From Clostridiales bacterium (GTDB taxonomy: Bacteria; Bacillota; Clostridia; Christensenellales; Pumilibacteraceae), in NCBI GenBank assembly GCA_022508445.1, contig JAFLVG010000003.1, positions 62,001 to 126,000 of the forward strand: 64,000 bases of DNA. The letters run 5' to 3'. Within the stretch, counting starts at the first letter, position 1. Each line of letters starts with the position of its first letter. The position numbers and the translations under genes are program-made. Below the pieces are notes generated by a model that worked only from the letters and a program-made list of their open reading frames with translations, made no database searches and was not told where the DNA came from. Positions 1 to 64,000 of this stretch are shown piece by piece.

Positions 1-3000
1 ACGTAGCGGTTGAATTCCAACCTTTGTATTCCTGTAATATCGTCGGCTCTTCCAATTCGGGGTTTTGCAACGAGCCGTACACCCAACTGATTTTGGCGCT
101 GTTTGTACTTTCGGTTGAAACACTCCATTTCGTCGTAATTTGCAATACCTTAAACGAAATATCTTCGTCCAATTTAAGACCTGCGTAAGTAATTGTTTCG
201 GCAATGGAAACGGCTATGGTGTAGTCACCTGCATACAAAGACGAAAGATAAAGCACCAACGCCTCGAAGGCCGCTTTTGCACTTCCTTCTTCCGCCGCGC
301 TTATCGTATGGGTGGTGACGCTGCTTTTTACCGTATATACTATCGTTTCGATGCCGTGGTCCGCACCGGGTTGTGTCAACTTTGACTTGTCGAATTCGCC
401 CCAAACCCAATTGCCGCCGATTGCAAATACGGGCGCCCATTTGTTTCCCGCAGGCGAAACCTTAAAGGTTGTGTACGCGCTCACCGCTTCGTAGTTGACG
501 GTATCCGCCAAAGCCGCAATAACGGTTATATTGTATGTGCCTATCGATAACTCGTCGAGAGCCGAAATAAGAGCTAATACCTGACCGTCGTCTCTGACGC
601 CCAGATTAACCGCAACGGTTTTGGATTGACCTATGCCTGTGGTGGAGTTAACGATTGTGTACGTCAAGATATAGTTGTCGAATGCTTTGATTTCGGCTGT
701 TATAAGCACCGAACTTTTCCAGCCGGCGTTGCTCCATTCGAGTTCGGCTTCCGGAGTTTGTTTCCATTCAAGCGCTTTCTTTTTTATTTCAAACTTGAAT
801 GTTGCCGAAATCTCGGTATAATTGTCCGTTCCGAGCACGGTAGCAACCAAGAGATAGCTGCCGGCATGTGCGGTTGCAAGACTTTCTTTCGCTATCTCGG
901 CGCCGTTTATAACCCATGTGCCGCCGTCGTTTCGCGCAGGGAAATATGTATAAACTATCGGATCGTTATACTTGGCGCTGGCTCCGTTGTCTTTGGGTTC
1001 GTTGGGTTGATCTCCGTAAGTCCAATCTGCTATGGACGGCTTCTTGCTCTCGTCGAGCCAAGCATTAGTCGCCTTGCTTACAGAGAAACGAATATCGCGC
1101 GAGATCGAAGCGTAGTTGCCGAACTTGCTATCCTCAGGCACTTCCGCATGCAGGTTGTATCTGCCGCCGTATTTGCCGCCCGCAGTGAGCTTAATTAGCT
1201 TATTGTCTTTGACAAGCGCTTTCAAAAAGTCCTCATATTCAAGCTTATTGAACCCTTCGACATAGCCCTCGACCGTGTTGCCGTCGTCATCCAAATACTG
1301 AACGGTGTACTCGGTCTTGCCGAATTTTGCAACACCGTTTGTAAATGTAATCGTTGAAACATCGTCGTCGTACGTCCAACCCAATATCGAAGGGATAGCG
1401 CCCGTCCATTCGTTTGCGGCCTGCGTAATGATGAATGTAACGGACTGGCTCAAATCCCCGTAGTTCTTCGTGCCTAATAATGTTACCGACAAAGTGTAAC
1501 CGCCGACATTCAATGTTTTGAGTGCATTTACGGTTTCCTCACTGAGCCCGCCGTCATCCGTAACTTCAAGCGACATCTCCCATGTTGCATCCTCGTCATC
1601 ATCCGGCGAACTTGCGAAATCAATTCCCCTGTGCAATGTGTACGTAATCTTTTTGGCCGGATCTTCGTTATATTTAGCTGCGGCGGCGCGGAAACTGCCT
1701 TCGATAAAACTGCCGTATGCCCAACCGACCATAACCGGCGAAGTCTCCCAAGCATTTTCCGCCTGTGCAACAGTAAATATCGTGGACGTCGAAAGGTCCG
1801 CGTAATTTTTCGTGCCGATCAAACGCGCGACGAGCGTATATGTGTCGCACGGCAAGGCTTTAAGTTTATCTTCAACCTTAACTCCGTTTATCACATCGGT
1901 CAATTTGGTAAAGCTCCATTCCCCTTCGCCCGAAACGGTTGTGCCGGTATAGAGCGTGTACGTAACAGTATTGCCTTCGGTGTTATAATACGCCGCACCG
2001 TCTTTGAAATTATCGCTCGTAAAGCCTTTGTACGACCAACCGACCATGTACGGAATTTCGGTCCACCGGTTGGACGTTTGCATTACGTTTACTTTTGCAT
2101 AATCTGATTCGGCTGTGAAAAACTCTTTTACGTTGACTGTTTCGCCGTTTTTGATTGGGGTGACCTTGCTGTCGAGATAGTACTCGCCGTAGCCTAACCG
2201 GTTAAGCACGCTTGCTACGTTTTCTTCCTCGGTGTCAGGAACCTGCCCTATGCCGTCCACGGTAAAGTAATGACCGTTGCTATCAAATGAGCCGTCGAGA
2301 TTTAACCATTTGAATTGCCCCCCTTCCTTTTGACCTATGCGGAAGGATATGACGGTGGAGCTATCTTTGAATCGAAGATCGTATGTGATGGCATTTGCGG
2401 ACTTGTCAAAGCTGTCGTAATACCACGACGTCATTCTCGGCGCGATTGCCCACCCGTTTTCGGCAGGGAGAATGTTATAGTAAACTTTAAGCACGTTGCC
2501 GGACAGAACGAAATATTTATCGAAATTTACAGACTTATCGAGATCGTTAAACCAAGTCGTCTCATTCGGTTTCGTCAGCGTGAGCGTGACGGAGACTTGG
2601 CCGACGTTGACGTAGTCGGCGTCGTCATACGTTACCGTGAAATACGAATTCGGGTTGTTGACGGTTGTGTGAACTTCTCTGCCGGTATATGTGCCGTCAT
2701 TTAAATATAAGTCATCGGTATCTATAATATTTTTGTACAGCGCATTAATACTTACGCCTGTGGACAGCCTTAATCTGAAACTGCGATCCGTGCGGTCGGC
2801 AGAATCGGCGCCGCCGGCAGTAACATAGTTTTTGGCGGAAATGCTGTAATACACGGTGTACGTGCCGATAATGGAAAACGATTCCAACATTTTTTCGTGA
2901 TAAATGTACTCACTGCCGCCGTACCCCTCGCGATTGTACTTTATGATTACTTTGGTATCGTAATAATCCTCTGCTTGCTCGTCCGTCAGCGTTGCCCAAT

Positions 3001-4714
3001 ACTTTCCGCGCGATTCCTTCGTCCTGTATTTTAACGATAGACCGAGCGCCTCTAATTCTTGCGCTATATCCTTGTGCATCTGCTTTGCGCCCAAGGCGTA
3101 TGTATTTAAGTACTTATAAAGCTCCCCGGCTTGTTCGGGTTTGTCTACACTGTCACCGCGTATCTTTTCGTGCAACACGGTCAAGCTTCCGGAATCGAGC
3201 TCGGCAGGCACAACATACAGCTTGTATTCACCGGTTATTTTTTGCGTCTTCTCTGCATTGGTGTAATATATGATTTTAAGCGTGTACGTGCCTGCGGGCA
3301 TATACTTGTTTAAATAGTACTGAATTGTATTCTTTTCGTCAACATAAGAATAGTCGTCGGATTCTTTCCATTTTTGGTTACCTAAGTCGGTCTTGCCGGT
3401 ACCACTATTGTCATGTACCCACAATGTATAGTGCTCGAATTGACTGAGCTCTCTTACGGTTGAGTGGAACGTGCCGTCGGTTGACTCGTATTCGATTGAA
3501 AACAACACTCTTCCGTTGTCGGTGGCGCCTACGGTAGGCTCATTGATCGTTATTTCGTCGCCGAACGTTACCGTATCGGTAATGGCAAAAGGCTTATCAC
3601 TGTCGGGAGTGACGAAATCCTCATCGTTGTAATCATTGATGTTTCCGTATTCTCCGTTATCTTTTTGATGGATAATCGCAAAAGGGGAATAAGGCTCGCC
3701 ACCGTTTTTAAAACCGTTTAAGCCGATACCTCTGTTGTTGTCTGTTTTGACTATATACCAATATTTTTTGAGCGTGAAGGAGGTGTTCGTCCTGTCCTTT
3801 TCGGGCACGCTCAATCCCCTATAATTGTCGATTAGCGCGGACTCGGCGCCGTAGATAAATTCATAGTTTTCAGGTGCTTTAAATTTGAGCGCCGCAACGT
3901 ACTCGCTGGAATTAGAAAACTTAACACCTTCACGGCTTGTGGTTGTAAGTCTAATGCCGCCTTTTCCTTCGCTATCCCCTCCGTATCTGTAATAGGACTG
4001 GATGCCCGCTTGCTTTTCGGCTTCCGTTAACCAATCCGCTCTTCGCTTTTCATTAGTATCATTCGCAAACCACTCATCTTTAAGCTTTATTGTTTTTTCG
4101 GTGCCATCATGGTTGTAAGTGGAATTTGTAACCGTTCTTACCCCGATTGTCGCTTGTTCGTCCACCTGCACAAAATACCAACCGTCATTATGTTGGTAAA
4201 GCGTGGTAATATCGCCGTGCGCAAGCCATTGAGACTCACTCGATGCATTTACAAACGGTTTAAACTTGTTGACTTCAATAAGAATCGGAGTGCCGTAAAC
4301 AACGATTGAATCGTTATAAGGCTCGACGCCTTCCGCCAAAGGCACCACCTCGAATTCGTATGTGCCGGCGTTGCGCACGCTTGTAGTTTCGTCCGTCCTG
4401 ACAGTTCCGTCAAGATATGTATACTTGGTAAGATTAACGATATACTCTTCGCTGTTGAGTTCGAGCGCGGTGTAGTAATCTATGCACTCGTCCTCGCCGT
4501 CGCCTATTGTATAGTCCTTGCCGTCAATCCTGTACGTTTGACCGAACGTGAAATGCTTTCTTGCGTCCGGCGTATCGTCGCCGACAGTTGAGTTGTTGCG
4601 AGCGCCGTTTTGCGAAACGCCGAAAACCGCGCAGAATACTGCACATAACGCCAAAATACATACTACGATTATCGAAGTAACTGTTCTTTTTCTCTTCATT
4701 TCGGACTTACTCAT
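1..4714 (-). CDS. Large secreted repeat-built surface protein, C-terminus beyond window
   Basis: The minus-strand frame stays open from an ATG at 4714 to the left edge, giving about 1571 residues with no stop. Codon phase is the same at the start, near 3058, near 1798 and at the edge, so no net frameshift is seen. The N-terminus (MKRKRTVTS, then a hydrophobic run ending AVFGVSQ) is a signal peptide or anchor. From about 2100 down to 1 there are at least seven divergent units of roughly 90-115 residues. Each opens with N-x-W and a GWxYG-like motif and ends with a GTYTL...GTKNYxxLS...FxVxQA-like motif, resembling MBG/YDG or Ig-like adhesin repeats. A GGGG-type ribosome site lies upstream (AGGGGAAG); an internal ATG at 4699 is an alternative start. 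The anchor signal, if any, lies outside the window. Function is inferred as adhesin or surface-layer-like only. Confidence 0.8.
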   Translation of the reverse strand, partial: MSKSEMKRKRTVTSIIVVCILALCAVFCAVFGVSQNGARNNSTVGDDTPDARKHFTFGQTYRIDGKDYTIGDGEDECIDYYTALELNSEEYIVNLTKYTYLDGTVRTDETTSVRNAGTYEFEVVPLAEGVEPYNDSIVVYGTPILIEVNKFKPFVNASSESQWLAHGDITTLYQHNDGWYFVQVDEQATIGVRTVTNSTYNHDGTEKTIKLKDEWFANDTNEKRRADWLTEAEKQAGIQSYYRYGGDSEGKGGIRLTTTSREGVKFSNSSEYVAALKFKAPENYEFIYGAESALIDNYRGLSVPEKDRTNTSFTLKKYWYIVKTDNNRGIGLNGFKNGGEPYSPFAIIHQKDNGEYGNINDYNDEDFVTPDSDKPFAITDTVTFGDEITINEPTVGATDNGRVLFSIEYESTDGTFHSTVRELSQFEHYTLWVHDNSGTGKTDLGNQKWKESDDYSYVDEKNTIQYYLNKYMPAGTYTLKIIYYTNAEKTQKITGEYKLYVVPAELDSGSLTVLHEKIRGDSVDKPEQAGELYKYLNTYALGAKQMHKDIAQELEALGLSLKYRTKESRGKYWATLTDEQAEDYYDTKVIIKYNREGYGGSEYIYHEKMLESFSIIGTYTVYYSISAKNYVTAGGADSADRTDRSFRLRLSTGVSINALYKNIIDTDDLYLNDGTYTGREVHTTVNNPNSYFTVTYDDADYVNVGQVSVTLTLTKPNETTWFNDLDKSVNFDKYFVLSGNVLKVYYNILPAENGWAIAPRMTSWYYDSFDKSANAITYDLRFKDSSTVISFRIGQKEGGQFKWLNLDGSFDSNGHYFTVDGIGQVPDTEEENVASVLNRLGYGEYYLDSKVTPIKNGETVNVKEFFTAESDYAKVNVMQTSNRWTEIPYMVGWSYKGFTSDNFKDGAAYYNTEGNTVTYTLYTGTTVSGEGEWSFTKLTDVINGVKVEDKLKALPCDTYTLVARLIGTKNYADLSTSTIFTVAQAENAWETSPVMVGWAYGSFIEGSFRAAAAKYNEDPAKKITYTLHRGIDFASSPDDDEDATWEMSLEVTDDGGLSEETVNALKTLNVGGYTLSVTLLGTKNYGDLSQSVTFIITQAANEWTGAIPSILGWTYDDDVSTITFTNGVAKFGKTEYTVQYLDDDGNTVEGYVEGFNKLEYEDFLKALVKDNKLIKLTAGGKYGGRYNLHAEVPEDSKFGNYASISRDIRFSVSKATNAWLDESKKPSIADWTYGDQPNEPKDNGASAKYNDPIVYTYFPARNDGGTWVINGAEIAKESLATAHAGSYLLVATVLGTDNYTEISATFKFEIKKKALEWKQTPEAELEWSNAGWKSSVLITAEIKAFDNYILTYTIVNSTTGIGQSKTVAVNLGVRDDGQVLALISALDELSIGTYNITVIAALADTVNYEAVSAYTTFKVSPAGNKWAPVFAIGGNWVWGEFDKSKLTQPGADHGIETIVYTVKSSVTTHTISAAEEGSAKAAFEALVLYLSSLYAGDYTIAVSIAETITYAGLKLDEDISFKVLQITTKWSVSTESTNSAKISWVYGSLQNPELEEPTILQEYKGWNSTAT

Positions 4715-4827
4715 AACCGCTTCCCCTAATAATTAGTCAGGCCACATGTTGCACACATAAGCGAAGTCGAAATCGCCTCGCCGTAAAAATTTAGGTGAAA
4801 ATACACTTCGCCAATATTACATAATAT

Positions 4828-4856
4828 GTTATATCAAATCTACGCTTGCTTGTCAA
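4828..4856 (-). promoter_or_regulatory. Promoter of the surface protein gene
   Basis: On the minus strand TTGACA (4856-4851) is followed by a 17-base spacer and TATAAC (4833-4828). It leaves a leader of roughly 105 bases before the ATG at 4714. No known riboswitch was recognised in the leader. Confidence 0.6.
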
Positions 4857-4883
4857 TATGTTTATAAATTATTTTTATCGTTT

Positions 4884-4919
4884 GTTACTGCATTTTTTGC
4901 CCTTAGAGTAATCCCATAT
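4884..4919 (+). repeat. Degenerate copy of a dispersed intergenic repeat
   Basis: The stretch GCATTTTTTGCCC followed by TAGAGTAATCCCATAT resembles the sequence at 34658-34701 (GCATTTTTTGCCC then ACGAGGAATCTCATCT). Related, weaker copies lie at 42210-42249 and, inverted, at 55771-55804. All are intergenic. Short and degenerate, so the call is tentative. Confidence 0.35.
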
Positions 4920-4926
4920 CCGTTAG

Positions 4927-4970
4927 AAAACACAAGCGCTCCGCATGGTTTATGCGTAGCGCTTGTGTTT
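4927..4970 (-). terminator. Strong intrinsic terminator hairpin
   Basis: AAAACACAAGCGCT and its complement AGCGCTTGTGTTT form a long stem that continues into CGCAT/ATGCG around a short loop. On the minus strand it is followed by TTTTCT. It would stop leftward transcripts from the trxB remnant region before the surface protein gene. Confidence 0.65.
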
Positions 4971-5156
4971 CAAACTCACTTTCGGTAATAAGCGTTGTCG
5001 TCATACGACGTCCGTTTGCACGATTGATACAAAATCATCCGTCGTCGTCCGTCAGTTCGTTATTTAGTTCGGTCCACCCGCCCCACTGTAATTGTGTCGT
5101 ATTAATTGACGGAATTAAACCGAAAGTTGGCTGTATAGTAGTTGAATGTACTAAAT

Positions 5157-5191
5157 AACAAAAAAAGACCAAGTTTGTTAGACAAGGTCTT
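5157..5191 (-). terminator. Terminator inside the left repeat copy
   Basis: On the minus strand AAGACC, a 15-base loop and GGTCTT are followed by a run of T. It is the same hairpin that follows intact trxB at 9446-9476, here downstream of the trxB remnant. Confidence 0.7.
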
Positions 5192-5289
5192 AATGTTGAT
5201 GATTATTAGCTGATGTAAAGTCAGTCAGTTAGTTTGAAGAAGATTTTTGTATTCTTCGTGCAGATTTGGTTTGAAGCTTTACACCTCTA

Positions 5290-5447
5290 TTAAAACAATT
5301 CTTTTAATGCAGTGGAAACAGCTATAGCGCCGGCGGCAGCGGTGGTTAGCTGGCGCGCCGCCTTTTCACGGCAGTCGCCGGCGACGTGTATGTCCCTTAC
5401 TCATGTACGGTAGCACTGTCGGCAATTGTACATCCGCTATCGTCGAG
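5290..5447 (-). pseudogene. Decayed C-terminal fragment of a second thioredoxin reductase gene
   Basis: Reading leftward, translation gives LDDSGCTIAD, a one-base deletion, then VAGDCREKAARQLTTAAA, GAIAV and STALKELF followed by TAA. This matches the last ~53 residues of the intact TrxB at 9575 (LDEDGYIVTD ... AAGDCRKKVVRQLTTAAADG ... MKDIF). The fragment carries the frameshift and a missing codon (Asp after TTAAA), and has nothing upstream except the stop codon of the membrane helical-repeat gene 3 bp away. It keeps the trxB-type terminator and about 280 bp of homologous downstream flank. It is a relic, not a functional gene. Confidence 0.85.
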
Positions 5448-5449
5448 AA

Positions 5450-7828
5450 TTAAATAACCTTTAAATACAATCGCTGCCCACCATCAACGCAAACCTCTCC
5501 TTCTATATATGCCCCGTCAATCAGCTTGCCTATTTGTTCTATAAATTTATTTTTTTCATCTTCATAAGCTAAATCGAACATCCGTGTAAAAAATGACTCC
5601 TTATTCGATTCTCTGCTCAAATCTTCTGTGAACTTTTGAATAAATTCATGGAATGTAAATTTCGAACCGTTTTCGTTTGTAACGTGTGTAATTATGCCAT
5701 CATCGTTTTTAGATAATTGAAGAGCAGCGGCCGGTTTATAAATTTTATAACACGTCAAGCACATTTCAGAAATTTTATAAGTGTCAGAATAAAAATCCGT
5801 ATCCAAACTAAACCATAGTGTTTTATTGCTCCAATATTTCGCACAAATATGAACCATTCCCTTTATACATTCTTCTCTTACATTGCTATTGGTAATTTTA
5901 TTATAAAATTCGTAGTACGCAACCAATGCCCGCATATAATTCGGAACGCTGTTGGCGAATGTAGGTACGCCTGCAAAAGACTCGCGCACATAACCTTCGA
6001 TTTCATTAAAGTAGCTTTTTATATTTTTCTCATCCTCGCTTTCTTTTTTGTCTAAATCATATGAAAGTGCTTTTATTACGGCAAACAACGACGGAATATA
6101 CAAAAACTTAATGTTTACGCGTTCTTGATCATTATCTTGCCACTCCTTTTCCCTGATATATGTAAAATAGGCATTATCGATATATTCAAACGTTCTATTC
6201 AAATAAAAGTCATTGCGCTTACCGCTCGCTAAATAATTATGTAAGCCGATATGCGCGCATTGTGCCGCCAATAAAGGATCACACGGCGCCAACGAGTAAC
6301 CGTATCGTGCGGCCTTTTCGGAATCGCGCCACTCCTTACAAGCCTTATGTATTTCGGACAATTCAAGATAATACTTGGGGTCGCGTTTTTCCTTTATAAG
6401 ATTCTCCAATAAATTCTTTGCTTTTTTGAACAAATCATCTTTATACGAAAGCATCTCAACACCTATATTGAATTGCGCAAAATACTTGCCTTCAATGTGC
6501 AACTGTTCCACTGCCTTTTCGAGCAACTCATCTTTACCCATCAGCTTCAGTTGCATATCGGGTCCGATATCTTTTATCGTATTGTAGCTTAACTTTCCGA
6601 GCGTTTTGGCAACCGAGAATCTACAGCCGTTATACAACACCTTATCGATTTCGCTTATATTTAATTTGGATTTCCAATCATCGTGCAACAGTATATGACA
6701 GGCCTCGCTCACATAAAGGTTGGACAGTCCACTATAAATATCCTTTTTGTGCGTCCCGTCTTTCGTCTTTTCATTAGTCGAATAACGAGTTGCTATTTGG
6801 TACACCCTCGCCATAATGGAGCATATAAGGAATTTTCTTTGACGCTCGTCGCATTTTTCCACGCTGTTAATCATTTCGCAATACGCGTAGCTGTCGTTAA
6901 TAAATTTAACTATTTTGATGTCGTTCTGCACTTTGGAAATGTTGCCAGACTTTTCTATAGTATCTATTTCCATTCGCGCCATAATATAATTCAAAACGAC
7001 ATACGCCTTGCTGTTTTTTCCGTACGGCAAATTTTTAACACAACTAATAGCTTCTCGAACCGCCCAAATGACGCCTTCGAAGTCGCGCGTCCTGCCAGCT
7101 ACGTGCCTGTACAAATTGATAACCTTATAAGTAAGCAATGCAAATTTGTTATCGAACTCTATATCTGCGCCGATTTTCTCTTTACTATCCTCGCATTCGA
7201 ATAAATTCAGCAACATTACCCAAACATCGCGAATTTTATTTTTACAATCACCGTAATTTCCTCTGTCGTAACACAACAACGCGTTGATATACCCGATATT
7301 TACCTTTGTTTCCGAATTATCGCGATCGTTTTCGTCCACCGAAAATCCGTTTACAATACTTTCGGCAAGATCGGTATAACGATTGTCAAAGTCCGTTTTA
7401 ATCTTATCGATCTCGTCTAACTTTTCAATCGCATTAGACATCTCCTCATAGTTCGCTTTAATTGCGTTGTCGGTTTTTTTCTTCCCTGATTTTATCTTTT
7501 TGTCGATGTCATCAGAAATTCTTTCCACCTCTTTTTTATTGAGAGTATATGAGGTAAGCGGAACAACGAGCGTCAATAATGTGATCAGTAACGACGCTAT
7601 CGAAATAAAGACGTTTGTATTTCCATCGCTTGTCGGCTTGTACGCAAAAATTACGGCGGAAGCAATAATTCCGCCGACAAGCCCGAGCATAATAAGACCC
7701 AAAGTTACAAGTACTATATAGCTGATAACTCTTCTTTGTTTTTTGCCGTTGCTATCGCCGTCCGTGGGAACGCTTTTTTTCGTCTCATAATCACTACATT
7801 CTTTTACAGTGTTTCTTTTGAATTTCAT
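5450..7828 (-). CDS. Membrane-anchored helical-repeat (TPR-like) protein of unknown function
   Basis: A 792-residue protein. The start is set at the ATG at 7828 (MKFKRNTVK), which has AAAGGA eight bases upstream; a longer reading from 7906 would overlap the upstream aaRS gene. A short basic cytoplasmic segment precedes two membrane helices at about residues 35-60 and 75-95. A charged coiled-coil follows (to ~150), then more than 600 residues of mostly helical sequence with TPR/SEL1-like alternation of Tyr, Ala and Leu. No catalytic motif was recognised. It lies 22 bp downstream of the AsnRS-like gene and probably shares its promoter. The DNA is visibly more AT-rich than its neighbours, with many AAA, TAT and ATA codons, and it abuts a trxB relic, which suggests acquired DNA. 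A scaffold or sensor role is a guess. Confidence 0.75.
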   Translation of the reverse strand: MKFKRNTVKECSDYETKKSVPTDGDSNGKKQRRVISYIVLVTLGLIMLGLVGGIIASAVIFAYKPTSDGNTNVFISIASLLITLLTLVVPLTSYTLNKKEVERISDDIDKKIKSGKKKTDNAIKANYEEMSNAIEKLDEIDKIKTDFDNRYTDLAESIVNGFSVDENDRDNSETKVNIGYINALLCYDRGNYGDCKNKIRDVWVMLLNLFECEDSKEKIGADIEFDNKFALLTYKVINLYRHVAGRTRDFEGVIWAVREAISCVKNLPYGKNSKAYVVLNYIMARMEIDTIEKSGNISKVQNDIKIVKFINDSYAYCEMINSVEKCDERQRKFLICSIMARVYQIATRYSTNEKTKDGTHKKDIYSGLSNLYVSEACHILLHDDWKSKLNISEIDKVLYNGCRFSVAKTLGKLSYNTIKDIGPDMQLKLMGKDELLEKAVEQLHIEGKYFAQFNIGVEMLSYKDDLFKKAKNLLENLIKEKRDPKYYLELSEIHKACKEWRDSEKAARYGYSLAPCDPLLAAQCAHIGLHNYLASGKRNDFYLNRTFEYIDNAYFTYIREKEWQDNDQERVNIKFLYIPSLFAVIKALSYDLDKKESEDEKNIKSYFNEIEGYVRESFAGVPTFANSVPNYMRALVAYYEFYNKITNSNVREECIKGMVHICAKYWSNKTLWFSLDTDFYSDTYKISEMCLTCYKIYKPAAALQLSKNDDGIITHVTNENGSKFTFHEFIQKFTEDLSRESNKESFFTRMFDLAYEDEKNKFIEQIGKLIDGAYIEGEVCVDGGQRLYLKVI

Positions 7829-7850
7829 AATATTTTTCCTTTGTATAAGA

Positions 7851-9140
7851 TTACGGATATATTTTACGCCCGATACTTCTCGGAAAAGGTATGGCGTCGC
7901 GCACATGATTCAAATTGAACAAACACTTTATCAGCCGTTCAAGCCCCATACCCATACCACAATGCGGAATGGTACCTACGCGCCGAAGATCCACAAACCA
8001 CTCGTAATCCGCGTTTTTATCCTTACCCTTTTCGGCAAGGCGAGCGCGTAGCTCGGCAGGATCGGTAATTTTTTCGGCAATACCCAAAAGCTCGCCGTGA
8101 TTGTTGTGCCAAATGAGATCGGCGGTCATGGTAAGGCGTTTGTCGTCCTCGCAGTACCTGTACGGAAAGCCTTCTATATGAGCGGGATTGCGCGTTACCC
8201 ATACCGGCGCGCCGAAATACTCCGCCAAGCATTTTTCGCCGCGCGCATTAATGCTTTTACCAAACGGAATGGAAATACCGCGTTTTTCGAGCAGGGCGAG
8301 CGCGTCCGTGTAAGTTATGCGTTGGAACGGCGTTTTAAGTGCTGCGTTATCAAATTTTGTTCCGAGTATGGCGCAAAGCTCGTCGGAACATGCTTCAACC
8401 TTTTGTGTGACAAAAGCAAGCATATTTTCGACTACGGCAAAGAATTCGTCGTACGCGCAAAAAGCACATTCTGATTTTACGTGCCAATACTCGTTCAAAT
8501 GCCGTTTGCTCGATGTTTCCTGCGCTCGAAAACTCGGGCCTATATTGTACACCTTTTCCAGCGCATGAACGGCACTTTCCAAATAGAATCCTACGCATTG
8601 CGTTAAAAAAACATTATGGTCGCTGTTTTCAAAATCAGTTTTAATCGCCGTTTCTTCGTCGTAAAGTATGACTGGGCAAAGTATTGGCGCGGTTATCTCA
8701 TAATAGTTTTCGCTGTCAAACCACTCCCGCACCGCGCGTGTGACCGCGTTGCGCGCCTTCATAGCGGCGATAAGTTTTTCGTTGCGCAAGTACAAATGCC
8801 TGTTGGAAAGAACCTTGTCGGCATTGTCCGACGAAAATACGTCGAATTTACAGCGCGGCGATGGATCGAGTTGCAATTCCACTTTTCCTATTGTAGTAAT
8901 ACTGACCGCTTTTATTTCCAAATCGTCATTATGCACGCAAACCGTGCCGGTAACACAAACGGATTCTTCCTTTTTACAACCGAAATCGCTGTCCGCAATC
9001 ACCTGCACTTTACCCGTGGAATCCACAACATCGAAAAATGTTTTAGTCTTACCACTACGCATAGACGCTATCCAACCGTAAATCGTGATAGTTATATTTT
9101 CGTTGATAGTTTTCAAATCAGATATAAACAATTTTTTCAT
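7851..9140 (-). CDS. Divergent asparaginyl-tRNA synthetase-like class II aaRS
   Basis: A 429-residue protein with an N-terminal OB-fold anticodon-binding domain (IYGWIASMRSGKTKTFFDV, about residues 20-100) and a class IIb catalytic core. Motif 2 is FRAQETSSKRHLNEYWHV and motif 3 is GMGMGLERL followed by HVRDAIPFPRS, the IPFPR ending being typical of AsnRS. It is shorter than usual AsnRS (about 460) and several core segments are unusual, for example FLTQCVGFYLESAV. The start at 9140 is preferred over 9173 because the likely promoter overlaps 9173. It may be the cell's AsnRS or an extra paralogue; stand-alone AsnRS-like proteins can make free asparagine or modify other molecules. Its place inside a repeat-flanked, partly AT-rich segment favours an accessory paralogue, but this is inference. 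Confidence 0.75.
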   Translation of the reverse strand: MKKLFISDLKTINENITITIYGWIASMRSGKTKTFFDVVDSTGKVQVIADSDFGCKKEESVCVTGTVCVHNDDLEIKAVSITTIGKVELQLDPSPRCKFDVFSSDNADKVLSNRHLYLRNEKLIAAMKARNAVTRAVREWFDSENYYEITAPILCPVILYDEETAIKTDFENSDHNVFLTQCVGFYLESAVHALEKVYNIGPSFRAQETSSKRHLNEYWHVKSECAFCAYDEFFAVVENMLAFVTQKVEACSDELCAILGTKFDNAALKTPFQRITYTDALALLEKRGISIPFGKSINARGEKCLAEYFGAPVWVTRNPAHIEGFPYRYCEDDKRLTMTADLIWHNNHGELLGIAEKITDPAELRARLAEKGKDKNADYEWFVDLRRVGTIPHCGMGMGLERLIKCLFNLNHVRDAIPFPRSIGRKIYP

Positions 9141-9163
9141 AATAACATTTGCCTGTTTATAAT

Positions 9164-9192
9164 ATGTTATCATTTACCGATTATTTTGTCAA
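9164..9192 (-). promoter_or_regulatory. Probable promoter of the aaRS-like / membrane-protein pair
   Basis: TTGACA (9192-9187), 17 bases, then TAACAT (9169-9164). The -10 overlaps the upstream in-frame ATG at 9173, which argues that translation begins at 9140. Confidence 0.45.
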
Positions 9193-9295
9193 TGCTTTAA
9201 TGTCGATCGCTGTTAGGTTAAACCCGAATTTATCCCGCTACACTAACATTTTGAGCTTCCTATTATACTGTATCGTTATTTTATGGCAGTGCAAC

Positions 9296-9735
9296 TGCCG
9301 TTTGCACAAAAGATACAAAATTGTTCGTCATAATCTGTCGTGCGTTCGTCGGCATAGTTCTACCCGACCGCTGTAATTATGTCGTGAGTTCGGACGAAAT
9401 TAAACCGAAAATTGGCAGTATAGTAGTTGAATGTACTAAATAAAAGAAAAAGACCAAGTTTGTTAGACAAGGTCTTAATGTTGATGATTATTTGATAATG
9501 TAAAGTCAGTCGTTTAGTTTGAAGAAGATTTCTGTATTCTTCGTGCAGATTCGGTTTGAAGCTTTACAAGCGTTTTAGAAAATGTCTTTCATTGCCGCGG
9601 AGACCGCGATTGCGCCGTCGGCAGCTGCGGTAGTAAGCTGACGAACGACTTTTTTTCTGCAATCGCCTGCGGCGTATACGCCCTTAATGTTTGTTCGGCA
9701 CATTTCGTCCGTCACGATGTAACCGTCTTCGTCGA
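9296..9735 (-). repeat. Right copy of the ~440-bp direct repeat
   Basis: Counterpart of 5011-5449. It contains the C-terminal coding end of intact trxB, its terminator and about 150 bp of further downstream flank. The outer end near 9296 is approximate. Together the two copies bracket the aaRS-like and membrane-protein genes. Confidence 0.8.
9446..9476 (-). terminator. Terminator of the nrdD-trxB operon
   Basis: On the minus strand AAGACC and GGTCTT enclose a 15-base loop and are followed by TTTTCTTTTA. It lies about 100 bp past the trxB stop codon. Confidence 0.75.
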
Positions 9736-10483
9736 GCTCCACCGGCGCATAAATCGTATTGTCGGGCTGTTGACCTATTGCGACGAACAAACCGTCGAGT
9801 TCGAGCATTTGCTTTTCGCCTTTCACGTTGAGCGTGACGCCCGTAAGCTCGTCATCGCCGATAAGCTCCTCGACTACGGCGTCTGTGATTATTCGTATCG
9901 AATTGAGTTCTTTCGCTCTGTCGATGAGCGCTTGCTCCGCGCGGAATACGTCGCGCCTATGTAAAATGTACACAAGCCCGGCAATGCCGGCAAGATACAG
10001 CGCGTCTGTGAATGCGGCGTTGCCGCCGCCTACGACCGCAATCGTCTTGTCCTTGAAGAACGCGCCGTCGCACAGCGCGCAGTAGCTGACGCCCGAGCCG
10101 ATCAATCTCTCCTCGCCCGTAACGCCAAGCCGTCTGTGATCGCAGCCTGCCGCTATGATAACCGCTTTTGCAGTGTATCTGCCTATATCGGTAACAACGG
10201 TCGTGCACGAGCCCTCTGTTACGATTTTGGTGACCGTCTCGCACTTGAAGCTCGCACCCGCTTTTTCGGCCTGATCGAAAAGATCGGACGCGAACTGCGC
10301 ACCCGAAATGTTGACTATTCCGGGATAGTTTTCGACGTTGGGCGCGTCTACTATCTGACCGCCGAACGATTCACGCTCTATGACGAGCGTTTTCTTGTTC
10401 GCGCGGCATGCGTAAACGGCGGAAGACAAACCCGCCGTTCCGCCGCCTATTACTATAAAATCATACATGGTGTTTCTTAACAT
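9575..10483 (-). CDS. trxB: Thioredoxin-disulfide reductase
   Basis: A FAD/NADPH flavoprotein of 302 residues that reduces thioredoxin-like proteins in the cytoplasm. The N-terminal FAD motif is DFIVIGGGTAGLSSA. The redox-active pair is CALC at about residues 135-138 (CATC in the usual family). The NADPH motif is VVGGGNAAFTDAL with HRRDVFRA, and the C-terminal FAD motif is GVYAAGDCR. The start is either 10483 or the ATG five codons later (MYDFIV), which fits the family N-terminus better; neither has a strong ribosome site. It follows the redoxin-fused nrdD by 10 bp, so it probably recharges that redoxin domain. Its 3' end is duplicated at 5290-5447. Confidence 0.93.
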   Translation of the reverse strand: MLRNTMYDFIVIGGGTAGLSSAVYACRANKKTLVIERESFGGQIVDAPNVENYPGIVNISGAQFASDLFDQAEKAGASFKCETVTKIVTEGSCTTVVTDIGRYTAKAVIIAAGCDHRRLGVTGEERLIGSGVSYCALCDGAFFKDKTIAVVGGGNAAFTDALYLAGIAGLVYILHRRDVFRAEQALIDRAKELNSIRIITDAVVEELIGDDELTGVTLNVKGEKQMLELDGLFVAIGQQPDNTIYAPVELDEDGYIVTDEMCRTNIKGVYAAGDCRKKVVRQLTTAAADGAIAVSAAMKDIF

Positions 10484-10493
10484 GATTTTTTAA

Positions 10494-12866
10494 TTACTTC
10501 CCGCTGTTTTCCAAGAATTTGCGGATTTCCGCAACGCCTGCGTACTTCGCCGTTTCGGTGCCGTTGGTGACAACAAGCGTGGGCGCTTGCTTAACGCCGT
10601 ACTTCTTGGCGCTGTCCGGCTTTTCCACTGCGTTGACGATGTCCATAGCTATGCCTGCGTCTTGGAGCATGGGTATGGCTATTTTGCAGTTGGGGCAAGT
10701 CGGAGTCGTGAACAGCGAGTAATGCACCTCGCCCGTCACCTCGGCTTGTTTTTCTTCCTGCTTTACCGCGCACTTATGTCCGGTGTGCGGCGTGTCGTGC
10801 TTCATCGTGTTGTAAGTTCTGCGGTCCTTGAACTCCTGCGCCTTACCGTCGTTCCAATTCTGGACGGGACGGTAGTAACCTGTTATGCGGCTGTTGACCT
10901 CGGTCTTTTCGCCGCACTTCGGGCAGGTGTACACCTCGCCTGCGATGTAGCCGTGATTGCGGCACACCGAGTACGTCGGCGAGAGCGTGAAGTACGGGAG
11001 CTTGTAGTTTTCCGCAACGGTGCGGACGAGCTTTGCCGCCGCTTTCCAATCGGGCAGTTTTTCGCCGAGGAAGGTGTGGAAAACGGTACCAGAGGTGTAA
11101 AGCGTTTGCAGCTCGTCCTGAATGTCGAGCGCGCTGAACACGTCCTCGGTATAACCTACGGGCAGGTGCGAGCTGTTGGTGTAGTACGGTGTGCCGTTCT
11201 CGTTGGCTGTGATGATGTCGGGATAGCGCTGTTTGTCGTGCTTTGCAAGACGGTACGTCGTGGACTCTGCGGGCGTCGCTTCGAGGTTGTAAAGATCGCC
11301 GTACTGTTCTTGATATATTACGAGCCGCTCGCGCATGTGATTGAGAACGTCTTGCGCAAACTTTTGCACGCGCTCGTCTGTGAGATTGGCGCGAAGCCAT
11401 TTCGCGTTGAGTCCGGCCTCGTTCATGCCCACAAGTCCGATTGTCGAGAAATGGTTGTCGAACGTGCCGAGATAACGCTTTGTGTACGGGTACAAGCCCT
11501 CATCCATGAGCTTTGTGATGATGTCGCGCTTGATTTTGAGCGAACGCGCCGAAATGTCCATGAGCCTGTCGAGGCGGTTGTAGAAATCCTCCTCGTTTTC
11601 GGCAAGATACGCAATGCGCGGCATATTGATAGTTACAACGCCGACCGAGCCGGTGCTCTCGCCGCTTCCGAAGAATCCGCCCGACTTTTTGCGAAGCTCG
11701 CGAAGATCGAGGCGCAAGCGGCAGCACATACTGCGTATGTCGGACGGCTCCATGTCCGAATTGATGTAGTTTGAAAAGTACGGCGTGCCGTATTTTGCCG
11801 CCATCTCAAACAGCAAGCGGTTGTTTTCGTTATCCGACCAGTCGAAGTCGCGCGTGATTGAGTACGTAGGTATCGGGTATTGGAAGCCGCGGCCGTTGGC
11901 GTCGCCCTCGATCATGATCTCGATAAACGCCTTGTTGACCATGTCCATTTCCTTCTTGCAGTCCTTGTACTTGAAGTCCATGGGCTTGCCGCCTACGATA
12001 GCCTGCTGTTCGGCAAGATCGGGCGGAACCGTCCAATCGAGCGTAATATTGGAAAACGGCGCCTGAGTTCCCCAGCGCGACGGCGTGTTTACGCCGAAGA
12101 TGAACGACTCGATGCACTTTTTGACTTCGCTGTAAGTAAGCCCGTCAACCTTGACAAAGGGCGCAAGATATGTGTCGAAGGACGAGAACGCCTGCGCGCC
12201 TGCCCACTCGTTTTGCATAATGCCGAGGAAGTTGACCATCTGATTGCAAAGCGTCGCAAGATGGCTCGCCGGCGAGCTGCTGATTTTGCCCGAGATGCCG
12301 CCAAGTCCTTCTTGAATGAGCTGACGGAGCGACCAGCCTGCGCAGTAACCGGTGAGCATGGACATGTCGTGAATGTGAATGTCCGCATTGCGGTGCGCAT
12401 TGGCTATTTCCTCGTCGTAAATTTCGGACAGCCAATAGTTGGCGGTTATAGCGCCCGAGTTGGAAAGTATAAGACCGCCAACCGAATACGTGACGGTGGA
12501 GTTTTCCTTGACGCGCCAGTCCGAAGCTTTGACATAACTGTCCACAAGCTCTTTATAGTCCAAAATAGTGGACTTCATGTTGCGTATCTTTTCGCGTTGC
12601 TTGCGGTAAAGAATGTACGCCTTGGCAACGTCGGCATAGCCCGTTTGAATGAGTACCTGCTCTACGCTATCCTGTATGTCCTCGACGGCAACAAGCTCGT
12701 TCTTTACCTTGGAAGCAAAGTCCGCCGTAACGCGAAGCGCAATCAAATCTATGATGTCGTCGTTATACTGCTTTTCCTGCGCGTCGAACGCTTTTTTAAT
12801 GGCTTGACTGATTTTCGATATGTCAAACTCAGTCTGTTTTCCGTCCCTTTTGACTACCCTATACAT
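10494..12866 (-). CDS. nrdD: Anaerobic (class III) ribonucleoside-triphosphate reductase with C-terminal redoxin domain
   Basis: A 790-residue glycyl-radical enzyme making dNTPs without oxygen. Residues 1-95 are an ATP-cone (MYRVVKRDGKQTEFD). The catalytic body includes MCCRLRLDLRELRKKSGG and FGSGESTGSVGVV. A zinc motif (CRNHGY ... CPKCG) leads to the glycyl-radical loop RITGYYRPVQNWNDGK, with Gly near residue 663. Unusually the protein goes on: a linker and then about 75 residues of glutaredoxin/thioredoxin fold, starting EVHYSLFTTPTCPNC (CPNC at 724-727) and including KQAPTLVV with the cis-Pro. A perfect GGAGGT precedes the ATG. trxB follows immediately. No nrdG activase gene is in this window. 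The fused redoxin suggests a redoxin-dependent NrdD subtype rather than a formate-dependent one. Confidence 0.95.
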   Translation of the reverse strand: MYRVVKRDGKQTEFDISKISQAIKKAFDAQEKQYNDDIIDLIALRVTADFASKVKNELVAVEDIQDSVEQVLIQTGYADVAKAYILYRKQREKIRNMKSTILDYKELVDSYVKASDWRVKENSTVTYSVGGLILSNSGAITANYWLSEIYDEEIANAHRNADIHIHDMSMLTGYCAGWSLRQLIQEGLGGISGKISSSPASHLATLCNQMVNFLGIMQNEWAGAQAFSSFDTYLAPFVKVDGLTYSEVKKCIESFIFGVNTPSRWGTQAPFSNITLDWTVPPDLAEQQAIVGGKPMDFKYKDCKKEMDMVNKAFIEIMIEGDANGRGFQYPIPTYSITRDFDWSDNENNRLLFEMAAKYGTPYFSNYINSDMEPSDIRSMCCRLRLDLRELRKKSGGFFGSGESTGSVGVVTINMPRIAYLAENEEDFYNRLDRLMDISARSLKIKRDIITKLMDEGLYPYTKRYLGTFDNHFSTIGLVGMNEAGLNAKWLRANLTDERVQKFAQDVLNHMRERLVIYQEQYGDLYNLEATPAESTTYRLAKHDKQRYPDIITANENGTPYYTNSSHLPVGYTEDVFSALDIQDELQTLYTSGTVFHTFLGEKLPDWKAAAKLVRTVAENYKLPYFTLSPTYSVCRNHGYIAGEVYTCPKCGEKTEVNSRITGYYRPVQNWNDGKAQEFKDRRTYNTMKHDTPHTGHKCAVKQEEKQAEVTGEVHYSLFTTPTCPNCKIAIPMLQDAGIAMDIVNAVEKPDSAKKYGVKQAPTLVVTNGTETAKYAGVAEIRKFLENSGK

Positions 12867-12935
12867 AGTGACCTCCGTAATGGTCCGACCGCATCAAGCC
12901 TGCGCTTTTCCGCCCGTCGGTGCCAAAGCTCGTTC

Positions 12936-12964
12936 ATTATAGCACCTCGAAATACCCTTGTCAA
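12936..12964 (-). promoter_or_regulatory. Consensus sigma-A promoter of nrdD-trxB
   Basis: Exact TTGACA (12964-12959), 17 bases, exact TATAAT (12941-12936). It gives a leader of about 63 bases to the nrdD ATG at 12866. Confidence 0.85.
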
Positions 12965-12972
12965 GACTTTTA

Positions 12973-12988
12973 ACACAATATATTGTGT
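12973..12988 (-). promoter_or_regulatory. NrdR box 1
   Basis: The 16-base palindrome ACACAATATATTGTGT matches the known NrdR-box consensus ACACWATATATWGTGT at every position. It ends 8 bases upstream of the -35 hexamer. Confidence 0.85.
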
Positions 12989-13014
12989 TTTTAAAAAAAT
13001 TTTTTGGCAAAAAA

Positions 13015-13030
13015 CCACAATATTTAGAAT
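13015..13030 (-). promoter_or_regulatory. NrdR box 2 (degenerate)
   Basis: CCACAATATTTAGAAT matches the NrdR consensus at 12 of 16 positions. It starts 42 bases from box 1, about four helical turns, so a NrdR oligomer could bind both on one face of the DNA. Confidence 0.6.
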
Positions 13031-13163
13031 CATAATTATGATAATAATACACACCGTGACTAAACCGTCGGTTTTGATCGGTGCAAAGAAAAACGCCGTA
13101 CTCGCCGGGAGTGCGACATTTTTCAACCGATTGATTTTGCTTTATAATATGATTCCTTAAATA

Positions 13164-14945
13164 CTAACTCTCGAAGTCGGCGACCTGTCTTATGTGCAAT
13201 ACAAACGTGCCGTTATCGAGCGGCGGCACGGCGATGCCGCGAGAAATGAGCGCCGCGCCCGAAAAAGTTTTATTGAGCTCGGCAACATAATAGATGTTAT
13301 GCTCGTCGAGGCCGATCGGCTTTATCACGGCTTTCCCCTTTTCGCTTCGCTCATACACTATGTACGCCTTTGACTTGTCCTTTGCGACCGTCATTATACA
13401 GCGGTCGCCGCCTGCGGCGTGCGGACGGTAAATATCGCCGAAGAGTATTTCGGATGCGTTGTCTTGGTACGAGAAAACTTGCGCGCGAACGGCGCGTTTA
13501 AAGTCGTCGCCGAGTTCGAGCGGATTGAACGCATACCCGAGACAACCGAGCGTCGCCAAGTCGAAGCGGGTTTTTAAAGCTTCGCCGCCGTTTACCGAAA
13601 CGGCGTTACGCATTGCGATGAGCGGATAGCAAAGCGTCTGCCCGTAACGCATATCGGATTGCAGATTGCCGAATTCCACCGTGATATTGTCGAAGCTCGC
13701 CGACAATTCGCCGCGAAGCGCATACATGCCGCGAGCGTATACGCTGTTGCCGTTTGGAATGTCGAATAAGACATATTCCACGCCGTACTTTTCGACCATG
13801 TCCGCAAAAGCGGCAATATATGCGCTCGCGGCTTGCGGATCGCCGAAGTCTGCGGCAAACATGCCGTCGTCCGTTTGCTTCGTTCCGCTTTTTGAGTACG
13901 CCGCCGATTTTTTGTCTATCTCGCACAGCTTTGCCGTAACGCCGAGTTTGATTCCCGCCGCCTTACACTCCTGCGCGAGCTTTTCCATAGCTTTATGTGA
14001 CACCTTGCAACAATCGACAGCGAAAACGTCGCAGCCGAGCTTTGTCGCCGCGACCGCCGCATCGCACAGCTTGCTTTCAGGTATTTCCGGGCAGAACAAC
14101 ACGATGGGGCGCCGCTCGGTGAGCATTTTGCCGTCCAAGTTTTCGCGAAGAATGTCGTGGAACACGCGCGACATGCCGCCGAGTCCGCTATCCGAATACA
14201 CCGACAGTATTTCGGGCGAATAGTAACTGCCGCCGCTTTCTATCTTGATTCCCTGCTTATCTTTGCAATATACGGTTACGCCGTCAATAGTCCGTTCCGC
14301 GACAACCGTGCCGTCGCCGTGCACGCACAAAAAGCCGTAGCTGTCGCCGTGACATTCGTCGGCCCTGCTGTCTGTCGCCGCAATAAATCCGTAAACGCCG
14401 TGTACCGCCGATTTTTTCTTATTTTCGCTCTCGCCCGAGCAAGCCGCACCGCTTTCGCGTACGATATCTCCGCGGTTTCCTATCGTCACGATATCGCAAT
14501 CGCCTTGCATTATATCAGTCGGCAAAGCCTTGACCGTCACGGTCTTTTCGCCGTCGTTGAAAATAACCGTTCTTGTCGCAAATCCGCCGCGCGAATACGG
14601 CGTTATATATACTTCGGCGCGCAAGCTCGCTTCGATCCCTTTCAGCGAAATTTTAAGAGTTTGACCGCCGTTTACAGACGGACAGATATTAGGTTTTTCG
14701 GGCAGTATTTCCGCGCCGTCAACCGTGAATCGAACATTGAGAGCTTTGCCGCCGCAAGAGATCGGATATGCCCCGTCGCCGAGCGCAAACACATCGTTCG
14801 ACGCGCCGCCGAGCGAAATCACGTCGTCCTCGAACTCGACGCGCTTGCCGAAATGTATGCGTCGAAGCGCTCCGTCATCGTTTTTGAGAATACAGCACGC
14901 CTCGCCGGCAGTCATATAGAAAACATTGTTTTCGGTTTTTATCAT
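13164..14945 (-). CDS. GH36-like (alpha-galactosidase family) protein, catalytic motifs degenerate
   Basis: A 593-residue protein with the layout of a GH36/melibiase: an N-terminal beta-sandwich (FGKRVEFEDDVISLGG, YSRGGFATRTVIFNDG), a TIM-barrel half with YVLFDIPNG and ITVEFGNLQSDMRYG, and a C-terminal beta domain. The usual KWDMNR nucleophile loop and GGGRxD/SDxxD loops are recognisable only by position, so activity is doubtful, and the protein is shorter than typical GH36 (about 730). GGAG lies five bases before the ATG at 14945; a GTG three bases upstream is the alternative. It is the last gene of an htpG-SDR-GH36 run, 9 bp after the SDR gene. Substrate unknown. Confidence 0.6.
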   Translation of the reverse strand: MIKTENNVFYMTAGEACCILKNDDGALRRIHFGKRVEFEDDVISLGGASNDVFALGDGAYPISCGGKALNVRFTVDGAEILPEKPNICPSVNGGQTLKISLKGIEASLRAEVYITPYSRGGFATRTVIFNDGEKTVTVKALPTDIMQGDCDIVTIGNRGDIVRESGAACSGESENKKKSAVHGVYGFIAATDSRADECHGDSYGFLCVHGDGTVVAERTIDGVTVYCKDKQGIKIESGGSYYSPEILSVYSDSGLGGMSRVFHDILRENLDGKMLTERRPIVLFCPEIPESKLCDAAVAATKLGCDVFAVDCCKVSHKAMEKLAQECKAAGIKLGVTAKLCEIDKKSAAYSKSGTKQTDDGMFAADFGDPQAASAYIAAFADMVEKYGVEYVLFDIPNGNSVYARGMYALRGELSASFDNITVEFGNLQSDMRYGQTLCYPLIAMRNAVSVNGGEALKTRFDLATLGCLGYAFNPLELGDDFKRAVRAQVFSYQDNASEILFGDIYRPHAAGGDRCIMTVAKDKSKAYIVYERSEKGKAVIKPIGLDEHNIYYVAELNKTFSGAALISRGIAVPPLDNGTFVLHIRQVADFES

Positions 14946-14954
14946 CACAGCTCC

Positions 14955-15743
14955 TTAAAACAGCTTTGCGGTAATATCGAGAAAAAGCTTTTGCGGCAGA
15001 ATATGCCGAAGAAAATTGAGTAGCTTATACTTGAAACCGACTATATACATCGGTTTTTTGCATTTTTCGCAATACTTATATATCTTTTGGGTGGCGCTTT
15101 TAACATTCATGCGCTTGTTCTCGCGTGAATCGATTTTTTGAGCCGACCGCAAGGGCGCGTCGCCGTAGCGCTCGCCGCCGTCCGCATACTTGACTCTGTT
15201 TGCGGTGAAGTTTGTTTTTATATCGCCCGGGCAAACCGTCGATACGCGTATGCCGTGATTTTTAAGCTCCATGTACAGCCCGAACGCCGCCATATTGACA
15301 GCGGCCTTGCTCGCGCAGTACATGGCGCGGTACGGGAGCGCAAAAAGCGCGCAAGCCGACGAAATGAAAACAACTTTACCGCCCTCTTTCATAAACCCGA
15401 GCGCGGCCTGCACAAGATTGAGTGCGCCCGTGAAATTGAGCGATATTTGCTTTTGTATTTCTTCTATCGGCAGATATTCGGTAGCGCCGGACAATCCGCC
15501 GCCGGCGTTCGCGATCACCACGTCGATACGCCCGTACTTCTCGCCGATTGCTTTGACGGCTTCCGCCGTTTTCTCGTAGTCGGTGACGTCTGCGGCAATA
15601 TCGCCTTGCTCTTCCGACGCGCTACGCGCAATGCCTATCACGGTGTCGCCTTTTTCGCGGTATAGCCTGCATAGCTCTTTGCCTATGCCGCTCGTCGAAC
15701 CCGAAATTACTACTATTCTCGGCTCTTTGCTTTTATTTTTCAT
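14955..15743 (-). CDS. Short-chain dehydrogenase/reductase (SDR)
   Basis: A 262-residue NAD(P)-dependent oxidoreductase. The cofactor motif is ISGSTSGIGKEL, the NAG motif is IANAGGG, and the active site is Ser (VFISSA) with YCASK (YxxxK). The PG motif is TVCPGDIKT. The start at ATG 15743 gives the normal SDR N-terminus; it lies inside the last codons of htpG (11-bp overlap), implying translational coupling. A longer upstream reading would only translate the htpG tail in another frame. C-terminal residues KLLNFLRHILPQKLF form a basic amphipathic extension seen in some membrane-associated SDRs. Substrate unknown. Confidence 0.85.
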   Translation of the reverse strand: MKNKSKEPRIVVISGSTSGIGKELCRLYREKGDTVIGIARSASEEQGDIAADVTDYEKTAEAVKAIGEKYGRIDVVIANAGGGLSGATEYLPIEEIQKQISLNFTGALNLVQAALGFMKEGGKVVFISSACALFALPYRAMYCASKAAVNMAAFGLYMELKNHGIRVSTVCPGDIKTNFTANRVKYADGGERYGDAPLRSAQKIDSRENKRMNVKSATQKIYKYCEKCKKPMYIVGFKYKLLNFLRHILPQKLFLDITAKLF

Positions 15744-17640
15744 CGGCTGTTTTCGCGGTCGACTTTTTAGGCGCGGAGGCTTTCTTAGCAGTACTTTGCT
15801 TTTTCGGCGCCGCTTTATTGGCCGCCGGTTTTTTGGGTACCGCCGCATTGCCGCCGAGCACGCGGTTAAGCGCGGTCAGGAACTCGGTCTCGGGTTTGTA
15901 CCCTTCGGCGAGTAGCGCCTCGTTATAAAGCACCGTCACCATGTCGGCAAAGTCGGCGTCGTCCATGCCTTCCATACTCCGGACAATCGGGTGTTCGAGA
16001 TTGACCTGCAATACGCGATCGGCTTTGACTCCGCCGCCGCCCATCGCTTCCATAACTCTTTCCATTTCGAGCGAAATATTGCCCTTTGCCGCAAGGCAAA
16101 CCGGGTACGATTTGAGCTTGTCTGTCGCCGCAACCGTCGCCTTGCCCGAGAGCTTATTTTCCATGCGTTTCAATAATTCCTCATGCCCGTCGGTCTTTGC
16201 TTTGGCGCCGTCGTCTCCCGACGCGACGTTTTCGAATTTATGTCCGTCGTATTCTTTAAGCAAGCGCGCAAAAAATTCGTCCACCGTATCGGTAAAGTAC
16301 AAAACATCCTTGCCCGATTCTCTCGCCCCTTCAAGCTGAGGCAACATCGATATTTTGTCCGACGTCTCGCCGCAAGCGTACAAAATAGGCGCTTTATCTT
16401 CCAGCTTCTCGACATACTCTTTGATTGTGACGAGCTTTTTGTTTGCATCCGAATAAAACAACAGATAATCTTTGAGCTTGTCCTTGTTCGCGCCGAAATT
16501 GTCGTACGCGCCGAACTTAATCGCCTTGCCGAACTGCTCGAAAATGCTTTCGTACTTTTTCCTATCGTTCTTGATTAGCTTGTCAAACTCGGACAGCACC
16601 TTTTTTTCGAGACCGTTTGCGATTGCGACAAGCCTGCGATCGTGCTGTAACGTTTCGCGCGAAATATTAAGAGCAAGGTCGGGCGTATCCACAACGCCCC
16701 TGATGAACCCGAGATATTCGGGAACAAGTTCCTCGCAACGCTCCATTATCAAAACGCCGTTGCAGTAAAGCGACAGTCCGCGCTTGTAGTCCTTGGTATA
16801 ATAATCGAAAGAGGGTTCGCTCGGTATGAAAAGAAGCGCCGTGTAGTCGACCGCACCCTCCACTCTCGTGCTTATGTTCATGAGCGGCGCGCGGAAATCG
16901 CGGTATTCGTGCATGTAGAACTCGTCGAGCTCATTTTCGCCGAGCTCGGATTTGGGCTTTTTCCAAACGGGCGTCATCGAATTGAGCGTTGTCATTTCTT
17001 CGGCCTTGGCGCCGCCGTCCGCTTGCTTTTCGGTAAGCATGCGTATGGGATAGCGAATGTAATCCGAATATTTCTTGACGAGCTGTCGAAGCTTCATATC
17101 TTCCAGAAATTCCGAATAGTTTTCGTCGCCGTCTTTTTTAAGCGTTATTATAACATCCGTTCCGGCGCTGCCGCGCTCCGCCGAGGTTATTTCAAAACCC
17201 TCGACGCCGTCGGACTCCCACTTGAACGCCTTGCTTTCCTTTACTTTGCGGCTTACTACGGTCACTTTGTCGGCTACCATGAACGCAGAATAGAACCCCA
17301 CGCCGAACTGACCGATGAGCTGTTCATCGGTCTTGCCCTGTTGCTTTTTGAACGCTTCCGTGCCGCTCGCCGCAATCACGCCGAGATTTTCTTCAAGCTC
17401 GACGTCGGTCATGCCCACGCCGTTGTCGCTTACGGTTATCGTTCGCGCCTTCTTATCTACTTTAAGCTCTATGCAAAATTCGGCGTCGAGCGAGCTGTCG
17501 GTAAGCGACATGAATCTGCGCTTGTCGAGCGCGTCCGACGCGTTGGAAATAAGCTCGCGCAAAAATATTTCGCGGTTGACGTAAATGGAATTGACTACAA
17601 GATCCAATAGCTTTTTCGACTGTGCCTTAAATTCTTTCAT
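15733..17640 (-). CDS. htpG: Molecular chaperone HtpG (Hsp90) with Lys/Ala-rich tail
   Basis: A 635-residue ATP-dependent chaperone of the cytoplasm. The N-terminal GHKL ATPase domain shows ELISNASDALDKRR, DNGVGMT and GQFGVGFYSAFMVAD. The middle domain carries the conserved NISRETLQ. The dimerisation domain reaches about residue 597 and is followed by a tail of about 35 residues rich in Lys, Ala, Pro and Ser (VPKKPAANKAAPKK...). A comparable tail occurs on GlgB in this window. AGGAGA precedes the start by 9 bases. It heads the htpG-SDR-GH36 group and lies after the terminator of the YitT gene. No CIRCE element was seen upstream. Confidence 0.95.
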   Translation of the reverse strand: MKEFKAQSKKLLDLVVNSIYVNREIFLRELISNASDALDKRRFMSLTDSSLDAEFCIELKVDKKARTITVSDNGVGMTDVELEENLGVIAASGTEAFKKQQGKTDEQLIGQFGVGFYSAFMVADKVTVVSRKVKESKAFKWESDGVEGFEITSAERGSAGTDVIITLKKDGDENYSEFLEDMKLRQLVKKYSDYIRYPIRMLTEKQADGGAKAEEMTTLNSMTPVWKKPKSELGENELDEFYMHEYRDFRAPLMNISTRVEGAVDYTALLFIPSEPSFDYYTKDYKRGLSLYCNGVLIMERCEELVPEYLGFIRGVVDTPDLALNISRETLQHDRRLVAIANGLEKKVLSEFDKLIKNDRKKYESIFEQFGKAIKFGAYDNFGANKDKLKDYLLFYSDANKKLVTIKEYVEKLEDKAPILYACGETSDKISMLPQLEGARESGKDVLYFTDTVDEFFARLLKEYDGHKFENVASGDDGAKAKTDGHEELLKRMENKLSGKATVAATDKLKSYPVCLAAKGNISLEMERVMEAMGGGGVKADRVLQVNLEHPIVRSMEGMDDADFADMVTVLYNEALLAEGYKPETEFLTALNRVLGGNAAVPKKPAANKAAPKKQSTAKKASAPKKSTAKTADEK

Positions 17641-17672
17641 TATAGTAACTCTCCTTGATTATATTTCCGAAT

Positions 17673-17696
17673 AAAAAGCGCGACATATGCCGCGCC
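17673..17696 (-). terminator. Terminator of the YitT gene
   Basis: On the minus strand GCGCG and CGCGC enclose GCATATGT and are followed by TTTTTATT. It lies between the YitT stop codon and htpG. Confidence 0.6.
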
Positions 17697-17719
17697 TATG
17701 GAACGGCGTTGCCGCCCGA

Positions 17720-18613
17720 CTAATTACTGAAACCTTTACCGATGACCTCGCGTGTGCTGATAAGATATGCAAAGGCGTTCGGATACTTTTTGAGAATTTT
17801 GTTGAATTCGGAAAGCTGACGTTTTCTGATAACGCAGACAAGCAGCGACCGCTTGTCGTGCGAGTACATGCCGGTGACCTCCGTACACGTCACGCCGCGG
17901 CCCAGCTTGGTCATGATCTCCGAGCTTAACTCCTCCGGCTCGTCTGTGATTATCTCGTATTTGAGTGCGGTCTTAAAGCCGGTAAGAATTACGTCGCCTA
18001 TCATTGCATGGCTGAATTCCTCGGTGAGCGCCATGAATACCGGCGTCATGACGGACGCGACGGTGCTGTGTCCGCCTCTGTTGAAAACGAATATCGACGC
18101 GAATATGATGAGCGCGTCCACGCCGTACACATACCAAGAAATGTTTGTCGCCGAGTATTTTTTATGTATGAGCATTGCGATGATGTCGCTGCCGCCCGTT
18201 GAGCCGCCGATACGAATCATCATTACAAACCCGACGCCGCTCAGTACGCCTGCGATAAGCGCCGCAAAAATTGGTTCGCCGCCTGCGTATGTAGGAACGT
18301 CGAATTGCTTCATGACAATCATGCCGATTGCCGAAAACACTATCGCTATGCCCGAAATTAGCGTGAACTTCTTCCCGATGTAGATAAACGCCAAAACCAA
18401 TAGCGGAAAATTGAGAATGAGCGTGGTGTAGCCCGCCGAAAACCAAGGAACGGCATGCTCGATCAGAACGCCGATACCCGTAACGCCGCTTGTCGCAAAC
18501 TCGAACGGCATTACGAACATATTAACTATGACCGCGCGCAACAAGCCCGACAAGAGTATCACGAGCGGCACAACCAAAAAGTTGTTTAAGCGTTTTTTTG
18601 TTTTTGTTGTCAT
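17720..18613 (-). CDS. YitT family membrane protein (DUF161 + DUF2179)
   Basis: A 297-residue protein with about six membrane helices in the first 200 residues, including a Gly-rich VLSGVGFVMMIRIGGSTGG loop typical of the family. A soluble DUF2179 domain follows (RGVTCTEVTGMYSHDKRSLLVCVI). GGAAGAA lies 8 bases before the ATG. YitT proteins are widespread in Firmicutes and often occur as several paralogues; transport of a small molecule is assumed but the substrate is not known. It stands between the psd cluster and htpG, and ends in its own terminator, so it looks like a single-gene unit or the end of the lipid cluster. Confidence 0.9.
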   Translation of the reverse strand: MTTKTKKRLNNFLVVPLVILLSGLLRAVIVNMFVMPFEFATSGVTGIGVLIEHAVPWFSAGYTTLILNFPLLVLAFIYIGKKFTLISGIAIVFSAIGMIVMKQFDVPTYAGGEPIFAALIAGVLSGVGFVMMIRIGGSTGGSDIIAMLIHKKYSATNISWYVYGVDALIIFASIFVFNRGGHSTVASVMTPVFMALTEEFSHAMIGDVILTGFKTALKYEIITDEPEELSSEIMTKLGRGVTCTEVTGMYSHDKRSLLVCVIRKRQLSEFNKILKKYPNAFAYLISTREVIGKGFSN

Positions 18614-18670
18614 CGATATAGTTCTTCCTTTTTCAACCGAAATGTATTATAGCAAACAGCCTGAAAATAA

Positions 18671-19534
18671 TCAAGCGATTTCGTTCTTTCCCGTCGCGGC
18701 TACGCCTATTTTTTCGCCGCACTTGACAATCGTTTCGACGTCCTTTTCGGTGTTTTCGAAAAACTCTTCGTCAAGCACCGCCCTGTCTTTTTCGAGGAGC
18801 AGTATGACCGTCGAGCCGCCGAACTCGAACCTGCCTTTTTCTTCGCCGCGTTCAAACCTGCCTTCTTTGACGTCGTTGACTATGCGCCCGACCATCATCG
18901 CGCCCACTTCGACTTGAACGGCGTCGCCGAAGTTGTCGGTTTTGAGAATAGTGTACTCGCGGCAGTTCTCGGTAAACACCCTGCGCTTTTCGAGCGCGAC
19001 GGGTTGAACGGTGTGAAGCCGCCCCTTTATGAACGTGTTGCACTCCGCCGTGCCGCCGTCGAAAAAGAAATAGCGGTGATAATCGGTAACGGTCAGCCTA
19101 AACACTATTGCAATGCCGCCGTCGTATTTTTTTGCGAGCTCGGCATTTTTGAGAAGCGACTCCACCGTGTAGTCAAAACCTTTAACGTTGAACGTGCAAT
19201 CTTCGGTTATCCTGTACGCGGACACCTTTGCGTCGCACGGCGATATTAGCGCCGACGGCGTGAGATCGAACGGACGAAGCTCGGGCTTGATTCTGCGCGT
19301 GAAAAACGCATTGAAGCAACGGTAGTCCTCCTCGATAAAGTCTGACATGTTTATGCCGTGCTTTTTGATGTATTTTTTTATTTTGCGCTTGGAAAGACGG
19401 CTGTCGAGATAACTCCCGGCAAGCCTACTCACCCACCTGCGCGTTATCATGCGCAGGACGAGCCCCCCGAACTTATTGTAATACAAAAACCGCAACGACT
19501 TCGGAACAGGCGGCTTTTCTACCGTTTCTCTCAT
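18671..19534 (-). CDS. psd: Phosphatidylserine decarboxylase
   Basis: A 287-residue pyruvoyl enzyme converting phosphatidylserine to phosphatidylethanolamine at the membrane. The conserved His is in VTDYHRYFFFDGG. The self-cleavage site is FGGST near the C-terminus (LGST in many homologues), where Ser becomes the pyruvoyl group of the small chain. Other family marks are CFNAFFTRRIKPELRPF and SPCDAKVSAY. The ATG at 19534 starts 4 bp after the pssA stop codon; a start at 19573 would overlap pssA. No clear ribosome site, so coupling to pssA is likely. With pssA it makes a two-step PE pathway. Confidence 0.93.
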   Translation of the reverse strand: MRETVEKPPVPKSLRFLYYNKFGGLVLRMITRRWVSRLAGSYLDSRLSKRKIKKYIKKHGINMSDFIEEDYRCFNAFFTRRIKPELRPFDLTPSALISPCDAKVSAYRITEDCTFNVKGFDYTVESLLKNAELAKKYDGGIAIVFRLTVTDYHRYFFFDGGTAECNTFIKGRLHTVQPVALEKRRVFTENCREYTILKTDNFGDAVQVEVGAMMVGRIVNDVKEGRFERGEEKGRFEFGGSTVILLLEKDRAVLDEEFFENTEKDVETIVKCGEKIGVAATGKNEIA

Positions 19535-19538
19535 TTTT

Positions 19539-20369
19539 TCAACTGAACTTTGTGAGCGGTTCAAACAGCACAACGCCGCACACGTAATAGCGAATAAGCG
19601 CGAGTCCTATGACGAGCGTCGTAATCGTAATGACCGTAATGATAAGTCCTCTTGCATGCGCTTTAAACATCTTGAACTTGATGACGAAAAGCAATCCGCA
19701 AATAATATAGCACGACATTATGATGATGCTCTGATAGATTATGATTGTATTTTTGTTAAGCCCTATCCATTCCGGGTGCTTATCGAACATTGTGGCAAAA
19801 AGATAGAACACAGGCAAAGCGAGCGACACGTTTGTTATGGGAAGTCCCGTGTACGATTCGCGCCGTCCTGCGTCCTTTACGTTCGTGCGGTTGATTTCGT
19901 CAACGTTGAAATACGCAAGACGAACAAGTCCGCAAAGTACAAAGAACACGTAAACTATGCAGTAGTACCAGCGCGTCATTTCCATGGCAACGCCCACCAT
20001 AATGGGCGCAATACCGAACGACACTATGTCGCACAACGAATCTATCTGCATGCCGAACATCTTGTCGTCCGCAGTGCGGTTCTTGCGCGTGCTTGCCACC
20101 ATGCCGTCGAACGCGTCGCAAAGTCCGGCGAGCAATACGAAGAACGCGGCGATATCCGATCTTCTCGGCCCGCCGGACGCCGCCGCAAAGCAAATGCCGC
20201 AAACGGACAGCGCGAGCGAAAGATATGTAAGGATAACGCCGTAATGCCAATATCCCACTATATACTTGCTCGTCGGCTTGAATCTTCTTTTAGGCTCGGC
20301 AGGCGTGCTTTCTTGTTCGGTCTGCACGCTTTCTTCCGAAACCGCGTCATTCACATTCTCTGTTTCCAT
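19539..20369 (-). CDS. pssA: CDP-diacylglycerol-serine O-phosphatidyltransferase
   Basis: A 276-residue integral membrane CDP-alcohol phosphotransferase that makes phosphatidylserine from CDP-diacylglycerol and serine. The catalytic motif is CDAFDGMVAS ... GMQIDSLCDIVSFG (the DG...G...D...D pattern). About eight hydrophobic segments follow an acidic N-terminal tail of about 30 residues (METENVNDAVSEESVQTEQE). The start overlaps the upstream flippase-like gene by 23 bp, showing co-translation. The product feeds psd directly downstream. Confidence 0.9.
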   Translation of the reverse strand: METENVNDAVSEESVQTEQESTPAEPKRRFKPTSKYIVGYWHYGVILTYLSLALSVCGICFAAASGGPRRSDIAAFFVLLAGLCDAFDGMVASTRKNRTADDKMFGMQIDSLCDIVSFGIAPIMVGVAMEMTRWYYCIVYVFFVLCGLVRLAYFNVDEINRTNVKDAGRRESYTGLPITNVSLALPVFYLFATMFDKHPEWIGLNKNTIIIYQSIIIMSCYIICGLLFVIKFKMFKAHARGLIITVITITTLVIGLALIRYYVCGVVLFEPLTKFS

Positions 20370-21717
20370 TTTCCTCTCCTGTTTGTTCCGAATTGTTCGG
20401 CTGACTCGACGTTGAATCGTCGGACGGAATATCTGTATCGGACAATGCTTGTCCGTTGTCGTTGTTTTCGATTTGCGCTTCCGCGCTTTCCTGCTGTTGC
20501 ATGTCGTTTTCGATTTGCGCGTCCGCGCTTTCCTGCTGTCGTTTTACGCGGCGCTTTTTGACGTACGTCCTAACGGGCTCGTCAGTCGGCGCTTCGAATA
20601 TATTGCCTGCCTCTTCGAACGCCTCGCGGACCGCTTCGTCGACAGGCGCCGATTGATCGGGCGGCTTGATCTTTCTTATGCCGACCGCGTGGTACACGAG
20701 CGTGTACAGACCGCAAACTATCATGCAGATGTAATACGAAATAAAGCGCGAAACCATCATTGCGGAAAGCACGAACTTCATTCCGTCGAACATTCCGCCT
20801 ATACTGAAAACATTGGGATACAGATATTCGTAAACGCCCGTTCCGCCGGGGAGCGGTATCGAATTGTACCCTATCATGACGTATGCCTGCATGCAAAACA
20901 GCATAAGGAAATCGACGTCCGGCTTTACAGCTATGATGACAAAGCACGGTATGAGAGTTTGCGAAACGCGTTGCGCCACGTTTAACAGCAATGCGTTTAC
21001 AAACAACATCGGATGCTTTTTAAGCACGCCTCTGCACGCGCGGTATTTTGTGACAACGCCCTCTAACTTTTTGCGCCACTTGTCCGTCTTTTTGACTACG
21101 TGAAGCTTTGCCAAAAACGATATTCCGAAATTGCCTATGGCGAGTATCACTCTCGCGCGGAACAAGCAAAGCAGAAGCACGGCAAGGAGAAGCAGTTGAA
21201 CGACAAAACCCAAGATTATGAGCGTTTTTGCCAGCCAATGCCCGACCTGCCCGAACATTTGCGGGCACGCTATCACGCCGAACAGTCCCACGAGTATTGT
21301 TGCGATTGTGTACGCTATTATATTGAAAAGCACGGAAAAGCCCGCGGTGCCGCCGCTCATTCCGTCGCGCATCATGTAAAACGCGGACGCAGGCTGACCG
21401 CCGCTCGCCGACGGAGTTATCGCAGAATAATAAAGATCGCTCGTAGAATACGCAACCGACGAAACAAACTTTGTCTTATGTTTGAGCGTGCGCGTTATAA
21501 CGTGCAGGCTGATTGCCTCGAAAAGGATATATCCCAAAAGTCCGCCGAACGCCGCGGTTATATACCATGGATTACACTTCGAAAGAAAACTGCCAATGTC
21601 GCCGAGGTTGATATCCTGGCTTGTGAAAAGCACGGTAAACGTAACCCCGATCAAGAGAACGAGAAAGGCTATGTTGAGTATTTGCTTTGTTGTCCGTTTG
21701 GACAGTTTTTTAGCCAT
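20347..21717 (-). CDS. Lysylphosphatidylglycerol synthase TM region-like (UPF0104) membrane protein
   Basis: A 456-residue protein with about eight membrane helices, of the family related to the flippase half of MprF (LPG_synthase_TM). Family marks are YYSAITPSASGGQPASAF and GYNSIPLPGGTGVYEYL. After about residue 340 the protein is cytoplasmic and ends in a Gln/Glu/Ser-rich tail holding two copies of QESAxAQIEN. No aminoacyl-transferase domain is present, so it is a lipid flippase or scaffold candidate, not an aminoacyl-PG synthase. As first gene of the PE cluster it may move or organise the lipids made by PssA and Psd; this is inference. Confidence 0.85.
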   Translation of the reverse strand: MAKKLSKRTTKQILNIAFLVLLIGVTFTVLFTSQDINLGDIGSFLSKCNPWYITAAFGGLLGYILFEAISLHVITRTLKHKTKFVSSVAYSTSDLYYSAITPSASGGQPASAFYMMRDGMSGGTAGFSVLFNIIAYTIATILVGLFGVIACPQMFGQVGHWLAKTLIILGFVVQLLLLAVLLLCLFRARVILAIGNFGISFLAKLHVVKKTDKWRKKLEGVVTKYRACRGVLKKHPMLFVNALLLNVAQRVSQTLIPCFVIIAVKPDVDFLMLFCMQAYVMIGYNSIPLPGGTGVYEYLYPNVFSIGGMFDGMKFVLSAMMVSRFISYYICMIVCGLYTLVYHAVGIRKIKPPDQSAPVDEAVREAFEEAGNIFEAPTDEPVRTYVKKRRVKRQQESADAQIENDMQQQESAEAQIENNDNGQALSDTDIPSDDSTSSQPNNSEQTGEENGNRECE

Positions 21718-21765
21718 AACTGAATTACCGTGTCAAATTCGCATAGTATCCGAATATATCACCAT

Positions 21766-21793
21766 ATTATCACATATCCGTATGATTAGTCAA
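21766..21793 (-). promoter_or_regulatory. Promoter of the phospholipid cluster
   Basis: TTGACT (21793-21788), 16 bases, GATAAT (21771-21766), about 48 bases upstream of the flippase-like start at 21717. Confidence 0.5.
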
Positions 21794-21872
21794 TCAAAAC
21801 AAAGTAATGCGTTCGGATATTTCATTTTCCTATCAAAGAGAAAGAATCGCCGTGCATTTTCGGCTCATTTAC

Positions 21873-21901
21873 TTGCGCAAACATACACAATATAGTATAA
21901 T
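21873..21901 (+). promoter_or_regulatory. Promoter of the Sel1 gene
   Basis: TTGCGC, 17 bases, exact TATAAT. It lies 33 bases upstream of the ATG at 21934. Confidence 0.65.
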
Positions 21902-21933
21902 GAACGTACTCACAATATTCGATAGAGGCAGTC

Positions 21934-23013
21934 ATGGACAAAAAATATTCGAACGGCGAGCAACTTTCGCCCACCGACTTCTTGGCAAAAAAATACTTCG
22001 ATCAAGCGGAAAAGTATTTCACGGGTGACGGAGTTCCGGTAGACTTCACAAAAGCGGCGTCAGGCTATGCGCAAAGCGCAAAGCTCGGCTACGCCCCGGC
22101 AATTTTCTCGCTCGGCGTCTGCTACATTCGCGGCGTGGGCGTCGAACACGACGAAAAACGCGCTTACGACCTGATCAACCAAGCCGCGGAAATGGGCAAC
22201 CTCGACGCGCAGTTCACTCTCGGTCATTTTTACTTCGAAGGCTCGGTGGTCGAGCGCGATTACGACAAGGCCGCAAAGATATTTCAAGCCGCTGCCGACA
22301 AAAATCATCCGGGTGGACTTAACGATCTCGGTTTTTGCTATCAACGCGGGCTTGGCGTCGAGCTCGATCTCGAAAAGGCGTTCGATTGCTTTATGAGAGC
22401 GGCACAAGCAGAATTCGCAGCCGCGCAAAACAACGTCGGCGATTGTTATAATTTCGGCAGAGGCGTACAGCCCGACGGCGAAAAAGCCTATCTCTACTAT
22501 TACAGAGCGGCACAAAACGGCTACTCCGTTGCGCAGAACAATGTGGGTATGTGCTATCTCAACGGCAGAGGAGTCAAAAAAGACTTCGAACAGGCAGTTC
22601 ATTGGTTCGAGGAAGCCGCAAAGCTCGGCAATCCGGTAGCCGTCGCCAACCTCGGCTTCTGCTACGAAACGGGCAGAGGCGTGGAAAAGAACGCCGAAAG
22701 AGCGGTCAAGCTGTACACAATTGCCGCCGACGCCGACAGCGCGCCCGGACAGTTTAATCTCGCAAAATGCCTGCGCGACGGCAATGGCGCAAAAGCCGAT
22801 CCCGAACGCGCGTTTTCGCTGTTTAAGCGTGCCGCCGATCAGCAATTCCCCATTGCATACGCCGAGCTCGCCGCATGCTACGAAAAAGGCATAGGCACAA
22901 AACCGGATGCCGAGCTCGCGGCAAAATACGCACAGCTCGCCGCTTCGTCCGGCCTGTCATCTTCGAATTCCGATGTTCCTTCCGATGGCAACAGCGCATC
23001 GGACAATAAATAG
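21934..23013 (+). CDS. Sel1-like repeat protein
   Basis: A 359-residue protein made of about eight Sel1 repeats of 36 residues, with regular GVCYxxGxGVxxDxxKAxxxxxxAAxxGxxxAQ spacing (for example NNVGMCYLNGRGVKKDFEQA). There is no signal peptide or membrane segment, so it should be cytoplasmic. A Ser/Asp-rich tail of about 20 residues closes the protein. GAGG lies about nine bases before the ATG. Sel1 proteins act as protein-binding scaffolds; the partner cannot be told. It is one of few plus-strand genes, diverges from the lipid cluster and converges on the M60 gene. Confidence 0.88.
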   Translation: MDKKYSNGEQLSPTDFLAKKYFDQAEKYFTGDGVPVDFTKAASGYAQSAKLGYAPAIFSLGVCYIRGVGVEHDEKRAYDLINQAAEMGNLDAQFTLGHFYFEGSVVERDYDKAAKIFQAAADKNHPGGLNDLGFCYQRGLGVELDLEKAFDCFMRAAQAEFAAAQNNVGDCYNFGRGVQPDGEKAYLYYYRAAQNGYSVAQNNVGMCYLNGRGVKKDFEQAVHWFEEAAKLGNPVAVANLGFCYETGRGVEKNAERAVKLYTIAADADSAPGQFNLAKCLRDGNGAKADPERAFSLFKRAADQQFPIAYAELAACYEKGIGTKPDAELAAKYAQLAASSGLSSSNSDVPSDGNSASDNK

Positions 23014-23026
23014 AAACTCAACAAAC

Positions 23027-23064
23027 AAAAAGGCTGTTTAGCAAAACACTAAACAGCCTTTTTT
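23027..23064. terminator. Bidirectional terminator between converging genes
   Basis: AAAAAGGCTGTTTAG and CTAAACAGCCTTTTTT pair around a 7-base loop, with T runs in both directions. It can end both the Sel1 gene and the M60 gene. Confidence 0.85.
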
Positions 23065-23086
23065 GTTTGTTCTTAGAATTCGTTGT

Positions 23087-26000
23087 CTATGGGAATACCA
23101 CAATCGAATCGATATGTACCGCCCCCTTACATCTGACTTCGACGCGGTGAGTTCCGTTCTTTAATCCGCCGTTTATATAAGTGAGGACTATCGCTCCGTC
23201 GTCATACTTGACGGGAATGGACGTCGCCTTTATTCCGTCGATGTACACGTCGTATTTGTTATCGGTAATCGAGGACGTAAGTATGCCTACTCTCGTGCCG
23301 GTAAACGTAAACGACATCTTTGCGCCCTTTTTGCCTACATACACGTGTCCGAAACTACTGTACGCCTGCTCTACCTTCCAGCCGCCACTGAATTTCGCGC
23401 TGTCAGGTGTGATCAGGTTTCCGCCGTTTACTTCAAACATACGCCACATCTCGATTTCGCTTATTATCAGCAGTCTGTCGGAGCGTGTTACTACCAATCT
23501 GTAATAGCGGAACGTTCTTTCGTCGAAATCCACCGTTATTGCCGTATTGTTGCGCGGAACATTGATAAACTCCCCGACAACAAAATAATTCTCTCCGTCG
23601 ATGCTGCCGTAAAGCATAAAGTCCTTTGGCGCCAGCCAATCGCCGTTGCCGCCGCGGTACTGCGTGTATATCGTCATTCTGTTGACGGACTTTATTCCAC
23701 CCATGTCTAATACAAACTCAACCGGATTTTCGGCAGTGGCTGGCGTTTTGGTATGGACATGCGTATTTCTATCGCCGTCGACAAGGTTGCCGGGCGGAAA
23801 ATTTGTCCAGTTCCAGCTGTTGCCGGGCACATAGTTGGTGGAAATCAAAGTCTGCTCTGCATTTTGCCAAATGTTATCTCTATAACTGTAAGCATATCCG
23901 CGAGTATAGAAATAATCGCTTTCGAATTGATTGTTATCGGGGAATTCGTAGCTGCTTCTGTATGCGTTTACGTAGCTCGCCGAATTGGGCGCGGTCAACT
24001 TGGGCGCCGTCAATTTTTCCACTTCCGCCGCCGTAGACAAAGTATACTTACCGCCGCTTATTGCGTAAAACTCGACCTTGCCGCTTTTATACGTTCTTTT
24101 TGCCGCAACCGGAGTACCGTTATCGACGTACATAGCCTCTGTGTACGCGTAGTTCGGGCTGTCCGGACCGTCGACCGGCGTGCTGCTGTCGGCGTAATGT
24201 GTTTCTCGCATCGTGTACATAGATTCCGTCCACTGCTTCATTCCCAAGCCGATGTACGATATCGTGGGCGACGTATGCGCAATCATCACTTCCTTGACGT
24301 ATAGCCAATTTACAACCTCTTTACCCTTTTTTGAGGCAAGCGTAAACGACAAAGTCTTTCCGTCGTTTACGTTGACTTCGACCGTCACTTTGCCGCTGTT
24401 ATACGTCACATCCAAATAAGTGTCGGGATCGCTTAAACGGAAGTTTGCGGTGTTTTGTATGGGAGGACTGTCTTTCGTTATTTTTGCCCCAAGCTCATAG
24501 GATTTGCCGTCTAACGAGAAGTACAGCGCACAGTTGCTGCGCCCGCGAAGATATATGCGGTACTTTCCGTCGCTCTGGAAATACAGCTTGCCGTCGACTA
24601 CCTCTACTCTGTTGTCGTTTGCAAAATAATAATCGGGAGCGTTGGGATGCGCGTTGTGATTGGCATCCGTGTTGGCCCAGTACCATATATCGGTGTTTGA
24701 ATTCTGCGTAGGGTTGGAATGATCGATTTTTTCCAATACGCTATTAAAACCTTTGAACCCGTTTTCAAACGCCTCGGTCGCGTCCGCGTACATTTTGTCG
24801 GCGTCGTAAGAGTAAATAGTCCGTTCCAATACCGTTTTATTCAATTCTTTGGTTGTTTCGAATTCAAGCAGCAAGTCAACGTCGTCCACTTTGAAGGCGT
24901 TATCGTTCTTTTTGACCGAAAGGGTTACGACAATCTCGCCCGAAGTCTTACTTTTTTTGTCGGGCGTGTACGTAAATCCCGTAGCCGTCTTTTTGATAGA
25001 GCCGTGCGCAGGCTTTGAAATGTTTTTCAGCTCGTAACTGAATCCGTCCGGAATCATTATACTGCCGCTTTGGTACTGACCGTTTGCGCTGTTTACCGTG
25101 TACGGCGTGAGGTCCACGTCAAACGGTTCGCCGTCCTTAATCATATAGGGCTGCATGGTCTTGACGAATTTTTCTGTGCCGTCATACATGTAGCTTCTGC
25201 CCGTCTGATACACGCACGAAACGGGTACAAACATGGGATACGCCTCGTCTGCGTTATCGTTGACCGATCCGCCCAAGAGGTTGTTGAAGTAATAGTACAT
25301 GTTGTTGTGAGTGACATCCTGCCATATGTTCATGTACGCTTGGTAGGCACCGCTGCTTTTCTTCGCTTTAATAAAATTGTCCGGCCCGAAATTATGAAGT
25401 AGCGTCGCATAAAGCGCGAGTCCCTTTGCGCCGTTGCTCGGTGTGCCGTTGTGTTGCTTTATTCTTAACACTTCTTCCAATGCCCAGGTCGCGCTGGTGT
25501 ATCTGTTCCAGCCGCCGCCCAAGCCGTCGCCGCCGTAATTTGTCAGCGTGCGCGACGATGAAATTTTCGTAAAGAGCGAGTAAGAAACGAGAGTTAGAGC
25601 GTTGTTTGTGACCTCGCCGCCGTCGCCTACGCCGAAGTTCTGGAAGTTGTGATGGTATTCGTGGAAGTTGCCCCACGCACCCGACGTCACAATCCCGTTG
25701 TAGTTAAGCGAATTTGCCATCCAGCCTTCGGGACAATTGACAGAGCTTCTTCCGGGGAATGCAACCGCCGCGCCCGCCGCAACAAACGGATCGTACAAGA
25801 ATACAATGCCCTGATTGTTGCCGGTCGTTGTTACAAGAGAAACTTTTTCCCAAAGTACGGCCGCATTGTAAAGCTCGTCGTATGTAAATCTCTCCGCTTG
25901 CGTCCGGGGCCCGGAGTGAAGCACGCCGTAATTCCACACTTCCAAATCGAAGTACGGCGCGGAGCAGTTTTGTTTCAGCCTGTTATATTCCTCTTCGGGG

Positions 26001-26893
26001 GTGTATCCCAAAATAAAGTGCGGATATTCAACGCCACCCGAAATAGTCACTGTGAATTTCGCGCCGTTATTGCGGATATAAAGCGGTCCGCCGAGGAAAG
26101 ACCCAACATAGGCGGTGTACATGCCGTCTAGGCCGAGCACCGCTGTATTCGTGTTTACCTGCATAGTATTAAGAACATGCGGCATGCGCGGCATTGCCTT
26201 GCCGGACCAAATATTATTAGCCTGACCGTTATAAAGCGCCTGCCCTATATGTACGGTTATTCCGCCCGTCGCGTCCATGTCCTCTTTGCTGATTTTAACG
26301 GTAATTACTTCGCCTGCCGGCGCGTAGATGCCTGTAACTCCGTAACTGTTGTATCCGCGCGGACGCATTGTAACGACTTTTTCTACGGCAGGCTCGTTGT
26401 CATCCACGTCGCCGTGGTAGTTACCTGCGGCCGCAACATGCTTATACAGCTTTCTGCCCGTAGCTTCGGGTTTGGCTCTTGTTCCGGCGTAGAGATTGCC
26501 GTGTTCGTCCATCCAGGTATATCCGCCGCCGCCTGCGTTTGCGGTGCCTGTTGCAGTCAAAGAACTTGATTCGGCGATTATTTCGTCCTTATCGCTTCCG
26601 TTGTAGTTTGTGCCGTAACGGGGATAGTCGGTGCCGACAACTGCGGCAGGGCCCTTTTTGCTGTTCACCTCGGGCTTGCTTCTCGCAACGTTGTCGTTTG
26701 TGATTTTACCGAAAAATCCCACTTGCGTCATTGCCGGATATTTATTCACTATTTTGTTGCCGCTGTCGGAGTCCGATTTTCCACAGGCAACAAAGCCGAA
26801 AACGACGCCGAATATCAAAAAAATATTCAATATAACGACTATCGCATATCTGCCGAAGCCGCTCACTTTTTTAGACTGCTTTTTAACGTGCAT
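23087..26893 (-). CDS. M60-like (mucin-type) metallopeptidase lipoprotein with carbohydrate-binding modules
   Basis: A 1268-residue extracellular lipoprotein. A hydrophobic signal ends in a lipobox FVAC (about residue 37). The M60/enhancin-like peptidase domain lies at about residues 170-560; its zinc site is HEYHH (411-415, HExxH) with a third ligand candidate Glu427 in GDGGE, the gluzincin pattern. After it come an Ig/cadherin-like segment (KPAHGSIKKTATGFTYTP), a long beta region (700-900), an F5/8-type C or CBM32-like domain (NLVDGDRNTH ... FVLDMGGIKSVNRM ... YYRLVVTRSD, about 1010-1160) and a final ~95-residue beta module. M60 enzymes with such modules cut mucin-type glycoproteins, so a host-mucus role is likely. 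AGGAG precedes the start. Confidence 0.9.
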   Translation of the reverse strand: MHVKKQSKKVSGFGRYAIVVILNIFLIFGVVFGFVACGKSDSDSGNKIVNKYPAMTQVGFFGKITNDNVARSKPEVNSKKGPAAVVGTDYPRYGTNYNGSDKDEIIAESSSLTATGTANAGGGGYTWMDEHGNLYAGTRAKPEATGRKLYKHVAAAGNYHGDVDDNEPAVEKVVTMRPRGYNSYGVTGIYAPAGEVITVKISKEDMDATGGITVHIGQALYNGQANNIWSGKAMPRMPHVLNTMQVNTNTAVLGLDGMYTAYVGSFLGGPLYIRNNGAKFTVTISGGVEYPHFILGYTPEEEYNRLKQNCSAPYFDLEVWNYGVLHSGPRTQAERFTYDELYNAAVLWEKVSLVTTTGNNQGIVFLYDPFVAAGAAVAFPGRSSVNCPEGWMANSLNYNGIVTSGAWGNFHEYHHNFQNFGVGDGGEVTNNALTLVSYSLFTKISSSRTLTNYGGDGLGGGWNRYTSATWALEEVLRIKQHNGTPSNGAKGLALYATLLHNFGPDNFIKAKKSSGAYQAYMNIWQDVTHNNMYYYFNNLLGGSVNDNADEAYPMFVPVSCVYQTGRSYMYDGTEKFVKTMQPYMIKDGEPFDVDLTPYTVNSANGQYQSGSIMIPDGFSYELKNISKPAHGSIKKTATGFTYTPDKKSKTSGEIVVTLSVKKNDNAFKVDDVDLLLEFETTKELNKTVLERTIYSYDADKMYADATEAFENGFKGFNSVLEKIDHSNPTQNSNTDIWYWANTDANHNAHPNAPDYYFANDNRVEVVDGKLYFQSDGKYRIYLRGRSNCALYFSLDGKSYELGAKITKDSPPIQNTANFRLSDPDTYLDVTYNSGKVTVEVNVNDGKTLSFTLASKKGKEVVNWLYVKEVMIAHTSPTISYIGLGMKQWTESMYTMRETHYADSSTPVDGPDSPNYAYTEAMYVDNGTPVAAKRTYKSGKVEFYAISGGKYTLSTAAEVEKLTAPKLTAPNSASYVNAYRSSYEFPDNNQFESDYFYTRGYAYSYRDNIWQNAEQTLISTNYVPGNSWNWTNFPPGNLVDGDRNTHVHTKTPATAENPVEFVLDMGGIKSVNRMTIYTQYRGGNGDWLAPKDFMLYGSIDGENYFVVGEFINVPRNNTAITVDFDERTFRYYRLVVTRSDRLLIISEIEMWRMFEVNGGNLITPDSAKFSGGWKVEQAYSSFGHVYVGKKGAKMSFTFTGTRVGILTSSITDNKYDVYIDGIKATSIPVKYDDGAIVLTYINGGLKNGTHRVEVRCKGAVHIDSIVVFP

Positions 26894-26930
26894 TTATCAT
26901 ACTCCTTATTTATCTGTTTCGGATAATTCA

Positions 26931-26959
26931 ATTATATCACAACCTTCTCCGATATACAA
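26931..26959 (-). promoter_or_regulatory. Promoter of the M60 gene
   Basis: TTGTAT (26959-26954), 17 bases, exact TATAAT (26936-26931), about 38 bases before the start codon. Confidence 0.65.
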
Positions 26960-27082
26960 GGAAATGGCCGTATTCGGTCGGCATTCTTATTAAATTGTCG
27001 CCTTAAAATGTCGATGTCGCGATTATTGTGTCAAAATGCTTTCAGCGTTCTACATAATATACGTATGTATATGTGATTGATC

Positions 27083-28141
27083 TTAAATCCGAACAACGTT
27101 TATGTCGAATCCCTCGAAATCGGTATCGTCGGTAGCCGTTATGATCGATTGAAACCCGTCAAGCGCGGCGAGCAGCTTTTTGCGGCGCACGCCGTCAAGC
27201 TCGCTGAACACATCGTCGAGAAGAAGAACGGGGCTTGTTCCGAGCACGTTTGTGAGCAGTTTAAGCTCGGCGAGCTTCATAGCAAGAGCGGCGGTACGCT
27301 GTTGCCCTTGCGAGCCGAACGCGCGGAGATCGATTCCGTCAACCGAAATCCCGATGTCGTCCTTGTGCGGTCCGCTGTGCGTATACTTTAACCGCAAATC
27401 GCTTTCCTTATCAGCCGTAAATCTCTTCAAAAGCTCGGCCTTTATAATCTCGACGGTGTCGCCGCTCTCCCCCTCATATTCGAGATCGAGCTTTTCTCTG
27501 CCGTCCGATAAATACTCTTGATACTGCGCGGCAATCGGAACTAACGATTTAACGAAACCGCGTCTGCTCTTTACTATTTTTGCACCCACGTCGGCAAGCA
27601 GCTCGTCCCACGGCGCGAGCGTATTGTCGTTTGCTCCGCCGCTTTTCAAGAGCTTGTTTCGGCTCGTCAAAATCTTGTCGTACTGCGAAAGCGCGGAAAA
27701 GTACGCCTTGGATATTTGACACAGCGAAATATCCATGAACCGCCTGCGGTCGGCAGGAGCGTCCTTGACGATTTTGAGCCCGTCCGGACAAAACAGCACG
27801 ACAGGACATACGCCCATAAGCTCGCTCATGCGTGATATGGGCAGGTCGTTTATTGCAACGCACTTATTGACCGCTCTGTCGATAACTATGCGCACGGTTT
27901 CCCTGCCCGTATCCTTTTCCGCCGTGACGGAAATAAAAGCCCGATCTTTGTCGTTTTTAATAAGCTCGCGGTCGCGCGGCGTACGAAACGATTTGCCGAC
28001 GCCCGAAAAATAAACGGCCTCCAAAAGATTGGTCTTGCCGCGCGCATTCGCGCCGACAAACGCGTTTCGTTCGGGCGCGAGCGTTATCGTGCGCTCGGCC
28101 GCGTTTCGGTAGTCCTTAACTTTTATCTCGGTTACAATCAC
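27083..28141 (-). CDS. recF: DNA replication and repair protein RecF
   Basis: A 352-residue SMC-like ATPase that loads RecA at gaps with RecO and RecR. Walker A is GANARGKTN, the signature region is GSQGQQRTAALAMKLAEL and Walker B is VLLLDDVFSELD. Its ATG overlaps the stop codon of the upstream MBL gene (ATGA), so the two are co-translated. In many bacteria recF sits between dnaN and gyrB; here it is separated from both gyrase genes by about 8 kb and its partner is the MBL gene. Confidence 0.95.
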   Translation of the reverse strand: MIVTEIKVKDYRNAAERTITLAPERNAFVGANARGKTNLLEAVYFSGVGKSFRTPRDRELIKNDKDRAFISVTAEKDTGRETVRIVIDRAVNKCVAINDLPISRMSELMGVCPVVLFCPDGLKIVKDAPADRRRFMDISLCQISKAYFSALSQYDKILTSRNKLLKSGGANDNTLAPWDELLADVGAKIVKSRRGFVKSLVPIAAQYQEYLSDGREKLDLEYEGESGDTVEIIKAELLKRFTADKESDLRLKYTHSGPHKDDIGISVDGIDLRAFGSQGQQRTAALAMKLAELKLLTNVLGTSPVLLLDDVFSELDGVRRKKLLAALDGFQSIITATDDTDFEGFDINVVRI

Positions 28142-29547
28142 TGCTGACGCCTATTGTTCCGTTTGTCTTTGTTTTGCCCGCTTTGCCCGTTTTGTCCGCC
28201 GCTGTGCATAGACGTTATGACTATGTGCGCCGCCGCGACTACTACGAGCACGGCATAGCCCACCCAAGCGACCAGCGCCCATTTCAGCTTGACGGAACCG
28301 AGCTTGCGGTAGACAAGCACCTGCACAGGCACTCTCGTCACTACACTGCCGTAATAAAGATTATAGTTACCCTCTTCGTCGATATGCACAGAGAACGATA
28401 TATCGCCGACTATGTCCGTGCGCAAAATGTTCTCGTCCTTAACGCCCGCTGCTTTATATCTTTCCATTGCTTCTTTGTGCGGATGTCCGTAGCCGTTTCC
28501 CTTGCCGCACGACACCACGCAATAAACGCCGGACGCGCCGATATCGGTAGTAAGAACTTCGAGATAGTCGGACGTTGTCGCGTTTCTCGAACCGTGATGC
28601 CCTGCCTTAATAACGTTTACGCAATACGAATCGGTGAACACATCGTATTTGTCGGTCACGCCGTCCGTCTTAGCTTTTTGCACCTTTTGCACAAACTCGC
28701 CGAGGTTTTCCTCTTCGGCGTCGCCCGACATTGCGAACTTGAAACCGCGGTATTCGAGAATCATTATGGGCGAATAGTCGTTCCAGGACGCGTTGGTTTC
28801 CTTCGTGCCGTAATTGTCGGATAGCGGTGAATAGAACGTGAACGAATACTCGTCGTCCTCACCCTCGCATCCCTTTATAGTCTGCGAGTCGTCGGACGGA
28901 TCGGTTATGTAAACGACCGACGTGAAGTCGTCCGTTTTTTGATACATCGCTTTTATCGACGCGGCATAAGCCGCCGTACTCTTTGTGATTGCATTCGGTT
29001 TCAAAGCGGACTTGCCGGGATCGACATACGGATTGGACTTCGTTCCGACAGCCTCGACGTTGGGGCGGTAAACGAACCGCGCAGGGTAACTGTTCAGCGC
29101 GTAATCGAAGCTTCCGCAATGGTCGGAATCGGGATGAGTGAGTATAGCGTAATCGAAATATTTGAAATTAGACGTAAACGTATTATCGACAAAGGTTTTA
29201 ATCGCCGCCTCTGTTTTTTTGTTGTTCTCGCCGCCGTCGATAATCATCGTCTTGCCGTCCGGAAACTCGATAATCGTGCAATCGCCCTGCCCGACGTCTA
29301 CAAAGTGAACGTTGAGGCTTTTTCCTTCCGCCGCACCGTTCTCCGCGCCGTCTGCCGACACACGAACGCCAAGGTTACGCGGCTCTACGATGTCGGACTC
29401 TTCTACCTCGCTCTTATCGGCATAGTACAACAGTCCGAGCTTCAACTCGATATCGTACGCCCATTTCATCGACACCGCAAGAATGATCGCAACGACGATA
29501 AGCACCGCAATATCTATTATCAATACCTTCTTGACCGACTTTTGCAT
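28138..29547 (-). CDS. ComEC/Rec2-like metallo-beta-lactamase-fold protein, membrane-anchored
   Basis: A 469-residue protein. An N-terminal membrane helix (about 8-28) leads to an outside MBL domain beginning VHFVDVGQGDCTIIEF, with IIDGGENN, the metal motif LTHPDSDHCGS and KAGHHGSRNATT, the pattern of the C-terminal nuclease-like domain of ComEC. A second membrane helix lies near 420-445, followed by a Gln/Asn/Gly-rich basic tail. It lacks the ComEC channel. Related stand-alone proteins are taken to be nucleases or phosphodiesterases; substrate unknown. GGGA precedes the start. It overlaps recF by 4 bp. Confidence 0.85.
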   Translation of the reverse strand: MQKSVKKVLIIDIAVLIVVAIILAVSMKWAYDIELKLGLLYYADKSEVEESDIVEPRNLGVRVSADGAENGAAEGKSLNVHFVDVGQGDCTIIEFPDGKTMIIDGGENNKKTEAAIKTFVDNTFTSNFKYFDYAILTHPDSDHCGSFDYALNSYPARFVYRPNVEAVGTKSNPYVDPGKSALKPNAITKSTAAYAASIKAMYQKTDDFTSVVYITDPSDDSQTIKGCEGEDDEYSFTFYSPLSDNYGTKETNASWNDYSPIMILEYRGFKFAMSGDAEEENLGEFVQKVQKAKTDGVTDKYDVFTDSYCVNVIKAGHHGSRNATTSDYLEVLTTDIGASGVYCVVSCGKGNGYGHPHKEAMERYKAAGVKDENILRTDIVGDISFSVHIDEEGNYNLYYGSVVTRVPVQVLVYRKLGSVKLKWALVAWVGYAVLVVVAAAHIVITSMHSGGQNGQSGQNKDKRNNRRQQ

Positions 29548-29562
29548 TTATCCCTAACTCAA

Positions 29563-30372
29563 TTAATTATTTGCAGGCAAAGGCTCGAACAGCGCTTTTA
29601 TCTCGTCGCACTTTTCGAGTGCGGCGCGGTATCCGAGCTCGTACATTTCCATATAACCGCTCTTGCTCGTCGATTTGAACGCCGAAGTATCGGGCGCTAT
29701 CACAACGTCCGAATGCATAAGCCCGACGACAGACGCGTTGGCGCTCATTATGGAAAACATGGCTTTCAGCATGTCGAATATTCCCGTGCCGTCCGTGCCG
29801 CTCCCACGCGAGCCGTGCGCGTCAACCGTGACCGTCTTTTTTGCGCCGAGCATGCGGCAGACGTCGGCCGGAATGTTGTTTACGAGTCCGCCGTCCGAAA
29901 GATTCATGCCGTCCTTTTGCAAAGGCGCATACGCAATCGGGAACGCAGACGACGCCGAAACAGCGTCTAGTACCGAGCCGCTGTTCATTATCACCTGTTT
30001 GCCCGTTTTGAGATCGGTCGCCACCGCCGCATATTTTATATGCAGGTTTTCTATTTGCGCGTCACCGATTATTCTGTACAGCGCGTCGCCTATCTTTCGC
30101 GGATTGTCGGGCTTGAACAGTATTTTGCCGTGAAGATCGCCGAACTCCAAGCTCTCCGCCGCGCGCATTATTTCGTCCGGCTCAATGCCGGCGCAGTACA
30201 GCGCGCCTATTATGCTACCAACCGATGTGCCGACGCAAATATCGAAATCTATTCCGCACTCTTTAAATGCTTTAAGCGCGCCGACTTGAACAAACCCGCG
30301 CGCTCCTCCGCCTCCCAGCACCAGACCGACAACCGGACGTTCGGTAGGTCTTTTTCGGCTGATTATTCCCAT
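29563..30372 (-). CDS. Patatin-like phospholipase (RssA/NTE family)
   Basis: A 269-residue serine lipid hydrolase. The oxyanion loop is GLVLGGGGARGF, the nucleophile elbow is GTSVGS, and the catalytic Asp is in LSDGGLVNNIP. These are the complete Ser-Asp dyad motifs of bacterial patatins. No signal peptide. AAGGAA precedes the ATG at 30372, one base after the pdxT stop, so it is co-transcribed with pdxT. The lipid substrate is unknown. Confidence 0.9.
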   Translation of the reverse strand: MGIISRKRPTERPVVGLVLGGGGARGFVQVGALKAFKECGIDFDICVGTSVGSIIGALYCAGIEPDEIMRAAESLEFGDLHGKILFKPDNPRKIGDALYRIIGDAQIENLHIKYAAVATDLKTGKQVIMNSGSVLDAVSASSAFPIAYAPLQKDGMNLSDGGLVNNIPADVCRMLGAKKTVTVDAHGSRGSGTDGTGIFDMLKAMFSIMSANASVVGLMHSDVVIAPDTSAFKSTSKSGYMEMYELGYRAALEKCDEIKALFEPLPANN

Positions 30373-30373
30373 T

Positions 30374-30943
30374 TTATTCCTTGGACTCTATCATGTTGCA
30401 GAAATATCTGTGCACGCGGCTATCCCTTGTCATTTCGGGATGGAACGCTGTCGCAAGAATATTGTTCTGCCTGACGGCGACAGGCTCACCGTTATGCTCG
30501 GCAAGAACTTTAACCCCGTCGCCGACGCGCGTAACCTTGGGCGCGCGTATAAACACCATGTTGATATACATTCCGTCGAAGTCGCCCTCGGTCACAAAGC
30601 TGTCTATCTGCCGACCGTAAGCGTTGCGCTTGACGTCGACGTCCAAAAGCGAGAAGCACGGCAGCTCACCTTCCACGCGGTTTGCGAGCAGTATCAGACC
30701 TGCGCACGTTCCCCATACGGGCATGCCGGCGGCTATGCGCTCTTTTATGGGCACGAGAAGATTGAAATCGTCCAAAAGCCGACGAAGCGTCGTGCTTTCG
30801 CCGCCCGGAATTATAAGCCCGTCGACAGTTGCAAGATCGTCTATCGTGCGCACGGGAACGGCGCCTATTTTCTTATTAACCGATTGAATCATTTTCAAGT
30901 GTTCGGCGACCGAACCTTGCAAAGCCAAAACTCCTACGTTCAT
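30374..30943 (-). CDS. pdxT: Pyridoxal 5'-phosphate synthase glutaminase subunit
   Basis: A 189-residue class I glutamine amidotransferase that supplies ammonia to PdxS. The motif IIPGGESTT, the nucleophile Cys in WGTCAG and the His-Glu pair in AFHPEMT are all present, as is the N-terminal VGVLALQGS. AGAGGG lies before the start. It is 89 bp downstream of pdxS; together they make PLP from ribose 5-phosphate, glyceraldehyde 3-phosphate and glutamine. Confidence 0.96.
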   Translation of the reverse strand: MNVGVLALQGSVAEHLKMIQSVNKKIGAVPVRTIDDLATVDGLIIPGGESTTLRRLLDDFNLLVPIKERIAAGMPVWGTCAGLILLANRVEGELPCFSLLDVDVKRNAYGRQIDSFVTEGDFDGMYINMVFIRAPKVTRVGDGVKVLAEHNGEPVAVRQNNILATAFHPEMTRDSRVHRYFCNMIESKE

Positions 30944-31032
30944 AACAAGCCCTCTTTAAACAGTCGATATTTTTACTCTTAACTTAAAACAAACAGTCGT
31001 AAACTTTTTTATAGAAATACAAAGTGTTTCTG

Positions 31033-31935
31033 TTACCAGCCTCTCTTGGCAAGGCGTTGTTCGTCGGGCATGCTCTCCACTTCGAGTCCGCGCATTGCTT
31101 CACCCAAACCGTAGCTGACGCCAGCGAGAATGGCCGGATCGCCGTAGTACGCGACCGCCTTGACAATCGCCTCCGCGCGGCGCTTGGGATCGGACGATTT
31201 GAATATGCCGCTGCCGACAAACACGCCGTCAGCGCCGAGCTGCATCATGAGCGCGGCGTCCGCAGGAGTGGCAATGCCGCCCGCGGCGAAATTGACAACG
31301 GGAAGCGCCTTGTTCTTTGCGACGTAGCGGACGAGATCGAGCGGCGCGCCGATATCCTTTGCGTAGGTGGCAAGCTGTTCGCTTTGAAGTGCCGCAACCT
31401 CTGCAATCTGCGAGCGCATTTTGCGCATGTGCTTGACCGCTTCGACAACGTTACCCGTTCCTGCCTCGCCCTTTGTGCGAATCATGGACGCGCCTTCGGC
31501 GATACGGCGAAGCGCCTCGCCGAGATCGCGCGCGCCGCACACGAACGGCGTTTCGAATTTGCTCTTGTCGATATGGTACATATCGTCGGCAGGGGTAAGC
31601 ACCTCGCTCTCGTCTATGTAGTCTATTTTAATTGCTTCGAGGATCTGCGCCTCTACAAAATGCCCGATACGCACTTTTGCCATAACGGGAATGGACACAG
31701 CCTTTTGAATCTCCGAAATCATTTTGGGATCGGACATTCTCGCAACGCCGCCGTCGCGCCTGATGTCTGCGGGGACGCGTTCGAGCGCCATGACCGCTAC
31801 CGCGCCCGCTTGCTCTGCAATGACCGCTTGTTCCGCGTTCGTGACGTCCATGATGACGCCGCCTTTGAGCATCTGGGCAAGATTGCGGTTGAGCAGCTTT
31901 CTGTTTGCCGCTTTGTTATCGTCTTTGACTGCCAT
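31033..31935 (-). CDS. pdxS: Pyridoxal 5'-phosphate synthase lyase subunit
   Basis: A 300-residue TIM-barrel enzyme, the synthase half of the PLP synthase complex. The family marks are [21 protein letters not shown], the catalytic Lys in [10 protein letters not shown], the second Lys region [12 protein letters not shown] and the phosphate loop [14 protein letters not shown] precedes the ATG by 9 bases. It is first in the pdxS-pdxT-patatin run, 72 bp after rplI. Confidence 0.97.
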
Positions 31936-32007
31936 AATATATGTCCTCCGATTTTTAATTGAGTTCGCGCTTTATGCGCGTTGCGATTATGTATTTAATT
32001 CCGTGCG

Positions 32008-32451
32008 CTATTCCGAAACGACGTTGACGTTGAGCTTGCCCGAAACCTCGGCAAACGGCTTAACGGTGACGGTATACCGCCCAAGCGCCTTGATGGGCTC
32101 TGCGATGACGATTTTCTTTTTGTCAAGCTCTATTCCGTGTTCTTTGAGCGCTTCCGAAACCGCGGCGGTATTGAGCGAGCCGAACAGCTTGCCGTTCGCG
32201 CCCGTTTTTATCTTGACCGTGACAGTCATTCCGGCGAGCTTTTTGCAGAGTTCGACCGCCTCGTCATGCTCGATTTTGCGCCGACGCTCTTCCGCTTCTT
32301 TGGAAATCTTAATGCTGTTGAGCGCCGTGGCCGTTGCCGGTTTTGCGAGATTGTTCGGAATCAAGTAGTTACGCGCGTAACCGTCCGAAACCTCTATGAT
32401 ATCACCGCTCTTGCCTTGTGCTTTTACGTCTTTTAACAGTATAACTTTCAT
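32008..32451 (-). CDS. rplI: 50S ribosomal protein L9
   Basis: A 147-residue ribosomal protein binding 23S rRNA. The N-terminal domain has the diagnostic MKVILLKDV and GYARNYLIPNNLA; a connecting helix rich in Lys/Glu and the C-terminal domain (GKLFGSLNTAAVSEAL) follow. GGGAG precedes the start. In Bacillus it lies in yybS-gdpP-rplI-dnaB order; here a YybS-like gene is upstream but gdpP is missing and dnaB lies 17 kb away. Confidence 0.97.
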   Translation of the reverse strand: MKVILLKDVKAQGKSGDIIEVSDGYARNYLIPNNLAKPATATALNSIKISKEAEERRRKIEHDEAVELCKKLAGMTVTVKIKTGANGKLFGSLNTAAVSEALKEHGIELDKKKIVIAEPIKALGRYTVTVKPFAEVSGKLNVNVVSE

Positions 32452-32552
32452 CGTTTTATCTCCCGAATTATTCTATCAAACGCCGATACGTTTGTCAAGC
32501 GGTAACGGCACAATTACGGCCTTGCCGCTCATTCGTTTCGACGCTTTTCGTC

Positions 32553-32586
32553 AAATAAAAAGTCGCAATACCGATGATTGCGACTT
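32553..32586 (-). terminator. Terminator after the small coiled-coil gene
   Basis: On the minus strand AAGTCGCAA and TTGCGACTT enclose a 9-base loop and are followed by TTTATTTGA. It separates the 75-residue gene from rplI. Confidence 0.75.
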
Positions 32587-32593
32587 ATGTGTA

Positions 32594-32821
32594 TTACAAA
32601 AGCTCTTCGATTTGTTTGGTAAGCTCAATGAGCTCTTCGCGCTTTGCGTCTATCTCCGCGGAATATTGACGAAAATACTTTATTTCCGTTGCGTCCGGCT
32701 CCTGATGGCTGATGAGCGCTTCCAAGAGCGCGCCTTGCGAACGCGACCGCTTTGCTTCCAGCTCTCTCATATCGAGCTCAATTTCGCGAAGCCGTTCCGC
32801 GAGTTCACTTTTGACTGACAT
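32594..32821 (-). CDS. Small coiled-coil protein of unknown function
   Basis: A 75-residue, highly charged, almost entirely helical protein (LAERLREIELDMRELEAKRS ... IDAKREELIELTKQIEELL). Heptad spacing of Leu and Ile suggests a two-helix coiled coil or hairpin. It has a good ribosome site (GGAG seven bases before the ATG) and its own terminator, which supports a real gene. It lies between the YybS-like gene and rplI. No family recognised. Confidence 0.65.
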   Translation of the reverse strand: MSVKSELAERLREIELDMRELEAKRSRSQGALLEALISHQEPDATEIKYFRQYSAEIDAKREELIELTKQIEELL

Positions 32822-32958
32822 ATCATTCTCCTTTTATGTAAATTTATTGCGAACCGATAATCGATGTCCGTTACCGCATGTTCATATGTTATATTCTATC
32901 AAAAGGCAACCGGTTTGTCAAGGGAAATGTGCATTTTGGCGGCAATGCGTTCGCACCG

Positions 32959-34119
32959 CTAATCCTCCATAATGTATCGCGTCCAAAACCGCAGGTTGAG
33001 AATGCAGTCGCATATTCCCACTATCGAGCCGATAAACAGCACTATCGGGAAAAGCACCATCGATATGCCGAGCAGGAACAGTACGGCATACGCCGCCACT
33101 CGCGCTCTGCCGCGAAACAGCGACGCGAAAAACGACATAAGCGCAAAGAATGTAAACGCCGAAGGAAGCGTGACAAACATATGCATAACCGTCGATGTCA
33201 GCGCGTCGTATCCGCCCACAAACTCGGTCGCAATTGCGGTTATCGCCGCCGGCAATACGCACGTCCACAAATAAGCGCGCGGCATTTTCATTTCCGACGC
33301 CGAAGTTATAGGCTGTCGCACGCCGCCGAGCGCGCGCGTGCTTAACTTCAATTCTTGCTCATCGCTCCCGACGTCACGCGGACTCGCAGTCCGCCTCGAT
33401 ATCGCATTTGCGACAAAGAACGCCGCGGCGGCAAACACCGCGCCGTAATGTATGCAATAATACCACACGTAAAGCCCGAACTCGTCGCCTGCCCAATCTG
33501 CGAGCTTGCTCGCCGCCGCCAGCATATATCCGTCGTCACCTTTGTGTAGCTTCGTTTCACCCTCGGGAAGATTTACAGCCTCGTAATAGTCGCGCGCAAA
33601 AAATCCGATGACGGGATCGTTGTACTCGCTCATAACGTAGTCTGCGGCAATATCCGAAATGGGCTTATCCTCTGCAAGCCTGACTATCGCAACTCCCGAC
33701 ATTGCGCCGACAATCGCAAGCACCGCCGCCGTCGCCGCGCATGCAAGGTATGACTGCATTTGCGCCGATAATACAAGACCGCAAAACGCGAAAAACAACG
33801 TCACGGCATAAATGACGGTGAGGATGTCGTAATTCAGCGCGAGCGCGGCCGCGCCGTATCCGACAATACACGAAACGGGCAAATACAGCCCGAATCTGCG
33901 ATACAGCAAAAACAGCATGCAAAGAATAATAGGCAAAATAAACAGCGCCGCCGACGGCATCGCGCCTGCCATCATAAACAAAAACGGCAAAACGGCATAC
34001 GACAGTATTTCGCATACCGACACGGCGCATTGCGGTACTTTGTTCAGCTCATCCGCCTTTTTGTTCGCGTCGATTGCTTGCCGCCTTTTTATTTTAATTT
34101 TGTCAAGACCTAATCGCAC
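32959..34119 (-). CDS. YybS-like (DUF2232) polytopic membrane protein
   Basis: About 386 residues with roughly eight hydrophobic segments and a short charged N-terminus (LGLDKIKIKRRQAIDANKK). It resembles DUF2232/YybS in topology and in its position upstream of rplI; residue motifs are weak. The start is set at the GTG at 34119, not the in-frame ATG at 34125: a TTGATT-17-TATAAT promoter touches that ATG, so the mRNA would begin at about 34119. No ribosome site exists, which suggests a leaderless mRNA. Biochemical role unknown. Confidence 0.65.
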   Translation of the reverse strand: MRLGLDKIKIKRRQAIDANKKADELNKVPQCAVSVCEILSYAVLPFLFMMAGAMPSAALFILPIILCMLFLLYRRFGLYLPVSCIVGYGAAALALNYDILTVIYAVTLFFAFCGLVLSAQMQSYLACAATAAVLAIVGAMSGVAIVRLAEDKPISDIAADYVMSEYNDPVIGFFARDYYEAVNLPEGETKLHKGDDGYMLAAASKLADWAGDEFGLYVWYYCIHYGAVFAAAAFFVANAISRRTASPRDVGSDEQELKLSTRALGGVRQPITSASEMKMPRAYLWTCVLPAAITAIATEFVGGYDALTSTVMHMFVTLPSAFTFFALMSFFASLFRGRARVAAYAVLFLLGISMVLFPIVLFIGSIVGICDCILNLRFWTRYIMED

Positions 34120-34125
34120 GCTCAT

Positions 34126-34154
34126 ATTATAGCTTACTTGTTCGATTAAATCAA
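34126..34154 (-). promoter_or_regulatory. Leaderless-type promoter of the YybS-like gene
   Basis: TTGATT (34154-34149), 17 bases, exact TATAAT (34131-34126). Six bases later comes GTG at 34119, the expected transcription start. Same geometry as at 43187-43215 and 55380-55408. Confidence 0.6.
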
Positions 34155-34232
34155 TACAATTAAAGCTCTTGCGTATATTTAAAACGCCTTTGGCAATACT
34201 AATGATAATATCGACTTATCGAGGAGTTAATC

Positions 34233-34538
34233 ATGTACGATCTTAAATGCGGACAAAAGGATTGCAGATACAACCACGGCTATTGCTGCTGTGCAAAAGA
34301 CATCGCCGTTTCGAGCGGCACTTGCTGCACGACTTACTGCAAGTCGGACGTTGAGGGGCGCAACATCAACACCGAGAGCGCCGCGGAATTTTCAAAACCC
34401 GATTTCAGCGTAGACACCGCGGTTTCCTGCAACGCGCCTTGCCTTTTCAATCATTCCACAAAATGTATCGCCAACGGTATAACCGTATCCACCGCCGAGG
34501 ACGGCATTGCCGAGTGCCTCACTTTCATTAAAAAATAG
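34233..34538 (+). CDS. Cys-rich DUF1540 protein
   Basis: A 101-residue protein holding two Cys-rich DUF1540-like units: LKCGQKDCRYNHGYCCCAKDI near the N-terminus and VSCNAPCLFNHSTKCIANGI near the C-terminus. Cysteine spacing suggests metal binding. DUF1540 proteins are frequent in Clostridia and often linked with sporulation or stress; the function is not established. GAGGAG precedes the ATG. It has its own promoter-proximal AT-rich region and a terminator (34616-34646). Confidence 0.88.
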   Translation: MYDLKCGQKDCRYNHGYCCCAKDIAVSSGTCCTTYCKSDVEGRNINTESAAEFSKPDFSVDTAVSCNAPCLFNHSTKCIANGITVSTAEDGIAECLTFIKK

Positions 34539-34615
34539 CCTATCCCATCAAAAAAGTATAGCTTATATACGCTATTCAATAGAGAAGAAGATTTAATATA
34601 AGTGAATTTCGGACG

Positions 34616-34646
34616 AAAAAAACTCTCGAACAATCGAGAGTTTTTT
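34616..34646 (+). terminator. Terminator downstream of the DUF1540 gene
   Basis: AAAACTCTCG and CGAGAGTTTTTT pair around a 6-base loop, followed by GTT. It can work in both directions. Confidence 0.75.
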
Positions 34647-34657
34647 GTTGCACATTT

Positions 34658-34701
34658 GTAATCCCGAGCATTTTTTGCCCTACGAGGAATCTCATCTTCT
34701 T
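34658..34701 (+). repeat. Best copy of the dispersed intergenic repeat
   Basis: GTAATCCCGAGC, GCATTTTTTGCCC and GAGGAATCTCATCTT in order. Related sequences lie at 4884, 42210 and (inverted) 55771. The rest of the 34539-34819 gap shows no gene, only AT-rich sequence. Confidence 0.4.
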
Positions 34702-34819
34702 CGAGGCGGAAGCCGCATTAGCTCTACTTATTAAGGGGGACCTTTTAGCAGTTAAGCCGGCTCAACATAAAATTACTGTTTATATTCGTCGTTCTGACTA
34801 CTATTCGTATAATCTTTAT

Positions 34820-35368
34820 TTACCCCAACTGTAATTCTCTTTTGACTATTGCGAAATTTTTATCCAAGTCATCTGCGCCTTTTAATTCGAGAAGCTTACA
34901 TCCGAGCAATTTCTGCCACCGATCGTGCATTGCTTTGCTTCTGATGTTGACATCGCCTGTATCGTAAGACATCGCCCACTCAATAAAATCTCTGTGATTT
35001 ATATACATATCACCGCCGATGTCAATACGCGAACCGAATTCTGCCCTTTCCCTTTTTTTCAATCGTTCGATACGTACTTCCGTCGGCGTTTCCAAACGAA
35101 TTGCCAACGTGAACAATGGAATCAACTCGTCACCCCAACCAACCAGCGAGCCGGAAATTACCACGTTATCGGCGCTTGCAATATCTCGCTCCATGAGCAA
35201 AGCTCGTTCTTTAACGTCTCGCTTTGCAGTATATTTAGGATTCGTCGGTAGCCAAAAATAGTCGTCACTATCCAAATGTTTATATCCCAGTTCACTGCTT
35301 ATTTTTTTACCAAGCGTAGTCGTTCCGGAGCCGGATGCTCCAAATATATGTATCACGTTTTTTGGCAT
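34820..35368 (-). CDS. P-loop nucleoside/adenylate kinase-like protein
   Basis: A 182-residue protein with Walker A FGASGSGTTTLGKK at the N-terminus, an acidic DSDDYFW loop that could bind the acceptor, and a lid-like basic stretch RIERLKKRERAEFG. It resembles the AAA_17/shikimate-adenylate kinase-like proteins common in Firmicutes whose substrates are unknown. GGAGAA precedes the start. It stands alone, and its base composition is more AT-rich than the gyrase genes next to it. Confidence 0.75.
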   Translation of the reverse strand: MPKNVIHIFGASGSGTTTLGKKISSELGYKHLDSDDYFWLPTNPKYTAKRDVKERALLMERDIASADNVVISGSLVGWGDELIPLFTLAIRLETPTEVRIERLKKRERAEFGSRIDIGGDMYINHRDFIEWAMSYDTGDVNIRSKAMHDRWQKLLGCKLLELKGADDLDKNFAIVKRELQLG

Positions 35369-35474
35369 AAGCCTTCTCCGTTAAATTATTGTTTATCGCG
35401 CAATCATTTTATCATACAAAAAGAGAGAATGCAACCGTGACGAGTTATCCGTATCACGCACGGCAAAAGCACGG

Positions 35475-35504
35475 AAAAGGCGTGGCTTTTGCCACGCCTT
35501 TTTT
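35475..35504 (-). terminator. Terminator of the gyrB-gyrA operon
   Basis: GGCGTGGC and GCCACGCC pair around a four-base loop, flanked by A and T runs on both sides, so it is bidirectional. It lies about 75 bp past the gyrA stop. Confidence 0.8.
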
Positions 35505-35578
35505 GGTTTACATAAATTTTCTGTTGGAAGTGCACTTACATCGTTACACCATTTGATTTCCCTAACAATGCCGTCTTA

Positions 35579-38110
35579 TTATTCGCCGGCGGGTTCGCCT
35601 TCGCCGCTGTCTTCAATCACCTCTTGGTGCGGCGCGGTGGCGACGCAAACGACGGTGCCTTGGTTCTTCACGCGCATCATTCTGACGCCCTGCGAGCCGC
35701 GCCCTATCTTGGATATCTCCTTAACGAGCATTCTTATAATCGTGCCGTTGTCCGAAATAACCATTACGTCCTCTTCGGGATCGACGAGCTTCAAGTTGAC
35801 GAGCCGACCTGTTTTCGAGTTGAATGTACCGGCCTTTATGCCCTTGCCTGCGCGCGATTGAAGTCTGAATTCTTCGATATCGGTGCGCTTGCCGAAGCCG
35901 TTTTCGCTGACCGTCAATACGTCGCAATCGGGTTTGACGATGGTCATATCGACAACGTTGTCGTCCTCGTCGAGGCGCATGGCTCTGACGCCCTGCGTAT
36001 CTCTACCCATTGACCTTACGTTCTCTTCGGAGAAGCGTATGCACTTGCCGCTCTGCGACGCGATGAGAATTTCGTCTATTCCGCCCGACTGCTGTACCGA
36101 AATCAGCTCGTCACCCTCGTTGAGCTTGATTGCGACCTTGCCGACTTTGCGTATGAGCTTGAACTCGGTGAGCGCCGTCTTTTTAATCATTCCGCGCTTT
36201 GTCGCCATGACGAGATTGCCCTTGTACTCGTCCTCTTTGATGGGAATGACCGCGCTGACCTTTTCGCCGTCGCCAAGCTGCAACAGATTGACAATCGCCC
36301 TTCCTCTCGCAGTGCGCTCCGCTTCGGGAACCGCATACGCTTTGTCCGCGTACACTCTGCCGAAGTTGGTAAAGTACAACAGCGTGTCGTGCGTGTTCGT
36401 GACGAACATCTTTTCCACGAAGTCCTCTTCTTTGGGACGGTGCGCGGTAATGCCCTTGCCGCCGCGGTGCTGTGCCTTGTATTCGGTCGTGGGCAAGCGC
36501 TTGATGTATCCGTAGTGAGTCATGGAAATTACGACATCTTCCTTGTCGATAAGATCGCCTATGTCGATTTCGTCGTAGTCAATGACGAGTTCGCTGCGGC
36601 GCGGATTGTCGTACGCTTCCTTAATCTCGTTAAGCTCGTCGCGAATGATATCGGTGACGCGCTTGGGGCTTGCAAGTATGCTCTTGAAGTCGGCGATTTT
36701 CTCTTGGAGCGCAACAAGCTCGGCTTGGAGAGCGTCGATTTCGAGACTCGTAAGTCTGCGCAACTTCATTTCGAGAATTGCGTTCGCCTGTTTGTCGGAG
36801 AGGTAGAACTCCGCCATAAGTCGTTCCGCCGCCTCGACGTTGTCGCGGCTCTGCTTGATTATCTTTATAACCCTGTCGATATTCGCTTGCGCCTTGACAA
36901 GACCTTCGACAATATGCTCGCGCTCTTGCGCCGCCGCGAGGTCGTGCTTGGTGCGACGGACTATAACTTCCTCTTGGTGTTTGAGGTAGTATTCGAGCAT
37001 CTCTTTGAGATTGAGAATCTTGGGCTCGCCGTCCGCAAGCGCAAGGAAGGTTATGCCCTGCGAAATTTGAAGATTTGTGTGCTTATACAGCATGTTGAGC
37101 ACGACTTGCGCCTGCGCGTCGCGCTTGACCTCGATAACAATGCGCATGCCTTGGCGGTCGGATTCTTCCTTGATGTCCGCAATGCCCTCGATACGCTTGT
37201 CCTTGACGAGATCGGCTATCTGTATAATGAGCTTTTCTTTGTTGACCTGATAGGGCAATTCGGTGACCACTATGCGCTGGCGCATGATGTCACTGCCCTC
37301 GCGCACGGGGTATTCTTCTATCTCGGTCTTGGCGCGAATGACAACGCCGCCCCTACCAGTTTTGTAGGCGCGCTTGATGTTTGCCCTGCCCATGATAAGT
37401 CCACCCGTCGGGTAGTCGGGCGCAGGCACGTACTTGCAAAGCTCGTCGATAGTTATTTCGGGATTGTCTATGAGAGCGTCGATAGCGGAAACAACCTCGC
37501 CGAGGTTGTGCGGCGGAATGGCGGTTGCCATACCGACGGCGATACCGTCCGAGCCGTTAACCAAAAGGTTGGGGAAGCGCGACGGAAGAACCGTCGGCTC
37601 TTGCAGCGAGTCGTCGAAGTTGTTCGTCCAGTCCACCGTTTCTTTGTCGATGTCGCGGAGCATTTCGGACGAAATCTTTGCAAGACGGCACTCTGTGTAA
37701 CGCATAGCCGCGGGAGGATCGCCGTCCACCGAGCCGAAGTTACCGTGACCGTCTACAAGGGTGTAGCGCATGGAGAAATCTTGCGCAAACCTAACGAGTG
37801 CATCGTACACGGACGAGTCGCCGTGCGGATGATACTTACCGAGAACGTCGCCGACTACGCGCGCGCACTTGCGGTAAGGCTTATCCGACCACAAGCTCAA
37901 TTCGCCCATTGCGTAAAGTATGCGGCGGTGAACGGGTTTAAGTCCGTCGCGAACGTCGGGTATGGCGCGCGAAACGTTGACCGCCATTGCGTAGGCGATG
38001 AAGCACTGCTTCATCTCGTCCACGACGTGAGTTTCGATTATTTTCGTATTATCGACATAGTCCTTGCCGGAGCCGTCGTTGCTTTTTCCTAAAATTCCAC
38101 GTTTTGCCAT
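35579..38110 (-). CDS. gyrA: DNA gyrase subunit A
   Basis: An 843-residue subunit that cuts and rejoins DNA. The N-terminal breakage domain shows [17 protein letters not shown], the active-site Tyr in AAMRYTECR, and [12 protein letters not shown], with Ser and Asp at the two main quinolone-resistance positions (wild type). The C-terminal beta-pinwheel carries a GyrA box (QHRGGKG, near residue 546), which marks it as GyrA rather than ParC. An acidic tail ([14 protein letters not shown]) ends the protein. It lies 16 bp after gyrB; GGGG precedes the start. Confidence 0.97.
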
Positions 38111-38126
38111 GATCTATCCACACCCC

Positions 38127-40085
<1,959 letters not shown>

Positions 40086-40090
40086 CTATC

Positions 40091-40099
40091 ATTATAGCA
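40091..40099 (-). promoter_or_regulatory. Extended -10 promoter of gyrB
   Basis: TGC directly followed by TATAAT, an extended -10. The -35 position (TTTGTT) is poor. It lies 51 bases upstream of the gyrB ATG. Confidence 0.5.
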
Positions 40100-40100
40100 T

Positions 40101-40126
40101 AAAACGCTTTGAAAACAAAGCGTTTT
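40101..40126 (-). terminator. Hairpin overlapping the gyrB promoter region
   Basis: AAAACGCTTT and AAAGCGTTTT pair around six bases. On the minus strand the stem ends in TTTTATG, so it may terminate the upstream gene at 40364, and it covers the gyrB -35 position. Confidence 0.6.
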
Positions 40127-40363
40127 AAGTGCCATTTCGGCCGATTTTAACGAATTATTTTTTAGGCGATGCCGTCAAATGCCGTCAAATGCCGCTATTT
40201 GGCACGCGCGTGCCTATTCGCGGTTTTAATAAGCCTCTGCGTTTTTTACCGTAACGGCTAAATTTCGGGGAATCGGCGTTTTTGAAAATTTCCCTGCTCA
40301 CATTTCCGTTCCGTGAGTTTTTCTTGCGCGGCGTAATATCCGATTTCCATATTTAACTTCGCA

Positions 40364-40948
40364 TTAAAATTTTGCGACGAGCTTGGCGTTCAATTTTTCC
40401 GCGAGGAGCTTGGCGGTGTAAAACGCCGATCGAACGTTCTTAACGGGTTTGCCGAACGTGAGCATTTGACTGTATTTGGGGCGGCCACGCAAAAACCTGC
40501 GGTCGGTGACGGAAACGTATGCCGACGGACATGCGGAAAGAAGGCGGTTTAGTGCTTTTGCGTTCTTGCGCGTATACTTTGCACCGTCGAGGTTGATAAC
40601 AACGGTCTTTTCGGTTTTACCGCATGTTTTTTCGAGAAACGTCACACAGCGCATTTGCGCCGGAGAAAGCCTGCCTATTCTCTTGCGCGGCGAAATACCG
40701 AAGCGTGAAAGCTCAACAATCGGCGGCTCGCCGCCGCAAAGTGCGCGGCGATATTTCAAGTATGCCTCGGTCGTAAACGACGAAAACGGCACTTTGCCGA
40801 TTGCGAAATAGTTTCGGCCGTTCTCGCTTACGCAGAACAGGACCTCCGTGTTGTCGAGTACGACCGCGTCTTTCATTTTTTTAAAGTACTCGCGCTTTTG
40901 CCGCGCAGAGCCTAAACAAAAAGTAATCATGCCCATGATTATGGACAT
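40364..40948 (-). CDS. Hypothetical protein, possibly a degenerate ABC ATPase-like domain
   Basis: A 194-residue open frame without a clear ribosome site; several Met codons (residues 1, 5, 7, 25) are possible starts. No standard family was recognised. The order of elements recalls an ABC ATPase: a beta-rich start (VVLDNTEVLFCVSENG), LSPAQMRCVTFLEK where LSGGQxQR would be, a hydrophobic strand TVVINLDGAKYTRKNAKAL at the Walker B position, and SAYVSVTDRRFL at the H-loop. However Walker A, the catalytic Glu and the H-loop His are missing, so ATP hydrolysis is unlikely. It could be an ATPase-derived regulatory protein or a decaying gene. Its neighbours are gyrB and ilvC. Confidence 0.5.
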   Translation of the reverse strand: MSIIMGMITFCLGSARQKREYFKKMKDAVVLDNTEVLFCVSENGRNYFAIGKVPFSSFTTEAYLKYRRALCGGEPPIVELSRFGISPRKRIGRLSPAQMRCVTFLEKTCGKTEKTVVINLDGAKYTRKNAKALNRLLSACPSAYVSVTDRRFLRGRPKYSQMLTFGKPVKNVRSAFYTAKLLAEKLNAKLVAKF

Positions 40949-40998
40949 GACTACATTTGAATATACGCATAAATATATTTTTATTTTTATCGTGCTGT

Positions 40999-42090
<1,092 letters not shown>

Positions 42091-42209
42091 TCAAGAAAAC
42101 TTTAAGCGTCGTGCGTTTGCTTTTGTAATTTGTTTTACGTTACACCCGAATAATTGCGATGCGATTGTAATTGCTTTAATGCCACCGATATATAATGTAA
42201 TTGTTATTT

Positions 42210-42249
42210 GTCAGTCCGAGCATTTCGCCTTCGATGAGTCTCCGACTTA
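42210..42249 (+). repeat. Copy of the dispersed intergenic repeat
   Basis: GTCAGTCCGAGCATTT followed by CGCCTTCGATGAGTCTCC, similar to 34658-34701. It directly precedes the 3' end of gluQ. Confidence 0.35.
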
Positions 42250-42256
42250 TTTTCTC

Positions 42257-43180
42257 TTAATACAGATTATCGGGTAAAATGATATCGGTGCGCGGTAGCT
42301 TTTTTTCCGAATACAACGGAATAAGCTCGCGGAGCGCAATCGGTCTATTCTCGCCTATGATGTTAGCCGCAAACGCGAGCGCGCCTATTATCTCATCCTT
42401 TGATTTTGTCTTTAACAATCGCGCCGCGCTGTCGCCTGCGCTCTTGCTCAATTTGCGCCCGTCGTGTCCCAAAACGAGCGGTATGTGATAATATTCGGGC
42501 GTGTGAAGCCCCAATAACCGTTGCAAGTATATTTGACGCGGAGTGTCGTAAAGTAAATCTGCACCGCGCACTACCTCGGTTATGCCCGAATATCCGTCGT
42601 CCGTCACCACCGCAAGCTGATATGCGTACACCCCGTCGCGCCTGCGAATGATAAAATCGCCACAGTCCTCTTTTAAGTTCTGTCGTTGTTTGCCGAAAAC
42701 GCCGTCGGTAAATTCTATCGGCTCGTCATCTACTTCTATTCTGTATGACGGCGGCGAATTTACCGCTTTCTTTGCGGCTTGCTCGCTCGAAAGCGTCTTG
42801 CAAGTTCCGGCGTACAAAATTCCGCCGTCGGGAAGCCGCGCTATATCGTCGGCGTGAAGCGCGGCGCGCGAACAAAAGCACGGATAAACGTGCGCTCTGC
42901 TTTTAAGTATTTGTTCTGCCGCGGCATACGCGTCCGTCCTTTCGCTCTGGTAGATTATCGGCTCGTCGCTTTTCATGCCGAGCGCCGCAAGCGTTTCTAT
43001 AATATCTTTTGCCGCACTTTTCGGACAGCGCGAGGCATCCACATCCTCGATGCGAATGATAAACTTTCCGCCCTTGCTCTTGACTGAAAGATATGCTATC
43101 ATTGCACACAAAATATTGCCTGCGTGCATGAACCCGCTCGGCGTCGGCGCAAATCTACCTTTTAGCTCTCGTTCGCTCAT
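42257..43180 (-). CDS. gluQ: Glutamyl-Q tRNA(Asp) synthetase-like protein (GluRS paralogue)
   Basis: A 307-residue class I synthetase lacking the anticodon-binding half of GluRS. The HIGH-type motif is RFAPTPSGFMHAG and the KMSKS-type motif is HDGRKLSKS. Cys residues in YPCFCSRAAL and YAGTC fit the zinc site of GluQ. The family charges glutamate onto queuosine in tRNA-Asp, which is consistent with a queuosine-related QueD-like gene nearby, although that assignment is uncertain. No ribosome site is present: TTGAAA-17-TAAAAT lies six bases from the ATG, so the mRNA is probably leaderless. Confidence 0.88.
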   Translation of the reverse strand: MSERELKGRFAPTPSGFMHAGNILCAMIAYLSVKSKGGKFIIRIEDVDASRCPKSAAKDIIETLAALGMKSDEPIIYQSERTDAYAAAEQILKSRAHVYPCFCSRAALHADDIARLPDGGILYAGTCKTLSSEQAAKKAVNSPPSYRIEVDDEPIEFTDGVFGKQRQNLKEDCGDFIIRRRDGVYAYQLAVVTDDGYSGITEVVRGADLLYDTPRQIYLQRLLGLHTPEYYHIPLVLGHDGRKLSKSAGDSAARLLKTKSKDEIIGALAFAANIIGENRPIALRELIPLYSEKKLPRTDIILPDNLY

Positions 43181-43186
43181 AAAAGT

Positions 43187-43215
43187 ATTTTATCACACTG
43201 TACAGCTTTTTTCAA
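43187..43215 (-). promoter_or_regulatory. Leaderless-type promoter of gluQ
   Basis: TTGAAA (43215-43210), 17 bases, TAAAAT (43192-43187), then six bases and ATG at 43180. The A of ATG is at the expected transcription start. Confidence 0.6.
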
Positions 43216-43216
43216 C

Positions 43217-43251
43217 GAAAAAATGCGCCATTTGAAATAGCGCATTTTTCG
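43217..43251 (-). terminator. Terminator of tex
   Basis: AAAAATGCGC and GCGCATTTTT pair around an 11-base loop, with T runs both ways. It lies just past the tex stop codon and immediately upstream of the gluQ promoter. Confidence 0.75.
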
Positions 43252-43259
43252 TTATTGTA

Positions 43260-45782
43260 TTACTTCTTGTTAAACCGACTTGCGAGCGCGGCGAGCTTTT
43301 CTTCCATGCTCATATTATCAAGGGACGGCGCGCGGTCGTCGTTGCGGTCGCGGTATCCGCTCTGCCGCTCGCCGAACGGACGGCGTTCGCCGTTTCTGTT
43401 AAACTGCGGTCTTTCACCGTCGCGGCGCTGTTCTCTACGCTCGAATTTTTCACCGCGGCGCTCACGCTCTTCGTGCTCGGCCTTTCTCTTTTCGCGCTCG
43501 GCTTGGCGCTCCAACCATTCCTTGTGCTTTTGCTCGCGCTCGGCCTTGATCTTTTGCCACTCCGCTTTCTTCTCGGCGCGTTCCTGCTTTTGCTTTTCGT
43601 ATTCCGCCTTGCGGCTGTCACGAGTAGCGGGATCGAGCATGGTAAGCGCTATCCTGTGCTTTGCGTTATCTACTGACAGCACCCACACATTCACCTTGTC
43701 GCCCACCTTCAATACGTCGGACGGGTGCTTGATAAAGTTATCCGAAATCTCGGATATGTGAAGCAAGCCGTCTTGGTGAACGGAAATATCCACAAACGCG
43801 CCGAAGTCGGTCACGTTGCGCACGACGCCTTGGATGCGCATACCCTCTTTGAGATCGTTCATGTCCATGAGATCGGAACGAAGCACGGGCGGAGGCAATT
43901 CGTCGCGCACGTCGCGTCCGGGCTTGATAAGCTCTGTTACTATGTCGTTGAGCGTGGGAACGCCCACACCGATTTCGGCGGCAACTTCTTGCTCGCCTGC
44001 GGCCTTGACCTTTTGCGGCAGGTCGCCGAGCTTGCACTCTTTTACGTCCGCCTCGGTATATCCGAATTTTTGAATTAGTTTTTGCGCCGCTTCGTATGAC
44101 TCGGGGTGGACGGCGGTGTTATCGAGAACGTTTTCGCCGCCAGAAATGCGCAAGAATCCCGCGCACTGCTCAAACGCTTTCGCGCCGAGCTTAGGCACGT
44201 TCAACAGCTCCTTGCGCGAGCCGAACGGCTTGTTGGAGCGGTATTCGACAATGCTCTTTGCAGTGCCGGCATTGAGTCCCGAAACATACGCGAGCAGTGA
44301 ATAAGACGCCGTGTTGAGGTCCACACCCACGCTGTTAACGCAATCCTCGACTGCGGCGGTGAGCGACGAAACCAAACGCTTTTGCGGCATGTCGTGCTGA
44401 TACTGTCCTACTCCGAGTGAGCGCACGTCGACCTTGATAAGCTCTGCGAGCGGATCGAGAAGCCGACGCGCAATCGATATCGCACTGCGGATTGTAAGAT
44501 CGAGTTCGGGAAATTCCTCCGCGCCCAGCTTGCTACCGCTGTACACCGACGCGCCCGATTCGGAAACGACGGCGTACGACACGGGACGGTCAAGCTCTTT
44601 TATGAGGTCGGCTACGAAAATCTCCGATTCTTTGGAAGCCGTGCCGTTGCCGATTGAAATGCAGTCTACGTTGTGCTTATTGATAAGCGCTTTAAGTATT
44701 TCTTTGGCTTGCTCGATTTTCTTTTGCGGCGGCGTCGGGTAAATGACCGCGCTGTCCAAAAACTTGCCGGATGCGTCGATGACCGCAATCTTGCAGCCCG
44801 TGCGGTATGCGGGGTCGAGGCCGAGAATGACCTTGCCTTTGAGCGGCGGCTGTAACAAGAGCGGCTTCAAGTTGCGCTCGAATGTTTTTATCGCCTGCTC
44901 GGACGCGCGGTCGAACAATTCTGTGCGCACCTCGCGCTCTATGCTCGGCTGAATGAGACGTTTATAGCTGTCCTCGATCGTTCTATCCATAAGCGCATCG
45001 AACGCCGAGTTTTTCTTTTTAGCGGCGGAAATTATTTCGAGCGCTTTCGCCTCGTCAACCGCAACGCTCACCTTCAAGCACTCTTCCTTCTCGCCGCGCG
45101 TAACCGCGAGTATGCGGTGGCTTGGAACGGTGGCAACCGCTTCGTCGAACTTAAAATATGTTTCGTACACCTTCTTCTTTTCGTCGTCGGTGCACGATTC
45201 GTTCTGCGCGGCAACAAGCCGACCTTCGGTCATTGCTTGTTCACGTAGCGCCTTGCGAAGCGCCGCGTCGTCCGATATGCGCTCTGCAATTATGTCGCAA
45301 GCGCCGTCGAGCGCGGCTTTCGCGTCGGGGACTTCCTTTTCGGCGTCTATGTACGGCGCGCAAAGCTCGTTTTCGTCGTAAGAGCTAAGCTCTTGCGCCT
45401 CGATGATATCCGCAAGCGGTTCGAGTCCGCGCGCGATCGCGACCGACGCTCTCGTCTTCTTTTTCTGCTTGTACGGACGGTAAATGTCCTCCGCCTCGGT
45501 AAGCGTTTTCGCGGCGTCAAGCGCAATTGCGAGTTCGTCCGTCCATTTACCCTGCGACTCGATAGAGGCCTTAATTTCCTCTTTGCGCTTGATAAGTCCT
45601 TTGAGATACTCGTAACGCTCTGAAAGCTCGCGTATCACTTGGTCGTCCGTCGCGCCGTGCATCTCCTTGCGGTAACGCGCAATAAACGGCACGGTGTCGC
45701 CTTGATCGAGCAAGTCGACTATGTTGGAGCAATGCTCTTCTTTGAGCGAAAATTCCTCGGCAAGTTGTTTCTTTACGTCCAT
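43260..45782 (-). CDS. tex: Tex-like RNA-binding transcriptional accessory protein with charged tail
   Basis: An 840-residue protein. The Tex N-terminal helical domain, a YqgF/RNase H-like domain (KVILGLDPAYRTGCKIAVID), helix-hairpin-helix repeats (VGVDLNTASYSLLAYVSGL) and an S1 RNA-binding domain (IQGVVRNVTDFGAFVDISVHQDGLLH, about 640-710) follow in order. The usual Tex ends there; this one has about 110 extra residues very rich in Glu, Lys and Arg (EKQKQERAEKKAEW...) and then Arg/Gly-rich sequence, probably extra RNA or protein contact. AGAGG precedes the start. Confidence 0.93.
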   Translation of the reverse strand: MDVKKQLAEEFSLKEEHCSNIVDLLDQGDTVPFIARYRKEMHGATDDQVIRELSERYEYLKGLIKRKEEIKASIESQGKWTDELAIALDAAKTLTEAEDIYRPYKQKKKTRASVAIARGLEPLADIIEAQELSSYDENELCAPYIDAEKEVPDAKAALDGACDIIAERISDDAALRKALREQAMTEGRLVAAQNESCTDDEKKKVYETYFKFDEAVATVPSHRILAVTRGEKEECLKVSVAVDEAKALEIISAAKKKNSAFDALMDRTIEDSYKRLIQPSIEREVRTELFDRASEQAIKTFERNLKPLLLQPPLKGKVILGLDPAYRTGCKIAVIDASGKFLDSAVIYPTPPQKKIEQAKEILKALINKHNVDCISIGNGTASKESEIFVADLIKELDRPVSYAVVSESGASVYSGSKLGAEEFPELDLTIRSAISIARRLLDPLAELIKVDVRSLGVGQYQHDMPQKRLVSSLTAAVEDCVNSVGVDLNTASYSLLAYVSGLNAGTAKSIVEYRSNKPFGSRKELLNVPKLGAKAFEQCAGFLRISGGENVLDNTAVHPESYEAAQKLIQKFGYTEADVKECKLGDLPQKVKAAGEQEVAAEIGVGVPTLNDIVTELIKPGRDVRDELPPPVLRSDLMDMNDLKEGMRIQGVVRNVTDFGAFVDISVHQDGLLHISEISDNFIKHPSDVLKVGDKVNVWVLSVDNAKHRIALTMLDPATRDSRKAEYEKQKQERAEKKAEWQKIKAEREQKHKEWLERQAEREKRKAEHEERERRGEKFERREQRRDGERPQFNRNGERRPFGERQSGYRDRNDDRAPSLDNMSMEEKLAALASRFNKK

Positions 45783-45818
45783 AAATTCCTCTTTGCGCTA
45801 TCGTTGTGCGCTTGTATT

Positions 45819-45847
45819 ATTTTACAACAAGGCGCCCCGAAAATCAA
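45819..45847 (-). promoter_or_regulatory. Promoter of tex
   Basis: TTGATT (45847-45842), 17 bases, TAAAAT (45824-45819), about 37 bases before the tex start. Confidence 0.55.
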
Positions 45848-45897
45848 TCTTTTTTGCAAACAATTTACTCGCTTTTTATGCGCTTATTGTCCACAAA

Positions 45898-45936
45898 CAA
45901 AACGGCGGTAAAAGTAAAGCCGCTTTTACCGCCGTT
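45898..45936 (-). terminator. Terminator of the QueD-like gene
   Basis: A long stem AAACGGCGGTAAAAG paired with CTTTTACCGCCGTTT, followed on the minus strand by TGTTTGT. It separates the QueD-like gene from tex. Confidence 0.8.
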
Positions 45937-45954
45937 TGCAACATTGCTGTTATA

Positions 45955-46521
45955 CTACTGTTTTCTATAACCACACTTCGGGCAAACGCCATTCTCGTTG
46001 AGCGCAATGCCGCACAACGGGCAACGGTCGATGCTCTTCCGAGGCTCATAGGTCTCCGTCGCGCCGTTAACGCCGCTCGTGAATGTGAGCCTTACGATGT
46101 TAAGCTTATCCTTCAAAAGATCATAGACGATTTTGATCATGCCCTCGACCGTCATGGTCTCTTTGGTCACGACAAGTCTGCACTCGGGGTAAGCGGTAGC
46201 AAGCTCGGTCTTGAACGCCGGGCCTTTTTGCTTGTTGGTGGGTGCGCCGTTGCGAATACCCTGCTCTTCGTAAACTTTCAAGATTGCGGGAAGAAGCGGA
46301 TCGTCCTCGCGAAGAACGAGCGCATGATCGAAGTTCTGCAAAACCTCCCACGCAGTCTTTTTGATTTCGTTACACGGGAAAACCATATTGACGCCGTTTT
46401 CGACAGTGTCCTCCACTTCGATAGTTAAAACGCCGGTGTGTCCGTGCAAGTATTGCGCCTCGCCCTTAAATCCGTAAAATCTGTGAGCGTATTGTAAATC
46501 CAATGTAGTGAAACTTCTCAT
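45955..46521 (-). CDS. 6-pyruvoyltetrahydropterin synthase/QueD family protein with C-terminal zinc ribbon
   Basis: A 188-residue protein. The T-fold core shows zinc-binding histidines in YAHRFYGF and YLHGHTG, FDHALVL and the substrate-binding Glu in ATETYEP. The Cys that QueD normally has four residues before HGH is absent (Ala), with Glu one residue further away, recalling PTPS-III forms where Glu replaces Cys. A short zinc ribbon follows (CPLCG ... CPKCG), an unusual extension. It may take part in queuosine or another pterin-related pathway, but the altered catalytic site makes canonical QueD activity uncertain. GAGGT precedes the start, and it has its own terminator. Confidence 0.75.
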   Translation of the reverse strand: MRSFTTLDLQYAHRFYGFKGEAQYLHGHTGVLTIEVEDTVENGVNMVFPCNEIKKTAWEVLQNFDHALVLREDDPLLPAILKVYEEQGIRNGAPTNKQKGPAFKTELATAYPECRLVVTKETMTVEGMIKIVYDLLKDKLNIVRLTFTSGVNGATETYEPRKSIDRCPLCGIALNENGVCPKCGYRKQ

Positions 46522-46705
46522 TATATTACCTCTTTAATTTTATTTGGGCTTACTGCCCATGATACAATTTTATCATATACTCGGCCGATTGTCAATATGG
46601 TGTTTTCTATAACACGGAGAAAAGTGTATGTACTTTGCGCGGCAAACAGAACGGAGAGGCGCGTCGAACGGTATTAGCTGTAAAAATTTAATGCGCAAAA
46701 AAGAT

Positions 46706-46734
46706 TGACAATAAACAGACAATATAGTATAATG
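46706..46734 (+). promoter_or_regulatory. Consensus promoter of tRNA-Thr
   Basis: Exact TTGACA, 17 bases, exact TATAAT, about 60 bases upstream of the tRNA. Confidence 0.75.
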
Positions 46735-46796
46735 TACCGGGTTTAGAGATAAGCTCAATTGTTGTTTATACATCAAATATAAAGCAAAACAGATAT

Positions 46797-46872
46797 GCTG
46801 ATATGGCTCAGTCGGTAGAGCACCACCTTGGTAAGGTGGAGGTCCCGGGTTCGAATCCCGGTATCAGCTCCA
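46797..46872 (+). tRNA. tRNA-Thr (anticodon GGT)
   Basis: A complete cloverleaf of 76 bases: acceptor GCTGATA/TATCAGC, anticodon stem CCACC/GGTGG with loop TTGGTAA (anticodon GGT), T-arm CCGGGTTCGAATCCCGG, discriminator T, and an encoded CCA. Confidence 0.95.
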
Positions 46873-46878
46873 AAATTG

Positions 46879-46924
46879 ATGACCGCCGCCACGTGTTTAC
46901 ACGAATGGCGGCGAAGTCATTTTG
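46879..46924 (+). terminator. Hairpin after tRNA-Thr
   Basis: GCCGCCA and TGGCGGC pair with an inner CGTG/CACG stem, followed by ATTTT. A probable terminator with a short T run. Confidence 0.6.
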
Positions 46925-47012
46925 GGGCATTAATTCTTCGCAGCTATCCCCTCATCTTTTATAAAAGCTGCCATTTTGATAAAATTTTCGACGCGCACAG
47001 ACCGAAAATTTT

Positions 47013-47041
47013 TTGACTTTTAATTTTTGATTTGCTATAAT
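47013..47041 (+). promoter_or_regulatory. Promoter of the MATE-kinase gene
   Basis: TTGACT, 17 bases, exact TATAAT. It gives a leader of about 90 bases. Confidence 0.7.
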
Positions 47042-47096
47042 TGTTTTTGTCGGCACGCGATGTGCCTTCGTAGTTTTTAGGTAGCTTTTCTCTGAT

Positions 47097-47131
47097 AAGG
47101 ACTCCACAAAATTTCTTTTACGGAGGTCCTT
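47097..47131 (+). promoter_or_regulatory. Leader hairpin covering the ribosome site of the MATE-kinase gene
   Basis: AAGGACTCC pairs with GGAGGTCCTT (one bulge), followed by ATTTTT and then the ATG at 47138. The 3' arm contains the Shine-Dalgarno GGAGG at 47122-47126, so the hairpin hides it, and the T run also makes it terminator-like. It could control expression by translation or by attenuation. Confidence 0.6.
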
Positions 47132-47137
47132 ATTTTT

Positions 47138-49189
47138 ATGGAACAATCTAATTCGGCGCTCGGCGAAGGAAAACTTTTTAAGCTCATGCTCAAATTTTCC
47201 ATCCCCTGCGTGCTGTCGCTTTTTGTATCTGCGCTTTATAATATCGTAGACCAGATATTTATCGGCAATAGCGAGCTTGGCGATCTCGGCAACGCCGCGA
47301 CCGGCGTTGTGTTCCCCATATTCATAATAGCGCAAGCGTTTGCGTGGTGGTTCGGCGACGGATGTGCGGCGTTCCTGAATATTTGTCAGGGCAAAAAACA
47401 GGCCGACGAAGCACACCGCGCAATCGGCACCGGAATTGTTTTTACAGTGGGCGCAAGCGCCGTTCTTATGATTTTGTTTTTTCCGCTTAAACGCTCGTTG
47501 CTCTTGATGTTCGGCGCGTCCGAAAACAGCATTGACTTGGCGGTCGAATATTTTAACATAGTTCTCGCCTTCTTTCCGGTATTCATGGCCATGAACATGG
47601 TAAATGCCGTAGTTCGAGCCGACGGAAGTCCTGGCTGGTCTATGGCGTCCATGCTTACGGGTGCGATAGTCAATATCGTTCTCGACGCGGTGTTCATTCT
47701 CGCATTGCACTTGGGAATGGCAGGAGCAGCATGGGCAACCGTCATCGGACAAATCGTGTCGTTTGCCGTTTGTCTGTTTTACTTAATCAAAAAAAGCAAG
47801 ACGTTCAAGCTCAAACTTAAAAGCTTTATCCCCGATATGAAACAATTCGGCAACGCAGCCAAACTCGGGCTTTCTTCATTTATTACGCAAATGACAATAG
47901 TAATCATATCGCTCGTTTGTAATATCATGCTCAAAAAGTACGGCGGCCTGTCTCAATACGGCGAAGATATCCCAATAGCCATCATAGCCATAGAAAGCAA
48001 GGTCTTTACGGTAGTTATAAACATCGTGGTCGGAATAGTGCTCGGCTGTCAGCCCATAATAGGCTACAACATCGGCGCACAAAAATACGACCGCGTAAAA
48101 AAGCTGTACCGCAATATTTTAGTTAGTACCGTTGCTGTCGGCTTAATTGCAACACTGATATTCGAGCTTGCGCCGCGCGAAGTTGTGGGGATATTCGGCG
48201 CACCTAAATTCTCCAATCCCACGCTCTATTGGGATTTTGCGACAAAGACATTTCGTATATTTCTCATGCTTGTCACGTTCACATGCACTATCAAAATGAC
48301 GTCTATATTCTTCCAGGCAGCAGGCAAGCCGATACGCGCAATAATAGCGTCCATGATACGCGATATTGTCTGCTTTATTCCGCTCATCTGCGTGCTTCCG
48401 ATTTTCTACGGAATCGGCGGCATATTGTGGGCGGCGCCTATTGCGGACGGTATAGCAATGCTTGTCGCCGCGGCGCTTACACTCACCTATTTTATTAAAT
48501 CGCGTAAAAACACGAACAACACCGCCGAATTCGACTCGGACGAGCATTCTATTTTATCGGCGACCGAAAAAGGCGCGATTATTACTATATCGCGCGAGCA
48601 TGGATCCTCGGGCAAGCAAATAGGAAAAATAGTTGCGGATAAACTCGGCATCCCGTTCTATTATAAGGATGTGATAGCGATCGCGGCAAAGGAAAGCGGG
48701 CTCGACCGAGAATTTCTTTCGGACATTACAGACCCCGCAACCAACGCGTTATATTCGCTCTACATGAGTACCAATGTGGTGAGCCAAGCAATTATCGCAC
48801 AGGACAAAGCAATCAAGGCCATTGCCGAGCGCGGTAGCTGTGTCATAGTGGGAAGGGCCGCCGATTACGTACTTCGCGATAATCCGGATGTTGTACGTGT
48901 TTTCATTTATGCGCCGGAAGAATACAGAATCGCAAGAATAGCCGAAGTTTACGGCGACAGTCGTGCCGAAGCGCAAAAACACATAAAACGCGCAGATAAG
49001 GCGCGCGCCGCGTACTATAAAGCGATTTCAGCACGAAATTGGAGCGACGTCCACAATTACGATTTAGCCGTGGACGGTTCAATCGGCGTACAGCAAAGCG
49101 CACAGCTTATCACAGACTATATTGCGCACAAAATTCAAGCACAAGTCGAATCGCAACAAGTCAAAAACGATAAATACAAGCCCGACTGA
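47138..49189 (+). CDS. MATE family transporter fused to a cytidylate kinase-like domain
   Basis: A 683-residue protein. Residues 1 to about 455 form a 12-helix MATE transporter (for example SIPCVLSLFVSALYNIVDQIFIG, GCQPIIGYNIGAQKYDRVK), which uses an ion gradient to export drugs or metabolites. After a ~20-residue polar linker, residues ~479-670 match the cytidylate kinase-like family (ITISREHGSSGKQIGKIVADKLG, PFYYKDVI, then RGSCVIVGRAADYVL). The P-loop is the loose GSSGKQIG of this family, not GxxxxGK[ST]. No frameshift or stop separates the parts. The kinase domain would face the cytoplasm. Its link to transport is unknown. Confidence 0.85.
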   Translation: MEQSNSALGEGKLFKLMLKFSIPCVLSLFVSALYNIVDQIFIGNSELGDLGNAATGVVFPIFIIAQAFAWWFGDGCAAFLNICQGKKQADEAHRAIGTGIVFTVGASAVLMILFFPLKRSLLLMFGASENSIDLAVEYFNIVLAFFPVFMAMNMVNAVVRADGSPGWSMASMLTGAIVNIVLDAVFILALHLGMAGAAWATVIGQIVSFAVCLFYLIKKSKTFKLKLKSFIPDMKQFGNAAKLGLSSFITQMTIVIISLVCNIMLKKYGGLSQYGEDIPIAIIAIESKVFTVVINIVVGIVLGCQPIIGYNIGAQKYDRVKKLYRNILVSTVAVGLIATLIFELAPREVVGIFGAPKFSNPTLYWDFATKTFRIFLMLVTFTCTIKMTSIFFQAAGKPIRAIIASMIRDIVCFIPLICVLPIFYGIGGILWAAPIADGIAMLVAAALTLTYFIKSRKNTNNTAEFDSDEHSILSATEKGAIITISREHGSSGKQIGKIVADKLGIPFYYKDVIAIAAKESGLDREFLSDITDPATNALYSLYMSTNVVSQAIIAQDKAIKAIAERGSCVIVGRAADYVLRDNPDVVRVFIYAPEEYRIARIAEVYGDSRAEAQKHIKRADKARAAYYKAISARNWSDVHNYDLAVDGSIGVQQSAQLITDYIAHKIQAQVESQQVKNDKYKPD

Positions 49190-49202
49190 CCGAATTCTCT
49201 AC

Positions 49203-49240
49203 AAAAAACCGCGTTACACTTTTTATGTAGCGCGGTTTTT
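49203..49240. terminator. Bidirectional terminator between MATE-kinase and dnaB
   Basis: AAAACCGCG-TACA pairs with TGTA-CGCGGTTTT around a small loop, with A and T runs on the two sides. The two genes converge here. Confidence 0.8.
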
Positions 49241-49251
49241 ATCTTTTTGGT

Positions 49252-50796
49252 TTACTCGTCCAACAGTCCACTTTCGAACGCATTCATGCCGCTCTCGGGC
49301 TGAGCGTCATCGTTCGGCGGAGGTGCGGACTGCTCGAAGCCGCTGTCGCGTCCCGAATAGTACGGCGGCGGCGTAGGCTCGCCTTTCGGATCGGGATCTT
49401 TGAACGTGACGGTCGGCGCATTCCAAATAAGTTTTATATTGCCCGTTTCGCCGTTGCGGTGTTTTGCCACATTGAGGTAAACTTCGGACGCGGCAGGTCT
49501 TGAATATTCCTTGCTTGTGCCGTTATCGCCGGTCGGCGCGTCCTTGCGGTCGATGAACATGACGATATCGGCGTCTTGCTCTATTGCGCCCGAATCGCGC
49601 AAGTCCGACAGCTTTGATTCCTTGTCCGCGCCCTTTCTCTGCTCTATGCTACGCGACATCTGCGACAACAACAAGATGGGAACGTCGAGCTCTTTTGCGG
49701 CGAGCTTGATTGCGCGAGTTATCTCGGCGACCTCGCGAACGAAGTTATCTGTGCGCTTGCCGCTCTGCATGAGCTGTAAGTAGTCGATCATGACGAAATC
49801 AAGCCCCGTGGAATGTTTGAGTGCGCGGCACTTCGACAGTATTTCCGCAGGCGTTATATTGCCCGACTCGTCGATATACAGATTTGTTTGAGAAAGCTCG
49901 TCGCGCGCGGCATATAACCTATCCCACTCCGCTTCGGTAACGATAGCGCGGTTGGCGCGCGCCATGTCGTAATCGCCTACCGAACAGAGAATGCGCTTTG
50001 CAAGCTGCACCGCGCTCATTTCGAGCGAGAACACCGCAACGGCGTAATGCTTGCCGTTGTCGGGACGTCTACGCCGCGCCGCGTTTACCGCGCAGTTCAT
50101 TGCAAAGCTCGTCTTGCCTTGACCGGGGCGCGCCGCAAGAATGATGAGGTCGCTCTTTTGGAATCCGCCGCCGAGCATCATGTCGAGCTTGGGGAATCCC
50201 GTCGGCACGCCGCGGAACACATTGTCCTGCGTAGACTTGTTCATCAAGTCCTGCATGAACGTTTTGACATAACCGGCGAGCTTTTCGGGCTTGCCTCTGC
50301 GGTTGGACTCCGCAAGCCCGTACAGCGCCGCCTCGGCACGCGTGAGCGCGAGATCGTCGGGATCGAGCGCGTAGGCCTCGTCCGCCATGGTACGCGCAAT
50401 ATCTATAAGCGCACGAAGCCGCGTGTGCTTTTTTACAATGTCGAAATAATATTCGGAGTTGGCAACCGACGGAACGGCAGCCACAACCCCCGATATGTAC
50501 TCTACGCCGCCGCTCATTTCGAGCGTGCCTTGGTTTTCGAGCTGGCCGACTACCGTTACAAGATCGATAGGCTTTGCGGCGGTAAACAAAGCGGCAATCG
50601 CTTCGTAGATATGCTTATGCGCAGGCGTATAAAAATCGTCCGCCGAAAGCTGCGGCATGTATTTGGTCGCAGTCGATCCGTCGATTAGCATGCCGCCGAT
50701 AAGCGCGGTTTCCGCCTCGTAGCTGTTGGGCGTTTCGCGCGCCGTTACGTTGGGATGATTTTTTATGAACTGTTCGCGTTCGTCTTGCTTGGGCAT
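49252..50796 (-). CDS. dnaB: Replicative DNA helicase
   Basis: A 514-residue hexameric helicase that opens the replication fork. The N-terminal DnaB domain (PNSYEAETALIGGMLID) is followed by the RecA-like motor with Walker A ARPGQGKTSFA, the motif VFSLEMSA, Walker B FVMIDYLQLM and LSQMSRSIEQR with LRDSGAIEQDADIV. A Pro/Ser/Asp-rich tail of about 55 residues (PTPPPYYSGRDSG...) extends beyond the usual end. It lies alone; rplI, its frequent neighbour, is 17 kb away. Confidence 0.96.
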   Translation of the reverse strand: MPKQDEREQFIKNHPNVTARETPNSYEAETALIGGMLIDGSTATKYMPQLSADDFYTPAHKHIYEAIAALFTAAKPIDLVTVVGQLENQGTLEMSGGVEYISGVVAAVPSVANSEYYFDIVKKHTRLRALIDIARTMADEAYALDPDDLALTRAEAALYGLAESNRRGKPEKLAGYVKTFMQDLMNKSTQDNVFRGVPTGFPKLDMMLGGGFQKSDLIILAARPGQGKTSFAMNCAVNAARRRRPDNGKHYAVAVFSLEMSAVQLAKRILCSVGDYDMARANRAIVTEAEWDRLYAARDELSQTNLYIDESGNITPAEILSKCRALKHSTGLDFVMIDYLQLMQSGKRTDNFVREVAEITRAIKLAAKELDVPILLLSQMSRSIEQRKGADKESKLSDLRDSGAIEQDADIVMFIDRKDAPTGDNGTSKEYSRPAASEVYLNVAKHRNGETGNIKLIWNAPTVTFKDPDPKGEPTPPPYYSGRDSGFEQSAPPPNDDAQPESGMNAFESGLLDE

Positions 50797-50833
50797 GATT
50801 TCTCCTTAACGTTTATGCGTTCGTCTTTCGTGA

Positions 50834-51748
50834 TTAAAGTTTGCTCGGCAGATTGCTGTCGTAGTCGCGATATGTTTCGGGGTTGTACGGAAATCTGTCG
50901 AGAAGAGTGGGCTTTTGCTTTTTGGTCCGCGTCGCAAGCACAAATATTGCGAGCGTGACCGCGCCTGCCGCGATAGCTACCATATACCAGCCGTATGACA
51001 CGGGACGCTTGTATTCGAAATCGACTGTCGTCCTCGTATCGTCGAAGTACCGCGAAAAAACATAATTGCTCGTCTTGTCATCAATCGCCACCGTGCGCCC
51101 GGACGACTCCATTCGCCGCGCACCCGTCCGAACATAGTTGAGCAAAAGTCCGCTCGCATCCAAGCCCTTCAAGTACGGGAACGCGTCGTAAATAGACGGA
51201 AAAACGACGACAAGCTCGTTATACTCGTTGCGCGCAATTATGCCGTTTTTGATCTGTTCGAGAATAGTGGTCGACGTCAACGGCGCGATATTGTCGAACG
51301 CCTCGCGCACGCCGTTAAATGGATTTTGCGAAGTGGCACGGTACGTTCTGACAAACGGATTTTCGGTGTGCGTGGTCACGAATTTAACAGGACTGCCCAG
51401 CTTTTCCAAATCGGACAGGTCGGTCACGACCTTGCGGTATCTAACGATGTAAACCGTTTCGGTTTTTTGCGCCCCTGCAAGCTCGTATCCGAATCCGGTA
51501 AACAGCGCATAAAAATAGCTCTTGACGGTGTATTTATTGCCGTCGCGGTCGAGAGTAGCGGTGCGCTCCATTTTTTGCACGATGTCGTTGTCTATCGTAA
51601 GTTCGTACTCGTTATACCTAACGCCGTCCTCAGTGTAGTCGTACACGGTAAGGCTCGCGCCGCAGCCCGAAAGTGCGAATGCGACAAAGCATAAGGCTAT
51701 GAGCGCCAAGACGCGTTTTGTTCGGAATTTCGAACGCTCGCCTTTCAT
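50834..51748 (-). CDS. Hypothetical lipoprotein with C-terminal membrane helix
   Basis: A 304-residue protein starting MKGERSKF. The signal peptide ends in the lipobox LSGC (Cys near 29). The exported part is mixed alpha/beta with no family recognised (VYDYTEDGVRYNEYELTIDN). A membrane helix near residues 253-274 (WYMVAIAAGAVTLAIFVL) and a basic tail would anchor the other end in the membrane. The ATG overlaps the pepF stop codon (ATGA), so it is co-translated with pepF. A role in cell-surface peptide handling is only a guess from that link. Confidence 0.75.
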   Translation of the reverse strand: MKGERSKFRTKRVLALIALCFVAFALSGCGASLTVYDYTEDGVRYNEYELTIDNDIVQKMERTATLDRDGNKYTVKSYFYALFTGFGYELAGAQKTETVYIVRYRKVVTDLSDLEKLGSPVKFVTTHTENPFVRTYRATSQNPFNGVREAFDNIAPLTSTTILEQIKNGIIARNEYNELVVVFPSIYDAFPYLKGLDASGLLLNYVRTGARRMESSGRTVAIDDKTSNYVFSRYFDDTRTTVDFEYKRPVSYGWYMVAIAAGAVTLAIFVLATRTKKQKPTLLDRFPYNPETYRDYDSNLPSKL

Positions 51749-53520
51749 TTGCACATTTTTTCCAGCTCGTCGAGCGCGGCATTGAAGAATGCGAACGCGT
51801 CGTCATACGGTTTCTTGGTTGCAAGATCGACTTCGGCGTCGCAAAGAATGGCATACGGTGATTTGTGTCCGCCGGCTTTGAGAAACTTGTTTTTGTAAAT
51901 GTCCGTATACTCGGGCCGCGCGAGAATGTTGTGCGCAATACTCGTCGCGGCGGTCATACCCGTCGAGTATTTATAGACGTAGAACGCCTTGTAAAAATGC
52001 GGAATACGCGCCCACTCGTAAGCTATGCGGTCGTCCGACACAACGGCATCGCCGTAGTATTTCTTGTTGAGGTCGAGATACATGCCGCAAAGATTATCGA
52101 CGGTGAGCGGCTTGCCTTCGAGATCCATTTTGTGCGCGTTGTATTCAAATTCGGCAAACATCGCTTGACGGAACAGAGTCGTGCGGAAACGGTTAAGACG
52201 AAGGCTCAACAGATATTTCTTGACGTTGTCGTCCTTGACGTTTTTCATGAGATAATCGTCGAGAAGAGTCTCGTTGCAAATGGACGCAACCTCTGCGACG
52301 AAAATCTGATAATCCCACTTCGAATACGGCTGACCGTTCTGCGAGTAGTACGAGTGCATGCAATGCCCAAGCTCGTGCGCAAGCGTGAAAATATCCTCGG
52401 TCGTCGGCGCGTAGTTCAAAAGAACATACGGGTGCGCCGAATACGACGACCAACTGTACGCGCCGCCGCGCTTTCCGTCGTTTGGCATAACGTCAATCCA
52501 ACCCTCGGTCATCGCCTTGTTGAGTAGTCCGACGTACTCACCGCCGAGCGGAGACAGCGCCGTCTTGACAAGCTCACACGCCTCGGCATACGGCAATTTC
52601 ATTTCCGCATTTTCCACGATCGGAACATAGAGGTCGTACATGTGCTGTTCTTTCAAGCCGAGCAGCTTTTTGCGCAGTGCGATGTAACGGTGCAAAGTGC
52701 CGAGATTGTCATTAACGGCGGAGATAAGGTTTTCGTAAACGGACGTGGGCACGCCGTCGCCGAACAGCGATTTTTCCAAGCAGTCCGAATAACCGCGCGC
52801 CTTGGCGATAAAGTTGTCCGCCTTTACGTTGCCGGCATAGTTGGCGGCAAGCGTGTTTATGTGCGCGATGTAACCGTCGTAAAGATTATTAAACGCCGTT
52901 TTTCGCACCTTGCGGTCGGGATCGCCGAGAAGCTCGCCGTACGTGCCGTTGTTAAGCTCGACCTTTTTCCCGTCCTTGGCGACGGGCTTGAATTTCATAT
53001 CCGCGTCGAACAGCATGTGTGCGACGTTGTACGAGGTGTTGAGCGCCTCCGCGCTCATGGCAATCAGCTTTTCTTCCTTGTCGGAAAGAATGTGCGCTTT
53101 TTGCCTCGCAATCTCTTTGAGCAAAAAGTCGAAGTCGCTAAACTCAGCGTCGGCAATATAGCCGTCCAGCACGTCGGCGGAAAGCGCGCCGAGTTCACTG
53201 CTCATGAACGACGCCGCCGCGCCGTATTTACCGGCAAGCCCGTCTGTGCGACTCGAAAGTCCCATAGCGACCGAATTGCCCGCGTCCTCGTCCTTGTACA
53301 TGTGCGACCATATATAGATAAGCTCGAACTTTTGCGAAACCTCGGCGTCAAGCTTTAAGCATGCAAGCGCGTCTTGGCGGTTCGCGAGCTTGCCCTTGTA
53401 CGATTCGAGTACGGGCAGAGCGTTTTCTATTTCATTAAACAGCTTTTCGAAAGTTTCTACGCTGTCCACCATGTCGGACAGATTCCAAAAATACTTTTTG
53501 TCAACTTCGCTTCTTTTCAT
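51745..53520 (-). CDS. pepF: Oligoendopeptidase F
   Basis: A 591-residue zinc metallopeptidase (M3B) that cuts short peptides in the cytoplasm. The zinc site is TLAHELGHCMHSYY, followed by a downstream Glu in EVASICNETLLDD. Family marks VKADNFIAKARGYSDCLEKSLF and AYSWSSYSAHPYVLLNY are intact. The start at 53520 (MKRSEVDKKYFWNLSDM) has GAGGT seven bases upstream; a 40-residue longer reading has no such site and unlikely sequence. It overlaps the next gene by 4 bp. Confidence 0.95.
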   Translation of the reverse strand: MKRSEVDKKYFWNLSDMVDSVETFEKLFNEIENALPVLESYKGKLANRQDALACLKLDAEVSQKFELIYIWSHMYKDEDAGNSVAMGLSSRTDGLAGKYGAAASFMSSELGALSADVLDGYIADAEFSDFDFLLKEIARQKAHILSDKEEKLIAMSAEALNTSYNVAHMLFDADMKFKPVAKDGKKVELNNGTYGELLGDPDRKVRKTAFNNLYDGYIAHINTLAANYAGNVKADNFIAKARGYSDCLEKSLFGDGVPTSVYENLISAVNDNLGTLHRYIALRKKLLGLKEQHMYDLYVPIVENAEMKLPYAEACELVKTALSPLGGEYVGLLNKAMTEGWIDVMPNDGKRGGAYSWSSYSAHPYVLLNYAPTTEDIFTLAHELGHCMHSYYSQNGQPYSKWDYQIFVAEVASICNETLLDDYLMKNVKDDNVKKYLLSLRLNRFRTTLFRQAMFAEFEYNAHKMDLEGKPLTVDNLCGMYLDLNKKYYGDAVVSDDRIAYEWARIPHFYKAFYVYKYSTGMTAATSIAHNILARPEYTDIYKNKFLKAGGHKSPYAILCDAEVDLATKKPYDDAFAFFNAALDELEKMCK

Positions 53521-53711
53521 AAAACACCTCGTTGTTAAATTTATATTCGATAGTATGTGAATTGCTTTATGCAATGAACAGTCTTTTATGTTTTTGTGGG
53601 ATTGTTTTTCTGTTAATGCGGTTAGAATGGCGTAAAGCAATTATTATCACAAAGCAATTATTCGGAAGCAACGCCAAACAAATCGCCAAGGCAAACACAC
53701 AACGGATAAAA

Positions 53712-55064
53712 CTAATTCTTATTCGCGTGGATGGGCGGAGGTATGACGCCGCCGCGATTTACGAACATTTCGGGATTGCCGCCGTTCACCGCCATTATGG
53801 GCGCAGTGCCGAACAGTCCGCCGAAATCGACCTCGTCGCCTACCTTCTTGCCGTAAACGGGAATGACGCGCACCGCCGTGGTCTTGTTGTTTATCATGCC
53901 GATTGCGCACTCATCCGCTATCATGGCGGCAAGCTGTGCGGCGGTCGTGTCGCCCGGCACGGCTATCATGTCGAGCCCGACCGAACAGACCGCGGTCATC
54001 GCTTCGAGTTTTTCAAGTCCGAGCGCGCCCGATCGCACCGCTTCGATCATGCCCGCATCCTCGGACACGGGAATGAACGCGCCCGACAGTCCGCCCACGC
54101 GGCTCGCCGCCATGACGCCGCCCTTTTTGACTGCGTCGTTGAGTAGCGCCAAGCACGCTGTCGTGCCGCAAGATCCGACTGACGAAAGCCCGATGCTTTC
54201 GAGAATGCGCGCAACCGAGTCGCCGATTGCCGGCGTGGGAGCGAGCGAAAGATCGACAATGCCTGCCGAGAGGTTGAGCTCCTTTGCCGCTTCCGTGCCG
54301 ATAAGCGCACCGAGCCGAGTTATTTTGAACGCCGTGCGTTTAATAAGCTCGCAAATCTGTGTAATATCGTAGTCGGGGTGTTTTTTTATCTCGTACTCCA
54401 CAACCCCGGGACCGGATACGCCTACGTTAATGGCGCACTCGCCTTCGGAAAGACCGGTGAACGCGCCGGCCATGAACGGATTGTCGTCAACGGCATTACA
54501 AAAAACGACCAGCTTGCCGCATCCGAACGAGTTTATGTCGCGCGTGCGGTATGCAAGGTCTTTAATCACCTTGCCGAGTTTACCCACCGCGTCGAGATTG
54601 ATACCCGTCTTGCTCGACGCGACATTAACCGACGAACACACGATATCTGTTTCGGAAAGCGCCTGCGGCAGCGTGTCCAAAAACATATTTTCCTTTTCGG
54701 TCGCACCTTTTTGCACGAGCGCGGAATAACCGCCCACAAAATCAACGCCGAGGTTTTTGCCGGCACGGTCGAGCGCATGCGCAAGCCCGATAAAATCTCC
54801 GCTCGCTGAGCCGATGACCGAAATAGGCGTGACCGCAATGCGCTTGTTCACGATTTTTACGCCGTAACGCGAAGCAAGGCTTTCGCAAACAGGCACGAGC
54901 CGCGCACACACGCGCGTTATCTTGTCGTAAACCTTATCGGCACACTTCTTGCCGTTAGCATCGATACAGTCCAAAAGCGACAGCGACGCCGTGACGGTGC
55001 GCACGTCCAAATGCCTGTTGTCGAGCATGTCTATTGTTTCGAGTATTTCGTTTTCGGTAAACAT
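53712..55064 (-). CDS. PFL family protein (DUF711, UPF0210)
   Basis: A 450-residue protein of a conserved family distantly related to pyruvate formate-lyase, but of unknown activity. Marks include [54 protein letters not shown] and a closing [17 protein letters not shown]. It follows the ACT-domain gene by 39 bp, the pairing seen in many Firmicutes and archaea, suggesting the ACT protein senses an amino acid for it. Confidence 0.92.
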
Positions 55065-55103
55065 GATATCCCTTTTACGTTGAATGCGATGCGAATAAAC
55101 CGA

Positions 55104-55373
55104 CTACACTCTGTGCATAGCGTTGAACAAATCCTCGTGCTGAACGTGTACGGTAACGCCCAGATGCTCGACTGACCTTTGCAAATCCTCGCCGAGCTTA
55201 TCGAGCTGCACAGACGAGTTCTCGACATCGACAAGCATAATCATGACAAAATTGTTTTGCATGATTGTCTGCGAAATATCCTCAATATTTATATTGCGCT
55301 CTGCGAGCGCGCCTGCGACCGCGGCAATAATGCCCGTCCTGTCTTTTCCTATAACAGATACTACAACTTTCAT
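55104..55373 (-). CDS. ACT domain protein (UPF0237)
   Basis: An 89-residue single ACT domain (VVVSVIGKDRTGIIAAVAG ... ISQTIMQNNFVMIMLVDV), the usual partner of DUF711 proteins and likely an amino acid-binding regulator. The start is the ATG at 55373; a longer open reading would cover the tRNA-Arg gene. No Shine-Dalgarno is present. TTGCAA-17-TATAAT stands six bases from the ATG, so the mRNA should begin at the A of the start codon (leaderless). Confidence 0.92.
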   Translation of the reverse strand: MKVVVSVIGKDRTGIIAAVAGALAERNINIEDISQTIMQNNFVMIMLVDVENSSVQLDKLGEDLQRSVEHLGVTVHVQHEDLFNAMHRV

Positions 55374-55379
55374 GCAATG

Positions 55380-55408
55380 ATTATACCACACCAAAGCGCG
55401 TTTTGCAA
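55380..55408 (-). promoter_or_regulatory. Leaderless-type promoter of the ACT-DUF711 pair
   Basis: TTGCAA (55408-55403), 17 bases, exact TATAAT (55385-55380), then CATTGC and ATG. Confidence 0.65.
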
Positions 55409-55441
55409 GTATAATCGAGCGGACGCGAATATTAAGGTGCA

Positions 55442-55519
55442 ATGTGTGATTTAAAAACGATATGCCCCAATAAGATTGCACGCGAACTGCGCGAGCAGGT
55501 TCGACTTCGCCGAGCGTAG
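55442..55519 (+). CDS. Doubtful small ORF of 25 codons
   Basis: ATG to TAG in the divergent gap between the ACT gene and tRNA-Arg, encoding a Cys-containing basic peptide (MCDLKTICPNKIAREL...). AAGG lies before the ATG and a plus-strand TATAAT at 55410-55415, but no good -35. A hairpin follows the stop by one base. Nothing beyond these signals supports it. Confidence 0.2.
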   Translation: MCDLKTICPNKIARELREQVRLRRA

Positions 55520-55520
55520 C

Positions 55521-55546
55521 AAAGCCCCCATTTGCATGGGGGCTTT
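55521..55546 (-). terminator. Hairpin directly after tRNA-Arg
   Basis: AAAGCCCCC and GGGGGCTTT pair around eight bases, touching the 3' end of the tRNA. The T run is short (TTTGC). A probable terminator or processing signal. Confidence 0.55.
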
Positions 55547-55622
55547 GGTACACCCGACAAGATTCGAACTTGCGACCCTCAGAATCGGAATCTGATACTC
55601 TATCCAGCTGAGCTACGGGTGC
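55546..55622 (-). tRNA. tRNA-Arg (anticodon CCG)
   Basis: A 77-base cloverleaf on the minus strand: acceptor GCACCCG/CGGGTGT (one G-T pair), D-arm AGCTCAGCTGGATAGAGT, anticodon stem TCAGA/TCTGA with loop TTCCGAT (anticodon CCG), T-loop GTTCGAATC, discriminator A and encoded CCA. Confidence 0.93.
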
Positions 55623-55770
55623 GTACTTTGTTTATTTTTGTTTTGGACTGCGAGCGGATTGTGTTTGTAATTATATTCCGCTAGCTCGGCATATTCATAA
55701 TATCACTGTCGACGTGAAAAATCAAGTTATTTGATACGGTTTTTCTCTCGTCGCCGCGAGCCGAAAAATA

Positions 55771-55804
55771 AGATTGAGAGCCTTCACGGCGTTTGGGATG
55801 ACAA
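55771..55804 (-). repeat. Inverted, weak copy of the dispersed repeat
   Basis: On the minus strand TGTCATCCC, a variable middle and CTCTCAATCTT, resembling GTAATCCC ... GAATCTCATCTT at 34658. Confidence 0.25.
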
Positions 55805-55837
55805 AATATTTTTATCGTGTTACGGCTTCTCTTACAA

Positions 55838-55870
55838 AACATAACAAAACCGCCGAGTTTTCGGCGGTTT
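55838..55870 (-). terminator. Terminator of the glycogen cluster
   Basis: AAACCGCCGA and TCGGCGGTTT pair around four bases; on the minus strand TGTTATGTTTTG follows. It lies 27 bp past the GH13 stop codon. Confidence 0.75.
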
Positions 55871-55896
55871 ATGTTGTATTGATTCGGTTTATTAAC

Positions 55897-57765
55897 TTAT
55901 TTTCTCATAGGCTTGACGGAGAACTTGGTAGACTTTGTCGCCTTTACGATTGCGACCTCTTTGTCTCCTACTTTGCCGCTGAACGGTTTATACGTGATAA
56001 GGTCGGTATAGTCGTCTTGCGGAAGCTCGGGGGTATATTCGCTACCCGAGTTATTGACAATCACGTATACCGTGTCGTTTTCGGTTTTGCGCTTAAAGAA
56101 CATAACGCCGTGATCGGTATCGATGCCGCAATACTTGCCGTGCGCGAATACCGCTCGTTCATTGCCGCGCACAGCGCCGAGTGCCTTGTACCACTTCAAA
56201 AGCTCTTTGTCGCCGCCGCCCCAAGGATAGCACTTTCTGTTGAACGGATCCTCGAAGCCCTCCATGCCGACCTCGTCGCCGTAGTAAACACACGGAATGC
56301 CGGGGAGTGTATACTGCAATGCCGACGCCATTTTGACGAGTTTTTTGGTTGCATTTTTGTTCTTGACGGTCGCCGTCGCCTTGTCGTCCTTGCACGTTAT
56401 CTCGCCGTTATCGCCCAGCACTGTCATGAGTCTTGCCGTGTCGTGGTTGTCGAGCACGTTCATAAGGCAATCCACTGCGTGCTTCGGGTAGTTGTTTATA
56501 ACAAACCCGACCGTGTTGTTGAGCCTATTGCTGTCGCCGCACCGAACAAAGTTCAAAATGTCTTCCTTGAACGGGTAGTTTGTCACGCTGTCGAGCTTAC
56601 CGTCCGACAACAAACTGCGCCGCTTGTTGTTCACCGTCAAATTCGACGCGTCCATAAACACTTCGCCGTACATGACCGCGTCGGGATTTTCTTTCTTCGC
56701 CGCATTTACGCAACGCTCGATAAACCCGTCGGAAAGCTGTTCGCAAACGTCCAACCTCCAACCGCCGAGCCCGAGCCGCGTCCAATATCTTACGACGCCC
56801 TCCTGTCCGTTTACAAACTCGTCGAACAGCGAGTCGGTATCGTCGGTGCTCGGCATGATGTCGATATTGTGCCTGCACTCATAATCGTTATTCCACTGTC
56901 TGAATTTATACCAGGAATAATACGGCGACTTGACCGATTGATAAGCACCGACGCTGCCGTAGTTCCCTTGCTTGTTGAAATAAATACTGTCGTCGCCCGT
57001 ATGCGAGAACACGCCGTCGAGGATTATCTTGATTCCGCGCCTGTTGGCTTTTTCTATCAAATCTTTAAGGTCGGCCGTCGTGCCGAAGTCGCGGTCGACT
57101 TGCATATAGTTGCCGACGTCGTATTTATGATTTGAATGCGCCTCGAAAATGGGGGTGAGATATATACACGTCACGCCCAAACTTTTGAGGTATGTAAGTT
57201 TTCTTGCAATGCCTTTCAGATTGCCGCCGAAAAAGTCGGTGTTGCCGATCTTGCCGTTCTCGTCGGCTTTGTACTCGGGTACGCCGCCCCAATCCTCGCG
57301 GTAAGAGGCGTAGCTCTTTGTCTTGTTGCGTGTGCCGCCTATAAAGAATCTGTCGGGCATGATTTCGTACATAACGCCGCCGTCGAGCGCCGTCGGTTTG
57401 TACTCGTCCGCCGTGACGGTGAGCTGCCAATCACTGCCCTTGCCGAGAAGCGCGTGAAGATTGACGTCACTGCCCACTCTGAACAGCTGCTCTTCGTTTT
57501 GAATGTCGAAATGGTAGAAGTACAGCCCGGACGACGTGACCTTGACCGTGAGCGAATATGTATACTCGCCGTCCTCGTCCTTTACGAGGTTCATGGCGTA
57601 ACGCACAGGATCCTCGCCGTCCTTTGTCAAGACGAGATACACCTCGGACGGGTTTTGCGGACGGGTAAACTTCAACGTCAAGCTGATGGGTTCACCTACC
57701 GTTGCCGCGCCTACCGGCGTTTTATACTTTTTGCAATTGGGGAAAAACGATACTGTCTTATTCAT
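55897..57765 (-). CDS. GH13 family glycoside hydrolase (alpha-amylase/neopullulanase type)
   Basis: A 622-residue intracellular enzyme (no signal peptide) acting on alpha-glucans. An N-terminal beta-sandwich (about 1-120) precedes the barrel. The catalytic residues are the Asp in GGWRLDVCEQL, Glu in VMYGEVFMDAS and Asp in LDNHDTARL; YLTPIFEAHSNHKYDVGNY marks the neopullulanase/cyclomaltodextrinase group. The start at 57765 (MNKTVSFFP) has GAGGT five to nine bases upstream. It follows glgP and most likely trims branched glycogen or maltodextrins. Confidence 0.9.
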   Translation of the reverse strand: MNKTVSFFPNCKKYKTPVGAATVGEPISLTLKFTRPQNPSEVYLVLTKDGEDPVRYAMNLVKDEDGEYTYSLTVKVTSSGLYFYHFDIQNEEQLFRVGSDVNLHALLGKGSDWQLTVTADEYKPTALDGGVMYEIMPDRFFIGGTRNKTKSYASYREDWGGVPEYKADENGKIGNTDFFGGNLKGIARKLTYLKSLGVTCIYLTPIFEAHSNHKYDVGNYMQVDRDFGTTADLKDLIEKANRRGIKIILDGVFSHTGDDSIYFNKQGNYGSVGAYQSVKSPYYSWYKFRQWNNDYECRHNIDIMPSTDDTDSLFDEFVNGQEGVVRYWTRLGLGGWRLDVCEQLSDGFIERCVNAAKKENPDAVMYGEVFMDASNLTVNNKRRSLLSDGKLDSVTNYPFKEDILNFVRCGDSNRLNNTVGFVINNYPKHAVDCLMNVLDNHDTARLMTVLGDNGEITCKDDKATATVKNKNATKKLVKMASALQYTLPGIPCVYYGDEVGMEGFEDPFNRKCYPWGGGDKELLKWYKALGAVRGNERAVFAHGKYCGIDTDHGVMFFKRKTENDTVYVIVNNSGSEYTPELPQDDYTDLITYKPFSGKVGDKEVAIVKATKSTKFSVKPMRK

Positions 57766-57780
57766 AGTTACCTCGATTAA

Positions 57781-57808
57781 CGCCCACACGCGAGTGTTTG
57801 TGTGGGCG
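57781..57808 (-). other. GC-rich hairpin between glgP and the GH13 gene
   Basis: CGCCCACAC and GTGTGGGCG form a perfect stem around ten bases. No T run follows, and the GH13 ribosome site lies right after, so it may be an mRNA processing or 3'-protecting structure that lowers GH13 expression relative to glgP. Confidence 0.5.
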
Positions 57809-57836
57809 TTATGAAATAAAATTTATGTTCTTTTGA

Positions 57837-60266
57837 TTATTGGGGTTTTTTGACTTTTTTGAGATTCCAAATATTCTTGGCATAGTCGCCGATAGAACGG
57901 TCGGACGAGAAAATTCCGGCCTGAGCTATATTGACGAGCGCCATTTTGTTCCACTTCTGCTTATCCATATATGTCGCGTCCAGCTTCTCCGCCGCCTTTT
58001 CGTAGTCGTCGAAGTCGAGCAAGCACATGTACGGATCGGCGACCTGATAGCTTCCGGCAATGAGATAGTTGGCAATGTCGGAGAAGCTCTCGCCGTCAAA
58101 TCCGACGCGCAGTCTGTCGACAACGCGCTTAATCTCGTTGTTGTGCGTATAAATTGTGGAGGAGTTATATCCCGCTCTCCACGCGCGTTCGACCTCTTCG
58201 GTCTTTAAGCCGAAAATAAAGATATTGTCGTTGCCGACGCGCTCGCCGATTTCGACGTTTGCGCCGTCGAGCGTGCCGAGCGTGACCGCACCGTTAATCA
58301 TGAACTTCATGTTGGACGTACCCGACGCTTCCTTGCCGGCAAGCGAAATCTGTTCGCTGACTTCGGATGCGGGGATAAGATGCTCGGCTTGCGTTACGTT
58401 GTAGTTCTCTACGAACATGACGTCCAGCTTTTGCTTGATCTTGGGGTTCTTTTGAATCTCTTGCGACAAGCAGTTGATGAGCTGAATTATGCGCTTTGCG
58501 TGCATGTAGCTGCCTGCGGCCTTCGCGCCGAAAATAAACGTTTGCGGCGTTACATTCTTTTCGGGATTGTCCAAAAGTTCGAGGTAATAATGTACGATTT
58601 TGAGCACGTTAAGCAACTGACGCTTGTACTCGTGCAACCGCTTGATCTGCGTGTCGAAACGCGATTCGGGATTGAGCGAGAAGCCCGTCGTCTTTTTGAT
58701 GTAGTCGGCGTAATCCTTTTTGTTCGCCTGTTTGATCTCGCCGATTTTTTGAAGCACGGTCTTGTCGTGAGTGTACTTCATAAGCCCCGAAAGCGTCTCG
58801 GGTTTTGTGTAGAAGCTAGGGCCGATAAGCTCTTCGATGAGTGCGGACAGGCGCGGGTTGGACTGTATGAGCCAACGGCGGTGCGTGATACCGTTTGTGA
58901 CGTTAGTGAACTTGTCGGGATAAATCTCGTTGAACTCGCTGAAAATCGTGTCCTTGATGATCTCGCTGTGAAGCGCGGACACGCCGTTGACCTTTTGCGA
59001 GCCGATAACGCAAAGATTGGCCATCTTTACTTGGTTGTTGTTGATTATGCGCATGGCGTCGATCTTGCGGCCTTCGACATGCTTTTCCTCAACCGACGCG
59101 ACAAACCGGCGGTCAATCTCGACAATAATAGCGTAGATACGCGGAAGAACATTGCGGAAAGTGTTTTCATCCCACTTTTCGAGCGCTTCCGCCATGACTG
59201 TGTGGTTTGTGTAGTTTACCGTGCGTATGGTGATGTCCCACGCCTCGTCCCAAGAAAGGTCGTATTCGTCCATAAGAAGGCGCATAAGCTCGGGGATTGC
59301 GAGCGCGGGATGCGTGTCGTTTGCGTGAATGACTGCTTTGTCGGGCAGGTTCTTTACGCTCTTGTAAAGCCGCAAATGGTCTTTTATAATGCTCTGCAAC
59401 GACGCAGACACAAGGAAGTATTCTTGCTGCAAGCGAAGCTGTTTGCCCTGGCTGTGATCGTCGGACGGATACAAAACCTTGGAAATAAGCTCGGCCTCGT
59501 TTTCGCGTTGCATTGCCTTTTCGTAATCGCCCTGCGAGAACGAACGCATGTCGAACTGCATTGACGAAGTTGCAGACCACAGGCGTAAAACGCTCACGCC
59601 GGCATTGTCGCCATAACCGGATATCATGACGTCGTATGCAAGTGCGTCTACGGGATCGCCGTCCACATAACGAACACGGAACTTGCCGTCCTGCTCGTAC
59701 TCCTCTACTCTGCCGCCGAGGTTGACTGTGAAGCGCTTATCGGAGCGCGGCATCATCCAAACCTCGCCGCTCGGCAGCCACATATCGGGAAGCTCGACCT
59801 GCTGATTATCCACTATACGCTGACGGAAAAGTCCGTACTGATAACGAATGGTAAAGCCCATTGCCGGGTAGTTGAGCGTTGCAAGACTGTCCATGAAGCA
59901 CGAAGCAAGCCGTCCGAGACCGCCGTTGCCGAGTCCTGCGTCCGACTCACGCTCAAAAAGCTCTTCGAGCGAGAAGTTCATATTTTTAAGGCATTCGGCG
60001 AACTGCTCTGTAAGCCCGAGGTTGAACAGGTTGTTTTTGAGCGACCTGCCGATCAAAAACTCCATGCATATATAATAAACGCGTTTGTATTTGCCCTCCG
60101 CGATACGCTTGTTGTTCTCTTGCTTTTTCTGCAAAAGCAAATCGCGAACGACCAAAGCTACCGCTTTGTAGATCTGATCCTCGTTGGCGCGCTCGGGCGT
60201 GATAGCAAAATAGCGTGCAAGTTTATCATGAATAAGCTCCTGCACTTCATTTGTTGTCTTATTCAT
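57837..60266 (-). CDS. glgP: Glycogen/alpha-glucan phosphorylase
   Basis: An 809-residue PLP enzyme releasing glucose 1-phosphate from glycogen. The PLP region EASGTSNMKFMINGAVTLGTLDGANVEI is intact, as are GNGGLGRLASCFMDSLATL and VIHANDTHPALAIPELMR. Full family length. GGAGG precedes the start. It lies between glgA and the GH13 gene, 68 bp after glgA, so synthesis and breakdown enzymes share the cluster. Confidence 0.96.
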   Translation of the reverse strand: MNKTTNEVQELIHDKLARYFAITPERANEDQIYKAVALVVRDLLLQKKQENNKRIAEGKYKRVYYICMEFLIGRSLKNNLFNLGLTEQFAECLKNMNFSLEELFERESDAGLGNGGLGRLASCFMDSLATLNYPAMGFTIRYQYGLFRQRIVDNQQVELPDMWLPSGEVWMMPRSDKRFTVNLGGRVEEYEQDGKFRVRYVDGDPVDALAYDVMISGYGDNAGVSVLRLWSATSSMQFDMRSFSQGDYEKAMQRENEAELISKVLYPSDDHSQGKQLRLQQEYFLVSASLQSIIKDHLRLYKSVKNLPDKAVIHANDTHPALAIPELMRLLMDEYDLSWDEAWDITIRTVNYTNHTVMAEALEKWDENTFRNVLPRIYAIIVEIDRRFVASVEEKHVEGRKIDAMRIINNNQVKMANLCVIGSQKVNGVSALHSEIIKDTIFSEFNEIYPDKFTNVTNGITHRRWLIQSNPRLSALIEELIGPSFYTKPETLSGLMKYTHDKTVLQKIGEIKQANKKDYADYIKKTTGFSLNPESRFDTQIKRLHEYKRQLLNVLKIVHYYLELLDNPEKNVTPQTFIFGAKAAGSYMHAKRIIQLINCLSQEIQKNPKIKQKLDVMFVENYNVTQAEHLIPASEVSEQISLAGKEASGTSNMKFMINGAVTLGTLDGANVEIGERVGNDNIFIFGLKTEEVERAWRAGYNSSTIYTHNNEIKRVVDRLRVGFDGESFSDIANYLIAGSYQVADPYMCLLDFDDYEKAAEKLDATYMDKQKWNKMALVNIAQAGIFSSDRSIGDYAKNIWNLKKVKKPQ

Positions 60267-60334
60267 ACATCCTCCGTTGCAGATATCAAATTTTTATAGT
60301 AGTAGTTTGTTGTGTTGCTGTCGATGTTTAGCGT

Positions 60335-61798
60335 TTACGCCGTCAGCACACGGTACAGCACGATATATTCGAGCGCGGATTTATCCCACGAAAAGTCGCA
60401 AGCCATTGCTCTTTCGCAAAGCGCACGCCACTCGTCCTTGTGATAGTAGTACATGGAGACCGCGCGCGTAATGGTTTTGTCCATGATGTCCGAGTCGTAC
60501 TCTTCGAACACGAACCCGTTGCCTACGTCGCCCTTACCGCAGTCGGTAATCGAATCGATAAGTCCGCCTGTCGCCCGAACGATAGGCACGGTGCCGAAAC
60601 GACAAGCGCGCATTTGCGTGAGACCGCACGGCTCGGTGCGCGACGGTATCAAGCAAATGTCCGCCGCCGCGAGCACCTTTTTGACAAGGTCCTCGTTGTA
60701 CGTTATGATTGCGCGCACTCTTCTGCTGTACATGTTCTGCACGTGCGTGAGATATCCTTCGATGTCGGGATCGCCCTTGCCGAGAATGACGAGCTGAATA
60801 TTTGTGTCGAGAATGTTGCCGTCGGCGCTTTCTTTGTTTATCGATTTGCGTACAAGGTCGTATCCCTTATACGGAACGATATGCCCGATCATGCAAACGA
60901 GCGGAACGTCGCCGTCCTCGGGAAGCGACAGCATGCGCTGTAATTCCAGCTTGTTGACCTTCTTTTTATCGAGCGTTTTCGCGTCGTAATTGACAAACAG
61001 CGAGTCCGACGTCGCAGGGTTATATTCGTCAACGTCGATGCCGTTGAGAATTCCGATAATCTTGGAGCGGTTTTCGATGAGAATGCCGTCAAGACCGCCC
61101 GAAAACTCGGGCAAGCGAATCTCGCGCGCATACTGCGGCGACATTGTGGCTATCTTGTCGCACGTCGCAATAGCGCCCTTGACGAGGTTTATCTTGCCGT
61201 TGAATTCCACGACGTGAGTATTCTCGTCGGCAATGCCGAACACGTCGCCGGCAATTACAAGCGGATATATGCCCTGATAATTTATGTTGTGAAGCGTAAA
61301 AACGTTCTTGATGTTTTTGTATCCCGCTCTGTCCTTGTACTCGAACGAATAATAGATAGGAACGAGCGCCGTAAGGTGGTCGTTTGACTGCAAAATGTCC
61401 GGCTTGAAATCGAGATACGGCAACAGTTCGAGCGCGGCGCGCGAGAAAAACGCGAAACGCTCCGCGTCGTCGTAGTATCCGTAAATATTGGGGCGCTTGA
61501 AATAATACTCGTTGTCAACGAAATAGTAGACAACGCCGTCGCGCTCCATGCGGAACAAACCGCAGTACTGATTGCGCCAAGACAAATCGACATTGATATT
61601 GCATACAAATGTCATTTCGCTCTTGTAACGATTGGCAACCTCCTCGTACAAAGGAAGCATTACCCGAGCGTCCGCCTTCATCGTCTTGTTGAGTGCGCGC
61701 GGCAAGCTGGAACAAACCTCGCCCATGCCGCCCGTAGACGCGAAAGGTGTGGCCTCCGTCGTAACAAACAGCACCTTGTGGATTTTTGCTTTTGCCAT
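60335..61798 (-). CDS. glgA: Glycogen synthase
   Basis: A 487-residue GT5 glucosyltransferase that extends glycogen from ADP-glucose. The N-terminal loop is ATPFASTGGMGEVCSSLP; the Lys of the usual KxGGL motif is Ser here, a change I believe also occurs in some clostridial GlgA proteins. The C-terminal Glu motif is PSRTEPCGLTQMRACRFGTVPIV. AGGAGA precedes the ATG, and an extended -10 (TGC-TATAAT) lies at 61833-61841. It is 122 bp downstream of glgB. Confidence 0.93.
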   Translation of the reverse strand: MAKAKIHKVLFVTTEATPFASTGGMGEVCSSLPRALNKTMKADARVMLPLYEEVANRYKSEMTFVCNINVDLSWRNQYCGLFRMERDGVVYYFVDNEYYFKRPNIYGYYDDAERFAFFSRAALELLPYLDFKPDILQSNDHLTALVPIYYSFEYKDRAGYKNIKNVFTLHNINYQGIYPLVIAGDVFGIADENTHVVEFNGKINLVKGAIATCDKIATMSPQYAREIRLPEFSGGLDGILIENRSKIIGILNGIDVDEYNPATSDSLFVNYDAKTLDKKKVNKLELQRMLSLPEDGDVPLVCMIGHIVPYKGYDLVRKSINKESADGNILDTNIQLVILGKGDPDIEGYLTHVQNMYSRRVRAIITYNEDLVKKVLAAADICLIPSRTEPCGLTQMRACRFGTVPIVRATGGLIDSITDCGKGDVGNGFVFEEYDSDIMDKTITRAVSMYYYHKDEWRALCERAMACDFSWDKSALEYIVLYRVLTA

Positions 61799-61832
61799 AT
61801 TGTTTTTCTCTCCTTTTTGAGATACGCCTTAT

Positions 61833-61841
61833 ATTATAGCA
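61833..61841 (-). promoter_or_regulatory. Extended -10 promoter of glgA
   Basis: TGC followed by exact TATAAT, about 35 bases before the glgA ATG; the -35 is poor. It allows glgA-glgP-GH13 to be transcribed apart from glgB. Confidence 0.5.
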
Positions 61842-61920
61842 TAATTGTGTCGGCTTTCCGTCGTCTAAGACAGTCTTACTTGTATCGTTTTCGGCGTTAT
61901 TATGTACAAATTTGTCTTAT

Positions 61921-64000
61921 TTATTTGGTAGGTTTTTTAGCTGCGGGCTTTTTCGCCGCAGGCGCTTTTTCGGCTTTCGCCGCGGGTTTCTTCGCCGCAG
62001 GCTTTTTGGCGGCTGCGGGCTTGTCCTCTGCTTTTGCTTTTGCAGGCGCCGGCTTTTTCGCCGCAGGCGCTTTTTCGGCTTTCACCGCAGGTTTCTTCGC
62101 CGCAGGCTTTTTAGCCACCGGCTTATCTTCGACCGCGGGCTTTGCCGCCGGCTTGGGCGTTTCGACTTTCTTGCCGCTCGGGCAATACAGCAATATGCCG
62201 CCCATGGGAGGAACGTCGATGGAAAGCGAGTCTTCCTTGCCGTGGCTCGCGATTTTTTCGGTCTTGTATTTTGCGCCCGATTGATTCCACTTGAAGATTT
62301 CGGTACGAAGAAGCTCGGTGTACTCGCCCTCGTGCGCGCCGAAGCGGTATCCGTTGTGCGCTACGGGCGCGAAGTTGATTATGGCGAGCATGCGGTTTTC
62401 CGCGCTGTCGCGACGCTCGTAAACGAGAATGTTCTGTTGGTAATCGTCCGCGACGAGCCACTCGAAGCCGCGCCAATCGTAATCGATTTCGTGCATTGCG
62501 GGGTAGTTCTTGTATATGCCGTTAAGCACGGAGACGAATTTTTTGAGGTCGGAATGCGCAGGGTATTCGAGAATGTTCCAATCGAGCTCTTTGGAGAAGT
62601 TCCACTCGTTGAACTGTCCGAGCTCCGCGCCCATGAACAAAAGTTTTTTGCCGGGGTGCGAGAACATATACGTTAAGAAGTTGCGTACGCCTGCGAATTT
62701 CATGTCGTAGTCGCCGGGCATTTTATTGATGAGCGAGCCCTTGCCGTAAACGACCTCGTCGTGTGAAATGGGAAGTACGAAATTCTCGGTAAACGCGTAG
62801 ATCATCGAGAACGTAATCGTGTTGTGGTGGTATTTGCGGAATACGGGATCGACCTTTATGTACGACAGCGTGTCGTTCATCCAGCCCATGTTCCACTTGA
62901 AGTTGAAGCCGAGACCGCCCATGTCTACGGGGCGCGAAACGCCGCCCCACGCCGTCGATTCCTCGGCGATCATGAGCGCTTTGGGGTACTTGGCGAAAAT
63001 CGCCGTGTTCAAGCGGCGGAGGAAGTCAACAGCTTCCAAGTTCTCGTTGCCGCCGTAGATATTGGGACGCCACTCGTATCTGCCGTAGTCGAGATACAGC
63101 ATGCTCGCGACTGCGTCTACGCGCAGGCCGTCGATGTGATACATGTCCATCCAATAAAACGCATTTGAAATGAGGAAGTTTCTAACCTCGTTCCTGCCGT
63201 AGTCGAAGCAGCGAGTCCCCCACTCCTTATGCTCCATGCGAAGCGGATCGCTATGCTCGTACAGAGGGCCGCCGTCGAACTCATAGAGTCCGTCGCCGTT
63301 CTTAGGGAAGTGCCCGGGCACCCAGTCGAGAATGACGCCTATTCCGCAGGAGTGCATTTTGTCCACGAGATACATAAAGTCCTCGGGTGTGCCGTAGCGC
63401 GACGTGGGCGCGTAATATCCCGTTACTTGATATCCCCACGATCCGTCAAACGGATATTCGGCAACGCCCAAAAGTTCGAGGTGGGTATATCCCGTTTCTT
63501 TGAGGTATTCGCTCATTTCGTCGGCGAACTTGCGGTAGTCGAACGTGTTGCCGTCCGCATATCTGCGCCACGACGCGATGTGAGCTTCGTAAATGCTCAT
63601 GGGCGAGGAATACTGATCGGGCTTGTTTTTGATGTATTCGGCGTCCGTCCACTTGTAATGCTCGATATCCACGACCTTTGCATTCGTGCCCTCGAACGTT
63701 TCGCGGTGGAACGCAAACGGATCGCATTTGTAGATAGGATAAGAGAAGCCGTTTTCGATATAGAACTTATAGTTGTCGTACAGCTTTACGCCTTTGACTG
63801 TCGCTTCCCAAATGCCGGCTTCGGTGATCTTTTTCATGCGGTTGGCATTGACATCCCAACCGTTGAAGTCGCCGATGACCGCAATCGAGGTCGCGCGCGT
63901 CGACCATACGCGAAAAACGGCAGTGCCGCTCGCCTTGTCGTAATGACAGCCCAAGTACTTGTAGGCGTCAAACATGTCGCCGTGATGGTAAGCGTCAAGT
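61921..64000 (-). CDS. glgB: 1,4-alpha-glucan branching enzyme, N-terminus beyond window, Lys/Ala/Pro-rich tail
   Basis: At least 692 residues of a GH13 branching enzyme that adds alpha-1,6 branches to glycogen. The frame stays open past the ATG at 63975: the preceding codons read LDAYHHGD and continue the family pattern before AYKYLG, so the real start lies to the right of the window. A CBM48 domain (FRVWSTRATSIAVIGDFNGW) precedes the barrel. Catalytic residues are the Asp in GLRVDAVASMLYLDY, Glu in LMIAEESTAWGGV and Asp in PISHDEVVYGKGSL. The last ~80 residues are almost only Lys, Ala and Pro (KKPAAKKPAVKAEKAPAAKK), like histone H1, absent from typical GlgB. Confidence 0.93.
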   Translation of the reverse strand, partial: LDAYHHGDMFDAYKYLGCHYDKASGTAVFRVWSTRATSIAVIGDFNGWDVNANRMKKITEAGIWEATVKGVKLYDNYKFYIENGFSYPIYKCDPFAFHRETFEGTNAKVVDIEHYKWTDAEYIKNKPDQYSSPMSIYEAHIASWRRYADGNTFDYRKFADEMSEYLKETGYTHLELLGVAEYPFDGSWGYQVTGYYAPTSRYGTPEDFMYLVDKMHSCGIGVILDWVPGHFPKNGDGLYEFDGGPLYEHSDPLRMEHKEWGTRCFDYGRNEVRNFLISNAFYWMDMYHIDGLRVDAVASMLYLDYGRYEWRPNIYGGNENLEAVDFLRRLNTAIFAKYPKALMIAEESTAWGGVSRPVDMGGLGFNFKWNMGWMNDTLSYIKVDPVFRKYHHNTITFSMIYAFTENFVLPISHDEVVYGKGSLINKMPGDYDMKFAGVRNFLTYMFSHPGKKLLFMGAELGQFNEWNFSKELDWNILEYPAHSDLKKFVSVLNGIYKNYPAMHEIDYDWRGFEWLVADDYQQNILVYERRDSAENRMLAIINFAPVAHNGYRFGAHEGEYTELLRTEIFKWNQSGAKYKTEKIASHGKEDSLSIDVPPMGGILLYCPSGKKVETPKPAAKPAVEDKPVAKKPAAKKPAVKAEKAPAAKKPAPAKAKAEDKPAAAKKPAAKKPAAKAEKAPAAKKPAAKKPTK
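61946..62010 (-). repeat. 65-bp direct repeat inside the glgB tail, copy 1
   Basis: Nearly identical to 62051-62115 (few substitutions). Both encode the same KKPAAKK...AEKAPAAKK stretch, indicating growth of the tail by tandem duplication. Confidence 0.75.
62051..62115 (-). repeat. 65-bp direct repeat inside the glgB tail, copy 2
   Basis: Counterpart of 61946-62010, separated by 40 bp encoding another Lys/Ala-rich segment. Confidence 0.75.

What the first reader, a model, noticed from the sequence alone, without database searches (positions are those of the whole stretch)
5011..9735. trxB-derived direct repeat brackets a putative cargo pair
Two ~440-bp imperfect copies of the trxB 3' end plus its terminator and flank stand in the same orientation about 4.3 kb apart. 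The left copy is a decayed trxB fragment whose broken end touches the stop codon of an AT-rich membrane gene; the right copy is the working trxB. Between them lie only that gene and an AsnRS-like gene with its own promoter. This looks like insertion or capture of a two-gene module at a duplicated trxB 3' end, or a tandem trxB duplication later replaced.
Basis: partly seen in the sequence, partly recalled or inferred. Interest (0 to 1): 0.75.

Follow-up and report, generated by a model that had tools for sequence, protein, structure and literature searches.

The report
Relocated two-gene operon beside foreign trxB fragment
In an uncultured Clostridia genome, a rare two-gene operon (a strongly altered asparaginyl-tRNA-synthetase-like enzyme plus a membrane protein) sits between the working trxB gene and a broken, probably foreign piece of another trxB, at a different place from where two related species carry it, so it looks like an insertion by recombination; what the operon does is unknown.

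Summary
The repeat is real: window 5011-5447 and 9298-9735, same orientation, 4.29 kb apart, 79% identical, the only two copies in the genome. It has two parts: intergenic element E (~265 bp after the trxB stop, ~94% identical in its first ~115 bp) and the trxB 3' coding end (only ~66% identical). The left trxB fragment is no recent duplicate of the resident trxB: ML placement puts it near other congeners' trxB (sister of the resident copy 8.2 lnL worse, AU p=0.018). The two bracketed genes are a conserved operon with its own promoter, found in 3 of 20 congeners and nowhere else searched. The other two carriers have it upstream of panT-coaX, without trxB sequence; here that site lacks it. Both outer flanks (nrdD-trxB; purF-like) keep an order seen in relatives, so insertion is the best reading, probably by homologous recombination through trxB/E. 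The enzyme keeps class-II ATP motifs and an OB-fold but lost the invariant asparagine-pocket residues; its partner (2 TM + TPR) differs far more than the enzyme between sister species. Function remains inference.

The parts
5453..7834 (-). Membrane-TPR gene (cargo gene 2, 794 aa): 2 TM helices, coiled coil, TPR superhelix; stop codon 5450-5452
   Evidence: ORF; no Pfam or NCBIfam family above cut-off; AF2 model and TPR-type PDB matches; homologues only in G009 (61%) and G005 (43%)
7854..9140 (-). AsnRS2, class IIb AsnRS-like gene (cargo gene 1, 429 aa)
   Evidence: Pfam tRNA-synt_2 + OB fold, below every NCBIfam cut-off; 78-79% identical in G009/G005; asparagine-pocket residues replaced
9164..9201 (-). 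Promoter of the operon (TTGACA-17-TAACAT, extended -10); similarity between the three loci ends about here
   Evidence: the same sequence read in L057 and L058
5290..5447 (-). Left repeat, coding part: decayed trxB 3' fragment of another trxB lineage
5013..5283 (-). Left copy of intergenic element E (contains a terminator-like hairpin around 5164-5193)
9300..9568 (-). Right copy of element E, downstream of the working trxB
9575..10483 (-). Resident intact trxB; its last ~160 bp form the coding part of the right repeat
   Evidence: its closest match is G016, compatible with the species grouping
10494..12866 (-). nrdD, conserved upstream neighbour of trxB

Best explanation
The 4.3 kb between the repeats is an insertion of a bare two-gene operon (promoter-AsnRS2-membrane TPR) into the region downstream of nrdD-trxB, which varies between species. 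Most likely it came in by ordinary homologous recombination: DNA from a related species carrying the operon plus a trxB-3'/E stretch paired with the resident trxB-E and integrated as by a single crossover. This left the intact resident trxB on one side and the truncated donor trxB plus E on the other. Shown: the repeat, the foreign or old origin of the left trxB piece, the operon at another site in sister species, the module-free alternative site here. Inferred: the single crossover, a circular donor, the direction of transfer. Function (inferred, weak): AsnRS2 is an ATP-using ligase that has lost asparagine recognition and works with a fast-changing membrane TPR partner in an accessory, conflict-type role.
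For: Repeat unique in the genome. Left trxB fragment placed away from the resident trxB (identities). Operon in only 3 of 20 congeners, absent from 396 genomes sampled across the order except this genus and from other GTDB species records with the patterns used. In G009/G005 it lies upstream of panT-coaX-hom; in G000 and G016 the same interval is glyS - small Cys-rich gene - panT. Similarity between loci stops at the promoter and at the last stop codon. Outer flanks keep an order seen elsewhere: nrdD-trxB in nearly all loci read, and a purF-like gene downstream of trxB on the same contig in G001, G002, G006 and here. AsnRS2 keeps motif-2 Arg, motif-3 GxGxGxER and OB-fold F35/Q46, but residues invariant in 24 AsnRS, Q190, E213, E228, G361 and R364 (1x54 numbering), are G, Q/K, K, I, K; long branch of 5.2 changes per site. 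G009 against G005: enzyme 88%, membrane protein 39%, although the flanks are 84-86% identical DNA.
Against: No donor molecule or junction intermediate is known; G009/G005 lack E and any trxB piece by the module. The placement rests on ~130-156 sites of a decayed sequence, and pseudogene decay can pull it to a deep branch. AsnRS2 divergence (78%) is about that of core genes between the same species (hom 76%, coaX 83%), so vertical descent with later relocation fits as well as transfer. The genomes are MAGs. No function was tested.
Confidence: 0.55

Rival explanations
1. Old tandem duplication of trxB-E in an ancestor, with the operon captured between the copies or the second trxB later eroded; relatives lost the second copy.
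For: Same orientation, shared E in both copies. The left fragment attaches at a deep branch, as an old paralogue would.
Against: No congener read keeps a second trxB of this type next to the first. A duplication within the lineage of this genome is disfavoured (AU p=0.018). It needs several independent losses.
Confidence: 0.25
2. Homology-facilitated illegitimate recombination: a linear fragment nrdD-trxB-E-AsnRS2-TPR from a relative recombined upstream in nrdD/trxB and was joined illegitimately into the native trxB, so that the left fragment is the native trxB end and the working trxB is the newcomer.
For: The left flank has a purF-like gene downstream, an order shared with G001/G002/G006, and the left trxB fragment attaches near G001/G002/G017. 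Such events are described in competent bacteria and in E. coli conjugation (PMC3240628).
Against: The resident trxB and nrdD show G016 as the closest match, as expected for native genes.
Confidence: 0.12
3. Site-specific integrative element using the trxB 3' end as attachment site.
For: Direct repeats at a gene 3' end with the gene kept intact resemble att sites.
Against: No integrase or relaxase between the repeats; the repeats are long and diverged; the same operon elsewhere has no such repeats.
Confidence: 0.05
4. Function alternative: AsnRS2 is a resistance-type second AsnRS that protects against an AsnRS inhibitor.
For: Duplicate aaRS genes at ~30% identity giving antibiotic resistance are known for SerRS, IleRS and TrpRS (PMC9437257). 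AsnRS2 is 26-33% identical to normal AsnRS.
Against: Resistance copies retain amino-acid specificity; here the acidic and arginine residues taken to contact the Asn side chain are both replaced by Lys.
Confidence: 0.12

Closest known systems
Insertion by single-crossover homologous recombination (Campbell-type), merodiploid formation and homology-facilitated illegitimate recombination in bacteria (PMC3784515, PMC3240628)
   Same: Foreign segment bracketed by two diverged copies of one homologous stretch, target gene kept intact.
   Different: The left copy is truncated exactly at the cargo's last stop codon; the donor molecule is unknown; the homology is a short 3' end plus an intergenic element.
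Asparaginyl-tRNA synthetase (class IIb; PDB 1x54, 5zg8)
   Same: OB-fold anticodon domain plus class II core, motif 2 Arg, motif 3 GxGxGxER.
   Different: Asn-pocket residues invariant in 24 AsnRS are replaced; about 26-33% identity; very long branch.
aaRS-like paralogues such as asparagine synthetase A / AS-AR and EpmA (PMC9437257)
   Same: Class II core reused outside normal charging.
   Different: AS-A lacks the tRNA-binding domain, AsnRS2 keeps it; AsnRS2 is coupled to a membrane TPR protein; NCBIfam scores are far below these families' cut-offs.

Membership tests
Asparagine--tRNA ligase (AsnRS) | Class II core with OB-fold and ATP motifs | tested here: met
   Pfam PF00152 and PF01336; motif residues mostly conserved, but motif-2 Glu213 is Q/K
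Asparagine--tRNA ligase (AsnRS) | Invariant Asn-pocket residues (Glu and Arg contacting the amide, PMC7387524; here taken to be E228 and R364 of 1x54, by alignment) | tested here: not met
   K and K in all three AsnRS2; also Q190G, E213Q/K, G361I
Asparagine--tRNA ligase (AsnRS) | Score above the NCBIfam equivalog cut-off | tested here: not met
   268.8 of 414 bits (PRK03932.1), 254.5 of 342.6 (asnS)
Asparagine--tRNA ligase (AsnRS) | Charges tRNA(Asn) with Asn | not testable with these tools
   needs biochemistry
Asparagine synthetase A-type paralogue | Absence of the tRNA-binding domain | tested here: not met
   OB fold present, residues 29-94 of the called ORF
Site-specific integrative element | Integrase within the element | tested here: not met
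   only two genes between the repeats
Site-specific integrative element | Same terminal repeats at other insertions | tested here: not met
   G009/G005 copies lack trxB and E sequence
Known anti-phage defence systems (PADLOC) | Match to a defence-protein model | tested here: inconclusive
   only weak hits of the 2-TM region: RTasSLATT E=0.0045, ZorB 0.006

The most novel reading that the evidence does not exclude
AsnRS2 and its membrane TPR partner form a new genus-restricted conflict or signalling system: an aaRS-derived enzyme with a new substrate makes a modified tRNA, peptide or nucleotide product that a hypervariable membrane TPR sensor/effector responds to.
Probability: 0.2. Interest if true: 0.75.

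Novelty: new variant of a known kind. Interest (0 to 1): 0.45.

Why it matters
The insertion itself is of a known kind, but it exposes a rare operon whose enzyme kept most of the ATP-binding and anticodon-binding parts of an asparaginyl-tRNA synthetase while losing its asparagine pocket, tied to a membrane partner that is only 39% identical between sister species whose enzymes are 88% identical. If real, this is a re-use of an aaRS that I found no record of, and a clear target for a substrate screen. The locus also shows how a short conserved gene end plus intergenic sequence can serve as the homology for gene insertion between congeneric species.

Tried and rejected
Rfam at permissive threshold: nothing meaningful in the repeat. 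Folding of E as an RNA: not better than shuffles apart from the terminator hairpin (z -1.5 and -0.7), so a structured-RNA reading was dropped. Mobile-element (MITE) reading of E: its ends form an imperfect inverted repeat of ~25 bp, but other genomes have one copy each, by trxB, in G014 and G019, plus a 45-bp remnant in G018; left open. Viral contigs: no relative of either protein and no copy of the E hairpin. Plasmids and phages: only ordinary AsnRS/AspRS at under 40% identity for the enzyme; nothing on plasmids for the membrane gene. A dedicated tRNA for AsnRS2: no tRNA near the operon in the window; the tRNA-Asn ~4 kb from the G009 copy lies beside rRNA-like sequence, so it looks like an ordinary rRNA-operon tRNA. 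Structure search of the membrane protein gave generic TPR matches (Z up to 14, within the range quoted for helical repeats), and the TM part was not modelled with confidence. Dating the E copies by shared sites: informative sites conflict (6/6/4).

Full report
1. Observation. The window lies at C23:62001-126000 of a 1.78 Mb genome; the two other carriers of the operon are recorded as uncultured Clostridia MAGs. The direct repeat is real and unique: 5011-5447 and 9298-9735. It is a mosaic: element E after the trxB stop (first ~115 bp 94%, middle 87%, far part ~63%), then the trxB coding end (66% over ~130 bp). The left trxB piece carries an in-frame stop and small deletions and begins 2 nt after the stop codon of the membrane gene.

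2. Where the left piece comes from. If it were a recent copy of the resident trxB it should group with it. Placed by likelihood on the trxB tree of the genus, it attaches near G001/G002/G017. The position next to the resident trxB is 8.2 lnL units worse (AU p=0.018), next to G016 equally bad. Caveat: few sites, decayed sequence. The resident trxB itself has G016 as closest match, as nrdD does; hom groups G000 with G016 and G007 and puts G009/G005 as their sister pair.

3. Element E. Among 74 genomes of the family it occurs only here (twice), in G014 and G019, where it follows a different trxB type (~43-44% aa), and as a 45-bp remnant in G018. It is therefore tied to trxB 3' ends but not to one trxB lineage, and its first part is more alike between species (about 92-97% here against G014) than the nrdD coding DNA (81%). 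It gives both trxB and the cargo operon a terminator-like hairpin. Why it is so conserved is unexplained.

4. The cargo is a module. [quoted passage not shown] Nothing outside promoter-to-stop is shared with the window. There the operon is upstream of panT-coaX-hom. In this genome and in G016 that position is occupied by glyS and a small Cys-rich gene. The operon was found in 3 of 20 congeners and in no other genome among 396 of the order at the thresholds used. A scan of the GTDB species records with two peptide patterns found only the same two close relatives.

5. How it got here. nrdD-trxB is kept on one side. On the other side a purF-like gene lies ~12 kb further on, as it also follows trxB on the same contig in G001, G002 and G006. 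So both outer flanks look resident and the interior looks inserted. A single crossover through the trxB/E homology with DNA carrying the operon plus a truncated trxB end gives exactly this layout. Homology-facilitated illegitimate recombination (PMC3240628) and unequal crossing-over as in transformation-induced merodiploids (PMC3784515) are the nearest documented processes. The exact route is inference.

6. What the cargo might do. AsnRS2 has the class IIb fold signature but scores below every curated NCBIfam cut-off and sits on a 5.2-changes-per-site branch. Of the positions invariant in 24 Bacillota AsnRS, it keeps motif-2 Arg, motif 3 and the OB-fold F35/Q46, and replaces Q190, E213, E228, G361 and R364 (1x54 numbering). 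The literature names one Glu and one Arg as the contacts to the Asn amide (PMC7387524); I equate them with E228 and R364 by alignment, which that paper does not state. Hence AsnRS2 probably no longer selects asparagine. The membrane protein has two predicted TM helices, a coiled coil and a TPR superhelix, with faint resemblance of the TM part to SLATT/ZorB models. Between G009 and G005 the enzyme is 88% and the membrane protein 39% identical although the flanks are 84-86% identical at DNA level. Uneven divergence of this sort is common for sensors in conflict systems (general knowledge), but no test of function was possible.

7. Verdict. Observation confirmed. Interest is moderate and rests mainly on the unusual enzyme and partner.

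Noticed in passing
window 10494-12866: nrdD carries a C-terminal thioredoxin/glutaredoxin-like domain (residues ~715-785, CPNC motif) and sits directly upstream of trxB: an anaerobic ribonucleotide reductase fused to its likely reductant.
   Followed up: no
L120:6858-7760 (G014) and L122:3033-3932 (G006): In some congeners the trxB next to nrdD is a different type (43-44% aa identity): an in-place replacement of trxB with nrdD kept.
   Followed up: partly
L057:11965-15540 (G009): Upstream of the AsnRS2 operon lies an array of 69-229 bp repeats (CCCATCATCTCGACCGAAACGAGC...) with a small GIY-YIG-like ORF at 14421-14750; part of it recurs in G003 (L095:10376-10487).
   Followed up: no
L057:15750-16284 (G009): The G009 copy of the operon is ~4 kb from a tRNA-Asn next to what reads like 5S and 23S rRNA ends (rRNA identity from reading, not tested).
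   Followed up: partly
L120:8372-13054 (G014): Downstream of trxB-E in G014 stands a row of four Sel1-like repeat proteins; G018 keeps the far end of E before the same first gene.
   Followed up: no
window 1-4714: Left flank: a 2459-aa surface-type protein with a signal-peptide-like start (C23:59335-66714) begins 0.3 kb from the left repeat.
   Followed up: no
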